A stretch of 64,000 nt of DNA from the NCBI GenBank assembly GCA_023664185.1, contig JAMPGA010000002.1, positions 20,480 to 84,479 of the forward strand. Reading direction: 5' to 3'. Position 1 is the stretch's first letter. Each line of letters starts with the position of its first letter. The notes under the pieces are model-generated. The model did not search any database. It saw only the letters and a list, made by a program, of their open reading frames with translations, and was not told the DNA's origin. The DNA comes from Muribaculaceae bacterium (GTDB lineage Bacteria; Bacteroidota; Bacteroidia; Bacteroidales; Muribaculaceae). Positions 1 to 64,000 of this stretch are shown here, piece after piece. The translations under genes and the position numbers were made by a program.

Positions 1-58
1 CAAGTATTTATTTTAATGAAAGTCAATAAAATAAATATTATTCAGCAAACCCTACGTA

Positions 59-89
59 GGAGATGACTGTGAAGTTATCTCCTTTTTTT
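59..89 (+). terminator. Intrinsic terminator of a gene left of the window
   Basis: GGAGAT (59-64) pairs with ATCTCC (77-82) and is followed by seven T residues. It would end a plus-strand transcript coming from outside the window. The next promoter-like box begins two bases after the T run. Confidence 0.6.
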
Positions 90-90
90 G

Positions 91-98
91 TACCTTTG
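91..98 (+). promoter_or_regulatory. Bacteroidetes -7 box before the GH95 gene
   Basis: TACCTTTG fits the Bacteroidetes -7 consensus TAnnTTTG and ends 20 bases before the GH95 start codon. I see no good -33 TTTG at the expected spacing, so the call rests on the -7 box alone. Confidence 0.4.
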
Positions 99-118
99 TC
101 ACAAACGAATCATTAACC

Positions 119-2548
119 ATGAATAAAACAGTACTGACCTTAATCTGCATTGCTTCTGCGGCGCAAATGTCTGTGGCAGCGGCGAGCAGCGAACTAAAAT
201 TATGGTATGACAAGCCGGCCAGCGAGTGGGTGGAAGCGCTCCCGCTGGGCAATTCACGGCTTGGAGCCATGGTGTATGGCGGAACCGCGACTGAAGAGAT
301 TCAGCTCAACGAAGAGACCATGTGGGGCGGCGGCCCGCACACCAACCATTCCACCAAGGTGCTCGAGGTGCTCCCCCAAGTGAGACAGCTGGTGTTTTCG
401 GGACAGAACGACAAGGTTCAGGAACTGATAGACTCCACCTTCCTCACGGGTCGCAACGGCATGCCATATCAGACTATAGGCTCGCTGATGCTCAGATTTC
501 CGGGACACGAAAACGTGTCGGAGTATTACCGCGATCTAAATCTTGACAATGCCACGACCACTGTAAAATACTCCCACGAGGGTGTGGATTATACGCGCGA
601 GGCTTTCACCTCGATGACCGACGATGTGGTGGTGATACGCCTCACGGCCTCACAGCCGGGTGCACTCTCCTTCTCAGCCTCGTTCACATCGCCCATGAAG
701 AAATGGAATGTGACCCGCGAGGGAAAAACACTTGTGCTCCACACAAACGGCGGAGACCATGAGGGTGTTAAGGGTGTGATAAAAGGTGAAACACGTCTTG
801 AGATAGTCCCCGACGGAGGCCGTCTCACAGCTGCCGGTGATTCCCTGACCCTGTCAGGCGCTACGGCTGCCATTCTCTACGTGTCGACAGGCACAAACTT
901 TGTGAACTATCACGATACATCAGCCTCCCCCAGCCGTCGGGCCAAGGAAACTCTGAAAAAAGCCAAGACTGTACCCTACGATACGGCCATCAAGAATCAC
1001 ACGGAGCGTCATGCCAAGCAGTTTGGGCGCATGAGCATCAACCTCGGCACCACCCCCGACTCGCTGCTCAACCTGCCCACCGACAGGCGCATACAGCTCT
1101 TTGCCGACCATCACGACCCCGAGCTTGCCGCTCTGCTTTTTCAGTATGGCCGCTATCTGCTGATAGCCTCCTCGCAGCCCGGCGGACAGGCTGCCAATCT
1201 GCAGGGCATCTGGAACGAAAAGCCCCACGCTCCCTGGGATGGCAAATATACCGTAAACATAAACACCGAGATGAACTACTGGCCGGCCGAGCCCACCAAT
1301 CTGAGCGAGTGTCATGAGCCATTGTTCCAGTTGGTGGCCGATCTGTCGGAAAACGCCCGCACCACTGCCCGCGAGATGTATGGCTGCAACGGTTGGGTCA
1401 CACACCATAACACCGATATCTGGCGCACTTCGGGCGTGGTCGATAAGGCCAACTACGGCACCTGGCCCATGGGTGGAGCATGGCTGGCCACTCACCTGTG
1501 GCAGCACTATCTCTATACCGGCGACAAGGAGTTTCTGGCTCAAGCATATCCGGCGCTCAAGGGTGCAGCCGACTTCTTCCTTGACTACCTGGTGGAAATG
1601 CCGGGCACGGAGTGGAAAGTTGTGACACCGTCGATGTCGCCCGAACATGGCCCGGCTGCCAAATTCAAAGGCAAAGCTTGGATCGAGGCCGGATGCACCA
1701 TGGACAATCAGATTGTATTCGACCTCCTCAACCATACCCTCGATGCTGCCCGCATCACAGGCGAGCGCCAGAGCTATCTCGACTCACTGCAGAGCGCTAT
1801 TGCCTCACTTCCCCCGATGCAGATAGGCCGCTACAACCAGCTGCAGGAGTGGATGGGCGACTGGGACAAGGCACCCGACAATCACCGCCACATATCGCAT
1901 GCCTACGGCCTGTATCCCTCGGCTCAAATCTCGCCCTACACCACTCCCGAACTCTTCGAGGCCATACGCTACACCATGATACAACGCGGCGACGAGGCCA
2001 CTGGATGGTCTATCGGCTGGAAGATCAACCTCTGGGCTCGTCTGCAGGACGGCAACCACGCCTATCGCATTGTAAACAATATGATAAAGGGTCGCATGTA
2101 TCCCAATCTGTTTGACGCACATCCGCCGTTCCAGATCGACGGTAACTTCGGCTATACCGCCGGCGTGGCCGAGATGCTGGTGCAGAGCCACGACGGTGCG
2201 CTCCACCTGCTGCCGGCCGTGCCCGACGAGTGGGAAAACGGTGAAGTGAAAGGGCTCGTGGCACGCGGCGGCTTCGTTGTAGACATGGCATGGAATGGCT
2301 CGCAGCCCAGCCAGGTCACAGTAACCTCGCGCCTGGGTGGCAATCTGCGCCTGCGCTCATACGTACCCCTCAAGGGTGAAGGCCTCGTGGAGGCCAAGGG
2401 TGAAAATCCCAATCCTCTCTACAGCCGCCCCGAGGTTAAGGCTCCGCTTCACAGCGACAAAATCAGCCCGAGATATCCGCAGCTGAAGAGGGTCTATGAG
2501 TATGACATTGCCACAGAGCCGGGTGGAGTCTACACCTTCACACGTTAA
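119..2548 (+). CDS. GH95 family glycoside hydrolase (alpha-L-fucosidase or alpha-L-galactosidase)
   Basis: An 809-residue secreted glycosidase with a signal peptide (about residues 1-21, ending near VAAASS). The GH95 N-terminal beta domain opens with [18 protein letters not shown]. Candidate catalytic residues by analogy with the family are the Asn pair in VNINTE (N380, N382), the acid Glu in SMSPEHG (E509) and Asp in QIDGNFG (D674). GH95 members release alpha-1,2-fucose or alpha-L-galactose. Its 3' end lies two bases from the convergent end of a predicted rhamnogalacturonan-II enzyme, so alpha-L-galactosidase activity on that glycan is the more likely role. Family assignment is firm; substrate is inferred from context. 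Confidence 0.9.
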
Positions 2549-2550
2549 GA

Positions 2551-5500
2551 TTAGAAAGCATTTTCCACCACTATACGGTCCAGGGTCGCGGCATTAGCCA
2601 CGGCCCTGCCGTCTATCATGACGGTGAGTCCTGGGCCTTTGTGATAGCGCTCTCCGGTCTCGTCCCACAGGATTGTGATGTTGTGTCCGTGATAAGGGAT
2701 ATTGTCCAGACAGAACCAAGGCCATGTGCCTGCGGGGAGCAGGGGATTGATCTCAAGCGTGCGGTCGGGGCGTGGACGCAGCCCGCACAGTCCGGTTATC
2801 ACAAGGTCGTTGAAGGTGGAGTGGTTGTAATATCGGCTGCGCTCCTGATCGCCCTTGAGCCAGTAGCCTGTGGTCTCGTCGAGATACTCCCCTATGTAGG
2901 GGCGTCCACGGTGATGCTGCGACTCCACAAGCAGCTTCAGATGGCCGAAATAGATGCTGTCGGTCACCACAGGGCTCTCTGTGGAGTTCAGATAGTTGGC
3001 CAGGGCTGTGAGAGTCTGCGACGTGGCAAAGGGCCACACGGCGCCATCCCACTCACACTGTCCCACCCCGTGGGTGCGGAACTGTGGATGCCGGCGCTCG
3101 GCCGTGGTGAGTCCGTAGGGAGCCAGGAAGCCCTTCTCGTCGGCTATCTGCAGCCATGCGTTGTCATATCTGCCCGAATCCGGGAGATTGAAATACCAGG
3201 GTACATAGCCTATGGCCTCGCGGGCAGAGGCGAGTGTGTCGGTGCACAAAGTCTCAAAGAATGTATCCCGTTGGTTCCACAGCCGTGTCTGCACCAAGTA
3301 TTTCAGCTCACGGGCTTTGGCACTGTAAAGTTCCAGGCTCTCCTCATCGCCCAGCAGCGAGGCTATTTCGGCAAGAGCAACGGCGTTGCCATACATATAG
3401 GAATTGATGGTGGGACGTGCATTGCGGGTGCGGCGGCCTCCGCTGATGCTCTCCTCCATGCCGTCCGACACGTCTCGCTGCCAGTACAGACCATTGTCCA
3501 GCCGGTGCGTCTCCTCCCATCTCGTATACTCAGCCTTGAGGTCGGGATACAAGGCGACGAGCGCAGCCGTGTCGGCGTCGACAAGCCAGCGGGAATAGAC
3601 GGCATACGGATTCCAGGAGCTGAACTTCATCATCTTCTCCATGGGCTTTCCGTTGTTGCCGTGATACCATGTGTTAATAATGCCGTCGAGATACTCCGGA
3701 TTCCTCAGCCAGCGGCTCTCCATAATATGATGTCCTATGGCACAGGCTATGAGGTTGTAGCGGTCGGCATAGGAGCGGTTTACGAGAAACTCGGTCATGC
3801 CGTAGCCCACCGGAGTATTTCGGATATGCTTGCGCAGTGTCCACCAGCGGTAGTAGTAGATCTGCTCGAAATCGCGGTCGGGACAGTCGAAGAGCGGTAT
3901 GTTGTGCCTCATCCACTCCGACGACTCGGAGTTGGGTATGGCCTGGACTATATTCTCGTCCTCCATGGAGTTGAAATAGTCGGCATGATGGGCATAATCG
4001 TCATATCGGAGCACGGCAGCCGTGGCATCGGGATCGGAGGATGAGGTCTTGAAGCCGGCTATGCTGAACACGGCCTTCAGGTCGGTATCGTTGGCGCGAG
4101 GCATATCGTCGGTCTGGTCGGGAGCGGTGTCAACATTGGGGTAGTCGGAATGGGAGCCTGTGCGGAACACCACTCTCTCCACCGCCTTGACTGGGGCAAA
4201 GAGCATGCGCGTGGAGCGCTTTTTGCCGTCGACCCACACGGTGGACTGCCGATCGTCAAGCGAAATGTCGACCTTTACATTATATACCTTGCCTGGCTCA
4301 TAGTCGATGACGCGGCCGTAGCGCGCGCCCCCTTTGGAGCGCATCACACCGTCGGGGGTAAGCTCGATGCGTGAGCAGGCCACACCGTTTTCGTCGACAA
4401 ACTCTATCAGGAGAGTGCCATGGTCGTTCTGCCAGGCCATGAGGTCGAACTCCGCACTCAACGAGCGCGACGGAGGTATCTTGCGCTCCACCATTGCCAG
4501 ATCAAAGGGGTCGCTGTCGGCCAGCGTTAGCCATGTTCTGCCCTCAGTCTGCTCAAGCGACACAGGAGCCAACACCGGCGAGTAGATATTCCACATGGTG
4601 AGATGGGCGAGATCTGTAAAGTCGGCAAAATCCTCATCGGCATGAGCCGAGGCCACTGTCTGCACCGGCACCGGGATGCGGGCCACCCACATATCTTCCT
4701 TGCCCACACTATAGGTGACCCACAGGTCTCCGTCGGGAGGCGTGCCATTACCTTCCTGAATCCCCCTCACATACTGCGGACCGAAGGATTTGTATTGGCC
4801 GGCATACCGCATGGCCGGCACCCGTCCATGCACCAGATTGAGGGTTGTATAGTCGAGGCCGTCTTCACTGAGCGAAATAGCCAGCGGCCAGCGAAATTCA
4901 GAGGGGTTATAGACAGTGGCATATGTGCCATCGGAGAGGCGTTGACCCCAGATCTTGGCGTTGCTGTTGACAAATCCTTTGGCACGGAGCACAGGCTCAT
5001 GCCACGTGTTGCCCCCGTCCGAACTCACCGAGGTCAAAGCGTGTTTCCACAATCCCGCCACCCGACCGTCGGGGAGAGTATACCAGCAGAATGCTTTGTA
5101 GAGGTTCTTCAGAGGAATGAGAGGGTCGTTGCGGTCGGCCTCCTCAACCCACTGCATCCTGTAGAGAGGATTCTCCACCATCTCGCTGCATGCCTGCCGG
5201 AAACCCTTGTCCTTACTGGCAGTATAAAACGGATAGAGGGTATTCTTTTCGCTGAAGCCGTGGTTATAGTATACGAAGTATATCGGGCCGAACGAGCCGT
5301 CGGGATATATCTCTCTCACCACTCGGCCTATGCCATTACCATCGTTGGGATCATCCTTGGGATGCAGAGCCACGCCATAGTTGCCGGTGGCAAGCAGTCG
5401 CCCAGACTTCGACACATAGAAGCCCACACGCTGGTGCATCACTGCATTCACCCCTTCGGGAGCGGTGATATCGGAGTCGGGCTTGCTGAATCCAGCCGGC

Positions 5501-5883
5501 ACTGGGTAGAGCGGGAACAGAATTTCAGGTGCAGTCCAGGTATAGCCATCGACCGAGGTCTGCAGCATGGTGCGCCCGCCACCCACATGCTCATCGACAG
5601 GATTGGAGAGATAGTGCATGTAGAAGCGTCCGTTCCAGTAGGCCAGCATGGGCTGATGATTGTAGGTCCAGCCGTTTTCATTGGTGCGATACATGTCGTA
5701 ACGCCGACTGGCGCGCATGGTCTGTATATTGTGCACACCCACCACCGGCGAGAGGCCACCGTCGTGGCGGTTGGGGTCGGAGAGCTCAGATCCTGAGTAG
5801 TGCACAAGGTCTGTAGACATAGCGCTCGGAGCCACCACCGAGAGCACTGCGGTGAGGAGAAGTGAGTTGAGAGTAGGGTTCAT
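2551..5883 (-). CDS. Two-domain glycoside hydrolase, beta-propeller plus (alpha/alpha)6 barrel; GH143-GH142-like
   Basis: A secreted 1110-residue protein (signal peptide about residues 1-23). Residues about 30-400 look like a sialidase-type beta-propeller with repeated motifs such as SVDGYTW, SSDGGNTW and SEDGLDY. A beta-sandwich-like stretch follows (about 410-580). Residues about 620-1080 are a six-hairpin domain related to MGH1/GH63-type enzymes (GNNGKPMEKMMKFSSWNP, CEWDGAVWPFATSQ). This order and length match my memory of Bacteroides BT1020, whose GH143 domain releases DHA and whose GH142 domain releases beta-L-arabinofuranose from rhamnogalacturonan-II chain D. The adjacent pectate lyase and GH95 gene fit that. 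Domain architecture is seen; the exact families are an inference. It follows the lyase gene after three bases, so it belongs to the same operon. Confidence 0.7.
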   Translation of the reverse strand: MNPTLNSLLLTAVLSVVAPSAMSTDLVHYSGSELSDPNRHDGGLSPVVGVHNIQTMRASRRYDMYRTNENGWTYNHQPMLAYWNGRFYMHYLSNPVDEHVGGGRTMLQTSVDGYTWTAPEILFPLYPVPAGFSKPDSDITAPEGVNAVMHQRVGFYVSKSGRLLATGNYGVALHPKDDPNDGNGIGRVVREIYPDGSFGPIYFVYYNHGFSEKNTLYPFYTASKDKGFRQACSEMVENPLYRMQWVEEADRNDPLIPLKNLYKAFCWYTLPDGRVAGLWKHALTSVSSDGGNTWHEPVLRAKGFVNSNAKIWGQRLSDGTYATVYNPSEFRWPLAISLSEDGLDYTTLNLVHGRVPAMRYAGQYKSFGPQYVRGIQEGNGTPPDGDLWVTYSVGKEDMWVARIPVPVQTVASAHADEDFADFTDLAHLTMWNIYSPVLAPVSLEQTEGRTWLTLADSDPFDLAMVERKIPPSRSLSAEFDLMAWQNDHGTLLIEFVDENGVACSRIELTPDGVMRSKGGARYGRVIDYEPGKVYNVKVDISLDDRQSTVWVDGKKRSTRMLFAPVKAVERVVFRTGSHSDYPNVDTAPDQTDDMPRANDTDLKAVFSIAGFKTSSSDPDATAAVLRYDDYAHHADYFNSMEDENIVQAIPNSESSEWMRHNIPLFDCPDRDFEQIYYYRWWTLRKHIRNTPVGYGMTEFLVNRSYADRYNLIACAIGHHIMESRWLRNPEYLDGIINTWYHGNNGKPMEKMMKFSSWNPYAVYSRWLVDADTAALVALYPDLKAEYTRWEETHRLDNGLYWQRDVSDGMEESISGGRRTRNARPTINSYMYGNAVALAEIASLLGDEESLELYSAKARELKYLVQTRLWNQRDTFFETLCTDTLASAREAIGYVPWYFNLPDSGRYDNAWLQIADEKGFLAPYGLTTAERRHPQFRTHGVGQCEWDGAVWPFATSQTLTALANYLNSTESPVVTDSIYFGHLKLLVESQHHRGRPYIGEYLDETTGYWLKGDQERSRYYNHSTFNDLVITGLCGLRPRPDRTLEINPLLPAGTWPWFCLDNIPYHGHNITILWDETGERYHKGPGLTVMIDGRAVANAATLDRIVVENAF

Positions 5884-5886
5884 GGT

Positions 5887-7518
5887 TTATTCGGCTAACT
5901 CATTGGCATACACCTCTATCCAGGCATAGCCAGAAGGGGAGATAAGGGCAGAGTCAGATGCATCGGCGGGGTTGAGACCATGCTCCTGCTCCCACTGGTC
6001 GGGTAGACCGTCGGCATCGCTGTCTACACGCGGCATGCCCTTGTAGTCGGGCAGCCCCCCCACCTGGCGCGGATCCGTGATGATGCCATATTTATATGAA
6101 TCGGCCGGCAGGCGGCGCTTCACGTAGGGTGTCTCGGCCGTGTATCGGTCGGCATCCGGGGCATATATGGCCTTACCGAGCTTTATAGACTCTATCACAC
6201 GAGAGTCCACTGCGTCGCGCACAGGCTTTGTGGCTCCGGCATTGTCGAGCACATAGGTATAGGCCGAGTCGGTGTCCATAATGGTGACGAATGCCATATC
6301 GAACGGACGGTACACGCGGATATCCTCCATAAGGTCAGCGGCTTTCAGCCCGTCGGGCAGCTGTACGCCTCCGGCCCAGTTGTCGGCTGAGATGTCGGGC
6401 CGACCCCAAACCTTGTTGCCCTCCACGTAGGCGCGGCCAAAATGATTGCGGTGTGCCTTGTCTCTGCCACCCTCCATCTTCACTATTCGGTGGCGTATGG
6501 AGGCATTGGGCGAGTTGAGATCGGTGACAGGGCCCGGCTTGAAGTTGTTGTTTATGATATTGAGCCGACTGGTGTGGTCGCCCCCGTCAATCGAACGGTT
6601 CCACCAGTTGTAGGTGAGATTGTTCACAAAGTTGAACCCTCCGTTCATGCCTATCGAGCAGTTACGCGAGATATTGGAGGCAAAGATATTGCGGGCAAAA
6701 GTGCTGTTGTGCCCACCTATGGTGGCTCCGAAGGCGTGGTTATAGGTATCGAGCGCCTCAGAGAAAATGCTGTTCTGAATGGTGATGTTTACGGTGGGGA
6801 GCTTGTCGTAATGCCCGGTCAGAGTGTCACGGTTGGCCACATGGCGGTAAACCGACATATTCTCGTCGAGCCCCCATGAGGATGACACATGGTCAATAAT
6901 GACGTTGCCCACCACATTTCCACCCAGGGCATCGTCACGGAAGGCCACATCCATGGCTCCGCGGCGGAAACGCATGTGGCGCACTATCACGTCGTGGGTG
7001 TCGATGAGAAACGATTGCCCCGTGACACACACTCCGTCGCCCGGAGCGGTCTGCCCCAGGATTGTGATATATGGCGCGCGCACGTTTATAGGCGACTCCA
7101 GTCTGATCACTCCGGCCACGTTGAACACCACTATTCGTGCTCCACCCGCCTCGCATGCCTCGCGCAGTGTGCCGGGGCCGCGGTCGGCCAGCGAGGTCAC
7201 CACTATCACCTTTCCATCTCGCCCCCCGGGAGTATACATTCCTCCACCTTCAGCTCCCGGAAAGGCCTTGAGAGTGCTCTGCGGCAGGTCGGCGGGATAC
7301 ATTGCCCAGGGTCTGTAGGGGCGCCCTTTCTCGGAGGCTTCCTGCATTACAATGGGATAGGCCACCGCCCAGGCACTGTCTGACTTAGCGTTCCAGCGGG
7401 CTTCCTGAACCGCAGCACGAGTCTTTACAGAGTCGGGCACCTGGGGATACTGTGCCATCGCCGCAAACGACGCCGACATCAGCAATAGGGAGATAAATGG
7501 TTTCATGGTATTCTGCAT
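5887..7518 (-). CDS. Secreted pectate lyase-like protein (PL1 family, parallel beta-helix)
   Basis: A 543-residue secreted protein whose lipid-like N-terminus (MKPFISLLLMSASFAAMAQ) is a signal peptide. The core resembles PL1 pectate lyases: AFPGAEGGGMYTPGGRDGKV starts the domain, and IIDHVSSSWGLDEN is the usual catalytic-face strand. A short C-terminal motif DSDADGLPDQWE resembles the calcium-binding thrombospondin-type-3 repeats often found at the end of these lyases. Its first ATG overlaps the stop codon of the TonB receptor as TAATG, which supports translational coupling; an internal ATG at 7506 would also give an intact signal peptide. The expected role is cleavage of the homogalacturonan backbone. 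Confidence 0.85.
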   Translation of the reverse strand: MQNTMKPFISLLLMSASFAAMAQYPQVPDSVKTRAAVQEARWNAKSDSAWAVAYPIVMQEASEKGRPYRPWAMYPADLPQSTLKAFPGAEGGGMYTPGGRDGKVIVVTSLADRGPGTLREACEAGGARIVVFNVAGVIRLESPINVRAPYITILGQTAPGDGVCVTGQSFLIDTHDVIVRHMRFRRGAMDVAFRDDALGGNVVGNVIIDHVSSSWGLDENMSVYRHVANRDTLTGHYDKLPTVNITIQNSIFSEALDTYNHAFGATIGGHNSTFARNIFASNISRNCSIGMNGGFNFVNNLTYNWWNRSIDGGDHTSRLNIINNNFKPGPVTDLNSPNASIRHRIVKMEGGRDKAHRNHFGRAYVEGNKVWGRPDISADNWAGGVQLPDGLKAADLMEDIRVYRPFDMAFVTIMDTDSAYTYVLDNAGATKPVRDAVDSRVIESIKLGKAIYAPDADRYTAETPYVKRRLPADSYKYGIITDPRQVGGLPDYKGMPRVDSDADGLPDQWEQEHGLNPADASDSALISPSGYAWIEVYANELAE

Positions 7519-9719
7519 TACTGCAATCTGAAGTTATCGAGTTTGAAGGAGGCTTTTATGCCCCAGTGAAACGGCGCGCCGCGCTGGAAGAAGGTGTTGC
7601 CCACCGATTCATAGCGGAAGGTGTTGAACTGCGTGTTTGTGAGATTTCTGAACCAAACCTCAAAATTGACCTGTGGGAATGTCACCCCGGCCACAAAGCC
7701 GAGATTGGCATAGAAGGGCTGTTTGTAGAGATTCTCCTCATCCCAATATACAGAGCCTACGCCGCGCACATCGGGTGTAAAATACACACGGGCTTTTTTG
7801 ATGGGGAGTGTGTAGGTGGCCGATGCGAAGAGGGTATTCTCAGGCGCATAGGGCACACGTTTGCCCGATAGATCATTGCGGCCGTCGTTGAAGTGACGGA
7901 ATTTGGCCTTGGTGAATCCGTAGGACAGATTGAATATCCAGCGCTGGGTGGGTGTGTAGCGGAGCGTAATTTCGGCGCCCAGCGAGCGTGTGCGCCCTGC
8001 ATTTGCCATCATGCGCCCTGTGGTAGTGCCTTCGGGGAAGATGGTCACTTGCTGGTCGTGCAGATCAATCCAGAAGGCCGAGAAAGTGGAGTAGACACGT
8101 CCGTGGTCCACGCTGAAGTGACCGCCAATCTCGTAGTTCCACGATGTCTCAGGCTTGTAGCTAACCACCTCATCCACATCTATTTCGGGGGGTGTGCCCA
8201 TCACTGCCATCATTTTGGACTGCAGTATCTGGCTGAACATCTGAGTATTGAAGCCTCCAGCCTTGTATCCGCGCGACACGGATGCAAAAAATGCCGAGTT
8301 GTTGTGGTTGAATGTCAGCGAGAAGGATGGCAGCAACTCGCGAAACTGTTTGCGGAGCTTCCCGGTGTCGTTGATGTCGATGGTCTTTACCCCCAACGGA
8401 ATATTTCCCCTATACATGGTGGCTTGTGTGTTGAGGTCGCTGTAATAGCGCAGCGAGGTGCTCTCATAGTCGTAGCGCAGCCCGGCGGCCACGTCGAAGG
8501 GACCGAAACTGTAGGTGCTGCGGTGATAGACGGCTATACCGCGCGAAGGCACGCGGAAGCGCGACCCGAGGGTGAACTGATCGCCCGGAAACTCCAGCTT
8601 CATGCCTCCGGGCAGCTGTGAGTTGATAATCTGGTCGATGCCGTCGGTCAGAAATGTGACCGGAGCTTTGATATTATTGTGCTTGTAGAAGGCAAACACG
8701 CCAGCCAGCCATGAGTAATGATCCACCGAGCCACGTATCACCACCTCCTGTGTAGCCCCCAGATCGTGCTGGCGCTGCATGAGGTTGAAATAGCTCCCCG
8801 GCAGGAAATCCTGGTCGAGCACCATCTTGTCGTGGAGCAGCTGCAGACTGGTGATGGATGCCAGCGTGAAATGAGGGGCGTTCCACTTAACGGTGAGACC
8901 CTCGGTGAGCATGGAACGCTTGTAGAAACATGTGTCGTTATAGTTTACCACTCCGGTTTCCTCCCAGCGGTAGGGATAACCGTGTTGGCTGGCATTGGCC
9001 CAGGCGAGGGTATTTTCAACATACACTCTTGTCGACGGTTGCCACACGGTCTTCCATCGCAGCGAATTGTCCTCGGCCTCGCCGCTTCGAGTGTTGTTGA
9101 AATAGTTGTTGTCATAGCCGTTTGTGTGTCCGGCATATCCGGTGAGGCTCATGCCCAGATTCTGTCGCAGCCGTTTGTAGACACTGGCATTGAGTCGACA
9201 GAAGCCATAGGAGCCACCCTGAAAACCGACTTTCACCCCCTCCCAGCGCATGGGCGAGAGGGTGTAGACGTTGATAAGTCCGGCCACAGTGTTGCGGCCA
9301 TAGAGGGTGGACTGCGGGCCGCGAAGCACCTCTATGCGCTCAATGTCGGCCATCTCGAAGTCATAGCCATTCTTGTTCAGATAGGGTATATTGTCCACAT
9401 TCAGCCCCACGGCAGGCTGATCTATGCGCGCACCAATGCCACGCACATATATCGACGAGGTCATTCTCGACCCATAGTCGGGCATAAAGAAGTTGGGTGC
9501 TATCTCGCTCACGGCCTTCATGCCCGATATGTTGTATCGCTCTATCTCCTTGGCCGAAATAGTGGTGACAGTGACAGGCTGGCGCAACAACGATGACGCC
9601 TGCTTTATGGCAGTGACACTCACTTCGGAGAGCCCCACTCTGAGCGAGTCGGGCTGCTGGCCGGCTACGCCCAAAGCTCCAGCCATCATTGAGGCAAGGA
9701 GTATAATCTTAGTTTTCAT
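7518..9719 (-). CDS. TonB-dependent outer-membrane receptor
   Basis: A 733-residue protein with a signal peptide (about residues 1-20), a plug domain (about 45-165; motifs YVRGIGARIDQPAVG and RIEVLRGPQSTLYGRN) and a C-terminal 22-strand barrel that ends in a hydrophobic alternating strand. It lacks the N-terminal carboxypeptidase-regulatory-like extension of SusC proteins, and no SusD partner gene is present. It sits between an upstream HEAT-like gene, which it overlaps by 11 bases, and pectin enzymes, so it probably imports the oligosaccharides they release. The substrate cannot be read from the sequence. Confidence 0.9.
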   Translation of the reverse strand: MKTKIILLASMMAGALGVAGQQPDSLRVGLSEVSVTAIKQASSLLRQPVTVTTISAKEIERYNISGMKAVSEIAPNFFMPDYGSRMTSSIYVRGIGARIDQPAVGLNVDNIPYLNKNGYDFEMADIERIEVLRGPQSTLYGRNTVAGLINVYTLSPMRWEGVKVGFQGGSYGFCRLNASVYKRLRQNLGMSLTGYAGHTNGYDNNYFNNTRSGEAEDNSLRWKTVWQPSTRVYVENTLAWANASQHGYPYRWEETGVVNYNDTCFYKRSMLTEGLTVKWNAPHFTLASITSLQLLHDKMVLDQDFLPGSYFNLMQRQHDLGATQEVVIRGSVDHYSWLAGVFAFYKHNNIKAPVTFLTDGIDQIINSQLPGGMKLEFPGDQFTLGSRFRVPSRGIAVYHRSTYSFGPFDVAAGLRYDYESTSLRYYSDLNTQATMYRGNIPLGVKTIDINDTGKLRKQFRELLPSFSLTFNHNNSAFFASVSRGYKAGGFNTQMFSQILQSKMMAVMGTPPEIDVDEVVSYKPETSWNYEIGGHFSVDHGRVYSTFSAFWIDLHDQQVTIFPEGTTTGRMMANAGRTRSLGAEITLRYTPTQRWIFNLSYGFTKAKFRHFNDGRNDLSGKRVPYAPENTLFASATYTLPIKKARVYFTPDVRGVGSVYWDEENLYKQPFYANLGFVAGVTFPQVNFEVWFRNLTNTQFNTFRYESVGNTFFQRGAPFHWGIKASFKLDNFRLQ

Positions 9720-10260
9720 TTAGAAGGAATTCAGTTTCATCGAGTATATTGAGACACAAAGGCTTGGTGAGGGCACATGAGCGCGCCAGCTCGCGGCGGG
9801 CAGCACTGTCGGCCTCGGCCGCACAGGCGGGGAGGAGATTGCGCATGAGACGCAGCGATGTGTAGCGCAGCATGTCGGAGTCCGACTGCAGATAAGCACT
9901 GATCAGTGAAGGGGCAAACGGCATATGGCGCAGCAGACGGTGGCAGAGTATATCGGCCACCTCGGTGTGGGTCACGCTCTCCATCCACTCGCGGGCCTCT
10001 GTTTCGGTCATCTCCTCCCGGGGGAAAAGCATGGGTGCCAGCAGCAGGCTCTCGCGGGTGCGCACATCGTCCCACAGCTGCCGGGCAAACTCGGCTGTAT
10101 GTGGCGCCGACTGGGCTATCTCGGCTATCTGCGGCAGATTCAGACCGAATATCATGCGGTAAGTATGACCCGTGTGCCTCAAGGCATCGGCCACTATGCC
10201 GTTGCGCATGGCAAAAAAGCGGCGTTTCACCAGTTGCATGTCGCTATACTCCATAAACAT
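9709..10260 (-). CDS. HEAT-like protein, possible DNA alkylation repair (AlkD) family
   Basis: A 183-residue protein made of helical repeats, with the MRNGIVADALRHTGH start and the SDSDMLRYTSLRLMRNL helix pair seen in short Bacteroidales proteins of the AlkD-like superfamily. Full AlkD proteins are about 220-230 residues, so this is a short version. In-frame ATGs at 10254 and 10239 are alternative starts; the last would begin MQLVKRRF. It is the first gene before the TonB receptor and overlaps it, although a repair protein has no obvious role in glycan use. I see no catalytic residue to confirm glycosylase activity. Confidence 0.5.
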   Translation of the reverse strand: MFMEYSDMQLVKRRFFAMRNGIVADALRHTGHTYRMIFGLNLPQIAEIAQSAPHTAEFARQLWDDVRTRESLLLAPMLFPREEMTETEAREWMESVTHTEVADILCHRLLRHMPFAPSLISAYLQSDSDMLRYTSLRLMRNLLPACAAEADSAARRELARSCALTKPLCLNILDETEFLLNEN

Positions 10261-10311
10261 TTCACCCCTGCGGGGCGTTGAAATTTAAAACCGTTTTAAC
10301 TGTCAAAGATT

Positions 10312-10446
10312 ATGAGCAAAGAGAATTCAAAAGTAAACGTGTGGCTGGTGGTAGGAGTGATAGTGCTTATCGTGCTCCTGCTGGTATGGCTCACAGTGGC
10401 CGACTTCTTCGGCGATACAGATGTGGCGGCGTTTATAGCCGGATAA
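10312..10446 (+). CDS. 44-residue single-pass membrane peptide
   Basis: An ATG-started frame of 44 codons that encodes a charged N-terminus (MSKENSKVN), one strongly hydrophobic segment (about residues 9-28, VWLVVGVIVLIVLLLVWLTV) and an acidic tail (DFFGDTDVAA). It stands alone, divergent from the upstream operon by 51 bases, and is followed by a strong hairpin, both as expected for a real short transcript. Its function is unknown. It could be a membrane-complex accessory peptide or a toxin-like peptide, but nothing beyond the topology supports a choice. Confidence 0.6.
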   Translation: MSKENSKVNVWLVVGVIVLIVLLLVWLTVADFFGDTDVAAFIAG

Positions 10447-10458
10447 TCCAGACAATAA

Positions 10459-10495
10459 GACATGGTTGATCCCTGTTGCAGGGACCAACCATGTC
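10459..10495. terminator. Bidirectional hairpin terminator
   Basis: GACATGGTTG plus TCCCTG forms a stem of about 17 bp with CAGGGACCAACCATGTC, with one mismatch and a three-base loop. It separates the 44-residue peptide gene from the convergent transporter gene. Confidence 0.65.
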
Positions 10496-10508
10496 GTGTG
10501 ATAGAGGT

Positions 10509-12032
10509 TTACTTAGTTACTTTCTCGAGCCATCCGAGCATAGCAAACATAATGCCCATAGAGATGACGCAGACGCTCAGGAACACAGTCCAGGCCACCC
10601 AGATGGGGCAGGCATTGTAGATGAGCGGACCCACCCAGAGCATGAGGTTGCCCACGGCGGTGGCGCCGAGCCACAGTCCCTGACACAGACCCTGAAGATG
10701 CTTGGGTGCCACTTTCGATACGAACGACAGTCCTAAGGGCGAGATGAAGAGCTCGGCCACGGTCATGAAGAAGTAGAACACGATGAGCACCCAGGGACCG
10801 GCTTTCATAGCCTCTGACACTGCAGGGGGCAGAGCCTTGAAGGCGTCGGCCGAAGGATATCCCTCGACGAGCGAGAACACCGTGAGGAACAAGTAGGCCA
10901 GACCGGCCAGACCCATACCTATGGCTATCTTGTGGGGAGTTGAAATCTCTTTGCCCTTGCTGGCCATTGAGCCGAACAGCCACATCACCACCGGGGTGAG
11001 GATTATGACGAAGAAGGGGTTGAGGGCCTGCCAGATCTCGGGCTGCACGGAGTCGGTCTTGACAAAGTCGCGGGCGAAGAGCGAGAGCGAGGTGCCGTTC
11101 TGGTGGAATGAGAACCAGAAGAAGATGGCTATGCCAAGCACGGCAAACAGTGCATACATGCGCTGGCGTATCTCGCCTGCCATGCGGGCTTTCTCTTCGG
11201 GAGAGTATTCGATGGCTTCCTCTTTCTCCTTCTTGGCCGGCGAGGGGAGCTGCTTCTTGGTGGCCACAAAGATTGTGAGCGATAGGAGCATGGCAGCCAC
11301 GGAGGCTATGAATGAATAGTGGATGCCGGTGTTGAAGACATTCAGATACATGGAGCAGAACTCGGAGAGGTTGGCCGAGGCATCGCCGCCCACTGCCGAA
11401 ACCAGAGAGTAGAGGTTGTTGAGATTCTGGGTGTCCATGCTGTCGGTAAGGCTCAGATACTCATGGCAGAGAGCCGGAAGCGAGGCATTGTAGAGCAGAC
11501 CGTTCTCGCTCAGCCACCAGCTGCGCAGCATGGGGGCCACAAACGGAGCCACAAGGCCGCCAATGTTGATGAACACATAGAAAATCTGGAAGCCCGAGTC
11601 GCGCTGCGAGGCATAGCGGGGATTGTCGTAAAGCTGACCCACTATGGCCTGCAGGTTGCCCTTGAACAGACCGTTGCCAAAGGCTATAAGGAAGAGTGCC
11701 ACACAGGTGAGGGTGAGGAGCCACACACGGTTTTCGGAGGTGGCAAATATCGGGAATGCCAGCACTATGTAGCCCAGAGTCATGACACACAGGCCGGAGA
11801 TGATGGTGCCCTTATAGTTGCGTGTGCGGTCGGCGATGATACCGCCTACAAGACTGAGCACATAGATTCCGCAATAGAAGCAGGAATAGATGATGGAACT
11901 GGTCTCCTCCTTGATGCCAAACTTAGAGCAGAGAAACAGCACGAGCACAGCATTCATGATGTAGTAGCCGAAACGCTCGCCCATGTTGCTCAAAGCCGCA
12001 GGTATAAGACCTTTGGGGTGGTTGTTAAACAT
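10509..12032 (-). CDS. POT/PTR2 family proton-dependent oligopeptide transporter
   Basis: A 507-residue inner-membrane protein of the major facilitator superfamily, with about 12-14 hydrophobic segments. The motif NMGERFGYYIMNA near the N-terminus is the ExxERFxYY proton-coupling signature of di- and tripeptide transporters (DtpT/PepT). An ATG 42 bases further upstream would add 14 residues, but the -7 promoter box lies only just beyond it and homologous proteins start near MFNNHPKGLIP, so I chose 12032. The gene is monocistronic. Confidence 0.9.
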   Translation of the reverse strand: MFNNHPKGLIPAALSNMGERFGYYIMNAVLVLFLCSKFGIKEETSSIIYSCFYCGIYVLSLVGGIIADRTRNYKGTIISGLCVMTLGYIVLAFPIFATSENRVWLLTLTCVALFLIAFGNGLFKGNLQAIVGQLYDNPRYASQRDSGFQIFYVFINIGGLVAPFVAPMLRSWWLSENGLLYNASLPALCHEYLSLTDSMDTQNLNNLYSLVSAVGGDASANLSEFCSMYLNVFNTGIHYSFIASVAAMLLSLTIFVATKKQLPSPAKKEKEEAIEYSPEEKARMAGEIRQRMYALFAVLGIAIFFWFSFHQNGTSLSLFARDFVKTDSVQPEIWQALNPFFVIILTPVVMWLFGSMASKGKEISTPHKIAIGMGLAGLAYLFLTVFSLVEGYPSADAFKALPPAVSEAMKAGPWVLIVFYFFMTVAELFISPLGLSFVSKVAPKHLQGLCQGLWLGATAVGNLMLWVGPLIYNACPIWVAWTVFLSVCVISMGIMFAMLGWLEKVTK

Positions 12033-12071
12033 GTTTTTGATGCAAAATGTGGTTAATGAATAGCGAAAGTG

Positions 12072-12079
12072 CAAATTTA
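12072..12079 (-). promoter_or_regulatory. -7 box for the peptide transporter
   Basis: Reading the minus strand, TAAATTTG matches TAnnTTTG and sits 39 bases before the chosen start codon. No clear -33 element is seen. Confidence 0.5.
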
Positions 12080-12138
12080 CAGCATTTTTCTGAATTCATC
12101 GGCATTATGATGCCTAAAATCACATTTTTGGTGTCAAA

Positions 12139-13260
12139 TCAGTGCACTCCCAGGGTGGCAAAGATGCGGTTGAATCTCGACATCCATGTGTGTTCGGCCT
12201 CGGCGCGGCGGCGTGCGGCGGCCTTCATGCGCGCCACTTCCGAGTCGTGGTGCGGGTCGAGGTAATAGCGAGCCTTGTCTACCATCTCCTCTCGCGAGCT
12301 GTAGAGCACTATCTCGCGCCCCTCGTCAAAGTAGTTGGTTATCTCGGGTGTGCGCGAGGTGAGCTGCAGGCCTCCCGACATGGGTATCTCGAATGTGCGC
12401 AGGTGCAGCTTGGGTATGGGCTGCGACAACACGTAGGTATCGCGCAGCTCGGCGATGTTGAGCGACAGTGTCAGAGCCGAATAGAGTGCACACATGCTGC
12501 TGAAGGGCACGGAGGGTTCGCCGATGAGCATCGGGGTGGTGGTGTCGAGCTCCGACGACCTGCTGAACCGGTTGAGTATCGTGGACCACAGCACCCGCCG
12601 CCCTATCGGAAACCGTAGATATCGCGTGGTCTTCACCGCAAGGTTGAGGGGATGGAAGCTCTTGCGCCCGTTTTTCAACGAGCTGTTGTATGAGGGGTCG
12701 ACAAGCGCGTTGGAATATATCCTGCACGGGATTCCGCCAGCCGTGAGGTCGTTGATTTTATTAGTGCGACTGCCATAGGGCGAGCCTATGAACCCCACCG
12801 CTCTGACCGGCTCCTCGGCAGCCGAAGGCTGATAGATAAACGGGTTGGCAGCATAGGGCATAAACAGAATGTTGCGACACCCCCAGCGTTCAAACAGATA
12901 GGAGGTCTCGGCCGAGGTAAGCCACACGACATCAAACAGTGGTGCTATCTTTTTCTGCTTGTATGGCAATTCGAGATTGTCCCAACAGATGAGACACGAG
13001 GGTATACCCATCTCCCTGACCCGGCCTACGGTTTCCGGAAACAACACATCCTGATCGTCGCAGGCCAGAAACATATCCCACCCGCTTCCCTGGCGCAGCA
13101 TCTTCACAGCCTCGCTGTTGGCTTGGGTCATGGAGCCGTATTGGGCAGGATTGAAGGTCACCACCTCGTGGCCTGCCCGGATTAGCTCGTCAATATGGTT
13201 CTGGCGCTGCCAGCCATACATGGGAGTGTCATATTCCAGAAAATAGTAGAATATTTTCAT
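12139..13260 (-). CDS. CgeB-like glycosyltransferase, GT-B fold
   Basis: A 373-residue cytoplasmic protein. Residues 1-150 form a Rossmann-like domain (MKIFYYFLEYDTPMYGW; FDVVWLTSAETSYLFERWG), and the C-terminal half contains the nucleotide-sugar binding pattern of the glycosyl-transferase-1 subgroup found in CgeB and DUF3880 proteins (LRTFEIPMSGGLQLTSR, FDEGREIVLYSSREEM). It overlaps the preceding GT2 gene by four bases (ATGA), so the two are coupled and probably act on the same surface glycan. Donor and acceptor are unknown. Confidence 0.8.
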   Translation of the reverse strand: MKIFYYFLEYDTPMYGWQRQNHIDELIRAGHEVVTFNPAQYGSMTQANSEAVKMLRQGSGWDMFLACDDQDVLFPETVGRVREMGIPSCLICWDNLELPYKQKKIAPLFDVVWLTSAETSYLFERWGCRNILFMPYAANPFIYQPSAAEEPVRAVGFIGSPYGSRTNKINDLTAGGIPCRIYSNALVDPSYNSSLKNGRKSFHPLNLAVKTTRYLRFPIGRRVLWSTILNRFSRSSELDTTTPMLIGEPSVPFSSMCALYSALTLSLNIAELRDTYVLSQPIPKLHLRTFEIPMSGGLQLTSRTPEITNYFDEGREIVLYSSREEMVDKARYYLDPHHDSEVARMKAAARRRAEAEHTWMSRFNRIFATLGVH

Positions 13261-14327
13261 TTCATTTTGTCTCTGCGCAGTTTGGAGAAGCCTACAATCA
13301 GTGAGAAGGTGGTGAGAAAATGGCCTTTGAGAGTGGTGTGGTAGAGTATGCGCTGTTTGAGAGGCAACTGCTCCCAGCGATATGTGGCGCAGATGTCGCG
13401 GAAATAGGGGTCGGCTACACGCTCATGAAACCACCGGCGTTTGTCGGCCATGTTGAGCGCTTTGCTGATGAAAACAAATTTCATATTGGCCCTGAGCGCC
13501 CTTACATAAAACCCTGCGGCATACTGGCGGGCTTCGTCGGCATATCCGCGCTCGGCGAGCACCTCCTCCAGATGTCGGCTGTATTTCTCTACGCGCTCCA
13601 TTACCTTAAGGTCCACTCCGCGGGTCAGGCTTCCGGCGGTGATGCGATAGTGGTAGTATGTGCGTGGCAGCCACACCACCCGACGCGTCAGTCCGTAATA
13701 GTCGAGGTTAAAGAGATAATCCTCGCTGAGATACTCGCGCTCGTTTTCGAAGCGCACACCGTTGTCCATGATAAGGTCTCGGCGATACACAGCCATACAT
13801 GAGCTTCCTCCGAGGTCATACTCCTTAAGAGCCGTCGAAGGGATATCGAATATGCACAGTGCAAGACTTCGGATCTGCTCCGGACGGTCGAACAGCACCG
13901 GGGCGTCATCGTAGGTCTCAGGACCACGGTGACCCTGGTCGTCAAATCTGTTGCAGGCAAACCTTACGGTCTGGGCATCATGGCGCTCCATCTCCTCAAT
14001 GGCCACAGCATAGGTCTGCGGCTCAAGCAGATCGTCGGAGTCGAGGAAAGCCACATACTTGCCTTTAGCGTAGTCGAGGCCGGTGTTGCGGGCATAGCCA
14101 AGGCCTTGATTCTCTTTGTGCACCACACGTATGCGTGGATCGCGCCGTGCCCACTGCTCGCACATCTCCGGACAACGATCGGGCGAACCATCGTCAACTA
14201 ATATTAGCTCCAGATCCTTGAGAGTCTGCCCCAGCACGGTTTCAATGCAGGCGTCGAGATAGCGCTCGGTCTTGTAGACAGGCACTATCACAGATAGCAG
14301 AGGTGTCTGGGAATTATCTCTGGTCAT
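13257..14327 (-). CDS. GT2 family glycosyltransferase
   Basis: An inverting GT-A glycosyltransferase of 356 residues from the chosen start MTRDNSQTPLLSVIVPVYK. The N-terminal domain carries the nucleotide-binding VDDGSPD and the metal-binding DXD motif FLDSDDLLEPQ, and RNTGLDYAKG. The C-terminal third is helical and not predicted to be transmembrane. Upstream in-frame starts at 14351 and 14399 would put extra residues before the conserved fold and are less likely. It is probably a polysaccharide or glycolipid assembly enzyme with the downstream CgeB-like partner. Confidence 0.9.
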   Translation of the reverse strand: MTRDNSQTPLLSVIVPVYKTERYLDACIETVLGQTLKDLELILVDDGSPDRCPEMCEQWARRDPRIRVVHKENQGLGYARNTGLDYAKGKYVAFLDSDDLLEPQTYAVAIEEMERHDAQTVRFACNRFDDQGHRGPETYDDAPVLFDRPEQIRSLALCIFDIPSTALKEYDLGGSSCMAVYRRDLIMDNGVRFENEREYLSEDYLFNLDYYGLTRRVVWLPRTYYHYRITAGSLTRGVDLKVMERVEKYSRHLEEVLAERGYADEARQYAAGFYVRALRANMKFVFISKALNMADKRRWFHERVADPYFRDICATYRWEQLPLKQRILYHTTLKGHFLTTFSLIVGFSKLRRDKMK

Positions 14328-14467
14328 GATCAGGTAGGTTAACGTTTCCATACTATAAACGCTCCAATCCCTCCGAATATTATTTGCTATGCCCCGCATT
14401 TGTTAGAACAGAATCTCACCTCAAAATCGCGGAAATCACAATCTTCGCACCGTTTTATTGAAAAACA

Positions 14468-14499
14468 TTTGCAAAAACAGATTAAAGATTGTAAATTTG
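14468..14499 (+). promoter_or_regulatory. Promoter of the metYX-hom transcript
   Basis: TTTG at 14468-14471 and TAAATTTG at 14492-14499 are separated by 20 bases, a full match to the Bacteroidetes -33/-7 promoter. Transcription would begin near 14505, leaving about 50 bases before the leader peptide start and about 220 before metY. Confidence 0.8.
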
Positions 14500-14553
14500 C
14501 AGCGTCAAAGCATCAAAAGACACATTTTAAAACCCAACCCCCGAATCAAAAAA

Positions 14554-14652
14554 ATGGCACAATCGTCTGCATACACCCTTATCACCCAGCCGGCCACGAC
14601 GGGGCGAATGTACATGTGCATGATGATGAACTGCCAGCTATGCCGGGGGTGA
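14554..14652 (+). CDS. Methionine/cysteine-rich leader peptide of the met operon
   Basis: A 32-codon frame between the promoter and metY. Residues 19-30 read MYMCMMMNCQLC: five Met codons in seven positions and three Cys codons. The stop codon (14650-14652) lies 30 bases before an intrinsic terminator, and the downstream genes make methionine from homoserine and sulfide. This is the arrangement of an amino-acid attenuator: ribosomes short of Met-tRNA would stall in the Met run. A metal-binding micropeptide is the main alternative, but it would not explain the terminator position. No other start codon gives a better peptide. Confidence 0.75.
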   Translation: MAQSSAYTLITQPATTGRMYMCMMMNCQLCRG

Positions 14653-14712
14653 TTGTTCACGCATATATCAACTCAACCATATAAACCGGCCTCATCACGA
14701 TGCCGGTTTTTT
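14589..14712 (+). promoter_or_regulatory. Methionine attenuator with four mutually complementary segments
   Basis: Short complementary segments lie at 14589-14594 (GCCGGC), 14642-14646 (GCCGG), 14686-14690 (CCGGC) and 14702-14706 (GCCGG). They allow 1:2, 2:3 and 3:4 pairing, the classical ribosome-controlled scheme. Segment 2 is in the last leader codons, so a ribosome reaching the stop codon would cover it and free 3:4, the terminator. The 2:3 pairing seen by eye is only about five pairs, so folding must confirm it. Confidence 0.6.
14683..14712 (+). terminator. Intrinsic terminator of the met attenuator
   Basis: AAACCGGC (14683-14690) and GCCGGTTT (14702-14709) form an 8 bp stem with an 11-base loop, followed by a T tract (14707-14712 and beyond). 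It stands between a complete promoter and metY, so full-length transcription needs it to be bypassed. Confidence 0.85.
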
Positions 14713-14727
14713 ATTTTCAATAAGAAC

Positions 14728-16017
14728 ATGGACTATAGCAAACTCCGTTTTGAGACACGCCAGATACACGCAGGCCTCAACCATCACGAGCCCACCGGAG
14801 CAAGGGGTGTGGCCATATACCCCACAGCGGCCTACCGGTTTAAGGATTGCGAATATGCAGCAAACCTCTTTGAGCTCTCTGAGCCGGGCAATATATACAC
14901 CCGCCTGCAGAACCCCACCACGTCGGCCTACGAGGAGCGTGTGGCCGCTCTCTATGGGGGTGTGGGGGCTCTGGCTGTGTCGTCGGGGATGGCGGCAATA
15001 CATCTTACAGTTACAGCTCTGGCAGCCGAGGGCGACAATATCGTGGCTTCTCCCCTGCTCTACGGCGGCACTTATAATCTGTTTCGCCACACTTTGCGCC
15101 GACTGGGAATAGAGGTGCGCATAGCCTCTTCGGACAATCCTGCCGACTTTGCCGCGCTGATCGACGATCGTACACGGGGAGTGTTTGCCGAAAGCATGGG
15201 CAACCCCACCTGCGGGGTGGCCGATATCGAAGGACTGGCCCAGGTGGCTCATGCAGCCGGTGTGCCACTGATCATCGACAATACTTTCGGGGCATGCGGA
15301 TATCTGTGCAACCCCTTTGACTGGGGTGCGGACATCATCACCGACAGCGCCACAAAGTGGATCAACGGTCACGGCACAGCCATGGGTGGTATCATAGTGG
15401 ACAGCGGGCGCTTTGACTGGCGCAACGGCAAGTTTCCGGGCATCGACGGCCCCTCCGATGGCTATCACGGTCTGAACCTGGCTGAAGCCTTCGGGCCGGC
15501 GGCTTTCATAGTGAAGTGTAGGGTGGACGGACTGAGAGACTTCGGATCGTGCTCCTCGGCTTTCGACAGCTATCTGATGATGTATGGGCTGGAGACTCTG
15601 TCGCTGCGTGTAAGGCATGTGGTGGAGTCGACACGCCGCCTGGCCGAATGGCTCCGCTCCAACCCGGCCGTCAAGCATGTTAGCTATGTAGGGTTCTCCG
15701 ACCATCCCAGCCATGAGAGAGCCGTGAAATATTTCAAACCGGCAGCCTCGGGCGTGCTCAACGTTGAGCTTAAAGGCACTCTGGAGACCACGGTGAAATT
15801 TGTGGAGGCACTCCGCCTGTTTGCCCACATGACCATGATAGGCGACTCCATCTCTGTGGTGACTCATCCGGCATCTACCACCCACAAACAGCTGAGCCAG
15901 GCCGACCTGGCAGCCGCAGGGGTCACCCCCACCCTGCTGCGCATATCCCCGGGACTCGAAAATGTGGATGATCTGATCGACGATTTTGCACAGGCTATAG
16001 CACAGACTGGATTATGA
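14728..16017 (+). CDS. metY: O-acetylhomoserine sulfhydrylase (aminocarboxypropyltransferase)
   Basis: A 429-residue PLP enzyme of the Cys/Met metabolism family that joins O-acetylhomoserine and sulfide to homocysteine. The motif DSATKWINGHG carries the PLP lysine (about K210), and TRQIHAG, YPTAAYRF and TRLQNPT are family landmarks. MDYSKLRFETRQ gives the usual start; a longer in-frame start at 14653 would run through the terminator. It is the first gene of the metY-metX-hom operon, whose third step begins from homoserine. The four-base overlap with metX (ATGA) indicates coupling. Confidence 0.95.
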   Translation: MDYSKLRFETRQIHAGLNHHEPTGARGVAIYPTAAYRFKDCEYAANLFELSEPGNIYTRLQNPTTSAYEERVAALYGGVGALAVSSGMAAIHLTVTALAAEGDNIVASPLLYGGTYNLFRHTLRRLGIEVRIASSDNPADFAALIDDRTRGVFAESMGNPTCGVADIEGLAQVAHAAGVPLIIDNTFGACGYLCNPFDWGADIITDSATKWINGHGTAMGGIIVDSGRFDWRNGKFPGIDGPSDGYHGLNLAEAFGPAAFIVKCRVDGLRDFGSCSSAFDSYLMMYGLETLSLRVRHVVESTRRLAEWLRSNPAVKHVSYVGFSDHPSHERAVKYFKPAASGVLNVELKGTLETTVKFVEALRLFAHMTMIGDSISVVTHPASTTHKQLSQADLAAAGVTPTLLRISPGLENVDDLIDDFAQAIAQTGL

Positions 16018-17030
16018 GTAAATTGCTACACTATCTCGAACCCTTCCATCTGGAACTGGGGGGAGTGATCAACGGCCTGACCATAGCCTTCGACACCTAT
16101 GGCACTCTAAACGCCGACCGCAGCAACTGTGTCTGGGTGTGCCATGCACTTACGGCCAACAGCGACGTGGCCGACTGGTGGCCTCACACGGTGGAGAAGG
16201 GCAAATTCCTGGATCCGGAGGAAAACTTCATCGTGTGTGCCAACATCCTGGGCTCGCACTACGGCACTACGGGGCCACTGTCGGAAAATCCCGTCACAGG
16301 CTCCCCCTATTATACCGACTTTCCCCGCCTCACCATCCGCGATATGGCCAGAGCTCATATCCTGCTGGCCGATACCTTGGGTCTGACTCGCATCAAGGCG
16401 CTCGTGGGGAGCTCGGTGGGTGGATTTCAGGCTCTGGAATGGGCGGTGGAAGAGCCTTGGCGCTTTGAGAAACTGGTGCTCATAGCCACCGATGCCAAGG
16501 CCTCGGCCTGGACTATAGCCCTCGACGAAACCCAGCGCATGGCCATCAAGGCCGATCCAACTTACGGCCGAAGATCTCCCACAGCAGGCATGAACGGCAT
16601 GGCCGCAGCCCGAGCCATCGGTCTGCTCTCTTACCGCGGCCCCGAGGGCTACAACGCCACGCAGACCGATCCGGAGTGTCTGCCGGCCGATGCCACACGC
16701 CGCGCCACTACCTATCAGCAACACCAGGGCGACAAACTCTGTCAGCGCTACAATGCTTACTCCTACGTCACCATCCTGGATGCCTTCGACACCCACGACG
16801 TAGGGCGCGGCCGCGGAGGTGTGGCCAAGGCTCTCAGACGGCTGCAAATGCCGGTGATGGTAGTGGGCATCTCCACAGATATTGTTTTTACGGTGCCTGA
16901 GATGCATCGGCTCTGCTCCATGATGCCAAACGGAGTATACAAAGAGATCGATTCCCGCTTCGGCCACGACGGATTCCTTGTAGAACACGAGCAGCTCAAC
17001 GACATCATCAAACCATTTATGCAACAATGA
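16014..17030 (+). CDS. metX: Homoserine O-acetyltransferase
   Basis: A 338-residue alpha/beta-hydrolase-fold enzyme that activates homoserine with an acyl-CoA. The nucleophile elbow GSSVGGFQALEW gives S134; the acid is probably D289 in ISTDIVF and the base H318 in GHDGFL. YDTYGTLN and NILGSHYGTTGP are typical MetX segments. Some enzymes annotated as MetX use succinyl-CoA, which the sequence alone cannot settle, but a neighbouring O-acetylhomoserine sulfhydrylase favours acetyl. It overlaps metY and hom by four bases each. Confidence 0.93.
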   Translation: MSKLLHYLEPFHLELGGVINGLTIAFDTYGTLNADRSNCVWVCHALTANSDVADWWPHTVEKGKFLDPEENFIVCANILGSHYGTTGPLSENPVTGSPYYTDFPRLTIRDMARAHILLADTLGLTRIKALVGSSVGGFQALEWAVEEPWRFEKLVLIATDAKASAWTIALDETQRMAIKADPTYGRRSPTAGMNGMAAARAIGLLSYRGPEGYNATQTDPECLPADATRRATTYQQHQGDKLCQRYNAYSYVTILDAFDTHDVGRGRGGVAKALRRLQMPVMVVGISTDIVFTVPEMHRLCSMMPNGVYKEIDSRFGHDGFLVEHEQLNDIIKPFMQQ

Positions 17031-18265
17031 AAGACGGAAAGATTCAGATAGGCTTGTTCGGGCTCGGCACTGTCGGGCAGGGGATATTCCAGGTTATAGC
17101 CAAGGCGCGCAATGCCCATGCCAAGATACGTCGCATCTGTGTGCGCGATGTCTCGAAGCCTCGCGGGGTGCAGGTTGACCCCGCGCTACTCACCACCGAC
17201 TCCGCGGCTCTGCTCGACGATCCGGAGATTGACCTTATAGTAGAGGTGATCGACGATGCCGATGCTTCCTACGACATCGTGACGGCTGCCCTGCGCAAGG
17301 GCATCCCGGTGGTGAGCGGCAATAAAGCCATGATAGCGCGCCATCTGCCCGAGCTTATAGAGCTGCAGCGACGCCACAACACCGCCCTGCTCTACGATGC
17401 CTCATCGTGTGGGTCGATACCGGTGATAAGAAATCTGGAGGAATACTACGACAACGACCTGCTGCTCGAGGTGAAGGGCATACTCAACGGATCGTCAAAC
17501 TATATACTGTCGAGCGTGTTCGACCACAACGAGCCTTACCACTCTGCGCTGGCCAAGGCACAGCAGGAGGGGTTTGCCGAGAGCGACCCGACATTTGACA
17601 TAGAAGGGTTTGACTCGCTGTTTAAACTCGTTATAATCACCGTCCATGCCCTGGGGGTCTATGTTCCCCCGGCCGACATTTTCACCTATGGCATATCGTC
17701 GATACATGAGTCGGACATACGTTATGCCCGCGAAAAGAGGGTGAAGATTAAGCTTGTGGCTCAGGTGGTGAAAGTGACCGACGAGGAGTTCACCATGTTT
17801 GTGATGCCGGAGTTTGTGGATCGCACCAAATATATCTATAGCGTCGACGACGAGTATAACGGCGTGGTGATACGCGGCGAGTGCTACGACCGCCAGTTCA
17901 TGTTTGGCAAGGGAGCCGGCTCGCTCCCCACGGCCTCGTCGATACTCAGCGACATTATGGCGCGCCGCCACGGCTACCGATATGAATACAAGAAGATGAG
18001 CTATGAGGGTCTGCCCCGCTACACCACCGACATTAATCTGCGCGTCTATTTCCGCTATCTCACCACCGATATACCCTCACTGCTCCCGCTGGGTAAGATA
18101 CATGAGCAATACAGGTCGGAACAGTCAAACTACATCATAGCCGACATTCTTCTGACCGACCTCATCAACCACCGCCACGTGCTCAGCGCAACAGACGTGT
18201 TTGTATGTAACATCCCCATGTTCTTCCGCGACGCCGACACCCTCAAGCCGATTAAGGGGAGTTGA
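17027..18265 (+). CDS. hom: Homoserine dehydrogenase
   Basis: A 412-residue enzyme that reduces aspartate semialdehyde to homoserine. The N-terminal dinucleotide fold starts with GLFGLGTVGQG, and the catalytic homoserine domain (about 130-320) contains the expected GILNGSSNYILS and FDIEGFDSLFK. The C-terminal 90 residues could be an ACT-like regulatory domain (YTTDINLRVYFRY). A separate hom in a methionine operon suggests the pathway makes its own homoserine under methionine control, with an aspartokinase-fused enzyme expected elsewhere. Confidence 0.92.
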   Translation: MKDGKIQIGLFGLGTVGQGIFQVIAKARNAHAKIRRICVRDVSKPRGVQVDPALLTTDSAALLDDPEIDLIVEVIDDADASYDIVTAALRKGIPVVSGNKAMIARHLPELIELQRRHNTALLYDASSCGSIPVIRNLEEYYDNDLLLEVKGILNGSSNYILSSVFDHNEPYHSALAKAQQEGFAESDPTFDIEGFDSLFKLVIITVHALGVYVPPADIFTYGISSIHESDIRYAREKRVKIKLVAQVVKVTDEEFTMFVMPEFVDRTKYIYSVDDEYNGVVIRGECYDRQFMFGKGAGSLPTASSILSDIMARRHGYRYEYKKMSYEGLPRYTTDINLRVYFRYLTTDIPSLLPLGKIHEQYRSEQSNYIIADILLTDLINHRHVLSATDVFVCNIPMFFRDADTLKPIKGS

Positions 18266-18298
18266 GAGTTGAGAATTCCTCTCACTCTCAACTCTCCA
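18257..18298. terminator. Hairpin over the hom stop codon
   Basis: GGAGTTGAGAGT-type sequence pairs with ACTCTCAACTCTCC over about 15 bp. The arm overlaps the hom stop codon and lies just before the convergent esterase gene end, so it probably ends both transcripts, although the T run is weak. Confidence 0.5.
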
Positions 18299-18308
18299 TT
18301 CTCCATTC

Positions 18309-19616
18309 TTACTTCCCTGTGTTGCAGTGAGCTTTGATCCAGTTGTAGTGGCCGCGTTCGGTGTTGGCCGAGGTCCAGTGCTCATTGATGGGGGTCAGGA
18401 GCGACTCCTTGGGCGAGGTGATGAGGTTCCATACTTCCCATGAAGTGGTGGGCGGACAGGTGTTGTCGTTGTAGCCCCAGGTCATGAGCACGGGGCATTT
18501 GAGGCGGCGAGCAAAGTTGCACACGTCATAATACTCCAGAGTCTTCACCTTGTCGGGGGTGCCATCGGCCGGGTTCTTGCGGAAGTGGTGGGGATAACCG
18601 CCGGTCTTGGGGCCGAGGTAGCCGTTCATGTCGCTCAGAGCGGGGTGATTGGCCACACAGCCTTTTACTCTGGGATCGAGGGCTGAGGTGGTGATGGAGA
18701 GGGCTCCACCCTGGCTGCCACCCTGAACAAAGAGGTTTTCCCCATCAAACTCGGGGAGCTGCGAAAGCAGGTCGAGCCAGCGGCGGCATCCCAGATAGAC
18801 GTCGCGCATATAGTATTTCTCGGGCGAGTCCATGCCAAAATCCAGATAGGCACCTTTCTCCTTGCGCAGCTCGGCAAACTCAGCCTCCGACATGCGTGGG
18901 TCGGCACCATGGATCTCGATCTCGGCACGTATCATGCCACCCTCGCCATAATAGCGGTGGAACAGAGGATCTTTTATAGTCTTCACACCGGCTCCTGGAG
19001 GACAGAGCACGGCCGGGTATTTGCCTTCACCTTTGGGGATGAAGAGATAGCCATACATGGATGTAACCCATGGGCCGGGGAGCTCGAGCTTAACGAGCTG
19101 GCAGGTCATCTTGTCGGTGGAATATTCGGGAGCAGGCTCTACGGTATATTTCAGCGGGGTCTTGGCATCCTCTTCAAGCGCCTTGGCCCAGAATTCGTCA
19201 AAGTCGGCAGGGTTCTGAGTGTAGGGCTCGAGCTTCTCTGGCGAGAAACCCACCTTGATGTGGTGGTCGGTGCGACGTCCGTCGAAGTTGGCCTCAAGTC
19301 GCAGGTCGCGGAAGCCGGGCACAGTCATGGTGCCCATGCTGATGCGAGCGCGGCCGGCGGCATCGAGTATCACAGTACCGGTGGTGTCGGCGGGGAGCAT
19401 GTCGGGGCCAAGGGCGAAGTTGACGGTCTTCCCGGCTGCCGGAACGCCATACTCATAGAGCGTCACATCCACTGTGGCGGGCTCGCCGGTCTCATAGAGC
19501 CAGTCGGTATGATCGGGCACAGTAATCCAAAGAAAATCTGAGCGATCCGGATAGTTGCCGGCAAAGGTGCTCAGCGTAGTCAGTGCGGCTGCAAAAAAGC
19601 CTAAAATTTGCTTCAT
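18309..19616 (-). CDS. Secreted CE7 family acetyl esterase (acetylxylan / cephalosporin C deacetylase-like)
   Basis: A 435-residue secreted protein (signal peptide about 1-20). An N-terminal beta domain (about 25-110) precedes an alpha/beta-hydrolase domain of the acetylxylan esterase family. The nucleophile elbow is QGGSQGGALSI; the acid lies near TWGYNDNTCPP and the His in GHYNW (last 15 residues). Members remove acetyl groups from xylan-type or other plant glycans. The gene is alone on the strand, with a promoter box 29 bases upstream. Confidence 0.88.
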   Translation of the reverse strand: MKQILGFFAAALTTLSTFAGNYPDRSDFLWITVPDHTDWLYETGEPATVDVTLYEYGVPAAGKTVNFALGPDMLPADTTGTVILDAAGRARISMGTMTVPGFRDLRLEANFDGRRTDHHIKVGFSPEKLEPYTQNPADFDEFWAKALEEDAKTPLKYTVEPAPEYSTDKMTCQLVKLELPGPWVTSMYGYLFIPKGEGKYPAVLCPPGAGVKTIKDPLFHRYYGEGGMIRAEIEIHGADPRMSEAEFAELRKEKGAYLDFGMDSPEKYYMRDVYLGCRRWLDLLSQLPEFDGENLFVQGGSQGGALSITTSALDPRVKGCVANHPALSDMNGYLGPKTGGYPHHFRKNPADGTPDKVKTLEYYDVCNFARRLKCPVLMTWGYNDNTCPPTTSWEVWNLITSPKESLLTPINEHWTSANTERGHYNWIKAHCNTGK

Positions 19617-19645
19617 GATATATCAGATTATATGTTTTTCGACTA

Positions 19646-19653
19646 CAAAGATA
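19646..19653 (-). promoter_or_regulatory. -7 box for the CE7 esterase
   Basis: TATCTTTG on the minus strand matches TAnnTTTG and lies 29 bases before the start codon. The -33 element is not recognisable. Confidence 0.45.
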
Positions 19654-19715
19654 CATATAACAAATGGATTTTTCATATTATACAAAATGGGAAGGGGTAT
19701 TTGAGCTATTTTTCT

Positions 19716-19723
19716 TAATTTTG
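19716..19723 (+). promoter_or_regulatory. -7 box before the nucleoside-hydrolase-like pseudogene
   Basis: TAATTTTG lies 23 bases before the pseudogene start. The intact promoter suggests decay of the coding part is recent or that the transcript is still made. Confidence 0.35.
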
Positions 19724-19746
19724 TAAAAATTTTTCTCTTACCAATC

Positions 19747-20330
19747 ATGAAAAAAGGATTCACATTACTTCTGCTCATCCTCACGGCCTCAGCCTGCTAC
19801 CTTGGAGCTACCGAGCGTCACCGTGTTTTGATAAGCACCGATATAGGAGGCACTGCGCTCGAGGATGTGGCTCAGACTCTCCATGATGAACCCGCCATAG
19901 CAGACCGCATCAGGGTATACTGGATAGGTGGCCCCAACAAGAGATGCGCCTTAAAGGCCCCGAGGGGGTAGTGCCGGTCGACAGCGTGGCCTTCGTCATG
20001 ACCATCGACAAGCAGCCCTGGGAGGGTGTGTATGTGGGCGACGGCATCTATGCCGTGAGATATGCTCCCAAGGCTCCCGCCGTGCTCCCCTACACCATAT
20101 CATCTGACAAGGTCAAGGAGCTCGACGGAGTGACCGGAGTGATGAATGTAGGCAAGTACTGGCCCGGCAAACTCACCCCCGAAAGCTACCGTGTGGGTCC
20201 GACATGGTGGACCGACTGCCTTGACCCCGATCTCTTCGACGGCAAATGGCAGGGATTCAAAACCACCTCGTGCTGGCGCAACGATGTGCTCGACGACTGG
20301 GCTAAACGCCTGAATCTGCTAAAAAAGTAG
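19747..20330 (+). pseudogene. Decayed DUF1593 / Sde182-type nucleoside-hydrolase-like secreted protein
   Basis: The first frame (19747-19971) encodes a signal peptide, [12 protein letters not shown], then directly [15 protein letters not shown] and [10 protein letters not shown] before stopping. The second frame (from 19944) continues with [19 protein letters not shown] and reaches a C-terminus with WWTDCLDPDLF and SCWRNDVLDDW. In DUF1593 proteins these pieces are far apart in one polypeptide of roughly 450-500 residues. Two internal deletions, one in frame and one shifting the frame, explain the pattern. The catalytic DIGGT-adjacent aspartates are missing, so no activity is expected. Confidence 0.75.
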
Positions 20331-20372
20331 GTTTTTGAGCCGGAAGATTAACGTAGTTTGACAGATAATTCG

Positions 20373-20380
20373 TAAATTTG
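20373..20380 (+). promoter_or_regulatory. -7 box for pheT
   Basis: TAAATTTG lies 36 bases before the pheT ATG. A TTTG at 20357-20360 is only 12 bases upstream of it, too close for the usual spacing. Confidence 0.5.
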
Positions 20381-20416
20381 CAGGTCAAAACAGCCGAAAA
20401 AAATCCAATCTTTCAC

Positions 20417-22903
20417 ATGAATATATCATATAATTGGCTTAAACAATATCTCGACTTCAATCTCACCCCCGACGAGGTGGCCGCAGCGCTCACCTCGATA
20501 GGTCTTGAGACAGGCGGAGTCGAAGAGGTGGAGTCAATACGCGGTGGTCTCCGTGGCATCGTGGTGGGCAAGGTGCTCACCTGCATCGAGCACCCCGACA
20601 GCGACCACCTTCACATCACCACCGTCGATCTGGGCGACGGCAAGGAGACCCAGATCGTGTGTGGTGCCCCAAATGTAGCCGCCGGGCAAACCGTGGTTGT
20701 GGCCACCGTGGGCACAATTCTCTATGACGGCGACAAAGAATTTGTGATAAAGAAATCCAAAATCCGCGGCGTGGAGTCGCTGGGAATGATATGCGCCGAA
20801 GACGAAATCGGCATCGGCACATCGCACGACGGCATCATCGTGCTCCCCGACGGAGCAGCTGTCCCCGGCACTCCCGCAGCACAGTATTACGGCCTCACCT
20901 CCGACTATGTGCTGGAGGTGGATCTGACCCCCAACCGCATCGACGCCGCCTCACACTACGGTGTGGCACGCGACCTGGGAGCCTGGCTCGCCACCCACGC
21001 TACCCCCTCGACACTGGTGCGCCCGTCGGTCGAGGCATATAAGGTGGAGACACCCGAAGGCGGTATAACCGTAGAGGTGGAAAATCAGAAGGCTTGCCCC
21101 CGCTACTGCGGCGTCACCGTGAAGAACGTCACCGTAAAGGAGTCGCCCAAATGGCTCCGCGACCGCCTCTCCACCATCGGCATCCGCCCCATCAACAATA
21201 TCGTCGACATAACCAACTATCTGCTCCACGCCATGGGGCAGCCGCTCCACTGCTTTGACGCCGACAAGATAGCCGGCGGCAAGGTGATAGTGAAAAATGC
21301 CCGTGAAGGGGAGAAATTCACCACCCTCGACGGTGTGGAGCGCACCCTCGACTCTCGCGACCTTATGATATGCAACACCGAGGTGCCCATGTGTATTGCC
21401 GGTGTGTTTGGCGGACTTGACTCGGGCGTCAACGAGACCACCACTAACGTATTTCTCGAGAGCGCATATTTCAACCCCACCTCCGTGCGCAAGACTGCAC
21501 GCCGCCAGGGGCTGAATACCGACTCGTCGTTCCGATTCGAGCGCGGCGTCGACCCCAGCAACTGCCTCTATGTGCTCCACCTGGCCGCCCTCATGGTGAA
21601 GGAACTGGCCGGTGGCGAGATCACAGGTCCCGAGGCCGATATCTATCCCGAAAAGATTCTGCCCGCACAGGTCACACTCTCGTTTAACTACTGCAACAAA
21701 CTAATAGGCAAAACCATCCCCACCGACACAGTGACCTCTATACTCAAGGCTCTGGAGATGGAGATAACCGACATCAACACTGAGGAAGTGAGCATGAAGG
21801 TGCCCACCTACCGTGTGGATGTGACACGCCCCTGCGACGTCGTGGAAGACCTTCTGCGCATCTATGGCTACAACAACGTGGAGATATCCACCACGCTCCA
21901 CTCGTCGCTCTCGTTCAAGAGCCGCGACGACCAGGATCAGCACCTGCGCACCCTGCTGAGCGAGCAGCTCACAGGCGAGGGCTTCAACGAAATCCTCAAC
22001 AACTCGCTCACAGCCGAGGCCCTCTACGAAGGGCTCGAGCAGATGCCCGCCACACACTGCGTGAAGCTGCTCAATCCCCTGAGCGCCGACCTAAACGTGA
22101 TGCGTCAGACCCTGCTGTTTGGCGGTCTGGAAGTGCTGGGCCACAATATCAACCGCAAGGAGCCCGACCTGGCCATCTATGAGTTTGGCAACGTCTACAG
22201 CTACAACCCCACCGCTGTGCCCGACACCGAAGCCGAAGTCGACTCCAAAGCCCTGCTGGCGCCATATCGCCAGGGTTCACGGTTGGCTCTGTGGCTCACC
22301 GGCCAGCTGCGCCCCTCGTCGTGGGGACGCACTGCTGCCCAGGCTACAATATTCGACCTTAAAGCCATCGTGGCCAATCTGCTGGCACGTCTGGGCATTC
22401 AGCCCTCCGAGCTCAAGCTCACCGCAAGCAGCAACGAGCTGCTCAGCACCGGCCTCGACATAGCCACACGCTCAGGCAAGCTGCTCGGATCGATGGGTAT
22501 AGTGGCCAAGCGCCTGGCCAACCGCGCCGAGATTAAGCAGGAGGTCTATTATGCCGAATTCGACTGGGATGCTCTCGTAGGCCTGGCCATTAAGAAGAAG
22601 GTGAGCAACACACCGCTACCCAAGACCATGCCCGTGAAGCGCGACCTGGCCCTGCTCATCGACAAGACTGTGACAATGGAAGCCGTGGAGAACGCCGTGC
22701 GCGAGGCCGAGAAACGCCTGCTGCGCTCTGTGAGCCTCTTCGACGTCTATGAAGGAGACAAGCTCCCCGAAGGCAAAAAATCGTATGCCATCAACATCAC
22801 TCTCCAGGACGACGAGAAGACCCTGCAGGACAAGCAGATCGAAGCCGTAATGAACAAGATAATCAACACCCTCACCAAAAAGCTGGGTGCTGAACTCAGA
22901 TAA
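20417..22903 (+). CDS. pheT: Phenylalanine-tRNA ligase beta subunit
   Basis: 828 residues, normal for the family. Domains in order: N-terminal segment, tRNA-binding OB domain (about 40-150, HPDSDHLHITTVDLG and GAPNVAAGQ), B3/B4 editing region (about 210-380), B5 (about 400-475), core synthetase-like domain, and C-terminal ferredoxin-fold anticodon-binding domain (about 735-828, PKTMPVKRDLALLID). It acts with the PheS alpha subunit, which is not in the window. The start MNISYNWLKQYLDF is the conserved beta-subunit beginning. Confidence 0.97.
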   Translation: MNISYNWLKQYLDFNLTPDEVAAALTSIGLETGGVEEVESIRGGLRGIVVGKVLTCIEHPDSDHLHITTVDLGDGKETQIVCGAPNVAAGQTVVVATVGTILYDGDKEFVIKKSKIRGVESLGMICAEDEIGIGTSHDGIIVLPDGAAVPGTPAAQYYGLTSDYVLEVDLTPNRIDAASHYGVARDLGAWLATHATPSTLVRPSVEAYKVETPEGGITVEVENQKACPRYCGVTVKNVTVKESPKWLRDRLSTIGIRPINNIVDITNYLLHAMGQPLHCFDADKIAGGKVIVKNAREGEKFTTLDGVERTLDSRDLMICNTEVPMCIAGVFGGLDSGVNETTTNVFLESAYFNPTSVRKTARRQGLNTDSSFRFERGVDPSNCLYVLHLAALMVKELAGGEITGPEADIYPEKILPAQVTLSFNYCNKLIGKTIPTDTVTSILKALEMEITDINTEEVSMKVPTYRVDVTRPCDVVEDLLRIYGYNNVEISTTLHSSLSFKSRDDQDQHLRTLLSEQLTGEGFNEILNNSLTAEALYEGLEQMPATHCVKLLNPLSADLNVMRQTLLFGGLEVLGHNINRKEPDLAIYEFGNVYSYNPTAVPDTEAEVDSKALLAPYRQGSRLALWLTGQLRPSSWGRTAAQATIFDLKAIVANLLARLGIQPSELKLTASSNELLSTGLDIATRSGKLLGSMGIVAKRLANRAEIKQEVYYAEFDWDALVGLAIKKKVSNTPLPKTMPVKRDLALLIDKTVTMEAVENAVREAEKRLLRSVSLFDVYEGDKLPEGKKSYAINITLQDDEKTLQDKQIEAVMNKIINTLTKKLGAELR

Positions 22904-22929
22904 TCCAGAATTTCACTCAAAATATACAT

Positions 22930-23667
22930 ATGGGAAGAGCATTTGAATACCGCAAAGCACGCAAGCTCAAACGCTGGGGCAACATGTCCCGCACCTTCAC
23001 ACGCATAGGCAAGGAAATCACCATCGCCGCCAAAGCCGGCGGCCCCGATCCCTCCACCAATCCCCGTCTGCGCGCCCTGATGCAGAACGCCAAGGCCGCC
23101 AACATGCCCAAGGAGACCGTGGAGCGCGCCATCAAGAAGGCCACCGACAAGGAGGCCGGCGACTACAAGGAAATCACCTACGAAGGATATGGTCCCCACG
23201 GAATAGCCATCTTCGTAGAGGCTGCCACCGACAACAACACCCGTACCGTGGCCAACGTCCGCTCTTACTTCACCAAGCATGGCGGCTCGCTGGGCACTCA
23301 GGGCTCGCTCACTTTCCTCTTCGACCACAAATCGGTCTTCAAAATCAAACCCAAGGACGGTATAAGCCTTGAGGATCTGGAGCTCGAACTGATTGACTTC
23401 GGTGTAGACGAACTCGAAAACGACGAGGATGAGGAGGGCAACGCCCTGATAGCTCTCTACGGAGGCTTCGAGGACTATCCCGCCATACAGAAGTATCTCG
23501 AGGAGAACGGCTTTGAGATAATCTCATCTGAGTTCGAGCGCATACCCCACGAACTCAAGGAGGTCACTCCCGAGCAGCGCGAGTCGATCAACAAGCTTCT
23601 CGACAAGCTCGAGGACGACGAAGACGTGCAGAACGTGTTCCACAACATGAAGGAAGAGGAGGAATAA
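22930..23667 (+). CDS. YebC/PmpR (TACO1) family protein
   Basis: 245 residues. The N-terminal motif MGRAFEYRKARKLKRWGNMS and the AAKAGGPDPSTNPRLR helix are strongly conserved in this family, and the YEGYGPHGIAIFVEA strand follows. Members are described as transcriptional regulators or, more recently, as ribosome-associated factors that help at difficult peptide stretches. It follows pheT after 26 bases and is closed by a strong hairpin. Confidence 0.93.
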   Translation: MGRAFEYRKARKLKRWGNMSRTFTRIGKEITIAAKAGGPDPSTNPRLRALMQNAKAANMPKETVERAIKKATDKEAGDYKEITYEGYGPHGIAIFVEAATDNNTRTVANVRSYFTKHGGSLGTQGSLTFLFDHKSVFKIKPKDGISLEDLELELIDFGVDELENDEDEEGNALIALYGGFEDYPAIQKYLEENGFEIISSEFERIPHELKEVTPEQRESINKLLDKLEDDEDVQNVFHNMKEEEE

Positions 23668-23694
23668 TACCCCCGCTGCCACATACAAAAAAAT

Positions 23695-23755
23695 ACGATC
23701 CCGTAAGGGTCGTGGGATAGACCATCCCCGACATCCTTACGGGATCGTTTTTTCG
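23695..23755 (+). terminator. Strong palindromic terminator after yebC
   Basis: ACGATCCCGTAAGG (from 23695) pairs with CCTTACGGGATCGT (to 23748), followed by T residues. The inner part, CCCGTAAGGGTCGTGGGA, resembles palindromes near 28.9 kb and 57.2 kb, so this terminator also looks like a member of a dispersed repeat family. Confidence 0.75.
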
Positions 23756-23763
23756 GTATTGCG

Positions 23764-24231
23764 TTATTTCTGCATCACACGGGCCAGGTCGCGCTTGCTC
23801 TCGCGATCCTTTATGGCTTCACGCTTGTCGTATTCCTTCTTGCCGCGTGCCACCCCTATCACCAGCTTGGCCAGGCCGCGCTCGTTGATAAACAGGCGCA
23901 GGGGCACTATGGTGAAGCCGGCTTCTTTGCCCGACTTCTGCAGCTTGGCTATCTCCTTGCGGTTGAGCAGCAGCTTGCGGTCGCGACGCTCGGTGTGATT
24001 GTTGTATGAGCCGTAGAAGTATTCGGCCACATACATGTTTTTGACCCACACCTCACCGTTGTCTATATAGCAGAATGTATCGGCCAGCGAAGCCTTGCCC
24101 TCGCGGATCGACTTAATCTCAGTGCCGGTGAGCACCAGACCGGCCGTATAGGTGTCGCCGATGGCATAGTCAAACGTGGCTCGCTTGTTCTTTATGTTAA
24201 TCTCCTTACGGGTGGTATTGTTGCGTGACAT
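23764..24231 (-). CDS. smpB: SsrA-binding protein SmpB
   Basis: 155 residues, the normal size. [25 protein letters not shown] and [14 protein letters not shown] are signature segments of the OB-like core, and the basic tail ends [14 protein letters not shown]. SmpB delivers tmRNA to stalled ribosomes. The start ATG overlaps the Yip1-like gene stop as TAATG. A longer frame upstream is a shadow of that gene in another frame. Confidence 0.95.
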
Positions 24232-24776
24232 TATAAAATCAGAGTAAAGATGTAGTAAAACAGATAGGGAGGCACAAGTATACCCAGGATGGCCAGTATC
24301 ATAAACAAGCCGATCTTTTCGGGGCGCACTCCCATATAATCGACCCCTTTCCATTCCACCAATGCCACATAGCAAGGCAGGAAGAATAGAAGCAGAGTGG
24401 TGACCGGGAGAAAATTGCACACCAGAGTAATCAGAGCCGAAAGCCCCAGCACATAGACGGTGAAGGTGCGGCAACGGTCGTCGTCGTAGCGCCCGGCCAA
24501 CATAGGCTCCAGAAACACCGAGAGCAAGAATATGCCCAGGAAATATCCTGCGAAATAGGCCACGAACCACACCACCATGTCGACAAACAGCGTGAGAAAC
24601 TCGGTGTGGCGGTGAAACAGCATGGAGGCGTAGACGCTCAGAGCCGTAAGCGCAATGAGCGGATAGTAGCCGTGGGAGAGGAGACGCTCAGGATCTTCAT
24701 TGCCCTTCTCTATATCCTCCCATCCATGATGGGGTGAGAGTGTCAGTTGAAACAGATATTTCAGATAGGTATTCAT
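24231..24776 (-). CDS. Yip1-like multipass membrane protein
   Basis: 181 residues from the chosen start [15 protein letters not shown]. Five hydrophobic helices are visible after residue 45 ([70 protein letters not shown]). This matches the Yip1 domain family of bacterial inner-membrane proteins of unknown function. A second ATG ten codons upstream lies within the promoter, so I rejected it. Confidence 0.75.
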
Positions 24777-24782
24777 AACCTG

Positions 24783-24813
24783 CAAAAATAATGAAGTTTT
24801 CATCAACAGTCAA
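24783..24813 (-). promoter_or_regulatory. Promoter of the Yip1-smpB operon
   Basis: Minus-strand TTG (24811-24813) and TATTTTTG (24783-24790) are 20 bases apart. The -7 box ends six bases before the start codon, so the transcript may begin at or near the ATG. Confidence 0.6.
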
Positions 24814-24870
24814 CACCCATGAAAGTCAAAAATGTTAAAATATCTGAAACAAAAAGAGCATCCGCAAAGT

Positions 24871-24901
24871 TTTGCACTTAATAAAAAAAACGCTAACTTT
24901 G
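24871..24901 (+). promoter_or_regulatory. Promoter of the DUF3127 gene
   Basis: TTTG (24871-24874) and TAACTTTG (24894-24901) lie 19 bases apart, a full Bacteroidetes promoter, 45 bases before the start codon. Confidence 0.75.
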
Positions 24902-24946
24902 CATAGATAGACCCAATAGCAAAAATCAAGACAATATATACATTAA

Positions 24947-25369
24947 ATGGAAGTCACAGGAAGAATTATTGTGGCCCTTCCCGAACAGGGGGGCACATCC
25001 AAGGCCGGCAAGGAATGGAAAAAGCGTGAATATGTGCTCGAAACCGAGGAGACCTACCCCAAAAAGGTGGCCTTCAACTTCTTCGGCGAGCGTGCCGACC
25101 AGTATCCCCTCACGGTGGGTCAGCGGGTTAAGATCAGCTTCGACATCGACAGCCGCGAGTATCAGGGACGCTGGTATGTGGACTGTCGCGCATGGAAGGC
25201 CGAGGAGCCCGGCGTAGCCACTCCCCAGCAAGCGGCTCAGCCTTTTGGCGCTGTTCCGCAGTCGGTTGCCCAAGCTCCCCAGCAGGGATATGTGGCTAAG
25301 GCAGGAATACCTACACCTCCCCCTGCCGTAGACCTCACACCCGCCGCCACAGACGACCTCCCTTTTTGA
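24947..25369 (+). CDS. DUF3127 protein with an SSB-like acidic tail
   Basis: 140 residues. Residues 1-90 (MEVTGRIIVALPEQGGTSKAG ... DSREYQGRWYVDCRAWKAE) match the DUF3127 family, proposed to be OB-fold proteins of Bacteroidetes. The rest is a low-complexity Gln/Ala/Pro linker, then TDDLPF at the very end. That tip is like the DDDIPF tail by which single-stranded DNA binding protein recruits partners. A role in DNA metabolism is therefore plausible but unproven. Confidence 0.8.
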   Translation: MEVTGRIIVALPEQGGTSKAGKEWKKREYVLETEETYPKKVAFNFFGERADQYPLTVGQRVKISFDIDSREYQGRWYVDCRAWKAEEPGVATPQQAAQPFGAVPQSVAQAPQQGYVAKAGIPTPPPAVDLTPAATDDLPF

Positions 25370-25400
25370 GGTCGAATAAGGACTAAGAGTATTCAAAAAA

Positions 25401-25443
25401 AATGATTCCGCATATCACTGAGATATGCGGAATCATTTTTTTC
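25401..25443. terminator. Bidirectional terminator
   Basis: AATGATTCCGCATATC pairs with GATATGCGGAATCATT around a five-base loop and is flanked by an A run on the left and a T run on the right, so it works on both strands. It lies between DUF3127 and the convergent DUF3861 gene. Confidence 0.85.
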
Positions 25444-25456
25444 GATTGACCTAACG

Positions 25457-25741
25457 TCAGCAGTTCACCTTGGCTTTAAGCGCCTTCTTGAACTCCTCGA
25501 AGGCGGGATAGAAGCTCTTGAAGAGCTCATTGTCGGGATATTTCTTGAGCACATGGTGCAGCAGACGCACACCTACCACGAGTTCCTTGGCGTGCTTGTC
25601 GGTGAACTCGCCTGTGGCCTCAGTCTTGGCCACCAGTTCGGCCAGGTCATGATGACCGCCGAAGTTGAAGTTCATTACCTCTTTGATCTTGCCGTCCTCA
25701 ACCTGAGTGACGTTGAAGTGATAGGATTTCTTGTCGTTCAT
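25457..25741 (-). CDS. DUF3861 family small protein
   Basis: 94 residues. YHFNVTQVEDGKIKEVMNF and HHDLAELVAKT followed by helices KELVVGVRLLHHVLKKYPDNELF resemble the DUF3861 family, present in Bacteroidetes and some proteobacteria. Function is unknown. The upstream ATG at 25801 would add 20 poorly conserved residues; MNDKKSYHFN is the better start. Confidence 0.65.
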   Translation of the reverse strand: MNDKKSYHFNVTQVEDGKIKEVMNFNFGGHHDLAELVAKTEATGEFTDKHAKELVVGVRLLHHVLKKYPDNELFKSFYPAFEEFKKALKAKVNC

Positions 25742-25898
25742 ATCGATATATTTTAAAAGTTGATCATTATATCTTGATGTGCCGCTTCTCCCGCGACGCA
25801 TTTATAAAACATACAACCATCCCGTATGGTTGGCACAAAATCTCCTAAGAAAACCAAAAGGATACAAAAAAAGGTGAAGGGAGGGGGAAGTGTCAGAA

Positions 25899-25970
25899 CC
25901 TCTGAGAGGTGAAAATAATCAAAGCCTCACGCCGATGCGTGGGGCTTTGATTATTTTCACCTCTCAGAGG
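25899..25970. repeat. 72-base near-perfect inverted repeat (palindromic family B)
   Basis: The left arm from CCTCTGAGAGGTGAAAATA pairs with the right arm ending TATTTTCACCTCTCAGAGG; about 34 of 36 positions match around a small centre. CCTCTGAGAGG is itself a palindrome. A relative with the same GAGAGGTGAAAATA core lies at 45598-45741. The element sits between DUF3861 and the fabF end, so it can also serve as a terminator of fabF. Confidence 0.8.
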
Positions 25971-25996
25971 CGGATATATTCTATTTCTCTCAGAGA

Positions 25997-27265
25997 TTAC
26001 TCCTCGTATTTCTTCACAATCACAGTGGCATTGTGGCCGCCAAACCCGAATGAGTTTGACAGGGCGGCGCGCACGGGACGCTCCTGAGCCTTGTTGAAGG
26101 TGAAGTTGAGGGTATAGTCGATGTTTTCGTCCTCATCGCCCTCCTCATGGTTGATGGTGGGGGGTACGATGTCGTTCTTGCAGGCAAGCACTGAGAACAT
26201 TGCCTCCATGGCGCCGGTGGCACCGAGCAGGTGTCCTGTCATCGACTTGGTCGACGATATGTTGAGCTTGTGGGCTGCCGGGCCGAAGAGCTCTACGATA
26301 GCCTTCACCTCCGAGATATCGCCTACGGGGGTCGAAGTGCCGTGAACGTTGATATAGTCGATATCCTCGGGCTTCATACCGGCATCCTCGAGGGCATTCT
26401 TCATGGCCAGCTTGGCGCCGAGGCCTTCGGGATGTGTGGCTGTGAGGTGATAAGCGTCGGCGCTCATGCCGCCACCGGCCACTTCAGCATAGATCTTGGC
26501 TCCGCGAGCCTTGGCATGCTCGAGTTCCTCGAGAATTAGCACTACAGAACCTTCGCCCATCACGAAGCCATCGCGCGACTTGCTGAAGGGGCGCGATGCT
26601 GTCTCAGGCGAGTCGTTGCGGGTGGAGAGGGCGTGCATGGAGTTGAAGCCGCCCACACCGGCAGGATAGATGGCAGCCTCGGCACCGCCTGTCACCATCA
26701 CGTCGGCTTTGCCGAGACGGATAAGGTTGAAGGCGTCGATGATGGCGTTGTTAGACGAAGCGCAAGCCGAAACCACACCGTAGTTGGGACCATGAAACTC
26801 ATATTCCATAGAGATGTGGCCCGAAGCGATGTCGGCAATCATCTTGGGGATGAAGAAGGGGTTGTATTTGGGGCCCTGCTCCTCACCGTGCATGGCAAAA
26901 TATCCGGCCTCCTCCTCGAAAGTGTGCAGACCGCCGATGCCGGCAGCCACGATCACACCAACGCGGTCTTTGTCGAGATTGGCTGATTCGAGAATATTTG
27001 AGTCGGCCACGGCCTGACGGGCTGCCACGATGCCATACTGGGCATAGAGGTCGAGCTGGCGCAGCTTCTTACGATCGAAATGATCGGCGGCGTTGAAGTC
27101 CTTGACCTCGCATGCAAACTGGGTCTTAAACTTCGAGGCGTCGAAGTGAGTGATAGGGGCAGCGCCGCTCTTGCCGGCCACAGCGTTGATCCAGGTGGTC
27201 TCAACGTCGTTGCCTATGGGAGTGAGCGCACCCAGTCCGGTCACTACTACTCTCTTTAATTCCAT
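25997..27265 (-). CDS. fabF: Beta-ketoacyl-ACP synthase II
   Basis: 422 residues, normal size for the elongating condensing enzyme of type II fatty acid synthesis. The catalytic Cys is C168 (VVSACASSN), with His residues in NVHGTSTPVGD and STKSMTGHLLG. The N-terminus RVVVTGLGALTPIGN is conserved. It lies downstream of acpP and separated by a hairpin, the usual acpP-fabF order. Confidence 0.96.
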   Translation of the reverse strand: MELKRVVVTGLGALTPIGNDVETTWINAVAGKSGAAPITHFDASKFKTQFACEVKDFNAADHFDRKKLRQLDLYAQYGIVAARQAVADSNILESANLDKDRVGVIVAAGIGGLHTFEEEAGYFAMHGEEQGPKYNPFFIPKMIADIASGHISMEYEFHGPNYGVVSACASSNNAIIDAFNLIRLGKADVMVTGGAEAAIYPAGVGGFNSMHALSTRNDSPETASRPFSKSRDGFVMGEGSVVLILEELEHAKARGAKIYAEVAGGGMSADAYHLTATHPEGLGAKLAMKNALEDAGMKPEDIDYINVHGTSTPVGDISEVKAIVELFGPAAHKLNISSTKSMTGHLLGATGAMEAMFSVLACKNDIVPPTINHEEGDEDENIDYTLNFTFNKAQERPVRAALSNSFGFGGHNATVIVKKYEE

Positions 27266-27302
27266 TATATATTATATGTATCGTATTATCGTAGTTACAC
27301 AT

Positions 27303-27338
27303 AAGGCTCCACATCGCTTCGAGGCGTGTGGAGCCTTT
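27303..27338 (-). terminator. Hairpin between acpP and fabF
   Basis: AAGGCTCCACA and TGTGGAGCCTT form an 11 bp stem. It could lower fabF transcription relative to acpP, which is needed in large excess. The T run is poor, so it may be an mRNA-processing or stabilising hairpin instead. Confidence 0.5.
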
Positions 27339-27363
27339 AAGGGGTTCCGGCAGGATGTCCGAA

Positions 27364-27600
27364 TTACTTCTGCGAAGCCTCGATGTAGTCGATAGCATCC
27401 TTTACAGTGCGGATGCCTTCTGCTTTGTCATCGGGGATAGTGATGCCAAATTCCTTCTCGAACTCCATGATGAGCTCTACGGTGTCGAGGCTGTCAGCGC
27501 CAAGATCCTTGGTGAATTCTGCGGTGTCGGTAACTTCGTTTTCGTCAACACCCAGCTTATCAACGATGATAGCCTTTACACGTGATGCGATTTCAGACAT
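27364..27600 (-). CDS. acpP: Acyl carrier protein
   Basis: 78 residues of acidic, helical protein. The phosphopantetheine attachment site is S37 in the DSL motif ([10 protein letters not shown]). It carries growing acyl chains in fatty acid synthesis. Strong promoter box about 98 bases upstream implies a leader of roughly 90 bases. Confidence 0.97.
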
Positions 27601-27697
27601 AGTAGTTAAAAGAGTTTTGATTAGTATTTTCTGTGTTTGAGGTTGCAGGCTCCGGTCGCTATTCTCCGGCAGGAGGCGCGGCCGAAATTTTGCGCTG

Positions 27698-27705
27698 CAA
27701 AGTTA
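27698..27705 (-). promoter_or_regulatory. -7 box for acpP
   Basis: TAACTTTG on the minus strand, 97 bases before the acpP start. The long leader contains a GC-rich hairpin-prone stretch (about 27650-27690). No -33 TTG is evident. Confidence 0.5.
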
Positions 27706-27911
27706 ATAAAAATATTTTATTATTGATATATTTTTTAACGTATAAAGATGTTAATAAGGCTATTTTTCACACATTTTCCACCTTATTTCACTTTTTTTGG
27801 TCTGTTTTTCCCATATTATATTCCTGCCAATGAATTGAAGAATTGAATTTCGTAAACTTTGACGGTGGCCCTCGTGTTATCACAGAGTAGCAGGCAGAGT
27901 GAGATTTTTAA

Positions 27912-27943
27912 TTTGCCTGTCACGAATATTTTTCTCAATTTTG
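27912..27943 (+). promoter_or_regulatory. Promoter of the RsiV-like lipoprotein gene
   Basis: TTTG (27912-27915) and CAATTTTG (27936-27943) are 20 bases apart; the -7 box has C instead of T in position one. It ends 24 bases before the start codon. Confidence 0.5.
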
Positions 27944-27967
27944 CACCCGTTTTTGACATTTTTCCGT

Positions 27968-28837
27968 ATGAAGCGTTCACTTTACATCCCTGCAGCCTCG
28001 TGTGTGATGGCCGCCGCCCTGCTGGCAGCATCGTGTAGCGGTGGCAGCAATGCAGCCAAAGACTCGGCATCAGGCGAGTCTACCATCAAAGAATTTACTG
28101 TAAATCAATCCATCAAGTCGTCAGAGCGAAATTACCTCGTCACCTTCGAGGGAGACTCCGTCTACGTTGACTTCTCCACCTCCATCCACTGGCCCGAGAA
28201 GATAGGTAGCGCCGACCTCACCACCCTGCGCGACTCGCTCATGCTCTACTGCTATGCCGACACCGCCGACCGCAATATAGACCGCGCCATTATCAGCTTC
28301 ATGACCAACACCTCGGCCATAGACTCGATCACCCCCGACGAAAAGATTGTAGCCGTCGACTCCATACCCGAGGGGATGGATTATATGCGCTCATGGTTTG
28401 CCAATGTGACGGCTTCAATCTATGAGCTCAACGAGGATATGGTTACTTATAATGTGGTGACCTCTTCATATCTGGGCGGCGCGCATCCGTTCACATCTAC
28501 GCGCCCGTTCACCTACGACCTGCGCACGGGTCGTGTGCTCAACGCCGAGAATATGTTTGTGGCCGGCAGCTTTGACGAACTGATGCAGATCATCACCAAC
28601 ACTCTTGCCAACCAGCTCAACGTGAAGCCCTCGCAGCTTGAGAATGCCGGTATATTTGTCAACCAGCTCACCTATCCAGGTCAACCTTATATAGCCGGAG
28701 GAGCCGTGGTGTTTCACTACAATCAATATGACATAGCCCCCTACTCCATGGGACCAATTGAAGTGACCGTCTATCCCAACGAGATAAACCATATCCTCAC
28801 CCCCGAGGTCAAGACCCTCTTCGACGACCAGTATTAA
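27968..28837 (+). CDS. RsiV-like DUF3298/DUF4163 lipoprotein
   Basis: 289 residues. The signal peptide ends in a lipobox (LLAASC, about residues 18-23), predicting attachment to a membrane. The domain resembles the RsiV C-terminal region with PdaC-like DUF4163 and DUF3298 parts (residues about 45-280; YLGGAHPFTSTRPFTYDL is the most telling segment, GGAHP being a known landmark). In Bacillus, RsiV binds lysozyme; here no sigma factor is adjacent, so only the extracellular domain is comparable. Confidence 0.75.
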   Translation: MKRSLYIPAASCVMAAALLAASCSGGSNAAKDSASGESTIKEFTVNQSIKSSERNYLVTFEGDSVYVDFSTSIHWPEKIGSADLTTLRDSLMLYCYADTADRNIDRAIISFMTNTSAIDSITPDEKIVAVDSIPEGMDYMRSWFANVTASIYELNEDMVTYNVVTSSYLGGAHPFTSTRPFTYDLRTGRVLNAENMFVAGSFDELMQIITNTLANQLNVKPSQLENAGIFVNQLTYPGQPYIAGGAVVFHYNQYDIAPYSMGPIEVTVYPNEINHILTPEVKTLFDDQY

Positions 28838-28853
28838 GTCATCATAGGAACAT

Positions 28854-28913
28854 CGGCCCCGTAGGGTGTCGCGGAAAAGATCTTCAGCAACTTCCACGAC
28901 CCCTACGGGGCCG
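28854..28913. repeat. Dispersed palindromic repeat (family A)
   Basis: Left arm CGGCCCCGTAGGGTGTCGCGG and right arm TTCCACGACCCCTACGGGG are inverted copies with one short indel. The core CCGTAGGGGTCGTGGAA recurs at 57160-57175 and in altered form at 23699-23715. Confidence 0.7.
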
Positions 28914-28940
28914 CGATTTGTGTAACCCTACTATAGAAAA

Positions 28941-28970
28941 AGCGGTTTGCGACAGATGCCGCAAACCGCT
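28941..28970 (-). terminator. Hairpin with T run on the minus strand
   Basis: AGCGGTTTGCG pairs with CGCAAACCGCT, 11 bp, and the minus strand continues TTTTTC. It could be a second terminator downstream of recG or of a minus-strand transcript crossing the gap. Confidence 0.5.
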
Positions 28971-29170
28971 CCTCACGTTTCAACTATTTATTTATGAGAG
29001 CCTCAGTACCCAGTTTCACAACTCGATAAAGAGGACGAGGGATGTAATTTTTATTCCCCCTACTCGAGGGGGCCTCTTCTATTGCTGTTTCATCATTAAA
29101 ACAATTAGCGAGCCAGTTTGACTGACCCGCTAAGGCTAAAAGAGATTAAAAAACGTCAATACAATTAGTT

Positions 29171-29198
29171 AAAACGTGATTTTTTTGTTAAAATCACG
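29171..29198 (-). terminator. recG terminator
   Basis: CGTGATTTT and AAAATCACG form a 9 bp stem around the recG stop codon (29194-29196), followed on the minus strand by a T run (TTTTAAC). Confidence 0.65.
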
Positions 29199-31287
29199 AT
29201 ATTCTCGACCAGTCGCGGGTTCTGGAGGCCAGTCGTGAAAGCTGAATGCGCATCAGCGCCCCTTCGGACGAAGCTAACTCTGGGTCGGCGTCGAGAATGG
29301 CCACGGCTTTGTCGCGGGCCAGCTGTACGATCTGACCATCGTGGGCCAGATTGGCTATGTGGAGTTCAAAGGGTATGCCGCTCTGCTGAGTGCCCTCAAT
29401 GTCGCCCGGGCCGCGCATCTGCATGTCGGCCTCGGCTATCACAAAGCCGTCGGTGGTCTGTGTCATCAGCTCCAGGCGTTTGCGCGTATCCTTGGCAATT
29501 TTGCGCTTGGTCATGAGTATGCAGTAGCTCTGCTCGCCACCACGCCCCACACGCCCGCGCAGCTGATGGAGCTGCGAGAGCCCGAAGCGCTCGGCATTTT
29601 CAATAAGCATGGTGGTGGCGTTAGGCACATTCACTCCCACCTCTATTACCGTGGTGCTCACCAGTATCTGAGCCTCACCCGAGGCAAAGAGTCCCATCTG
29701 AAAGTCCTTTTCCTCGGGCTTCATGCGTCCGTGCACGTAGGCCACCCTATAGTCGCGGAAAGTCTCACAGATGGTTTCATACCCCTCCTCGAGCGATCGG
29801 AGGTCGAGCTTCTCGTTCTCCTCGATCAGCGGATACACTATATATACCTGCCTCCCCTGACGCAGCTGACGCCCTATGCCCTGATAAGTGGCAAAGCGAC
29901 TCTCGTCATATCGCAACAGGGTCTGCACGGGTTTGCGGCCTGGGGGGAGCTCATCGATCACGCTGACATCCAGATCGCCGTAGACGGTCATGGCCAGGGT
30001 GCGCGGTATGGGTGTGGCGGTCATCACCAGCACATGTGGCACAATGGTGTTTTTGCTCCACAGTCGGGCACGCTGAGCCACACCGAAGCGGTGCTGCTCG
30101 TCGATCACTATACACCCCAGGTTTTTGAACTTCACCTTATCCTCAATCACGGCATGTGTGCCCACAAGGATATGAAGCGAGCCATCTTCGAGCTGCTGAT
30201 GTATGGCCACACGCTCCTTCTTGCGGGTGGAACCCGTGAGGAGCTTTATGTTTATGCCCATCGGAGCCACCATGCCCGAGAGGGTCTCGAAGTGCTGCGT
30301 GGCCAGGATTTCGGTGGGCGCCATGAGGCAGGCCTGCACACCGTTGTCGAGCGCTATGAGCATAGTGAGGAGTGCCACAAGGGTCTTCCCGCTACCCACA
30401 TCGCCCTGCAGCAGACGGTTCATCTGGCGCCCGGTGGCCATGTCGGCTCTGATTTCTTTGACCACACGCTTCTGGGCACCGGTGAGCGGGAAGGGGAGGA
30501 ACTCACGGTAAAAGGTGTTGAAAAAATGCCCTATCCTCGGAAAGAAGAACCCTGGTGTGGAGGCTGAGCGTCGGCGTGCACGCATCTGTATATCGAGCTG
30601 AAGATAGAACAGTTCTTCAAACTTCAGCCTCAGGCGTGCCTGGTCGAGCTGACGGGGCGACGTGGGATTGTGGATGGCGCAGAGCGACTCATAAAGCCCC
30701 ATGAGCTTCATGGATGCCACCAGCGACGGAGGGAGGGTCTCGGGCAGTGTGCGCATAGTGGCGAGTATATCGCAGGCAGCCAGAGAGAAAGTCTTAGATG
30801 AGAAGCCTCGCTTGCGCAGCTGCTCGGTCAGCGGATACACACCACGGCTCTCCAGCTGTGTGGCCGGCGATCCGGGCACATCTATCTCCGGGTGTACCAT
30901 GCTCCAGCGACCATTAAACTGCGAAGGCTTGCCAAACACTATATAATCCGTAGACGTGTGATAAAGCTCGCGCATGGCCTTGACCCTTTGAAACCACACT
31001 ACCTCCATCAGCCCGGAGCCGTCAGAAAACAGTCCCACAAGCCTGGTTTTAGCCCCCTCGCCCTGGACGGTAAACGAGATAAACCGCCCCTTCACCTGCA
31101 CCGAGGGCATCTCTTCCCCTGCGAAATCGGCTATGCGGCAAATGGTGGAGCGGTCCACATAGGATGTGGGAAAGTGATAGAGCATGTCGCGGTAGGTGCG
31201 TATGCCCAGGTTCTTCTCCAACAGTTCGGCCCGCTTAGGGCCTATCCCCTTCAGATATTTTATGTCGGTGTCAAGAAGGTTTACCAT
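29194..31287 (-). CDS. recG: ATP-dependent DNA helicase RecG
   Basis: 697 residues from the start MVNLLDTDIKYLKG, the usual RecG size. An N-terminal wedge/OB domain (about 60-160) is followed by superfamily 2 motifs: LLQGDVGSGKT (Walker A), IDEQHRFG (DEAH-like motif II) and TATPIPRT (motif III), then helicase C motifs AERFGLSQLHQLRGRVGRG. RecG remodels stalled replication forks. Its start is within the 3' end of ispD by 17 bases, so the two are co-transcribed. An upstream in-frame start at 31353 lies inside ispD and is less likely. Confidence 0.96.
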   Translation of the reverse strand: MVNLLDTDIKYLKGIGPKRAELLEKNLGIRTYRDMLYHFPTSYVDRSTICRIADFAGEEMPSVQVKGRFISFTVQGEGAKTRLVGLFSDGSGLMEVVWFQRVKAMRELYHTSTDYIVFGKPSQFNGRWSMVHPEIDVPGSPATQLESRGVYPLTEQLRKRGFSSKTFSLAACDILATMRTLPETLPPSLVASMKLMGLYESLCAIHNPTSPRQLDQARLRLKFEELFYLQLDIQMRARRRSASTPGFFFPRIGHFFNTFYREFLPFPLTGAQKRVVKEIRADMATGRQMNRLLQGDVGSGKTLVALLTMLIALDNGVQACLMAPTEILATQHFETLSGMVAPMGINIKLLTGSTRKKERVAIHQQLEDGSLHILVGTHAVIEDKVKFKNLGCIVIDEQHRFGVAQRARLWSKNTIVPHVLVMTATPIPRTLAMTVYGDLDVSVIDELPPGRKPVQTLLRYDESRFATYQGIGRQLRQGRQVYIVYPLIEENEKLDLRSLEEGYETICETFRDYRVAYVHGRMKPEEKDFQMGLFASGEAQILVSTTVIEVGVNVPNATTMLIENAERFGLSQLHQLRGRVGRGGEQSYCILMTKRKIAKDTRKRLELMTQTTDGFVIAEADMQMRGPGDIEGTQQSGIPFELHIANLAHDGQIVQLARDKAVAILDADPELASSEGALMRIQLSRLASRTRDWSRIS

Positions 31288-31954
31288 CGCGCTCGATCCT
31301 GTCGATGTCTCCGTTGTGGGTAATCTTGATGTTTGCCACCTCCCCTTGGGCAACGCGCAGGTTGGTAAATCCGGCGGCCTCCATCACCGAGGCATCGTCG
31401 GTAAACTCGGGTCTAAGCGGCAGTCTGTTGGCTTCGAGGAGCTTATGCCCGTCAAAGAGCTGAGGCGTCTGCACCGCACGGTAGAGGCTGCGATCCACGG
31501 CATGACTGCGTCCGTCGGGCTCGACCACCCTCAGGGAGTCGGTCACGGCTATGGCCGGAATCACACCATCGGCCCCGGGGAGAGCGTCGAGCATGCGGGC
31601 AAACATGGCAGGGGTCACCATAGGGCGCGCGGCATCGTGGACACTGATCCACCCCACCCTCTCGGCATCAACCAGCGAGAGGCCTGAGCGCACACTCTCG
31701 GCTCTTGTGCTCCCGCCGGCCACCACCCGATGGGGCAACCTGAAATCATGGCGCTGACACATCCCGGTCCACTCCCCGAACATCTCCGGGCTGAGCACCA
31801 CAATCATCTCGGCATCAGGCGCTGCGGCAGCCAGACGCTCAAGGGTGGTCATCAGCACGGGCCTGCCCCAGAGCATACAGAACTGTTTGGGCAGCGAGCC
31901 TCCATACCGAAGGCCGCTCCCGGCAGCAACTACTATGTGGTAATTTATCAACAT
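31271..31954 (-). CDS. ispD: 2-C-methyl-D-erythritol 4-phosphate cytidylyltransferase
   Basis: 227 residues. Second step-family enzyme of the non-mevalonate isoprenoid pathway, transferring CMP to methylerythritol phosphate. The CTP-binding loop is VVAAGSGLRYGGSLPKQF, and VHDAARPMVTP is the substrate-binding segment. It overlaps recG, divergent from dnaB, with a promoter box only five bases before the start codon. Confidence 0.93.
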   Translation of the reverse strand: MLINYHIVVAAGSGLRYGGSLPKQFCMLWGRPVLMTTLERLAAAAPDAEMIVVLSPEMFGEWTGMCQRHDFRLPHRVVAGGSTRAESVRSGLSLVDAERVGWISVHDAARPMVTPAMFARMLDALPGADGVIPAIAVTDSLRVVEPDGRSHAVDRSLYRAVQTPQLFDGHKLLEANRLPLRPEFTDDASVMEAAGFTNLRVAQGEVANIKITHNGDIDRIERDGKPS

Positions 31955-31959
31955 TATGG

Positions 31960-31967
31960 CAAAGTTA
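31960..31967 (-). promoter_or_regulatory. -7 box for ispD-recG, adjacent to the start codon
   Basis: TAACTTTG on the minus strand is separated from the ispD ATG by five bases (CCATA). This suggests a leaderless transcript. The opposite-strand dnaB box is 35 bases away. Confidence 0.55.
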
Positions 31968-32001
31968 CTAACATTCCGCGAAAGAATCAGAAAAATCTCA
32001 T

Positions 32002-32009
32002 TAACTTTG
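32002..32009 (+). promoter_or_regulatory. -7 box for dnaB
   Basis: TAACTTTG ends 24 bases before the dnaB ATG at 32034. That spacing is what makes MPQDNN the better start than the upstream frame start at 31956, which would lie upstream of this box. Confidence 0.6.
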
Positions 32010-32033
32010 CATCAAATCTTCACTCCCCACACC

Positions 32034-33626
32034 ATGCCACAGGACAATAACACCACATACAACAGCCAGCAGCGACGCTCGGGCAAGCCGGAACACATCT
32101 CGAAATTCGATCACGGAGGCCGCATCCCTCCGCGCGACAACGACCTTGAAGAGGCCGTGCTCGGCGCTCTGATGCTCGAGAAGGATGCCTACACAGCCGT
32201 GTGCGACATCCTGAAGCCCGAGTCATTCTACGACCCCTCAAATCAGAAAATCTATGCCGCCATCCAGAGCCTGGGAGCCGCCCAGAAAAGCATAGACATG
32301 CTCACCGTGACCGAGCAGCTGCGCCTGCAGGGCGACCTCGAAGGGGCCGGCGGAGCGCTGCGCGTGTCAGAGCTGACTTCGCGTGTGGCCTCGGGTGCGC
32401 ATGTGGAGTTTCACGCACGCATCGTGGCCCAGAAATATCTGGCACGCGAGCTCATAAGATTCGCATCGCAGATCGAGGCTCAGGCCTTCGACGAAAGCTA
32501 CGATGTAGACGATCTGCTGCAGGAAGCCGAAGGTAAGCTCTTCGAGATATCGCAGCGCAACGTCAAGAAGGATGTCACACAGATCGACCCCGTCATCAAC
32601 GCCGCTATAGAGCAGATACAGACCGCCGCCAACCGCGCCTCGGGTCTGTCGGGCCTCGAGTCGGGATATCACGAGCTCGATAAGCTCACCTCCGGATGGC
32701 AGCGCTCCGACCTCATCATCATCGCCGCACGCCCGGCCATGGGCAAGACCGCCTTTGTGCTGTCTATGGCCAAGAATATGGCCGTAGACTACAATATCCC
32801 GGTGGCCATATTCTCGCTCGAGATGTCAAACCTCCAGCTGGTGAACCGCCTCATACAGAACACCTGCGAGATAGAGGGCGAGAAGATAAAGAGCGGACAG
32901 CTCTCGCAAATGGAGTGGGACCAGCTGATGTCGAGAGTCAAAAACCTCTACAGCGCCCCGCTGTTTATCGACGATACCGCCTCGCTCTCCATCTTTGAGC
33001 TGCGCACCAAGGCGCGGCGCCTAGTCAGGGAACACAACGTGCAGTTTATCATCATCGACTACCTGCAGCTCATGAATGCCTCAGGCATGAAATTTGGTTC
33101 GCGCGAGCAGGAGGTGTCCATGATATCGCGCTCGCTCAAGCAGCTGGCCAAGGAGCTCAACATACCCATCGTGGCCCTCTCGCAGCTCAACCGCTCGGTG
33201 GAGAGCCGCGGAGCCGACTCGAAAGACGGCAAACGCCCGCAGCTGAGCGACCTGCGCGAATCGGGAGCCATCGAGCAGGATGCCGACATAGTCTGCTTCA
33301 TCCATCGCCCCGAATACTACCTGCGCTCGGGCCAGGATGCCGCCGGCAACGACATACGCGGCCTGGCCGAATTCATCGTGGCCAAGCACCGTTCGGGCCG
33401 TGTGGACGACGTGAAGATGCGCTTCAAGTCGAAATACGCCCGCTTCGAAAACTGGGACGGCGAGACTGAAAAATCGAGCGGCACACGCATGTCGCGCCTC
33501 AACACCTCCGACACCTCCATCGAGGAGCCGGCCGGATCCCCCTTTGCAGCCCCTGCACAGACCCTCTCGGGAGGCACTTTCGACCTCCAGTCCACCACTA
33601 CCTCGACCGAGGAATCACCATTTTGA
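32034..33626 (+). CDS. dnaB: Replicative DNA helicase DnaB
   Basis: 530 residues. The N-terminal helical domain (about 35-140, PRDNDLEEAVLGALMLEK) is followed by the RecA-type motor: Walker A AARPAMGKTAFV and Walker B FIIIDYLQLM, then PQLSDLRESGAIEQDADIV. DnaB unwinds the fork during replication. The C-terminal 60 residues are disordered and end TSTEESPF, which loosely resembles a partner-binding tip. Confidence 0.96.
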   Translation: MPQDNNTTYNSQQRRSGKPEHISKFDHGGRIPPRDNDLEEAVLGALMLEKDAYTAVCDILKPESFYDPSNQKIYAAIQSLGAAQKSIDMLTVTEQLRLQGDLEGAGGALRVSELTSRVASGAHVEFHARIVAQKYLARELIRFASQIEAQAFDESYDVDDLLQEAEGKLFEISQRNVKKDVTQIDPVINAAIEQIQTAANRASGLSGLESGYHELDKLTSGWQRSDLIIIAARPAMGKTAFVLSMAKNMAVDYNIPVAIFSLEMSNLQLVNRLIQNTCEIEGEKIKSGQLSQMEWDQLMSRVKNLYSAPLFIDDTASLSIFELRTKARRLVREHNVQFIIIDYLQLMNASGMKFGSREQEVSMISRSLKQLAKELNIPIVALSQLNRSVESRGADSKDGKRPQLSDLRESGAIEQDADIVCFIHRPEYYLRSGQDAAGNDIRGLAEFIVAKHRSGRVDDVKMRFKSKYARFENWDGETEKSSGTRMSRLNTSDTSIEEPAGSPFAAPAQTLSGGTFDLQSTTTSTEESPF

Positions 33627-33728
33627 GAACCTGGCCTAAAAAAAATATCGCTTTCATAAAACCTTTTTTCGGGTTGTATTGTTAGATAAGTACAAAACGA
33701 AATCAACTCAACCAACAACTATTGTTTT

Positions 33729-34784
33729 ATGAAAAAAGCGTTATTAATTATTGCAGTCCTGCTCGGGAGCATGACCGCATTTGCTCAGAATCTGGACAAG
33801 ACCGAGGCAAAGCTTATAAAAACTTTCCTCTCTGAGCCCGCAAAAGAGGGAACCAACGCACAGGCTCTCAAAGTATCTGATATCAATGCCATCGGCAGCA
33901 TCGAAGGCATCACCATCCAGAATGGCCATATCACCGCCATAGACTGGAAAGACAAAAAGCTGGGCGGCACACTCAACCTGGCAGGCTTCAAGGCTCTGAC
34001 ATCGGTTGACGTTTCGCGCAACGAGATCACCTCTATGAGCGTGGCCGGCTGCACCGCTCTCACCACCCTCAATGCCTCGCGCAACAAGCTCACCACTATC
34101 GACGTGGACGGCTGCACAAGTCTGCAGGATGTGAGCGTTTACAAGAACCGCCTCACCGAGATCGACCTCAACAACACGCCGATGCTCACAAAGCTCAACG
34201 TGTCAAACAACCTGTTTGCCGAGCTCAACGTATCCAACGCATTCAACCTCAAGACTCTCAACTGCCAGGGTTGCCACATTGAATCGCTCAACGTAGAAGG
34301 ATGCACCGCACTCAAAAACCTCTACTGCGGATACAATAAGCTCACCCAGCTCACACTCACCGGAGTGGAAGGTCTGCAGAACCTCAACATCGACGACAAC
34401 GAGATCACAACCTTCATCGTGTCAGGTCTGCCCACCCTCTCTTCGCTCATCTGCTCTGACAACAATATGGTCACCCTGGGCGTGCGCAACTGCCAGGCTC
34501 TGCTCGACATTGTCTGCTCGTACAACGATCTGACCACATTCACCGTTGAGGATTGCCCCAATGTACAGTATATCGACTGCTCGTACAACGACCTCACCCA
34601 GCTCACCCTCTCGAACCAGACATTCCTGCAGCGTCTCATCTGCAACAACAACCAGCTCACAATGCTCGATGTATCGTTCGACCAGGCTCTTACCTACATC
34701 AACTGTCGCTTCAACCAGATCACCGATCTGCGCACCATAGCCTGCAACAACCTCTCGATGATAGCATGCCAGTGGAATCCCTAA
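33729..34784 (+). CDS. Secreted leucine-rich-repeat protein
   Basis: 351 residues with a signal peptide (MKKALLIIAVLLGSMTAFAQ). From about residue 75 the sequence is made of roughly 12 repeats of about 21 residues (LTTLNASRNKLTTIDVDGC), with Leu/Ile, Asn at the turn and often Cys at conserved places. This is the beta-strand-rich LRR fold seen in surface and adhesin proteins. No sorting domain or C-terminal anchor is visible. Function could be adhesion or binding of a partner protein. Confidence 0.75.
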   Translation: MKKALLIIAVLLGSMTAFAQNLDKTEAKLIKTFLSEPAKEGTNAQALKVSDINAIGSIEGITIQNGHITAIDWKDKKLGGTLNLAGFKALTSVDVSRNEITSMSVAGCTALTTLNASRNKLTTIDVDGCTSLQDVSVYKNRLTEIDLNNTPMLTKLNVSNNLFAELNVSNAFNLKTLNCQGCHIESLNVEGCTALKNLYCGYNKLTQLTLTGVEGLQNLNIDDNEITTFIVSGLPTLSSLICSDNNMVTLGVRNCQALLDIVCSYNDLTTFTVEDCPNVQYIDCSYNDLTQLTLSNQTFLQRLICNNNQLTMLDVSFDQALTYINCRFNQITDLRTIACNNLSMIACQWNP

Positions 34785-34865
34785 TCAGCATCAATAAACG
34801 CGCAATACCCATCTCCTCTCTCAGTTGACTGATTCTGATATCCACACGCTATAACTGAAACAATC

Positions 34866-34899
34866 CTCCCCCGGCCCCTCCACCAAGGAGCCGGGGGAG
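34866..34899 (+). terminator. GC-rich hairpin after the LRR gene
   Basis: CTCCCCCGGC and GCCGGGGGAG pair over 10 bp (inner CCT/AGG may add three). No good T run follows, so the terminator role is likely but not certain. Confidence 0.45.
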
Positions 34900-34962
34900 C
34901 TGTGTTATGATATAGACTGAAGAATCTCACACACATAATCTTATCATGTCGAAAATTTGTTG

Positions 34963-34970
34963 TAACTTTG
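34963..34970 (+). promoter_or_regulatory. -7 box for the 56-residue frame
   Basis: TAACTTTG lies 29 bases before the ATG at 35000. The -33 element is unclear. Confidence 0.45.
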
Positions 34971-34999
34971 TAATCTAATAAAGCATAGGAGATAAGATC

Positions 35000-35170
35000 A
35001 TGGCACGACCTATAGCAGAAACCCCGATACTGACAGGCGAGGACGCAATCCGCTTCGAGCGCCTGAGAAAAGAGGTCGACAACCTCACCAAGGAACAACG
35101 CGCTGAGAATACACGCAAGTTAAAAGAGGCTGTGGCTAAGGCAAAGCAGAGAATTACAATTTGTATTTAA
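35000..35170 (+). CDS. Small 56-residue protein, possibly an orphan antitoxin-type protein
   Basis: An ATG-started frame encoding MARPIAETPILTGEDA, then a basic, helix-prone stretch (RFERLRKEVDNLTKEQRA). Small Bacteroidetes proteins beginning MARPI...TP are, as I recall, often partners of a second gene, which suggests an antitoxin-like role. Here the next start codon (35171) gives only four residues before stopping, so any partner seems lost. The family link is from memory and uncertain. Confidence 0.5.
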   Translation: MARPIAETPILTGEDAIRFERLRKEVDNLTKEQRAENTRKLKEAVAKAKQRITICI

Positions 35171-35295
35171 ATGGAGCTGGAATAAGGTTCCATGTTTTTA
35201 TTTTATATACTCATAGTGAGAGTATATTTAACAATACAATCTCTTAAAATATGTTAATACTGCTTAACTATAGCGTTTAAATGATTATTTTAGAG

Positions 35296-35303
35296 TAAAT
35301 TTG
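35296..35303 (+). promoter_or_regulatory. -7 box for the FHA/kinase cluster
   Basis: TAAATTTG lies 54 bases before the first FHA gene. No TTTG is found 19-21 bases further upstream. It is the only promoter-like box found before eight closely spaced plus-strand genes. Confidence 0.5.
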
Positions 35304-35357
35304 CACATTACTTTAACCGATAATTTATCAAACAACACACCATACCTTAAGAAAGCT

Positions 35358-36089
35358 ATGTCATCAGATGCAACAAAGGTGCCCGGACTGCATGGAAATG
35401 CACCGGACTACCAGGATTTCTACAGCCGCAATCAGGCTGCTCCGGGCCAGGGAATGCCCCGCCAGGCTAACGCCACAGTTGTCCCCGGAATGAACTCGAT
35501 GGCTCCTCGGGTGGAAGAGCAGCAGCAGCAAAACCCCATGGCTGCCAATAACCAGACTGTTCCCGTAGTGGGATTCCTTTACTCGATATCACGTCAGGGA
35601 TTCGGCGAATACTGGCCGCTCCATATCGGCTCTAACAAGATAGGCCGCTCTGCCGACAACGATGTAGTGCTCGGCGAACTCACTGTGACCGACCGTCACG
35701 CCTCGCTCAACATAAAGCAGCTCAAGAGCACCGGCAAGCTGCTCGCTTCTATACGCGACGACGGCTCGAAAAACGGTCTGTATGTGAACGACGAGGAGCT
35801 CGACTACGACCAGCACCCTGTGAAGAACCACGACATCATCACCATAGGCAACAACTACAAGCTTCTGCTCATCCTCATCGACGCCAAGGATATGGGTCTG
35901 AGCATAGCCGAAGACTTCCAGCCTGTAGCTGTCGAGGCTCCCCAGCCTGCCTTCGACCAGAATTTCCCCGGCCTGCCCAACCCCGACGACACCGGCTCGC
36001 TCTACAGCTCGTCGAACCGCGTCGAAAACGGCACCGTGGCCATGGACGGCTCATCGCCCGTCACCAGCGGTCGCACACGTTTCCTTTGA
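35358..36089 (+). CDS. FHA-domain protein, cytoplasmic
   Basis: 243 residues with a disordered Gln/Asn-rich N-terminus (about 1-75) and an FHA domain at about 77-170 (SNKIGRSADNDVVL, TDRHASLN, DDGSKNGLYVNDE). FHA domains bind phosphothreonine; the Arg of IGRS and the Ser-Asn-Gly of GSKNG are the phosphate-binding type residues. The last 60 residues are disordered. No membrane segment is seen. It opens the kinase/phosphatase cluster and is probably a reader of kinase products. Confidence 0.85.
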   Translation: MSSDATKVPGLHGNAPDYQDFYSRNQAAPGQGMPRQANATVVPGMNSMAPRVEEQQQQNPMAANNQTVPVVGFLYSISRQGFGEYWPLHIGSNKIGRSADNDVVLGELTVTDRHASLNIKQLKSTGKLLASIRDDGSKNGLYVNDEELDYDQHPVKNHDIITIGNNYKLLLILIDAKDMGLSIAEDFQPVAVEAPQPAFDQNFPGLPNPDDTGSLYSSSNRVENGTVAMDGSSPVTSGRTRFL

Positions 36090-36104
36090 TTAGGATCCCC
36101 ACAG

Positions 36105-36140
36105 CCGTCCCACCCCCTCCAACAGCGGGGGGAGGGACGG
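36105..36140 (+). terminator. GC hairpin between the first FHA gene and the first kinase
   Basis: CCGTCCC and CCCCC pair with GGGGG and GGGACGG over about 13 bp with one mismatch. There is no T run. It may weaken transcription into the kinase or protect the end of the first mRNA. Confidence 0.4.
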
Positions 36141-36182
36141 CACACTCAACTCTCTCCAATCCTTTAACACCTTGATTTCACA

Positions 36183-37895
36183 ATGGCAATAATCACTATC
36201 CAGGGCGCTGAGGAAAAGCGCCTGAAGATACACTACGAAGTAGACACATCGCTGGCACCCATCGGTGCCGGTGGCATGGGACAGGTGATGCGCGGCATGC
36301 GCGTCGACGAGACAACAGGCGTGAAACGTCCTGCTGCCATCAAATTCATGTTTGACGATCTCCCCGAGAGCGCCATCGAGCGCACACGCCGCGAGGCATC
36401 CGTGCAGATTAAAAACGAGAACCTCGTGGAGATGTTCGGCTTTATCGAAGTGGAAACCACCGATGCTGCCGGAGCCGTCCACAAACGCTATCATGTGGCC
36501 AGCGAGCTGCTCACCGGAGTGATGCTCCATGACCTCATGCGCGGCAAGACCACCGACGCCGACGGCAATGAAATGCCCTTTGCTCGCGAGATTTACCGCC
36601 AGTACAGCTGCGAGCGCATGCGCTTTGCCACATTTATTATAAGCAAACTGCTGCTCGGCGTGATGGCTCTGCACGATGCCGGATACATACACCGCGACAT
36701 CGACCCCAGCAACGTCATGATCACCGCCGACGGCAAGGTGAAGCTCATAGACTTCGGCATCTGCAAAAAGCTCGACGAGCTCGGCTCATCCGACCGTCAT
36801 CTCACCACCGCAGGCCAGTTTATGGGCAAAGCTGCCTATGCCGCTCCCGAGCTGGTGATGGGCGACGTGGCTCACCAGGATCCCACCACCGACCTCTATG
36901 CCATAGGCATAATGCTCTTCGAGCTCATCACAGGCAAAGTGCCCTTCGAGGGTGCCACCCACGAGGTGCTGGCCCGTCAGCTCAAGGAGAAGGTCAATGT
37001 CAAGGAGATTGCCGACAAGACCATGCGCGCCATAATCCTCAAGGCCACAGCCAAGAAGCAAAACGAGCGCTATGCCTCGGCAGCCGAGTTCCGCGTGGCT
37101 CTCGAGCAGTTCACCCGCAGTAGCATCGTCCCCTCAGCCGGCCATACCGGACGCACCAATCCGGGCACCTCGACCCCGGCCGTAGTCGCAGCCGCAGGTA
37201 TGGACGACAAGAAGAAAAAACTCCTCATCTATGGCGGTGTGGCAGCCGCAGTGGCCGTGATCATAGGCTGTGCAGTGACCTTCATGAGCAGCAAAAACTC
37301 AGAGGCCGAGGCCCAGGCAGCCGCCGAGCTCCACGAACGCGTGGAGGCACGTCGCGCCGAGATAGCCGACCTAATACTCGACTCCTCAGAGGTGACCAGC
37401 GAGCTCGACTCGCTCACCGGTATGGAGATACCCACCGCCGGACTCCTCATCCGCCAGGCCCGCCTACAGCTCGCATCGGCCTCCACAGCCGGCGACGGTG
37501 TGGCCACCCTACGCAAAGTGGCCGACAAGAAGATGCACTCCTCAGCCGAGGCCCTGGCTCTCCTCGCAGCCCTCAACAGCCGCAGCTCAGCTCTCGACCC
37601 AGCCATACTCACCGCCACAGAGTCAATCTTCACACAGCGCGACTATCAGGAAGCCCACCGCCTCAACCAGACTGCCCTGAGCCTTGACAGCGCCAACTAC
37701 AAGGCCCTCTACGAAGTGGCACTCGACTATATGGCAGGCGACTCGCGCGGAATTGTGGAACGCGACCTCAACAAGACAGCCACCATGCTGCGCAAGGCCC
37801 GCAAGATAGCTTCAGATGCCGGTGACAACGAGTTTGTCAGAATCATCGACGCTCCCCTCGGCCAGCTCAAGCAGGCAGGCGTGCTCAAAGACTGA
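36183..37895 (+). CDS. Membrane Ser/Thr protein kinase (PknB-like) with periplasmic tail
   Basis: 570 residues. The kinase domain covers about 15-300: G-loop GAGGMGQV, ATP lysine K54 (AAIKFMF), HRD motif with D172 and DFG with D190 (IDFGICKK). The lysine expected in HRDxKxxN is replaced by D174 (HRDIDPSN). An inner-membrane helix follows at about 347-368 (LLIYGGVAAAVAVIIGC), then a 200-residue C-terminal region with heptad-like helices, presumably periplasmic. It is the fusion of a cytoplasmic kinase and an external sensor/anchor. Substrates are probably the nearby FHA proteins. Confidence 0.9.
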   Translation: MAIITIQGAEEKRLKIHYEVDTSLAPIGAGGMGQVMRGMRVDETTGVKRPAAIKFMFDDLPESAIERTRREASVQIKNENLVEMFGFIEVETTDAAGAVHKRYHVASELLTGVMLHDLMRGKTTDADGNEMPFAREIYRQYSCERMRFATFIISKLLLGVMALHDAGYIHRDIDPSNVMITADGKVKLIDFGICKKLDELGSSDRHLTTAGQFMGKAAYAAPELVMGDVAHQDPTTDLYAIGIMLFELITGKVPFEGATHEVLARQLKEKVNVKEIADKTMRAIILKATAKKQNERYASAAEFRVALEQFTRSSIVPSAGHTGRTNPGTSTPAVVAAAGMDDKKKKLLIYGGVAAAVAVIIGCAVTFMSSKNSEAEAQAAAELHERVEARRAEIADLILDSSEVTSELDSLTGMEIPTAGLLIRQARLQLASASTAGDGVATLRKVADKKMHSSAEALALLAALNSRSSALDPAILTATESIFTQRDYQEAHRLNQTALSLDSANYKALYEVALDYMAGDSRGIVERDLNKTATMLRKARKIASDAGDNEFVRIIDAPLGQLKQAGVLKD

Positions 37896-37930
37896 CCCCT
37901 CAGCCCGGACACACACTCTATAAACACACA

Positions 37931-38815
37931 ATGGATTACACCACAGGCAACATCCGCGTAAACGGTCGGGACGTGTTTCTCTACGTTGACCGCCAATGGT
38001 ATCACTACGATTCCTCGGTAGCCCCGCTTGGAGCCGGAGCCATGGGCACAGTGTATCTGGGACGCAACTGCAAAGACCACCACGACCTCGTGGCCATCAA
38101 GCAGGTCAACCCGGCCTATGCGCGCTACCCAGCCATACGCGAAAGAGCGCGCCTTGAAGCACGCCTGGCCTTCCGCCACCGCAATCTGGTGGAGATGATA
38201 GGCTGCTGCGAGGAGGGCGGACTGGAGGGCCCGATGTTTATAGTGAGCCGGTTGGTGCAAGGTGTCACACTCGACAAATATGTGGAGCGCACCTTCGCCA
38301 ATCGCCCCGACCGGGTGAAGCGCATCATCAACTGCATCTTCCCGGTGCTCGAGGCTCTGGACTATATCCATTCCAAGGGTATTATCCACCTCGACATCAA
38401 GCCCAGCAACATCATGGTTGAAAACGGCTCCAACATACGTCTCATGGACCTCGGCATAGCCTACACCCACACCCAGGCCATCACAGCCTCCGGGCTCCTG
38501 GGCACCCCCGGATATGCTGCACCCGAGCAGTATATATCGCCCGGCCAGACCCAGCTCCCATTCGATGCCCGCACCGATATCTATCAGCTGGGAGTGACTC
38601 TCTATGAGCTCATAAGCGGTGTGAAGCCCTATCAGAAAAACCCCGACAAGCTCGACCCGCTGCCGGGTGTGAGCCGTGCCATCAACCAGGCCATAGGGCG
38701 CGCACTGGCCCTGGACCAAAGCGAGCGCTACGAGACCGCACGCCAGTTCTCCACTGCCCTCAAGCAGGCCCTTATCCAGAAACCCAGCCTCTGGGAGCGG
38801 ATATTCAAAAAGTAA
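37931..38815 (+). CDS. Soluble Ser/Thr protein kinase
   Basis: 294 residues, essentially a bare kinase domain without a membrane helix. G-loop LGAGAMGTVYLG, lysine in LVAIKQVN, then HLDIKPSNIM with catalytic D155 and MDLGIAY in place of DFG. The arginine of HRD and the phenylalanine of DFG are substituted, so it may be an arginine-independent (non-RD) kinase. It follows the first kinase after 35 bases and is followed by the phosphatase after 18, so all are one operon. Confidence 0.88.
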   Translation: MDYTTGNIRVNGRDVFLYVDRQWYHYDSSVAPLGAGAMGTVYLGRNCKDHHDLVAIKQVNPAYARYPAIRERARLEARLAFRHRNLVEMIGCCEEGGLEGPMFIVSRLVQGVTLDKYVERTFANRPDRVKRIINCIFPVLEALDYIHSKGIIHLDIKPSNIMVENGSNIRLMDLGIAYTHTQAITASGLLGTPGYAAPEQYISPGQTQLPFDARTDIYQLGVTLYELISGVKPYQKNPDKLDPLPGVSRAINQAIGRALALDQSERYETARQFSTALKQALIQKPSLWERIFKK

Positions 38816-38833
38816 CGACACACAAAGAGAGAG

Positions 38834-40303
38834 ATGAAACCTATTGATACTAAAACCCCGTTTATAGCCGTGGCCGAGTCACGCATAGGCGGACGGTCCG
38901 AGAATCAGGACACCTGCGCATGGCAGGACACCAAACACGGACTGCTCCTGCTCGTGTGCGACGGCATGGGCGGAGGGCCCTCGGGCAAGATTGCATCCCA
39001 GCTTGCCGCCGATGCCATAGTGAACTCCGTGCTCGACAGCCGTGAGACCTCCGACCGACGCGACGTACTGACACGTGCTGTCAAAGCCGCCTCCGCAGCC
39101 CTCAAGGCTGCCCAGGACGCCGACTCGCGCCTGCGCGGCATGGGCACCACCGTCACAGCCCTGCTCATCAACAAGCAGTCGGCCATCGTGGCCCACGTGG
39201 GCGACTCACGAGTATATCAACTGAGAGGCACACACAAGATATTCCGCACCTTCGACCACTCCAAAGTCTTCGAGCTGGTAAAGGCCAAAGCCATCACCGA
39301 AGAGGAGGCACGCCTCTCAGGCGAAAGCAACGTCATAACCCGCGCCATAGGCCCCATGGACGAAGTGGAGCCCGACATAGCCGAACTCCCCTACGAGAAG
39401 GGGGACCGCTTCATGCTCTGCACCGACGGCATCTGGGGAGCAATGCCCGAGAAAGAACTCATCAAGATAGCCGGTGGAACCAAGGCTATAGCCGGTGCGG
39501 TGGAGAGCCTTGCCATCAAGGTCGACGAGCTCGGCCAGGCCCACGGCGGACACCACGACAATCTCACTGTGGCCATGCTGCAGACCCCGTTTAACTCCAA
39601 ACTAAAACAGAAAATGAGCACAAAGATCAAATACACACTCTATGCTCTCGCCGCTCTCTGTTGCATCAGTCTGCTGGCCAATTTTATACAATACAGGGTT
39701 TACAAAAACTCACACCCGGCATCAGCCGAGATGCTGGCCAAAACGTCATCCGACTCCATCGTCACAATCGATCAGCTCAACAAGATGCTCGACGAGGCTC
39801 AGCGCCGCAACGACGAGGAGCTCGAGAAATATCGCCGCCAGATGGCCGAGCAGGACGAATATTATGCCGAGCGTCTTGACGAGTATATGAAATATGTGGA
39901 GCAGAACACTCCCAAGCAGCAAGGCACCGACTCCAAGAAGCCCAAAGAGAAAACCGAAGCGGTCAAGGGCATGGACAAGGATAAGTCTACAACACAGATA
40001 ATCAAAGAGATCAACACTCTGATTGCAGAAATAGAGGCTATCGGCAAGATGAAAAAGAAAGATAACAAGCTTGAGAACGCCGTAAAAACAGCCTCTAAGA
40101 ACATGGATGCACTGACCAAAAAAGTCAAGGAAATGGGCATCAAAAACACTCAGTATGAGGATTGTGTAAATAAAAAATGGATTACCAACTCCATCACCCA
40201 AGACGTTTCCAACTCAAAAAGAAAAGGTCATATCAACGCCATAATCAAAGCGCTCGAATCGCTCAAGAGCCAGATAACCACGACCACCACATCCAAGAAA
40301 TAA
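38834..40303 (+). CDS. Membrane PP2C-type Ser/Thr phosphatase
   Basis: 489 residues. The PPM phosphatase domain (about 10-255) has the metal ligands of RSENQD (D26) and CDGMGGG (D43), VGDSRVY, CTDGIWG and HHDNLTVAML. One inner-membrane helix follows at about 266-285 (LYALAALCCISLLANFI). The last 200 residues are a helical, lysine/glutamate-rich segment likely to form a coiled coil in the periplasm. It should reverse the phosphorylation by the two preceding kinases. Confidence 0.9.
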   Translation: MKPIDTKTPFIAVAESRIGGRSENQDTCAWQDTKHGLLLLVCDGMGGGPSGKIASQLAADAIVNSVLDSRETSDRRDVLTRAVKAASAALKAAQDADSRLRGMGTTVTALLINKQSAIVAHVGDSRVYQLRGTHKIFRTFDHSKVFELVKAKAITEEEARLSGESNVITRAIGPMDEVEPDIAELPYEKGDRFMLCTDGIWGAMPEKELIKIAGGTKAIAGAVESLAIKVDELGQAHGGHHDNLTVAMLQTPFNSKLKQKMSTKIKYTLYALAALCCISLLANFIQYRVYKNSHPASAEMLAKTSSDSIVTIDQLNKMLDEAQRRNDEELEKYRRQMAEQDEYYAERLDEYMKYVEQNTPKQQGTDSKKPKEKTEAVKGMDKDKSTTQIIKEINTLIAEIEAIGKMKKKDNKLENAVKTASKNMDALTKKVKEMGIKNTQYEDCVNKKWITNSITQDVSNSKRKGHINAIIKALESLKSQITTTTTSKK

Positions 40304-40306
40304 GTC

Positions 40307-40933
40307 ATGAAAATCATCTCAATCGGACGCGGAACAGAGTCCAACATCATCATTGACAATGATCTTGTCAGCCGCCGTCACGCCACCATCAAGCTGCTCC
40401 CCTTCGGCAAGATGGAGATACGCGACCTTAGCAAAAACGGCACCTATGTCAACGGCATCCGCCTGGCTCCCAACAAGCCCTATCCTGTGACACGCAAGGA
40501 TGTGGTGTCGTTTGCACAGGTGGCCCAGCTCGACTGGGACGAGGTGCCCGACCCCATGCGCCCCTATCGCATAGGTGGCATTGCCGTTCTCGTTATCATC
40601 GTGGCTCTCATCGTAGTCTCTCTTGTGAAAAAAATCGACTTCGGAGGCAACAGCCAGCCCCCCATGATCGAACAATACGAAGAATCCCCCAAGGCTGCAC
40701 CCTCCGACAAGGAGAAGGAGAAAAAAGATGAAGCCGACAAGGAGAAAGCCAAGAAAGACTCCCTGAACAAGGCCGACGAGAAAGTGAAATTCTTCAAGTC
40801 GGAGGAACAGAAGAAGAAGGAAGCACAGAAAGCAAAAGAGCGTAAAGAAAAGGCTAAAAAAGAACAGACTCAAAAGAAAGAGCAGCCTAAGAAGGAAGAA
40901 AAGAAAGACCCACAGACTCAGCAGTGGCTCTAA
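40307..40933 (+). CDS. FHA membrane protein with a charged C-terminal tail
   Basis: 208 residues. An FHA domain occupies about 1-80 (SIGRGTESNIII, SRRHATIKL, SKNGTYVNG), followed by a membrane helix at about 89-108 (IGGIAVLVIIVALIVVSLV). The last 90 residues are almost entirely Lys/Glu/Asp/Gln and are probably a coiled coil or disordered spacer. It starts three bases after the phosphatase gene. Confidence 0.85.
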   Translation: MKIISIGRGTESNIIIDNDLVSRRHATIKLLPFGKMEIRDLSKNGTYVNGIRLAPNKPYPVTRKDVVSFAQVAQLDWDEVPDPMRPYRIGGIAVLVIIVALIVVSLVKKIDFGGNSQPPMIEQYEESPKAAPSDKEKEKKDEADKEKAKKDSLNKADEKVKFFKSEEQKKKEAQKAKERKEKAKKEQTQKKEQPKKEEKKDPQTQQWL

Positions 40934-41005
40934 CTGGTCTCTTCCCCACAATTTACCTGAAAACAGAAAATAAAAATCAAAACCTAAACCAATATCTCAT
41001 AACTC

Positions 41006-42640
41006 ATGAAACTCCTTAAAATTGGTAAGGATCCGAGTTGCAACATCGTGTACAACAGCCCCTATGTCAGCTCAATACACGCCGAACTCACCCTCCTGGA
41101 CAACGGTGACATATTCATCGAGGACAAAAACAGCACCAACGGCACCTTTGTGGGTGGACAGAGGCTCACACCCAACGTGGAGACCCAGATACACCGCGGT
41201 GATCTTGTAAAATTCGGCGACACACAGCTGCAGTGGCATCAGGTGCCCGTACTCGAAAACCCTTCGAAATACAAGGCTATCATCAACATAGGCACAAGTC
41301 ACCGCTGCGACATCAACGTGGGCAGCCAGTTTGCCAGCCGCTATCACGCCACACTCTTCGTAGACAAGAAGGGCAAATGTACCCTGCTCGACAATAACTC
41401 GAAGAACGGCACCGAGGTGAACGGCCAGAAGATACCCAAGGGGAAACGCGTGGCTCTCAAGCATGGCGACCAGGTGGTGATAGCCGACGAGGATATCTCA
41501 GAACAGCTCAAGCAGTTCGTGCCCAACCCCTACGGATGGGTCAAGAAAACCCTTATCGGCGTTGTGGCCGCAGCCGCTCTTGTCGGAATCATCTTCGGCG
41601 TTAAGGCTTTAATTACCCCCGATGATGGCACAAACGGAGGTTTCCACTGGTTCGGCGACGATTGCTCATGTGGCAACATCATAGCAGGCTACAACCTCAA
41701 CGAGGCTCAGAAAGCTGTGGTGATGGTGTATGGCGTATACACCGTATATCTCGAGCTTGAAAACAACCCTATCCAAGATGACATCTGGAGAGAATATACC
41801 GGCAACGATCCAGGCCGACTCAAAGTTAAGCAGGAATCCTATAGTGGCACAGCCTTCTTCCTTGATCGCGAGGGACGTATGGGTACAAACCGTCATATTG
41901 CAGTGCCCTGGGAGTATGAACCTGAGGAAAAGCAGAAGGAATGGCACAACGAGGCCGAACAGCTCATGCACGACCATCTGCCCATGGAGCTCACTTCAGC
42001 AGCCGTTGAGGAAGCTTACAACCAGAGCAACAGTGTATTCTGGCCCATGGTACGCACACAGGCTATCAAGGAGCGCAAGGGTGGCCAATATGCCAACTCT
42101 CTTATTCGCCAGCTGAGAAACGCCAAATTCAAGATTGTGGGCGAACTCGACTACTTCGGCATTGCATATCCCAACCGCAACTACGCCAGCTTAGACGAAT
42201 TCGCACGCTGCACCATGCTTGACTACTCTAAGGATCGTGAGATCGACCTGGCACTCATCCAGCTCAACGATCCCCACACACCCGAAAGCATTTCCTGGGT
42301 GTTCAGCCCCGAGACATTCTCGACTGAGAACATCGAGGCTCAGAAAGAGCGCCTCACATGGATCGGCTATCCCAACGGCCTGGTATGGGCTCTCGACCCG
42401 AAGATCCAGAAGCTGCGTCCCCAGATCCGCGAGACCATGTGTAGCTCAATGCCCAGCAAATATTACTTTGACATTCAGGGTGAAATCGTGGGCGGTGCAA
42501 GCGGCTCTCCCGTATTCTGCTCAAAGACTGGCCGCCTCATGGGCATAGCCTACGGCCATCTTATAGGAGGCTCAACATACGGACGCGCCATCCACGCCAA
42601 GTATCTCAAGAAAATGTATGACGAAGAATTAGGAAGATAA
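41006..42640 (+). CDS. Double-FHA membrane protein with a V8-like serine protease domain
   Basis: 544 residues. Two FHA domains (about 1-80 and 90-170; both with SKNGT or STNGT-type loops) precede a membrane helix (about 183-203, LIGVVAAAALVGIIFGV). The rest is a trypsin-like domain with H297 (GTNRHIAVP), D414 (EIDLALIQL) and S499 (GGASGSPVF, like the GNSGSPVF of V8 protease). The helical insertion between H297 and D414 (about residues 305-400) is unusual. The likely topology is FHA inside and protease outside, linking phosphorylation state to envelope proteolysis. Confidence 0.85.
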   Translation: MKLLKIGKDPSCNIVYNSPYVSSIHAELTLLDNGDIFIEDKNSTNGTFVGGQRLTPNVETQIHRGDLVKFGDTQLQWHQVPVLENPSKYKAIINIGTSHRCDINVGSQFASRYHATLFVDKKGKCTLLDNNSKNGTEVNGQKIPKGKRVALKHGDQVVIADEDISEQLKQFVPNPYGWVKKTLIGVVAAAALVGIIFGVKALITPDDGTNGGFHWFGDDCSCGNIIAGYNLNEAQKAVVMVYGVYTVYLELENNPIQDDIWREYTGNDPGRLKVKQESYSGTAFFLDREGRMGTNRHIAVPWEYEPEEKQKEWHNEAEQLMHDHLPMELTSAAVEEAYNQSNSVFWPMVRTQAIKERKGGQYANSLIRQLRNAKFKIVGELDYFGIAYPNRNYASLDEFARCTMLDYSKDREIDLALIQLNDPHTPESISWVFSPETFSTENIEAQKERLTWIGYPNGLVWALDPKIQKLRPQIRETMCSSMPSKYYFDIQGEIVGGASGSPVFCSKTGRLMGIAYGHLIGGSTYGRAIHAKYLKKMYDEELGR

Positions 42641-42645
42641 AATTG

Positions 42646-44184
42646 ATGAAATTATCCAAAGCAATATTAGCGGTACTGGCCGTGGGGGCACTGGCTCCCA
42701 CAGCCACCGCCGAGACAGCCCGCTGGCTCATAAAGCCCGAGTATCAGGCTGTGTATCAGATGACCGATAAGCTCTACAAGGTTAAACAGTCGATAAAGAG
42801 CGGCATTGTCAGTGTGGACGGCCGCAAAATAGTCCCGCTGGCCTACGACTCCATTACCCCCTTCTCCGAAGGCCTTGCACTGGTGCTCAACGCCACTCCC
42901 GAGGGCAAAATGCGTATACTCGGAGTGGTGACCGAAGATGGCACCATGAGCAACGTGAACGATGAGCTCTACACTGATCAGTTTCCCTTCTTCTCGGAGG
43001 GTCTGCTCCCCGTGGCCAACGCCAAAGGCAAGGTGGGCTATGTTGATCGCAACATGCGCGCCATCGTCCCCTTCAAGTTCTCCAACCCCCACCCCTTCTC
43101 CAACGGCCTGGCAGCAGTGTCGAAAGACAAAGGCATCCTGGGCAAAGCCCTCGGCGCTGTAGGTGGCGACGGACTCATCGGAACCGACAAGGTATACTAC
43201 ATCAACCAGTTTGGCAAGGAGCTGAAACTCCCCCGCGAGATTGGCGACATATATCTGGGCACCACCTTTAAAAACGGCGAGGCTCTGGTGATGAACAAAG
43301 ACCGCCAGTGTTTCATAATCAACCCCATGGGCTCGATGCTGAGAATGGACGCCATCTCCTCGCTCAAATTCGACGAAAAATACTGTCTCATAACCCCCGA
43401 CGATGAGAAGGCTGCAGCCCAAGGCACCGTGGTATCGCCCATCACCATCTACAACGAAGGTCAGCTCTACGGCTACAAGTCGGGCGACAAGATCATCATC
43501 CCCGCCCAGTTCACCTCGGCCGGCAAGTTTACCGACGGGCGCGCCGTGGCTGCCAAGTTCAAGCAGTTTGGTATAATAGACCTCATCAGCGGCAACGTAG
43601 ATGTGAAGATCAAGAAGGGCACAGCCCCTGCCACCGACGATATGGAGAGCGCCATCATTGACGTGACCGTGCCCAAGGGACTTGCACCCTACAATGTGAC
43701 AGCCGACGTATATGACAGCGTGGGCAAGCTGGCAGGCACCGTATCGGGAGCCGCCAACGAAACCGGACGCCACACCCTCCCGCTCATGCTTCCCAAGGGC
43801 GACAGAGTGGTGCGCGTCAGCGTGGACGGCCTTGAGATATGGAACTCAACCATCAAACCTCCGGTTGAAAAGACTGTCGAAGTGGCTTCGGAGGATGGCA
43901 TAGAAATATCGTTTGCATCAACCAAGGCCAAAGCCAACTCAAACGACGCTGCTGCAATCACCGTGACCGTTACCAACACTGGCTCCAAGCCCTACTCGGC
44001 TGCCGTGCGTGCCAGCGGCGCAAGTGCCTCGGTGAAGAGAGTAAACATCAAGGCCGGCGGCAAAGCCACCATCAATCTCTACTTCTCCAAGGTCACCAAG
44101 TCTGAGACCCGCAACGTCACCATCACCGTAGGCGATCACTCAGCATCACGCAAAATCTCGCTCGAACCTTTCTTCACTTTCTAA
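42646..44184 (+). CDS. Secreted WG-repeat protein
   Basis: 512 residues with a signal peptide (about 1-22, LAPTATA then ETARW). Residues about 30-330 contain repeats of the WG type, alternating short strands with a Trp-Gly-like pattern such as KVGYVDRNMRAIVPFKFSN and KIIIPAQFTSAG. The C-terminal 100 residues are an Ig-like beta sandwich (about 400-512, ISFASTKAKANSNDAAAITV). A TTG start three bases upstream is possible; ATG is preferred. Its role, together with the upstream protease, is unknown; WG repeats are mainly structural and binding modules. Confidence 0.75.
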   Translation: MKLSKAILAVLAVGALAPTATAETARWLIKPEYQAVYQMTDKLYKVKQSIKSGIVSVDGRKIVPLAYDSITPFSEGLALVLNATPEGKMRILGVVTEDGTMSNVNDELYTDQFPFFSEGLLPVANAKGKVGYVDRNMRAIVPFKFSNPHPFSNGLAAVSKDKGILGKALGAVGGDGLIGTDKVYYINQFGKELKLPREIGDIYLGTTFKNGEALVMNKDRQCFIINPMGSMLRMDAISSLKFDEKYCLITPDDEKAAAQGTVVSPITIYNEGQLYGYKSGDKIIIPAQFTSAGKFTDGRAVAAKFKQFGIIDLISGNVDVKIKKGTAPATDDMESAIIDVTVPKGLAPYNVTADVYDSVGKLAGTVSGAANETGRHTLPLMLPKGDRVVRVSVDGLEIWNSTIKPPVEKTVEVASEDGIEISFASTKAKANSNDAAAITVTVTNTGSKPYSAAVRASGASASVKRVNIKAGGKATINLYFSKVTKSETRNVTITVGDHSASRKISLEPFFTF

Positions 44185-44196
44185 TTGCCTCAGGAT

Positions 44197-45492
44197 ATGA
44201 AAAAGATTCTACTGGCTCTGGCAGCCTTCGGCGTGATATCCACTGCCATGACTGCCAAAGTGATTGAGACGATCACCATGCAGGACGGTACACGCTACGA
44301 TGGCTATCTGAGCATGCAGTCGGCCAAAGGTGAAATCTACATTATGGCTGACACCACCATAGGCTTTGTGCCTCAGGCATACATACAGCGCATAGAGCGC
44401 CAGCCACAGAAGTATGAATATACCTCGACCGGCAAAAAGGTGATGGTAGGCAACAAGCAACTCTGCGACATCTACTATATGGCCGATACTCCAGTTGTCG
44501 AGGTCGAGATTGTGGAAATGCCCGTCGACTCTACTGCCTGTGTAAAAGACACCTTAGTGGTAAATAGTGCTATAATTCCGGAAAAGCCAAGCGTCAAAAA
44601 AGTCGAGGAGGTGCTCCGTAGCGTCGAGATACTCGAGGAAGGCTCTATGGTGAAATACCGCGACACGCTGACTCATGTAGTCAAGGCTCGCATGCCCGAA
44701 ATCAGCATTATCACACGCGAGCTGCGCAACCCCAAGCAGATCAACGGTATGAACGATGTGATCATCACCAAGAACCTCCAGACCTACACCGGCCAGATCA
44801 TCAGCACCGAGCCCGGCCGACTGGTGAGAATCAACGTTGACGGTCGCATCTACAGCGTGGCACCCTCCGAAATCGGTGTGCTCCGCCGCGAGGCTATCGA
44901 CAAGGATGAGCCCATCATAAACCAGGCTCCGCTCGTAGAGAACATCTATCTCAAAAACAACGAGGTTCTTCACGGCGTAGTGCTCGTAGAGCAGGACTAC
45001 AACAACGGCACATTCAAGTATGCCGACCGCAACAACCTGGTGAACCAGCGCAATCTCGCCGACATCGTCGAGATAGGCAAGGAGCCCAACAGCTTCTATG
45101 CTCCGCGCATGGAATTCAAGTTTGAGAAAGACTCCGTCTACCTCAACCGCGAGCCCATCAGCTTCATGAAGTGTGAGCGCAAGAAAGGAAAGCTCAGAGC
45201 CGCAGTTCCCACCGGAGCCATCCGCTCGGTCACCTCAGACCACGGCATGATAACCCTCGAGGGAAATGACAACGAAAGCATGAGACGTCTGCAGCTTGTA
45301 AGAGTGAGTGTGATCAATGATGAAATCAACATCGACCTGTCCACACTGAATGAACAATCCATAATGATGTCTACCCAGGATATCAATCCTAAAAACGGCA
45401 TCCTCTCGCGCACGTTCTACGTAGCCCCGGGTGTCTATGCATTTGTCAACTCAGCCCAAAACGCCATCTCTATCTTCAGAGTGATAAAGTAA
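44197..45492 (+). CDS. Secreted protein of unknown function with repeated strand-rich modules
   Basis: 431 residues with a signal peptide (MKKILLALAAFGVISTAMTA). Three similar segments are visible: ETITMQDGTRYDGYLSMQ (about 24), DVIITKNLQTYTGQIISTEP (about 184) and NIYLKNNEVLHGVVLVEQ (about 246). Each has a hydrophobic strand, a polar KNG/DGT turn and a GxI strand, as in small beta-barrel modules. I do not recognise a named family. It ends the phospho-signalling cluster after a 12-base gap, so a shared complex is likely. Confidence 0.6.
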   Translation: MKKILLALAAFGVISTAMTAKVIETITMQDGTRYDGYLSMQSAKGEIYIMADTTIGFVPQAYIQRIERQPQKYEYTSTGKKVMVGNKQLCDIYYMADTPVVEVEIVEMPVDSTACVKDTLVVNSAIIPEKPSVKKVEEVLRSVEILEEGSMVKYRDTLTHVVKARMPEISIITRELRNPKQINGMNDVIITKNLQTYTGQIISTEPGRLVRINVDGRIYSVAPSEIGVLRREAIDKDEPIINQAPLVENIYLKNNEVLHGVVLVEQDYNNGTFKYADRNNLVNQRNLADIVEIGKEPNSFYAPRMEFKFEKDSVYLNREPISFMKCERKKGKLRAAVPTGAIRSVTSDHGMITLEGNDNESMRRLQLVRVSVINDEINIDLSTLNEQSIMMSTQDINPKNGILSRTFYVAPGVYAFVNSAQNAISIFRVIK

Positions 45493-45504
45493 GAAAAGGG
45501 CAAT

Positions 45505-45558
45505 CCATAAACCCACAGAGGCTGCAAGCATGTGCTTGCAGCCTCTGTGGGTTTATGG
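45505..45558. repeat. Near-perfect palindrome after the kinase cluster
   Basis: CCATAAACCCACAGAGGCTG plus CAAGCA pairs with TGCTTG plus CAGCCTCTGTGGGTTTATGG over 26 bp, with a two-base loop. Such a structure could end the long operon transcript or extrude as a cruciform. There is no T run. Confidence 0.7.
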
Positions 45559-45597
45559 GGCGCGATGGGGATAATAAAAGAATTGACACGTGCACAA

Positions 45598-45741
45598 CCT
45601 CGAAGAGGTGAAAATAGTTATAGTCCCACCACCTTGGTGTGGGGCAAAAACGGGAATTATAAGGAACGGCCTCGGAGAGGTCGATTAATGGACTCCCCGT
45701 CCCCGGAGGACGAGGCTGGGTTATGCGACCTCTTCGAGGTT
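45598..45741. repeat. Composite palindromic repeat (family B)
   Basis: AACCTCGAAGAGGT (45596-45609) recurs inverted as ACCTCTTCGAGGTT (45728-45741). A middle unit CCTCGGAGAGG lies at 45670-45680. The sequence GAAGAGGTGAAAATA is close to the family B core at 25899, and CCCACC...GGTGTGGGGC matches the inner hairpin there. Confidence 0.65.
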
Positions 45742-45764
45742 CGGCTTACATCACATCACCCCTC

Positions 45765-46424
45765 TCACAATCGTCCCTGCTCCACGAGAGTGGCGACGCG
45801 CTCTATGATAGCGTCTTTGCGATCTTTTTCGGGATGGTAGGAAGTCTTGAGATTCACGCCGAAAAATCTGCCGAAGGTCTGCCAGAAGCCTGCTCGAAAT
45901 GAACCCAGAAAAGCCTTGAGTATATTATAGCTACTCTGGTTTGTCTCGCGGTTTATAAGCTTGATGAGCATCTGAGCCTGGCTCTTGGTGAACTTCTTCA
46001 ACACGGGCTTGTATTGCTCGAACACGGCTCCCTCCATCTTCTTCAGATGCTCTTCGCGCTCCTTCTGGGTGGGGAAGGTCTCGATATACTCATAGGTCTC
46101 TATGAGGGTCTCGCAGATGAGTTTGGCGTAGGGAAGGGTCTTGCGCACATCGCGCACTGTCTTCCAGTAGAACTCCTCCTCCTTTTTGTTTTTGAATTTC
46201 AGCTGAGGGAACACTGTGACCTCGGCCAGATAGAGCATCAGCTCCTCCTCGCCTTCATCGTTGACGATGAAGTTGTATCCTCTGATGGGCTTCACTCGTC
46301 CGCCGTCGGCCTCTATCTCTTCCACGCTGGGTATATCGGCACCAGGCTGCTGCGCGGCTGCAGGGATAGCCACGCAGAGAGCGATGAATACCGTTAGTAT
46401 AGAGGTGAGGAGTTTGAGCTTCAT
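45765..46424 (-). CDS. DUF4294 secreted protein
   Basis: 219 residues from MKLKLLTSILTVFIALC, a signal peptide. The body has helices with charged surface (FKNKKEEEFYWKTVRDVRKTLPYAKL, FTKSQAQMLIKLINRET) typical of DUF4294, a family of Bacteroidetes proteins without known function. The longer start at 46448 would overlap nadB by four bases; the signal peptide start is better placed. It lies downstream of nadB on the same strand. Confidence 0.7.
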   Translation of the reverse strand: MKLKLLTSILTVFIALCVAIPAAAQQPGADIPSVEEIEADGGRVKPIRGYNFIVNDEGEEELMLYLAEVTVFPQLKFKNKKEEEFYWKTVRDVRKTLPYAKLICETLIETYEYIETFPTQKEREEHLKKMEGAVFEQYKPVLKKFTKSQAQMLIKLINRETNQSSYNILKAFLGSFRAGFWQTFGRFFGVNLKTSYHPEKDRKDAIIERVATLVEQGRL

Positions 46425-46444
46425 GCTATTATAACACGCCCGGG

Positions 46445-48025
46445 TCACTCATGGTTGTGGGGAACGGGAGGATAATCCACGGTGTAGTGCAGACCGCGGC
46501 TCTCCTTGCGCTCCTTGGCCTGGCGCATTATGAGGTAGCCGACGTTGATGATGTTGCGCAGCTCGCATATCTCGCGCGATGCCTTTGAGCATTTAAACAG
46601 TTTTTCGGTCTCCTCATACAGAATGTCGAGGCGGTTCCAGGCACGGTCGAGGCGCAGGTCGGAGCGCACTATGCCCACGTAGGTGCCCATTATCTGTCCC
46701 ACTTCCTTAATGCTCTGGGTGATGAGCACCATCTCCTCGGGGTGGCGTGTGCCCGAGTCGTCCCACTCGGGGATGTCGGTGCGCAGCTCATAGTGCTTCA
46801 CGGCCTCCATGGCGTGTCGGGCGGCTGCGTCGGCATAGACCACAGCTTCAATGAGCGAGTTGGATGCCAGGCGGTTGCCGCCGTGCAGACCTGTGCACGA
46901 GCACTCACCCACGGCATAGAGCCTCTTGATGCTCGACTCGGCATTGCCGTCGACCTTGATGCCGCCACAAAGATAGTGGGCCGCGGGAGCCACCGGGATA
47001 TAGTCCTTGGTGATATCTATGCCCAGCGAGAGGCATTTTGCATAGATGTTGGGGAAGTGGCGCTTGGTTTCTTCAGGATCCTTGTGGGTCACATCGAGAT
47101 ACACGTGATCGTCGCCGTAGAGCTTCATCTCCGAGTCGATGGCACGGGCCACGATGTCGCGTGGAGCCAACGAAAGGCGCGGGTCATACTTCTGCATGAA
47201 CTCCTCGCCGCGCTTGTTGCGGAGCACAGCGCCATAACCACGCATGGCCTCGGTGATCAGAAACGAGGGACGGTCGCCCGGATGATAGAGAGCTGTGGGG
47301 TGGAACTGTATGAATTCCATATCCTTGACGGTGCCCTTGGCTCGATACACCATGGCTATGCCGTCGCCCGTGGCCACGAGCGGATTGGTGGTGGTCTGAT
47401 ATACGGCGCCACAGCCGCCGGTGGCCATCAGTGTGATGCGCGACAGGAAGGTGTCGACCTCGCCCGTCTCGGTGTCGAGCACATATGCACCATAACAGGT
47501 GATGTCGGGTGTGCGTCGGGTCACTATCTTGCCCAGATGATGCTGGGTGATGATCTCAATGGCAAAATGATGCTCGTAGACATCGATGTTTTTGTTGGCT
47601 CTGACGGCCTTGATGAGAGAGTCCTGGATTTCAAATCCGGTATTGTCGGCGTGATGCAGAATGCGAAACTCCGAGTGTCCACCCTCGCGATGCAGGTCGA
47701 AGGTGCCATCGGCCTTCTTGTCAAAGTCTACACCCCAGGATATCAGTTCTTTGATCTGCGCAGGGGCATTGCGCACCACCTTCTCCACAGCTTCGGGGTC
47801 GGAGAGCCAGTCGCCGGCCACCATAGTGTCGTGGATATGTTTGTCGAAGTCGTCGACCTCCAGATTTGTCACAGAGGCCACACCGCCCTGAGCCAGAGCG
47901 GTATTTGCTTCGTCGAGAGTAGTTTTGCAGACGAGGGCCACCGTACCGTGGCCAGCCACCTTGAGGGCAAAGCTCATACCGGCTATGCCCGACCCGATGA
48001 CGAGGTAGTCATATTTCCTGATCAT
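46445..48025 (-). CDS. nadB: L-aspartate oxidase
   Basis: 526 residues. FAD-binding Rossmann motif DYLVIGSGIAGMS near the N-terminus; active-site regions EFIQFHPTALYHPG and CGGIKVDGNAESSIKRLYAVGE follow the succinate dehydrogenase/aspartate oxidase pattern, and CTGLHGGNRLASNSLIEAVV completes FAD binding. NadB makes iminoaspartate for NAD synthesis. nadA and nadC are not nearby. Confidence 0.95.
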   Translation of the reverse strand: MIRKYDYLVIGSGIAGMSFALKVAGHGTVALVCKTTLDEANTALAQGGVASVTNLEVDDFDKHIHDTMVAGDWLSDPEAVEKVVRNAPAQIKELISWGVDFDKKADGTFDLHREGGHSEFRILHHADNTGFEIQDSLIKAVRANKNIDVYEHHFAIEIITQHHLGKIVTRRTPDITCYGAYVLDTETGEVDTFLSRITLMATGGCGAVYQTTTNPLVATGDGIAMVYRAKGTVKDMEFIQFHPTALYHPGDRPSFLITEAMRGYGAVLRNKRGEEFMQKYDPRLSLAPRDIVARAIDSEMKLYGDDHVYLDVTHKDPEETKRHFPNIYAKCLSLGIDITKDYIPVAPAAHYLCGGIKVDGNAESSIKRLYAVGECSCTGLHGGNRLASNSLIEAVVYADAAARHAMEAVKHYELRTDIPEWDDSGTRHPEEMVLITQSIKEVGQIMGTYVGIVRSDLRLDRAWNRLDILYEETEKLFKCSKASREICELRNIINVGYLIMRQAKERKESRGLHYTVDYPPVPHNHE

Positions 48026-48052
48026 GGTTCAGACTGTAGATTTATCCGTCTG

Positions 48053-48060
48053 CAAAAATA
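48053..48060 (-). promoter_or_regulatory. -7 box for nadB
   Basis: TATTTTTG on the minus strand lies 27 bases before the nadB start codon, immediately after the stop of the small peptide gene. Confidence 0.45.
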
Positions 48061-48061
48061 C

Positions 48062-48211
48062 TCAATTTTTGGGAGATTTTGCCATTTTCTCGAGTAATTC
48101 GGGTGTGAGCACGGTTCGCTTTTCGGAGAATCGCATCTTATTGAGGTCTAAAGCCCCCAAGGTCACGGCTCCCTCGATGGCAGGGCGATGTATCTTTTCA
48201 GGTTTCTTCAT
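48062..48211 (-). CDS. 49-residue basic peptide coupled to the VKOR gene
   Basis: Encodes MKKPEKIHRPAIEGAV then LGALDLNKMRFSEKRTVL and a basic end. It lacks a Gly-Gly cleavage site and any cysteine. Its start codon is inside the end of the VKOR gene (14-base overlap), so translation is coupled. Similar small Bacteroidales peptides are, as I recall, found beside C39-like/VKOR proteins and may be substrates or partners; this is a weak link. A longer frame upstream (to 48283) is a shadow. Confidence 0.6.
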   Translation of the reverse strand: MKKPEKIHRPAIEGAVTLGALDLNKMRFSEKRTVLTPELLEKMAKSPKN

Positions 48212-49226
48212 CTGGAGTGGTGTTAGGGTCCGATTTGTCGATAAGGGGCATGATGGCGTTGATGCCGAGGAGCACTGCCACATAGGTCAGCGCAAGCACG
48301 AAAAACTCTATGGGGAGCGGGAGGATATGGCCCAACCATCCGCCGCCCAGATAGCAGAAGAAGAGCAGCCAGAGCGTGGCCTGGACACACACGCACAGGG
48401 TGCACCACTTGTGGGCCTTGAAACGCTGATACCATATGCTCCAGAAGGTGAACGGGAGGCAGAGCAGATTGCACAGTGCCAGGCAGCGTGTCCACTGTGG
48501 GAACATCAGCAGACACAGCAGCGACACAGAGAAATATGAGAATCCCACTTCGCTCCAACCGAAGAGGCCGAAGAATTTTGAGGCCTTCAGCTCCAGTACG
48601 CTGTCGCACCCTCCGGCTTCAAGCACACCACACACGGCGTCGGCCGCTTTGGTGTGGATATGCAGCGACTTGCGCACCAGTTGCCACGTGAGCCACAGGC
48701 CGCCAATATCGAGAAGCATCACCAGGGTCATGGACCATGAGCTCCACAGACCGCCGGTGATGTAAAGGTAAGCGCCCAGGAGTATCACCGAAAACAGCAA
48801 TACCCATTTCTTGGCGCTGTTGAAGAAGTCTATGCGGGCGTGCAGACCGTGGTGAGGCTCGACCGATTGGTCGGAGGGATAGGCCAGAAAGGCTGTGCCG
48901 TTCCACACACGCAGAAACTCGTCGCGCGGGATGCTTTCGCCCACGCCACGGGTTAAATAGCTGACGGTGGCGGGGCTCACACTGGTCACAATCACGAAGC
49001 CACCCTTAGTATAAGCCAGAAACGGGCAGGGCAGAGCATCGAGCTTCTGCTTGTCTGGAAGCCTGAGGCCCTCACTGTCCACGCCATATTCCCCCAGCAG
49101 CTTCTTCAGACCGAAGAGGCTGGGGAAAGGCATCGAGTTGAACCTGCGGTCGGTGTAGCCGGAGGTGAAAGGCACCCCCAGCAGCTCGAGCCAGTGGGAG
49201 AGGATGGTATTGCCGCGCATAGCCAT
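48198..49226 (-). CDS. Degenerate C39 peptidase-like domain fused to vitamin K epoxide reductase (VKOR)
   Basis: 342 residues. The N-terminal 125 residues follow the C39 fold (FPSLFGLKKLLGEYGVDSEGLRL, CPFLAYTKGGFVIVTSV) but the catalytic Cys motif is absent and the usual His position in HFV is Phe (GGFV), so peptidase activity is unlikely. From about residue 135 five hydrophobic helices form VKOR, with the paired cysteines VCGVLEAGGCDSV and the active CXXC in KWCTLCVCV. VKOR recycles disulfide-forming partners such as DsbA or thioredoxin-like proteins. A thioredoxin gene lies 16 bases upstream. Confidence 0.8.
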   Translation of the reverse strand: MAMRGNTILSHWLELLGVPFTSGYTDRRFNSMPFPSLFGLKKLLGEYGVDSEGLRLPDKQKLDALPCPFLAYTKGGFVIVTSVSPATVSYLTRGVGESIPRDEFLRVWNGTAFLAYPSDQSVEPHHGLHARIDFFNSAKKWVLLFSVILLGAYLYITGGLWSSWSMTLVMLLDIGGLWLTWQLVRKSLHIHTKAADAVCGVLEAGGCDSVLELKASKFFGLFGWSEVGFSYFSVSLLCLLMFPQWTRCLALCNLLCLPFTFWSIWYQRFKAHKWCTLCVCVQATLWLLFFCYLGGGWLGHILPLPIEFFVLALTYVAVLLGINAIMPLIDKSDPNTTPDEET

Positions 49227-49242
49227 GATGGGAGAATGCCTG

Positions 49243-49536
49243 TTAGATATTCTGCTCCACTTTGCTCAGAAGCACTTCGCCATCTATCTCGCCCGAGTGG
49301 CGCCACATCTCGCGACCGTTTTTATAGACAATAAATGTGGGGATAGACTCGGCCTTGGCCTCATCGGCAGCCTCCTGGTTCTGATCGATATCAAGCTGCA
49401 CCACCTCGGCACGTCCGTCGAGGAGTTCGCGCACCTGTTCCACCACCGGCATCATACGCTGGCAGTGAGGACACCATGTGGCATAAAATTCTACCAACAG
49501 AGTGCCGGGTCTGGATATGAGTTCAGAGTATGTCAT
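49243..49536 (-). CDS. Thioredoxin-like protein with CPHC active site
   Basis: 97 residues from MTYSELISRPGTLL. The active site is ATWCPHCQRM; most thioredoxins have CGPC and DsbA-type oxidases CPHC, so this suggests a more oxidising redox potential. The cis-proline IPTFIVY is present. There is no signal peptide, so the protein is probably cytoplasmic or acts on the cytoplasmic face of VKOR. A GTG start upstream at 49566 is less likely. Confidence 0.85.
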   Translation of the reverse strand: MTYSELISRPGTLLVEFYATWCPHCQRMMPVVEQVRELLDGRAEVVQLDIDQNQEAADEAKAESIPTFIVYKNGREMWRHSGEIDGEVLLSKVEQNI

Positions 49537-49607
49537 AGTGAAAACTGTTTTATGGTTTGTCCTCACTTATAACATTCCCCGAGAGGGTATAGTTTTGAAA
49601 AAGTATT

Positions 49608-50390
49608 CTAATTTTTGTGAAGATAAGCGCTCACTGCTCCCACCAGCAGGGCGCCTCCGGCTATGTTGCCCAGGGTCGAGGGGATGAAATTGGCAACGAT
49701 CGACTGCCACACCGTCACATCGGCTCCCTCCATCATGCCCAGCGGTATGAAAAACATGTTGGCAATGCAGTGTTCATAGCCCAGAGCCACGAAGGCCATC
49801 ACCGGGAGCCAGCAGCCCAAAGCCTTGGCGGGGAGCGACTTGCCACTCAGAGCCAGCCACACGGCCAGACACACGCACCAGTTGGCGCCTATGGCTTTGA
49901 GAAACACCGTCCACCACGACATCGACACCTTGGCCTCGGCTATGCGCACTATGGCGGAGTGCCAGGGATCTGAGCCGGTGAGCCCACACAGATATACCAG
50001 GAAGTAGGTAAAGGCCAGCGAGCCTATCAGATTGCCCAGATAGACCAGTGTCCAGTTGCGCACCATAGTGCCGGCGCCATGACGCCCGCGGGCCATCGAG
50101 GCTACAAGCACGGCGTTGTTGCCGGTGAAGAGCTCCGCTCCCATCGACACCACCAGGATGAGACCTATCGGGAAGGCTGCGCCGCTTAGCAGACGCTGCA
50201 GCGAGGGATTGGATGACGTGATCTCCGGAAAGCCGAAACCGAGTATCACCGACAGAATACCGCCCAAGGCTATGAATGCCCCGGCCATCGTGGCAGAGAC
50301 CAGTAGACGGGGAGTGTCGGTCAAGGTAAGCTTAGCCTTGGCCTCACCGGCATTGGCGGCTGCAGCGGTAATCTCACGGGGTGACAACAT
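49608..50390 (-). CDS. Formate/nitrite transporter family channel
   Basis: 260 residues with about six membrane helices and the FocA/NirC landmarks LVVSMGAELFTGNN and GYEHCIANMFFIP. Channels of this family pass formate, nitrite or hydrosulfide; a gut anaerobe would most likely move formate, but the substrate is not certain. The start overlaps the preceding exonuclease gene by 17 bases; a longer upstream frame is not credible. Confidence 0.9.
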   Translation of the reverse strand: MLSPREITAAAANAGEAKAKLTLTDTPRLLVSATMAGAFIALGGILSVILGFGFPEITSSNPSLQRLLSGAAFPIGLILVVSMGAELFTGNNAVLVASMARGRHGAGTMVRNWTLVYLGNLIGSLAFTYFLVYLCGLTGSDPWHSAIVRIAEAKVSMSWWTVFLKAIGANWCVCLAVWLALSGKSLPAKALGCWLPVMAFVALGYEHCIANMFFIPLGMMEGADVTVWQSIVANFIPSTLGNIAGGALLVGAVSAYLHKN

Positions 50391-50991
50391 ATTCTGATAG
50401 CTCGGGATTGAATTCGCCTGAAATGAGACGCTTGTAAATGCGCTGGCATGCCCAGGCATCGATCGAGGCATAGACCATCTGCGAGGGGGTCAGTGTAGGG
50501 GCTTCCCAGTTGGTGAGGCGCTGGCTCTTTGAGATGCGTCCCCCAAAGATTATGGCATATATTTTCTGCAAGCTGGCGTCGGTGATACCATATTTCTTCA
50601 CCATGTCCTGCAGCTCTATGAAGTTGTCGGGGGTGAAGGCCGAAATTTTGTGGAGCACGTGGAAATCGTCTTTCAGCGACAATCCCACCTTGAGCACATC
50701 GTTGCACTCCATGAACTCTTTGAGCTCCTGGCTGAAGCCGATTTTGTTGAGACGGAACAGAAAAGAGCGGTCTTCGGTGGCCACCTGAATGAGGGAGACC
50801 TTGTTTGTCACCCCTTTGCGGAAATTGGGTTTGGTTTCTGTGTCGAATCCCACTATATCCTGCTCACGCAGGTATGCGACGGCCGGAGCCACATCCTCCA
50901 GGCGCTCCACGAGGGTTATGGCCCCGTCAAACTTCACTGTCGGCAGTGTGGCTACCCGCTCTTTGGATATCGATATTGATACGTTGGTCAT
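50374..50991 (-). CDS. DEDDy 3'-5' exonuclease
   Basis: 205 residues. The exonuclease motifs are IVGFDTETKP (Exo I), DDFHVLHKISAF ... ELQD (Exo II) and VYASIDAWA (Exo III, with the Tyr). This is the RNase D/WRN-like class acting on RNA or DNA ends. ATG at 50991 is chosen over a TTG at 51003. The gene follows bioD after 48 bases and may share its transcript. Confidence 0.9.
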   Translation of the reverse strand: MTNVSISISKERVATLPTVKFDGAITLVERLEDVAPAVAYLREQDIVGFDTETKPNFRKGVTNKVSLIQVATEDRSFLFRLNKIGFSQELKEFMECNDVLKVGLSLKDDFHVLHKISAFTPDNFIELQDMVKKYGITDASLQKIYAIIFGGRISKSQRLTNWEAPTLTPSQMVYASIDAWACQRIYKRLISGEFNPELSEYVVTP

Positions 50992-51039
50992 TTCAGTGTG
51001 CAAAGGTAGTCAATTTCCGCGACATCTCCATATTGATTT

Positions 51040-51666
51040 TCAGATTGTAGTGAGTGTCGTGTCGGGGAAGTTGCGCTTCAGCCATCGCTCTATGAAGCCC
51101 AGGGTATCCTCGGCTATCACGGCGTCGTTGTCGAAATATGTATTGTAGACCACCGTATCAAGCTCTATGCCATGGGCTTTCACGGCCTCGAGCGAGAGTA
51201 GGGTGTGGTTTATGGATCCGAGGCGCCCGTTTGTCACCAGTATCAGCGGCAAGTGGCGTGTGGCCACATAGTCGATGGCCAGAAAGGTGTCGGTGATGGG
51301 CACCATGAGTCCGCCGGCACCCTCCACGAGCACGCGGTCGTAGCGAGAGGCCAGCGTGCGGGTGGCCTCGTCGATCACGTTGAGGTCTATTTCTCGGCCG
51401 TCCAAGCGTGCTGCCAGCTGGGCTGAGGCCGGATAGCTGAAGATGACCGGGGCGGTGGTGTGATCGAGATCCTCGGGAAGCATCCCTATGCCCATCAGGC
51501 GGCGGTGCACTTCGATGTCTTCCGAGAAGTCGCTGTTGCCGGTCTGGATGAACTTCTGCGTTATCACACTGAGCCCGTCGGCTGCCATACGGGAGGCCAA
51601 TATACCTGTGGCATAGCTTTTTCCGGCATCTGTGTCGATGCCCGACACGAAATATACTTTGCTCAT
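51040..51666 (-). CDS. bioD: Dethiobiotin synthase
   Basis: 208 residues. GIDTDAGKSYATGIL is the phosphate-binding loop of the ATP-dependent ring-closing enzyme of biotin synthesis, and EGAGGLMVPI follows. It overlaps bioGC by four bases. The final step enzyme, biotin synthase BioB, is not in this operon. Confidence 0.95.
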   Translation of the reverse strand: MSKVYFVSGIDTDAGKSYATGILASRMAADGLSVITQKFIQTGNSDFSEDIEVHRRLMGIGMLPEDLDHTTAPVIFSYPASAQLAARLDGREIDLNVIDEATRTLASRYDRVLVEGAGGLMVPITDTFLAIDYVATRHLPLILVTNGRLGSINHTLLSLEAVKAHGIELDTVVYNTYFDNDAVIAEDTLGFIERWLKRNFPDTTLTTI

Positions 51667-53030
51667 TTCCTTTGCAATACTATGAATATGGGTTGATATG
51701 TGAGGGGAGCGCAGCCATCAGCGCGGAGTGGATAGTGTTTCATCAGCCTAAGGGCGCGCAGGCGGGCGCTGTCGCCACCGTCGAGGGCGTTGACGCCGGT
51801 GGAGCTGATGTGGCGAAGCACATCGAGGGGTGTGTCGAAGAGCAGTGTGCGCGTGGTCTCGATGAACCGCAGTATCTCTATCTCCGAGGGTATCATTTTC
51901 AGTATGGTCTCGGCTGTGGGGAAGCGTGAGACCCCTCCGGTCACCTCGCGCATGGTGGCGGGGCCGAAGGTTGACAGTGCCATGATGCCGCCGGGCCGGA
52001 GCACGCGTGCGCCCTCGCGGAGGAACTCAGGCAAGGAGTTGAACCACTGCACAGTGGAGGCTGAGAATATCATCGACACAGAGCTATCGGGGAGACTCTT
52101 TATGGCAGTCTCAGCATCGGTCTGCACCGTCGTTACCCCCTCAATGGCTCTGACCGAAGGGGTGATGTGAAGATCCCACACGGTGAGCGACGCGGGTTTT
52201 CTGCCCACAAGTCGGGCGGTGGCATGGCCCGTTCCGGCACCTATCTCGAGAATATTCTCGCCGTGGGGGGCAGGCGGTGGGAGCATCTGCAGCAGGCAGT
52301 CGGCTATCTCGTGCTGCACCACGGCATTGTCGTCGTAGGTGGTGTCGGCTTTGCCGAAGCGTTGTCTTACAAGATCCTTGTCGGTAAACAGGCCGCTGAG
52401 CAGCGTGGTGAAGTCGGGAAGATGTGCCCCACTGATTATCTCTGTCTGCAACGCGTTTCCCTCCCAGGCTCTGAGCTGCGCAGAGGTGGGAATTATGAGG
52501 TCTGAGTCGGCCACGATGGCGTGATCCCACACAAGTTCAGAGGGTTGCCGCTCGCCGATGGCTGTGAGCTCGCGGCGCAGGGCGTCGATGTCGCGGCCGG
52601 GTGTGAGCTTGGACTCTACGTGAGCATACCGGGCGCCCCCGCCACACATGCGCATCATGAACTTACGCAGGGTAGCCTCGGAGAGCCTTTGGGCTGTGGC
52701 GTTGAAGATGGTCGGCGGGATGCCACGTTCTTCGTCGGCAGGATAGAGGGTGCTGTTCACGGCTATGCGCGCTGTGATGGGCAGATTTTTGTGGCTCAGC
52801 ATAAACTGCGACGCCGATGGCACTCCATAGCTCCAAGCCACCACCGCAATTTCCTTATAGCGGCCGAGCTGTGAGATCCAGGGAGCCTCGAGATCAGTGT
52901 AGTCGTAGGCTACGGCAGTGTCATAGCCGGCGATGCTCACGTCGCTGAACAGCCGCGGCCCGGTGGCCCACCCGGCGAAGATGAGCACAAGGCGGTCGCT
53001 CGCTTTGCGGTCTACAAACTCAAGATACAT
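51663..53030 (-). CDS. BioG-BioC fusion: pimeloyl-ACP ester carboxylesterase and malonyl-ACP methyltransferase
   Basis: 455 residues. Residues 1 to about 220 resemble BioG (FAGWATGPRLF, YDYTDLEAPW), which releases pimeloyl-ACP from its methyl ester, and about 221-455 is a SAM-dependent BioC domain (ILEIGAGTGHATARL, MIFSASTVQWF, GGIMALSTFG). BioC starts and BioG ends the ester-masked pimelate pathway, so the fusion brackets one route. It overlaps bioF and bioD. Confidence 0.9.
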   Translation of the reverse strand: MYLEFVDRKASDRLVLIFAGWATGPRLFSDVSIAGYDTAVAYDYTDLEAPWISQLGRYKEIAVVAWSYGVPSASQFMLSHKNLPITARIAVNSTLYPADEERGIPPTIFNATAQRLSEATLRKFMMRMCGGGARYAHVESKLTPGRDIDALRRELTAIGERQPSELVWDHAIVADSDLIIPTSAQLRAWEGNALQTEIISGAHLPDFTTLLSGLFTDKDLVRQRFGKADTTYDDNAVVQHEIADCLLQMLPPPAPHGENILEIGAGTGHATARLVGRKPASLTVWDLHITPSVRAIEGVTTVQTDAETAIKSLPDSSVSMIFSASTVQWFNSLPEFLREGARVLRPGGIMALSTFGPATMREVTGGVSRFPTAETILKMIPSEIEILRFIETTRTLLFDTPLDVLRHISSTGVNALDGGDSARLRALRLMKHYPLRADGCAPLTYQPIFIVLQRK

Positions 53031-54121
53031 TCGGCAAAACGGTTTATATCTTCAATTTTCATTGCTGCTGATAGACTTATGCGCAGTCGGTCAGTGCCGG
53101 GCGGGACGGTCGGTGTGCGTATGGGGAGCACTTTGAATCCCTGTCGCAGCAGGCGTTGCGAGAGCTCAACGGCCTTGACGGGATCGCCGGTCATGTAGGG
53201 GAGAATATGGCTGGAATATTCGAGTCCGAGGCGGCGCGAAAGGGTGTCGGACAGACGGGCAAGATGGCTGCGCTCGGTGTCCATGTCGAGCATTTTCTCC
53301 ACAACAAACCGGCTCCATGCTGCCTGTATGGGTGGAAGAGCCGTGGAGAATATGAACGAACGTGAACGGTTGACAGTATAGTCGCGCAGCGTAGCCGAGG
53401 TGATGGCAAAGGCTCCCATCGAGCAGCAGGCCTTGCCGAATGTGCCGATTACGACGTCAAACTCCTCTCCGCGCCCTGTGGCCTGACACAGACCAAGTCC
53501 GCCCGGACCGAGCACACCGAAGGCATGTGCCTCATCGATATAAAGCATCACCTTGGGGTGACGTTTCTTAATGTCGAGCATCTCCAGGAGCGGGGCGCTG
53601 TCGCCATCCATTGAGTAGACGCTCTCGGCCAGCACGAGGATGCGCTCAAAGTCGTTCTCGCGCGAGGCTATGATGCGCTCGAGGTGCCCCATGTCGTTGT
53701 GGCGGAAGCGGCTGAAAGGTGCGCGGCTCAGCGTGATGCCGTCTATGATGCTGGCATGCACCAGGCGGTCGGCCAAGATATATGTGTCGGGCACTGAGGC
53801 CAGAGCCGACACCATGCCGGTGTTGGCGTGATAGCCGCTGTTGAAGAGGAGCGCATCGCGGCCGTATAGACTGTCGAGCAGCGATTCCAGATGGCTGTAT
53901 TCCTGCTGATTGCCGCTCAGCAGACGGGCTGCCGAAGAGCCTAAGGCTATTCCCGCGCCTCCGCTTTCCATAAACTCCTGCTGAAGCTCGGGGTGCGAGG
54001 CAAGCCCTAAATAGTCGTTTGACGACAAATCCACAATCCCCTCTGCGGTGGTTGCTGTGGGAATCTGCCTATGGTTGCCCGACTCGCATAGACTCTTGAT
54101 AGTGGTTTCGTAGACGTTCAT
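53012..54121 (-). CDS. bioF: 8-amino-7-oxononanoate synthase
   Basis: 369 residues of a PLP enzyme of the alpha-oxoamine synthase family. The PLP lysine lies in [14 protein letters not shown], and [21 protein letters not shown] are characteristic. The ATG at 54121 gives an ATGA overlap with bioA; a GTG at 54130 is the other possibility. It joins pimeloyl-ACP with alanine. Confidence 0.95.
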
Positions 54122-55416
54122 CTCACACACTCTATGGTCTGTCTCACCAGATAACGCAGGTCGTCGTCAGAGATAATATAAGGAGGCATTACGTAGACGT
54201 TCCTGCCGAAGGGGCGCACCCATATGCCGCGCTCCACGCAGCGTTTCTGGAACTCGCCCACATCCACAGGCTCCTCCATCTCCATCACCCCGATGGTGCC
54301 AAATACCCTCACCTCCTTCACTCCGGGCAGCGTGGCTGCGGTGGCAAATTCCTGGCGGAGAATCTCCTCGATATGGGCGGTTCTTGAGGCCATATCCTGC
54401 GACTGCAGCAGCCGGAGCGACTCTATGGCTATCGCGCAGGCCAGCGGATTGGCCATAAATGTGGGGCCATGCATCATCACTCCGGCCTCTCCGCGCGATA
54501 TGGTGTCGGCCACGGCGCGAGTGGTGAGCACGGCGCTCATAGTGAGATAGCCGGCCGTGAGACCTTTGCCTATACACATTATGTCGGGCTCCACTCCAGC
54601 ATGCTCCCATGCAAACATGCGCCCCGTGCGCCAGAATCCGGTGGCAATCTCATCGAATATCAGATAGATGCCCAGCTCGTCGCACAGTGCGCGGGCTTTG
54701 CGCAGATACTCCGGATGATAAAAGCGCATGCCGCCGGCTCCCTGCACCATAGGCTCCAGTATCAGGGCGGCCAGCTCGTAGGAGTGCTGCCTCATCATGG
54801 CCTCGAGAGGCGCGAAATCGGCATCATCCCACTCCTGCCAGGGCTTAATATGCGGAGCCGGGGCAAAGTATCTCACCGGAAGCGCCGGGCCGAAGGCTCC
54901 GTGCATGCCGGTGACGGGGTCGCAGACGCTCATGGCATTCCACGTGTCGCCGTGATAGCCGCTGCGGATAGTGATGAAATTGGTCTTCCGGTGGTCGCCC
55001 GAGCGGCTCACCGAGGCCTGCACAGCCATCTTCATGGCCACCTCCACGGCCACCGAACCCGAGTCGGCATAAAAGATATTGTTCATGGAGGGGGGTGCCA
55101 CCTGGAGCAGCTTCTTACCCAGCTCGACGGCCGGGTGGTGGGTGAGTCCGCCAAACATGACGTGGCTCATGCTGTCTATCTGGCGTTTGGCGGCAGCGTT
55201 GATGGCCGGATTATTGTATCCGTGAATCACACACCACCACGACGACATGCCGTCGATAAGCTCGCGGCCGTCGGCCAGCCGCAGGCGTACACCCGAAGCC
55301 GACTCTACCATATAGGTGGGCAGGGGGTTGATAGTGGAGGTATAGGGGTGCCACAGATGCTGGCGGTCAAAGCCATCGTGAAGCACTGATGATTGGTCTA
55401 CTGAAGAATTTTCCAT
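54118..55416 (-). CDS. bioA: Adenosylmethionine--8-amino-7-oxononanoate aminotransferase
   Basis: 432 residues of class III aminotransferase. [15 protein letters not shown] is the conserved active-site core and [13 protein letters not shown] holds the PLP lysine. [10 protein letters not shown] at the N-terminus is a BioA landmark. It is the first gene of the operon bioA-bioF-bioGC-bioD; genes overlap, so translation is coupled. Confidence 0.95.
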
Positions 55417-55430
55417 GTCTTTACAGTATG

Positions 55431-55438
55431 CAAAATTA
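55431..55438 (-). promoter_or_regulatory. -7 box for the biotin operon
   Basis: TAATTTTG on the minus strand lies 14 bases before the bioA start codon. No TTG is seen 20 bases upstream. I see no BirA-type operator here. Confidence 0.5.
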
Positions 55439-55542
55439 CGAAAATCTCACGACTATTCTTCAGTATTACCCTCAGAAACCTCCGGAACAATTGATTTGAC
55501 TTGGGTGTTTGATATTTAGAATTTGTTTAATAACTGTAAAAT

Positions 55543-56742
55543 ATGATATCACCCGCCACTCGCAACGGTGTCACCGTCGACTATACCTTTCTCATTGCTT
55601 ACCTCGTGGGCCTGAGCGCTTTCGGGTCGTTTGTCAACGATATGTATCTCCCGTCGCTTCCGGAGATGACAGGCTATTTTCATTGCAGCGTGCCCACGGT
55701 GCAGCTGGGTCTTACCATGGGTATGGTAGGTCTGGGTCTTGGGCAGATGCTGCTCGGCCCCGTCAGCGACAAGTATGGCCGCAAGCCGGTGTTGATATGT
55801 TCGACAGTGCTTTTCATGGTGGCTGCCATTGTGAGTATCTTTTCGCCGTCGATAGAGTTTTTTCTGGGTTGCCGTTTCTTTCAGGGTCTGGGCGCCTCAG
55901 GCGGCTACTTCCTGGCACGCAGTATCCCCACCGATCTCTATGCCGGCCGGGCGCTGGCCAAGACCATGGCCATCGTTGGAGCCATCAACGGCATAGCACC
56001 CGCCAGTGCTCCGGTGTTGGGCGGTCTGCTTTCGCAGCACTGGGGGTGGCGAAGCGTGTTCATAGCCTTGACCGTAGTGGCCGCTCTGTTGCTGGTGTTC
56101 TCACCGAGGCTTAAGGAGACCCTTCCTGTGGCCGAGAGAACCAAGGGGAGCATCTGGAATGCTTTTAAGAACTATGCCGTGCTGGTGCGCAATTACCCCT
56201 TCATGGTGCATGTGCTCCTCAAGGGGTCGGCGTTGGGCATTCTGTTTGCCTACATCTCGTCGGCCCCCTTCATCATGCAGACTCATTTCGGATTTCGCGA
56301 GGATGTGTTCGGCTGCATCATGGGCGGCAATACGCTGCTGGTGGCTGCCGGGTCGATGGTGGCTCTGAAGTTCAAGCTACTCAAGGAGTCGGCCTTTGTT
56401 GGGGGCATGGTGCTGCTGGGGGCTGTGGCTCTTGAGTCGGTGGCTCTGCTATGCTTCGATTCGTTTTTGCTCTACGAGCTGCTGCTCCTGCCCATGCTTT
56501 TCTGCCTGGGAATGATATTTACAGCGGGCAATACGCTGGCTATGAACGAGGGGCGCAACTATGCAGGCGACGCCTCGGCAGTGCTCGGCCTGGGTGGATA
56601 TGTGTTTGGCGCAGTAGTGTCGCCTCTGGTGGGCATCGGCAACATCATGCACTCCACCGCCTGGACCTTCATAGCCCTCTCACTCATCACCGCCCTCTTT
56701 GCCCTGCTCTCCAAACTCCTCCCTGCCGATCTAAATAAGTGA
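55543..56742 (+). CDS. Bcr/CflA family multidrug efflux transporter
   Basis: 399 residues of a 12-helix major facilitator protein. FVNDMYLPSLPEMT is the Bcr/CflA start and GPVSDKYGRKPVLI the MFS loop 2-3 motif. Members export drugs such as bicyclomycin or chloramphenicol. It is monocistronic and divergent from the biotin operon. Confidence 0.9.
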   Translation: MISPATRNGVTVDYTFLIAYLVGLSAFGSFVNDMYLPSLPEMTGYFHCSVPTVQLGLTMGMVGLGLGQMLLGPVSDKYGRKPVLICSTVLFMVAAIVSIFSPSIEFFLGCRFFQGLGASGGYFLARSIPTDLYAGRALAKTMAIVGAINGIAPASAPVLGGLLSQHWGWRSVFIALTVVAALLLVFSPRLKETLPVAERTKGSIWNAFKNYAVLVRNYPFMVHVLLKGSALGILFAYISSAPFIMQTHFGFREDVFGCIMGGNTLLVAAGSMVALKFKLLKESAFVGGMVLLGAVALESVALLCFDSFLLYELLLLPMLFCLGMIFTAGNTLAMNEGRNYAGDASAVLGLGGYVFGAVVSPLVGIGNIMHSTAWTFIALSLITALFALLSKLLPADLNK

Positions 56743-56773
56743 ATAGTACCGACAGTGAGTCAACTGGATAAAA

Positions 56774-57150
56774 TTGAGGAAACTCAATACATCTTGGGAA
56801 GAAGAGAGCCACGTAGAGCCATTAAGAAATTTTACTTCAGTTGAACTCTTTGCTGGTGGAGGTGGTTTAGCGCTTGGCATGCATTTGGCTGGCTTTGACC
56901 ATATCCTTCTCAATGAATTTGATAAGGATGCATGCGCAACCCTTAATGACAACATGCCTGGTTGGAACGTAATTCACGGCGATATCCATGAGGTTGATTT
57001 TACTCCCTATCGTGATAAAGTAGACTTCCTTTCAGGAGGTTTCCCTTGAGGAAACGCGAGGAACTCTATTTTTTGAACTTGCTCGAGCCGTAATGGAGAT
57101 TCGACCAAAAGTCTTTATGGCTGAAAATGTGAAGGGAGCTATTACATAAT
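56774..57150 (+). pseudogene. Broken C5-cytosine DNA methyltransferase
   Basis: The first frame contains motif I (VELFAGGGGLALGMHLAGF) and motif II-like FDHILLNEFDKDA and reaches DFLSGGFP, where a TGA replaces the codons for the catalytic PCQ. A second frame resumes with RGTLFFELARAV and IRPKVFMAENVKG (motif IV-VI region) and ends at TAA (57148-57150). No ATG begins the first frame (TTG at 56774 is the only option). About 15-20 residues with the catalytic Cys appear deleted, and everything beyond ENVKG is missing. Sequence is more AT-rich than its neighbours, suggesting transfer. Confidence 0.85.
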
Positions 57151-57426
57151 TTTCGGCTCCGTAGGGGTCGTGGAACCGTGCGACAATGCCTTTCCACTAC
57201 CCCTACAGGGTCGCTCTTATAGCTATATATCTGATTCCCAGGGGTGAGTCCCTGGGCTATTTTGCCATGCCCCCTACAGGGACGTTTCCTACACCTCAAC
57301 CCTGCTGCGATGTGGCTCGAAATTCATGCCGATTCCCTACAGGGGGATATTTATCGACATAGCAAAAAAACACACTGTGGGTGATTGGAACTCGCAGTGT
57401 GTCAGGATATTGAAAATAGAAGCTCT
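57151..57426. repeat. Cluster of palindromic repeats after the methyltransferase remnant
   Basis: CGGCTCCGTAGGGGTCGTGG (57154-57173) and the inverted TTCCACTACCCCTACAGGG (57192-57210) belong to family A. CCCAGGG/CCCTGGG forms a second hairpin (57237-57256). CCCCCTACAGGGACG and CCCTACAGGGGG (about 57270-57285 and 57335-57346) are further units. They fill the gap between the broken gene and the rnf terminator. Confidence 0.7.
57364..57402 (-). terminator. Intrinsic terminator after rnfC
   Basis: ACACACTG and CAGTGTGT pair over 8 bp (inner bases may extend it) and the minus strand continues with seven T residues. It closes the rseC-rnfB-rnfC transcript. Confidence 0.8.
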
Positions 57427-58767
57427 TTATTTCTTAGCTGCTGCGGCGCGTGCACGCATGGCGGCCATCACTTTGGCTTTGCCTACACGGATGTAGTCGA
57501 CCAGCGGACGTGAGGCAGGGCAGATGTAGCTGCACGATCCACACTCGATGCAGTTTGCAATCTTCTGCTCTTCGGCATCTTCCCATTCTTTGAGACGTGA
57601 GAGTGTGGAGATGAGGAAGGGCTCGAGACCCATGGGGCAGACGTCGACACATTTGCCACAACGGATGCAGGGCTCGGCGGGGCGGCGGTGTGCATAGCGC
57701 GAGTCGAGCAGGATGCCCGATGTGCCCTTTATCATAGGTGTCTGTAGTGTGGAGGCCGTGCGTCCCATCATGGGGCCGCCCAGGATGATTTTCTCATATT
57801 CGGCCTCGGGCACGATAGTGGCCAGGATGGTTCCGAGGGGCACACGCATGTTGCGACCTTCGTTGCCGTCGTGGAGGGTGAGAACACGGTCGAGGATGGG
57901 TTCGTTGTGATATACGGCACGATACACGGCATAGGCTGTGGCCACGTTCTGCACGATGGCTCCGGTGGCAATGGGGAGGCCGCCTGAGGGGACCTCTTTG
58001 CCTATCACAGCTTCGATGAGCTGCTTCTCACCGCCCTGTGGGTATTTCACCTGCATCACCATCACTTCGAGTCCAGCCACATTTGCGGCGGCCTCGGTCA
58101 TGGCGGCGATTGCCTCGGGCTTGTTGTTTTCGATGGCTATGACGCCGCGGTTCACGCCGGCGGCCTTCATAAGCAGGCTCACACCCTTGACGATTCGGGG
58201 AGCTTCCTCGCGCATCAGCTGGTCGTCGCACGACAGACATGGCTCACACTCGGCAGCGTTGATTATGACTACCTCGGCTTTCGATCCGGGAGGGGGGCAG
58301 AGCTTGACATGAGTGGGGAATGTGGCACCGCCCAGACCGACGATGCCGGCGTTTTTGATGAGCTCAATTATGGCTTTGCCGTCGAGGGCGGCCACCTCGG
58401 CGTCGGTGCGCTTGGGCGATTTGTCGGCCATGGCAGCAGCATCGGCGTCGCGGTCGGCTTCATCGCTCTTGATATAGATGGCCTCTACGGGCATGCCCTG
58501 GGGAGTGCGTGCCACGTCGACCTTGACTACTGTGCCCGAGATGGGGGTGTGGATGGGGGCTGAAACGAAACCTCCGGCTTCTGCCACACACTGTCCGCGG
58601 GTCACTTTGTCGCCTTTCTTCACTATAGGCTTGGCGGGGGCGCCGATATGCTGCGACACGGGGAGAACCACCTCGGCGGGAAGCGGAAGGTTTTCTATGG
58701 CCTTGCCGGCAGCGATTTTGTTTTCGGCGGGATGAACACCGCCTATTTTAAATGTATGCAGTTTCAT
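57427..58767 (-). CDS. rnfC: Electron transport complex subunit RnfC
   Basis: 446 residues. N-terminal RnfC barrel segment (GVHPAENKIAAGKAIE), NADH/FMN-binding middle (VGLGGATFPTHVKLCPP, INAAECEPCLSCDDQL) and two 4Fe-4S motifs (CIRCGKCVDVCPMG and CIECGSCSYICPAS). RnfC is the entry subunit for electrons from NADH to ferredoxin in the ion-pumping complex. It should be followed by rnfD, G, E and A, but a terminator follows. Confidence 0.96.
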   Translation of the reverse strand: MKLHTFKIGGVHPAENKIAAGKAIENLPLPAEVVLPVSQHIGAPAKPIVKKGDKVTRGQCVAEAGGFVSAPIHTPISGTVVKVDVARTPQGMPVEAIYIKSDEADRDADAAAMADKSPKRTDAEVAALDGKAIIELIKNAGIVGLGGATFPTHVKLCPPPGSKAEVVIINAAECEPCLSCDDQLMREEAPRIVKGVSLLMKAAGVNRGVIAIENNKPEAIAAMTEAAANVAGLEVMVMQVKYPQGGEKQLIEAVIGKEVPSGGLPIATGAIVQNVATAYAVYRAVYHNEPILDRVLTLHDGNEGRNMRVPLGTILATIVPEAEYEKIILGGPMMGRTASTLQTPMIKGTSGILLDSRYAHRRPAEPCIRCGKCVDVCPMGLEPFLISTLSRLKEWEDAEEQKIANCIECGSCSYICPASRPLVDYIRVGKAKVMAAMRARAAAAKK

Positions 58768-58797
58768 GTGGATACGATGATTGGGGGAGGGGGAGGA

Positions 58798-59661
58798 TTA
58801 AGCGTTCTCGGCGAGTGCGGGTTCGGGAGCGGGCTCGGCCTTGCGCACCGGGAAGTTTACGGCGTGGATGGCGTGGGTGGGACACACGGGCTCACACTTG
58901 CGACACAGCTTGCACTTCTCAAAGTCGATATACGAGAGATTGTTGGCGATGGTGATGGCGTCGTTGGGGCAAACCTTCTGACACTTGGCACATCCGATAC
59001 ATGCCACCTTGCACTCCTTCATGGCCACAGCGCCTTTCTCCTTGTTTGAGCAGGCCACATATACTCTCATGCCGCGCGGGCCTCTGTAGCGCAGCTCGAT
59101 GATGGTGCGGGGGCAAGCCTTGACACAGGCACCGCAGCCCACACACATATCCTCGATTACTTCGGGCAGGCCGGTCTCGAGATTCATCTTCATGGCTCCG
59201 TAGGGGCAGGCCTCCACACAGTCGCCACATCCGAGGCAGCCGTTGGGACAGGGGCTCTCGCCGGTGCCGAGCGATGCCATGACGGCACATGAGGGAGCGC
59301 CTTCGAAGCGGGCCAGGGCCGGACGCAGGTCGCAGGTGCCGTTACACTTTATCACGGCTATCTTGGGCTTGGTTTCCGAGGCGGCGAGACCTACGATTTC
59401 GCCGATTTTTTTCATTACTTCTGCGCCTGACGAGGGGCAGCTGAGACCGTCGAGGGTGTCGGCGTTGACACATGCGACGGCAAAGTCACGACATCCGCTG
59501 CGACCGCAGCCACCGCAATTGGCGCCCGGGAGCAGAGCCTCTACCTGATCGATGCGCGGGTCTTCGTGGACATGGAAACGCTGTGCCACCAGATAGAGCA
59601 CTGTGGCGCCAACGATACCTATGATTCCGAGGACGATGATTGATGTTAAGATTACGCTCAT
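58798..59661 (-). CDS. rnfB: Electron transport complex subunit RnfB
   Basis: 287 residues. One N-terminal membrane helix (about 4-24), the ASC-type cluster segment (GANCGGCGRSGCRDF), and four ferredoxin motifs (CLGCGDCVEACP, CVGCGACVKACP, CIGCAKCQKVCP, CKLCRKCEPVCP). It passes electrons toward RnfC. It sits between rseC and rnfC, the usual Bacteroidales order. Confidence 0.96.
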   Translation of the reverse strand: MSVILTSIIVLGIIGIVGATVLYLVAQRFHVHEDPRIDQVEALLPGANCGGCGRSGCRDFAVACVNADTLDGLSCPSSGAEVMKKIGEIVGLAASETKPKIAVIKCNGTCDLRPALARFEGAPSCAVMASLGTGESPCPNGCLGCGDCVEACPYGAMKMNLETGLPEVIEDMCVGCGACVKACPRTIIELRYRGPRGMRVYVACSNKEKGAVAMKECKVACIGCAKCQKVCPNDAITIANNLSYIDFEKCKLCRKCEPVCPTHAIHAVNFPVRKAEPAPEPALAENA

Positions 59662-59743
59662 GGTATGTGATGAAATAAGACTGATATGTTCTGTGATAAT
59701 GTGAATAGGTAGTTACTATATGCTTGGGGAGGTGGGGTGGAGG

Positions 59744-60175
59744 TCAGTGCACCACCTTTACCTGCCATGTGAGCTTGCGTGCAAGCTTGCGTCGAAACAG
59801 CCATAGGAAAAAGTCGTAGACTCCAAGGGCAACAAACGCCCACACCACCGACCAGGCTCCGGCGTCTTTGCACCCCAGGTTTATGCCCAGCAGTGTTCCC
59901 ACAAATATTATCGTGGGGAGTATGAGAGCCCACCATGTGGCGGCTACTGTCGAGGCTGTGGCGGCTATCACCTCCACACGCTCCCCGGGGCTGTAGGCCG
60001 ATGTATCGGGAAGGTCGATCACCACCGTCTCGCGATTGTCGCCCTCGCTGCTTTTATTGCAAAGAGCAACGACGGCACACCCGTCACACCGGCATTCGTC
60101 GTCGGTGAGAATGGTGAGCGAATTGGGCGATACGCGCTGTATCACCCCACGATGAGTAACATTCTCTTTCTTCAT
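59744..60175 (-). CDS. rseC: SoxR-reducing / RseC family protein
   Basis: 143 residues. Cytoplasmic N-terminus with Cys pairs CRCDGC and CNK, then two membrane helices (AATWWALILPTIIFVG, WSVVWAFVALGVYDFFL). RseC homologues stand first in Rnf operons and may assist assembly or redox coupling. The start MKKENVTHRG lies six codons inside an upstream in-frame ATG. Confidence 0.85.
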   Translation of the reverse strand: MKKENVTHRGVIQRVSPNSLTILTDDECRCDGCAVVALCNKSSEGDNRETVVIDLPDTSAYSPGERVEVIAATASTVAATWWALILPTIIFVGTLLGINLGCKDAGAWSVVWAFVALGVYDFFLWLFRRKLARKLTWQVKVVH

Positions 60176-60190
60176 GGCTATTATCGGCCA

Positions 60191-60221
60191 CAAAGTTAGT
60201 GATTTTTTGAAAATATCGCAA
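60191..60221 (-). promoter_or_regulatory. Promoter of rseC-rnfB-rnfC
   Basis: TTG (60219-60221) and TAACTTTG (60191-60198) on the minus strand are 20 bases apart. The start codon is 15 bases further. Confidence 0.65.
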
Positions 60222-60228
60222 CATAAAA

Positions 60229-60265
60229 TAAAAAAACGGACATCCTAAACCTGGAGGGTGTCCGT
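60229..60265 (-). terminator. trxA terminator
   Basis: ACGGACATCC and GGGTGTCCGT form a stem of about 10 bp, and the minus strand continues with a T run. It ends trxA just before the rseC promoter. Confidence 0.75.
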
Positions 60266-60304
60266 CTTTTCGGTTTGTCAGTGCGGATTGCATCAGAGTC
60301 CGGG

Positions 60305-60613
60305 CTATTTGCCGGGCTCCATCTGTATGCGCAGTTTGTCCTCGAGCACTTCGAGCTGCTGCAGGCCGGATGCTCTCCACTGGGGCATGCCGTTTTTGAA
60401 GATGATGATTGTGGGCACGCTGCGAATCTGATATTCGGCCGAGAGATCGGGATTGCGGTCCACATCGATCTTGATGATGTTGGCGTCGTCGCCTACTTTG
60501 TTTTTCAGCTGTTCGAGCACGGGGCCCTGCATTTTGCACGGGCCACACCAAGTGGCAAAGAAGTCGACCAGAGTCGGCTTGCTGCCGCCTATTATCTCTT
60601 TAAATTCGCTCAT
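60305..60613 (-). CDS. trxA: Thioredoxin
   Basis: 102 residues with the classical WCGPC active site (VDFFATWCGPCKMQ) and the cis-proline region SVPTIIIFKNG. It has no signal peptide and is cytoplasmic. The upstream 60 bases to 60676 do not hold a recognisable promoter box; a MITE-like element lies beyond. A longer frame through the element is not credible. Confidence 0.93.
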   Translation of the reverse strand: MSEFKEIIGGSKPTLVDFFATWCGPCKMQGPVLEQLKNKVGDDANIIKIDVDRNPDLSAEYQIRSVPTIIIFKNGMPQWRASGLQQLEVLEDKLRIQMEPGK

Positions 60614-60682
60614 AGTTTGGAATATATTATGGGGTTTCTGATGTTTTCCCTTATATAACACATGAGCGTGCCGCAAAGTTTC

Positions 60683-60776
60683 AAGAGCTTGTCCCATAAT
60701 ATATGTTAACGCTGAGGTCGCATCACTCGGGTGCTTTTGCAACAACGCGTTAAGGCATATTATGGGACAGGCTCTT
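60683..60776. mobile_element. MITE-like 94-base element
   Basis: Terminal inverted repeats of 30 bases (AAGAGCTTGTCCCATAATAT...GTTAACGC and its inverted partner) match at 26 of 30 positions. The element carries no gene; its right end contains the stop codon of the DJ-1 gene. It could be a miniature transposable element or its remnant. Confidence 0.6.
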
Positions 60777-61329
60777 ACATCAATATTCCTGCGGCCACTT
60801 CGCGAGAGTGGAGGGGACGCAGGGCCTCGACGAGAGCCAGGCCGAACTGCAGGGCCGACGAGGGACCGTTGGAGGTGATGATGTTGCCGTCGCGCACCAC
60901 GCGCTCGTCGGTCACATAGGTGGCTCCGCCGGCGCGGAGATCGTCGTCAAATCCGGGGTAGCAGGTGGCTTTCAGGCCTTTGAGTATACCGATGTGAGCC
61001 AGAAGCACGGCGGGGGCTGCGCAGATGGCGGCCACGAGGCGCCCCTGCTCGGCCTGGGTCTTGAAGAGCTGACACACCTCGGGGGAGGCGGCAAGATTTT
61101 TGGCTCCGGGCATGCCGCCGGGTGCCACCAGGAGGTCGGCGTTGCCCATATCTTCATCGTCGATCAGGAGATCGGCTTCGACGGTGATGCCGTGTGCGCC
61201 TGTCACGTGGCGCGATTCGCCCACGGCCACTGTCATTACATCAATACCGGCGCGACGCATGAGGTCAACGGGTGCGATTGCCTCGATTTCTTCAAAACCG
61301 GGGGCGAGAAATACATAGGTTGTAGACAT
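60775..61329 (-). CDS. DJ-1/PfpI family protein (YajL-like)
   Basis: 184 residues. The nucleophile elbow AAICAAPAVL gives C103, close to C106 of human DJ-1, with an acidic partner near E15-E16 (PGFEEIEA). Members act as chaperones, deglycases or stress-related hydrolases; the reaction is not determined here. Its 3' end lies in the MITE-like element. Confidence 0.9.
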   Translation of the reverse strand: MSTTYVFLAPGFEEIEAIAPVDLMRRAGIDVMTVAVGESRHVTGAHGITVEADLLIDDEDMGNADLLVAPGGMPGAKNLAASPEVCQLFKTQAEQGRLVAAICAAPAVLLAHIGILKGLKATCYPGFDDDLRAGGATYVTDERVVRDGNIITSNGPSSALQFGLALVEALRPLHSREVAAGILM

Positions 61330-61364
61330 ATCGGAGTTCTTTTTTCTGAATTGTTGATTTGGGG

Positions 61365-61372
61365 CAAAGTTA
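61365..61372 (-). promoter_or_regulatory. -7 box for the DJ-1 gene
   Basis: TAACTTTG on the minus strand lies 35 bases before the start codon. Confidence 0.5.
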
Positions 61373-61393
61373 GGCTTTTTGGTCGATTTTTGC

Positions 61394-61401
61394 TAATTTT
61401 G
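61394..61401 (+). promoter_or_regulatory. -7 box for apbE, adjacent to the start codon
   Basis: TAATTTTG ends four bases before the apbE ATG (CGGC). As no alternative start codon lies just downstream, the mRNA may be leaderless. Confidence 0.5.
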
Positions 61402-61405
61402 CGGC

Positions 61406-62401
61406 ATGAAATCACGAAGTTTTTTAGTAATTTTCACCATTGTAGTGCTCTCGGCCGTCATGGGCGGGTGCCACCACAGACCCACTTACCGCATAGCTCA
61501 GGGTGGAGTGTGGAACACGCTGTATCACATCACCTACTCCTCCGACCGTGACATGTCGGATTCAATTCTGGCTGTAATGAAGCGTGTGGAGATGTCGCTC
61601 TCCCCTTTTGCCAAGAGCTCGCTCATATCGGCCATAAATCGTGGTGAGTCTGCCACGACCGACACTCTGCTGCGCCGGGTGTTTGAAGAATCCATGCGCA
61701 TCAACGGCTTGAGCCACGGGGCATTCGACCCCACCGTGTCGCCTCTGATTAACCTCTGGGGCTTCGGCTACACTCCGGGCGATGACGAGCCCTCACAGCA
61801 GGCCATCGACTCGCTGCTGGCCTTTGTTGGGATAGACGGATGCCGGCTGACGGAGCAAGGGGAGATGCTGAAGAAGCACCCTGCCACGGAGTTTAATTTC
61901 TCGGCCATCACCAAGGGCTATGGCTGCGACCTGGTGGGCGAGATGCTACGGCGCAACGGCATAAAGAATTATCTGGTGGAGATAGGGGGCGAGATTGTGG
62001 CCCGGGGCATGAATCCCAAAGGGGAGGCATGGCGAGTGCAGATAGACGCCCCGATCGAGAGCGACACTGCGCCTCTGCACAATCAGCTCGCCGTGATCAC
62101 CGTGAGCAACTGCGCCATGGCCACTTCGGGCAACTATCGCAACTTCCGCGAGACCGGCGCAGGCAAAGTCTGGCACACTATATCGCCGGTGACGGGACGC
62201 CCGGCTCTGACCGACCTGCTGTCGGCCACGGTGATAGCTCCGGAGTGTATCACAGCCGATGCGCTGGCCACATCGTGTATGGCCATGCCGGCCGACTCGG
62301 CCATGGCGATGATTGAGTCCATAGCCGATGCTGAGGCTCTGCTGATCACAGCCGACACCGTGCTGACGACCAAGGGATTCCCTATTCCAAAATCTTTCTG
62401 A
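61406..62401 (+). CDS. apbE: FAD:protein FMN transferase, lipoprotein
   Basis: 331 residues. The signal peptide ends with a lipobox (VMGGC). The ApbE fold shows GAFDPTVSPLINLWGF, FNFSAITKGYGCD and CAMATSGNYRNFRE, including the Mg-binding region near ITAD. It attaches FMN to Rnf/Nqr-type flavoproteins in the periplasm. Its 3' end overlaps the convergent ribF by 20 bases, and ribF makes its FAD substrate. Confidence 0.93.
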   Translation: MKSRSFLVIFTIVVLSAVMGGCHHRPTYRIAQGGVWNTLYHITYSSDRDMSDSILAVMKRVEMSLSPFAKSSLISAINRGESATTDTLLRRVFEESMRINGLSHGAFDPTVSPLINLWGFGYTPGDDEPSQQAIDSLLAFVGIDGCRLTEQGEMLKKHPATEFNFSAITKGYGCDLVGEMLRRNGIKNYLVEIGGEIVARGMNPKGEAWRVQIDAPIESDTAPLHNQLAVITVSNCAMATSGNYRNFRETGAGKVWHTISPVTGRPALTDLLSATVIAPECITADALATSCMAMPADSAMAMIESIADAEALLITADTVLTTKGFPIPKSF

Positions 62402-63308
62402 CGGCTTTTGCGTCGGCTGCCAGCTGCGCGCTGAGCTTCTCGGGGGTGGGGAAACGGCGTTCGGGGCGCAGATAGTCCACGAACTCTATCACCACATCCT
62501 CATCGTAGATATATCCGTTGAAGTCAAGGATATGGGCTTCGATGGTGAGCTCCGACTGGGTGGCCGAGCCTGTCACGGTGGGGCGATAGCCTATGTTGAC
62601 CATAGCCTTGCGCCGTTCGCCGTCGGGAGTAATGGCATAGGCTGCGTAAGCACCCGATTTGGGTATCAGCGCCGACGGCTCGAGGGGACGGAGATTGGCC
62701 GTGGCGAAACCCAGTGTGCGCCCCAGATGTTTTCCGGCCACCACACGGCCACGTAGGCTGTAGTGGCGCCCCAGAGCGGCGGTGGCTTCACGCAGCTTAC
62801 CCTCTGTGAGCAAATGTCTTATGTGTGAGGAGCTGACCGAACCCGATGTGCCGCGGTATTCGGGAGCCGACACCACGTCTATGCCCACACGGGCACCTAT
62901 CTGGCGATATCCCTCGGCTCCTTCAGGACCATCGTGGCCAAACTTGTTGTTGAAACCGAGCACGAGTGCCTTGATGCCGAAACTGTCGTGGAGCAGGCGC
63001 AAGAATTCCTCGGCCGAGAGGCGACGCAGCTTGTCGTTGAAGCTCAGCAGTATCACATCGTCGGCTCCGGCCTGTCCCAGCATATTCACACGGTCTTCCA
63101 GAGTGGAGAGCAGCGGTGGAGCCGACAGCGGACGCACCAGCGACAGCGGATGGCGCGAGAAGGTGACGGCGGCGCTGCGCAGCCCGCGAGCACGAGCCTC
63201 GGCGTTGAGATAGTCTATGAGGAAGCGGTGGCCGGGGTGGACGCCGTCATACATCCCCACGGCTGCAATGCGCTTGGCTTCGTTGTCAGGTTGGGTGATC
63301 AGTTTCAT
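62382..63308 (-). CDS. ribF: Bifunctional riboflavin kinase / FAD synthetase
   Basis: 308 residues. N-terminal nucleotidyltransferase domain (GMYDGVHPGHRFLIDYL, SSSHIRHLL) and C-terminal flavokinase barrel (GRTLGFATANL, MVNIGYRPTV). The start MKLITQPDNEA at 63308 gives an ATGA overlap with the HAD gene; a second ATG at 63320 is possible. It turns riboflavin into FMN and FAD. Confidence 0.95.
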   Translation of the reverse strand: MKLITQPDNEAKRIAAVGMYDGVHPGHRFLIDYLNAEARARGLRSAAVTFSRHPLSLVRPLSAPPLLSTLEDRVNMLGQAGADDVILLSFNDKLRRLSAEEFLRLLHDSFGIKALVLGFNNKFGHDGPEGAEGYRQIGARVGIDVVSAPEYRGTSGSVSSSHIRHLLTEGKLREATAALGRHYSLRGRVVAGKHLGRTLGFATANLRPLEPSALIPKSGAYAAYAITPDGERRKAMVNIGYRPTVTGSATQSELTIEAHILDFNGYIYDEDVVIEFVDYLRPERRFPTPEKLSAQLAADAKAVRKILE

Positions 63309-63940
63309 TGGTTGCTGCAATTGTATTCGTTGTTGAGAATATCCATGAATTCCGTTCCGGGAGCCACGGTTTCGGCCTGGAAGCCGAGTGCACGGGCTGC
63401 CTCGACGTTGGCCTGCGAGTCGTCGAAAAACAGTGTCTCCTCAGGCTTGATGCCACAGTGGCGGCAGGTATATTCAAATATCTCGGGTTCAGGCTTGTAG
63501 CACTTGGCTATATAGCTGCAGACGGCGCCGTCGAAATAGTCTCTCATCTCCAGCCCCTCCTTGCGGAACTCGTTGGCTATGAATCCCTCCATCATTATGG
63601 GGTTGGTGTTTGAGAGCAGATACACCTTATAGCCTCCGCGGCGCAGGGCGCGCAGGTCCTGGAGACGCTTCAAGGGTATGCCGAGCAGAAATTTGTCGAA
63701 GGCTTCGTCGATCTGGGCGTCGGTCACGGGACGGGAGAACATCGGACGTATGCGACTGCGAAACTCTGGAGCGTCAATCTCGCCGCGCTCCAGCGCAAGG
63801 AAGTCGCCCTTCTGGCCGTAGACACCCAGAAACTCGTCGGCATCGGCCATGCCTAATTCCTTGAAAGCCTCCACACACCGGTTGCGGTCGAGGTCCATTA
63901 TCACTCCACCAAGATCAAAGAGAAGATTCTTTATAGCCAT
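63305..63940 (-). CDS. HAD superfamily hydrolase
   Basis: 211 residues of the class IA haloacid dehalogenase group. Motif I LLFDLGGVIMDLD holds both aspartates, motif II is VYLLSNTNP and motif IV LFFDDSQANVEAA. Such enzymes dephosphorylate small metabolites; the four-base overlap with ribF suggests a possible flavin-nucleotide role, perhaps dephosphorylation of the riboflavin precursor, but this is only context. Confidence 0.85.
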   Translation of the reverse strand: MAIKNLLFDLGGVIMDLDRNRCVEAFKELGMADADEFLGVYGQKGDFLALERGEIDAPEFRSRIRPMFSRPVTDAQIDEAFDKFLLGIPLKRLQDLRALRRGGYKVYLLSNTNPIMMEGFIANEFRKEGLEMRDYFDGAVCSYIAKCYKPEPEIFEYTCRHCGIKPEETLFFDDSQANVEAARALGFQAETVAPGTEFMDILNNEYNCSNQ

Positions 63941-63951
63941 ATTTCAGTATA

Positions 63952-63959
63952 TAGTTTTG
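63952..63959 (+). promoter_or_regulatory. Possible -7 box facing out of the window
   Basis: TAGTTTTG fits TAnnTTTG on the plus strand and lies just beyond the divergent HAD start. The gene it would serve is outside the window. Confidence 0.25.
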
Positions 63960-64000
63960 GTCATGCAGGCCGGGATGTCCGGCCATCTGCGGAGAGAGGA

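Follow-up and report, generated by a model that had tools for sequence, protein, structure and literature searches.

The metY-metX-hom operon of a Muribaculaceae bacterium is preceded by an element that is, with high probability, a ribosome-mediated transcription attenuator for methionine. Judged from sequence comparison, the cell very probably reads its methionine supply by how far a ribosome advances in a short leader, since dozens of relatives keep the Met codons together with two mutually exclusive hairpins. The element combines a leader ORF, a run of Met codons, a fixed spacing and two covarying, mutually exclusive helices; it is linked to methionine genes in separate operons and recurs in other classes of Bacteroidota. 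We infer that ribosomes stall at the Met codons for want of charged tRNA and that read-through into the operon changes as a consequence. The locus was studied in a 64,000-nucleotide stretch of DNA (the window) from a genome of 2.12 Mb in 15 contigs; relatives named Muribaculaceae below are of the same family.

The features of the locus are collected in Table 1. A first-pass annotation, made from the sequence alone, had proposed the promoter, the short ORF with five Met and three Cys codons, and the terminator before metY, and our direct reading agrees with its coordinates and counts. From the position of the promoter, the RNA is expected to start at about 14505. The Met codons of the leader run lie at 14608, 14614, 14620, 14623 and 14626, and its Cys codons at 14617, 14632 and 14641; on both strands of the 64-kb window this leader is the sole ORF of 8-62 codons with at least five Met in 14 codons, the start excluded. 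The terminator, situated between the leader ORF and metY, consists of the stem-loop AAACCGGCCTCATCACGATGCCGGTTT (14683-14709) and a U tract (14710-14717). A simple terminator scan, whose criteria restrict the length of the loop, did not list it; it is evident from RNAfold and the alignment. The RNA of the stretch 14505-14716 folds better than its shuffles (z -2.4). Among the operon genes, the best matches of metX are MetX models throughout, despite an NCBIfam score below the cut-off.

Table 1. Features of the leader region and the operon that it precedes (positions within the window)
Feature	Position	Strand	Sequence and evidence
Promoter, Bacteroidota type	-33 TTTG 14468-14471; -7 14492-14499	+	-7 TAAATTTG, 20-nt gap; read directly
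Leader peptide ORF, 32 codons	14554..14652 (ATG 14554, TGA ends 14652)	+	MAQSSAYTLITQPATTGRMYMCMMMNCQLCRG; read directly
Putative regulatory codon run, 5 Met + 3 Cys	14608..14643	+	MYMCMMMNCQLC; final Met at codon -8, counted from the stop
Segment 2, antiterminator 5' side (final three sense codons of the leader)	14641..14649	+	TGCCGGGGG; pairs with segment 3; covariation
Segment 3, common to antiterminator and terminator	14684..14691	+	AACCGGCC; alignment, covariation
Intrinsic terminator, segments 3 + 4	14683..14717	+	AAACCGGC..GCCGGTTT, U tract TTTATTTT; RNAfold, alignment
Possible protector ACCCCCG	14537..14543	+	Predicted to pair with CGGGGGT 14644-14650 without ribosome (minimum-energy fold)
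metY, O-acetylhomoserine sulfhydrylase, first controlled gene	14728..16017	+	NCBIfam TIGR01326, 553 bits (cut-off 495)
metX, homoserine O-acetyltransferase-like	16014..17030	+	Best model TIGR01392, 334 bits (under cut-off 500)
hom, homoserine dehydrogenase	17027..18265	+	NF004976, 309 bits (cut-off 205); PF00742

A related-locus search with MetY yielded 80 loci, 66 of which were used as Bacteroidota, and the aligned set comprised the window and 26 relatives from Muribaculaceae-like and Alistipes-labelled assemblies. All 27 aligned sequences upstream of metY carry a short ORF whose final part contains a Met run, for example MTRTLSTYNMSAIMSSGMMMVMCMCSRASRV and MDFTGSNIAFRDHVMTANDMMMQMCMRQPSSRG. 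The N-terminal part of the leader is unrelated between most loci, while the Met run and the part downstream of it are kept. Inside the 27 leaders 174 ATGs lie in the leader frame versus 8 out of it (5 and 3 in the other two frames), Met accounts for 30% of the last 20 codons, and it occupies codon -10 from the stop in every leader and codon -8 in 26 of the 27. Cys is frequent at codons -9 and -7 (12 leaders each), and the number and order of the Met codons differ among relatives. In 25 of the 27 leaders a promoter-like TAnnTTTG occurs no more than 180 nt from the leader ATG, versus 4.7% of control pieces.

The first-pass annotation had named lack of conservation of the Met run in relatives as one outcome that would refute its reading. 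This outcome did not occur: the run is kept in all 27 aligned leaders and in all 30 verified matches to the covariance model described below, and the letters around it change. No Met-run leader was found at 13 metY homologues that lie outside Bacteroidota or are distant from it (Cyanobacteria, Acidimicrobiia and others). A simple scan did not score a leader at 31 of the 66 Bacteroidota metY loci, a figure that counts truncated loci as well as a few that are borderline or of type b (see below); with about half of the loci unscored, the element is not universal.

Across the leaders, segment 2 coincides with the closing codons of the ORF (NNN AGC CGG GTG), and segments 3 and 4 with the 5' and 3' arms of the terminator. 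With segment 2 anchored on the stop codon and segment 3 on its CCGG, 86.2% of the cells of the antiterminator 2:3 are paired, four pairs have changed on both sides, and the covariation score was matched by none of 500 shuffles; when the partner was slid by 1-3 columns, pairing was at most 51%. For the terminator 3:4, 95.2% of the cells are paired, seven pairs have changed on both sides and the score was again matched by 0 of 500 shuffles, in a set of 25 distinct sequences in which segment 4 was placed by folding, biasing the count towards pairing. Because the shuffles do not preserve relatedness, the both-sides changes and the slid controls outweigh the shuffle counts. The conserved antiterminator core of the window has only five G-C pairs, and no conserved structure other than the terminator and antiterminator was seen in the leaders.

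These results modify one element of the first-pass annotation, which had drawn four alternately pairing GCCGG/CCGGC segments (14589-14595, 14641-14649, 14684-14690 and 14702-14706 in the window). Segments 2, 3 and 4 are conserved; segment 1, GCCGGCC at 14589, has no conserved counterpart, and the upstream partner predicted for segment 2 in the window is not this segment but ACCCCCG at 14537-14543. The predicted core of this protector (CCCCC 14538-14542 with GGGGG) shows no conservation in relatives. Elsewhere in the window leader, the terminator loop TCATCA (14691-14698) and the TGATGA within the Met codons (14620-14628) are complementary, so that an untranslated leader could extend the antiterminator. 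In the spacer between the leader stop and the terminator (14653-14682), Muribaculaceae-like leaders have a loosely conserved stretch resembling GTCACGCATATA, and leaders labelled Alistipes have short local hairpins; a pause site or additional pairing with Met codons is conceivable here.

The two fixed Met codons (-10 and -8), together with some recurring C-terminal residues (R at -5 in 19 of 26 leaders, S or N at -6 in 21 of 26), could also point to an arrest peptide, in which the nascent Met-rich chain and a small molecule (S-adenosylmethionine or methionine), rather than uncharged tRNA, would halt the ribosome; the RNA architecture would then look identical. However, relatives differ in how many Met codons they have and in what order, and Met runs in other classes have unrelated C termini. 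Moreover, all 26 aligned leaders that share this layout use CGG for Arg at codon -2, and the codon for Ser at -3 is invariably AGC, which the pairing of segment 2 explains without recourse to the peptide. Arrest of this kind is, in our estimate, improbable.

Attenuation by ribosome position was modelled by folding the leaders with the ribosome-covered part held unpaired, the A-site-to-edge distance of 13 nt being an assumption. For a transcript ending in the terminator loop, placing the last Met in the A site gave an antiterminator probability above 0.5 in 25 of 27 leaders, and placing the first Met of the run there did so in 23; a ribosome at the stop codon left no leader above 0.5. The probabilities for the window in these three states were 1.00, 0.48 and 0.00. 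With this assumed distance, a ribosome decoding the last Met would have its edge 3 nt short of the segment 2 core in 24 of the 27 leaders, and with codon -8 in the A site it would leave the antiterminator segment only just uncovered. In the complete leader at equilibrium the terminator wins in nearly all cases even with a stalled ribosome (24 of 27 at the last Met); full-leader equilibrium folding fails to separate the states, whereas the co-transcriptional version separates them. The switch must therefore be kinetic, the antiterminator forming before segment 4 exists; for classical attenuators, such precedence of the antiterminator over the synthesis of segment 4 is accepted. Without a ribosome, the antiterminator is predicted to be favoured in 18 of the 27 leaders, the window not being one of them; for L036 and L050 the prediction is ON. 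In the window, an untranslated leader would not form the antiterminator, because segment 2 is paired upstream.

The proposed mechanism would run as follows. RNA polymerase would transcribe the leader, with a ribosome translating the short ORF behind it. When Met-tRNA is plentiful, the ribosome would reach the stop codon and cover segment 2, so that the terminator 3:4 forms and transcription stops before metY. When Met-tRNA, and perhaps also Cys-tRNA, is scarce, the ribosome would halt within the Met run, just short of segment 2, and segment 2 could then pair with the emerging segment 3; the terminator would come too late, and metY-metX-hom would be transcribed.

The covariance model R1 has a single strong match in the genome of the window (E 1e-16, the next at 1e-3), and its use on 297 genomes of the family gave 30 verified leaders. 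These precede metY, or metX where metY is absent at the locus (L140 and L147). One genome possesses two copies, of which L152 is located before metX-hom, and L153 before an operon of a Cys/Met PLP enzyme (sulfhydrylase), patB, metF and metH, the PatB being a PatB-type C-S lyase. The proposal of a leader-peptide attenuator in the first-pass annotation thus gains support from the kept Met run, from the covarying antiterminator/terminator pair, and from the methionine-pathway genes downstream in every verified case. R1 matches below about 40 bits inspected in other families and orders are plain terminators with similar letters; the exceptions at such scores are L162 (another class) and L151 (the same family), both with Met runs.

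SAM riboswitches often control operons of such kind, and a metabolite riboswitch (for SAM or a methionine-related compound) beside an incidental ORF would be in keeping with that. Against this, the SAM-I riboswitch (RF00162) was found neither in the window nor in any of 119 family genomes, while control genomes gave matches, and an Rfam scan of the window and its relatives yielded no family at the gathering score, T-box included. The best sub-threshold match, the threonine operon leader (Thr_leader, 23 bits versus a cut-off of 55), is itself a leader-peptide attenuator. Given also that the only structure seen conserved is the terminator/antiterminator and that ATGs are almost strictly in frame, we regard a riboswitch as extremely improbable.

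Met-run leaders built from other letters occur elsewhere in Bacteroidota. The leader of L162, MSKMKTTFENIILKNNRSANLQYFFCIMMAMMCMSDLMREGII, has at its end GTGAAGGGA, whose complement CCCTTCAC lies in the L162 terminator, and the CCGG system is entirely gone. In a phylum-wide sample, 14 of 109 metY regions have a Met-run ORF within 400 nt upstream, compared with none in antisense and about 0.15 in shuffles. A nearby terminator and a segment 2:3 pairing in different letters are present at L185, L186, L187, L190, L230, L273, L278 and L281, of which L230, L278, L281 (MMQMCMMMCCC type) and also L273 use yet other pairing letters; at L199 and L202 the 2:3 pairing is weak. At distances of up to 400 nt upstream of metY, L185, L186, L187 and L190 carry two tandem Met-run leaders, and each leader has a terminator and a complementary antiterminator segment of its own. 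Mixed Met/Cys runs (CMCMMM, CMCMCMM, MCCMYMCKM) were noticed at L256, L260 and L264, with the nearest good terminator about 250 nt further downstream.

A second leader layout, type b, was observed in loci labelled Alistipes or Prevotella (L064, L065, L069, L081, L082, L085-L090, L092 and L094), at about 120-300 nt upstream of metY. Its Met-rich ORF ends in ..MRMCR* over an almost invariant ATGCGAATGTGCCGNTAGGCAC, the stop codon lying inside the hairpin of this sequence; a second hairpin follows, with neither a clear U-tract terminator nor an Rfam match. In L090 the stop codon is lost yet the RNA letters are kept, which suggests that the type-b RNA itself may matter. The type-b model R2 had zero matches in 295 evenly drawn Bacteroidales genomes, so that type b is either restricted or missed by the search filters. 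A type-b pattern search of 295 Bacteroidales genomes returned one match (L115), which by eye resembles a palindrome of the REP type next to a gene for a REP-associated transposase and is therefore taken as unrelated. Its hairpin GTGCCGTTAGGCAC, in an unrelated Bacteroidales genome, agrees with the type-b hairpin in all 14 letters, whether by coincidence or through a link in origin.

The type-b loci, which keep a Met-rich ORF without a clear U-tract terminator, would suit a model in which leader translation acts on metY through Rho access or translational coupling instead of an intrinsic terminator. In the window and the type-a leaders, by contrast, the terminator is conserved and covarying, and segment 2 is complementary to it, which makes such control very improbable there; for these leaders, attenuation at the intrinsic terminator is the preferred reading.

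The codon for methionine also starts nearly every protein, and a methionine attenuator must therefore cope with slowed initiation of its own leader. Since a shortage of methionine limits initiator fMet-tRNA, the leader may be translated poorly just when it is needed, and because initiation is lowered as well, the default state of the untranslated leader matters. As a tentative extension, which we consider possible though somewhat doubtful, there may be a Bacteroidota-wide class of Met (and Met/Cys) attenuators, sometimes paired in series, that has repeatedly arisen or been rebuilt with unrelated letters and is ON when untranslated in many relatives, thereby solving the initiator-tRNA problem. 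If this is true, the ON state of untranslated leaders (with no conserved protector hairpin) would allow read-through even under severe lack of methionine, which blocks both initiation and elongation. A methionine attenuator would offer a clean natural test of attenuator behaviour without initiation. The element is also a candidate for the control of methionine synthesis in gut Bacteroidales where the SAM-I riboswitch was not found, and the window locus is a bench-ready site at which transcription attenuation in Bacteroidota could be demonstrated.

Operons for methionine are commonly under SAM riboswitches, and leader-peptide attenuation is well known for other amino acids, in the trp, his, leu, ilv, thr and phe operons. 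Like the attenuators of the latter operons (Proteobacteria and others), the element described here has a short ORF rich in codons for the product, a terminator before the first gene, and an antiterminator that shares sequence with the end of the ORF and is incompatible with the terminator; it differs in its AUG codon, its occurrence in Bacteroidota, the lack of conservation of the 1:2 protector, and its sub-threshold Rfam score. Like SAM (S-box) riboswitches and Met T-boxes, it would act on the methionine pathway through early termination of transcription, but in those systems the RNA directly senses SAM or uncharged tRNA, and no such RNA was matched here. Most likely, the element belongs to a known mechanism class, the ribosome-mediated attenuator, with a methionine specificity for which no earlier description was found in the literature searched, most subscription journals falling outside that scope.

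Leader-peptide systems had, to the knowledge of the authors of a 2010 study reporting a case from Firmicutes, previously been shown only in Proteobacteria and Actinobacteria (PMC2965389). Leader-like short ORFs in Bacteroides thetaiotaomicron have been mentioned in general terms (PMC7366714). In Actinobacteria, methionine operons were described as having no conserved RNA element, and cys operons as having leaders with Cys runs (PMC1262725). These Cys-rich leaders of Mycobacterium and others resemble the Met leaders in that both are short and contain codons for sulfur amino acids, Cys being found in the Met leaders too; they are described as lacking obvious terminators, whereas the Met leaders have a conserved terminator and Met as the main codon. 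Similarly, the candidate uORFC-8-2 of cysS (PMC8632094) has sulfur amino acid codons in a short leader, the main codon here being Met. A close setting is that of the amino-acid operons of Flavobacterium psychrophilum, for which signs of leader-peptide attenuation have been reported (PMC9723704; the text consulted makes no mention of methionine): they belong to the same phylum, and the same class of mechanism was proposed for them from structured 5' regions.
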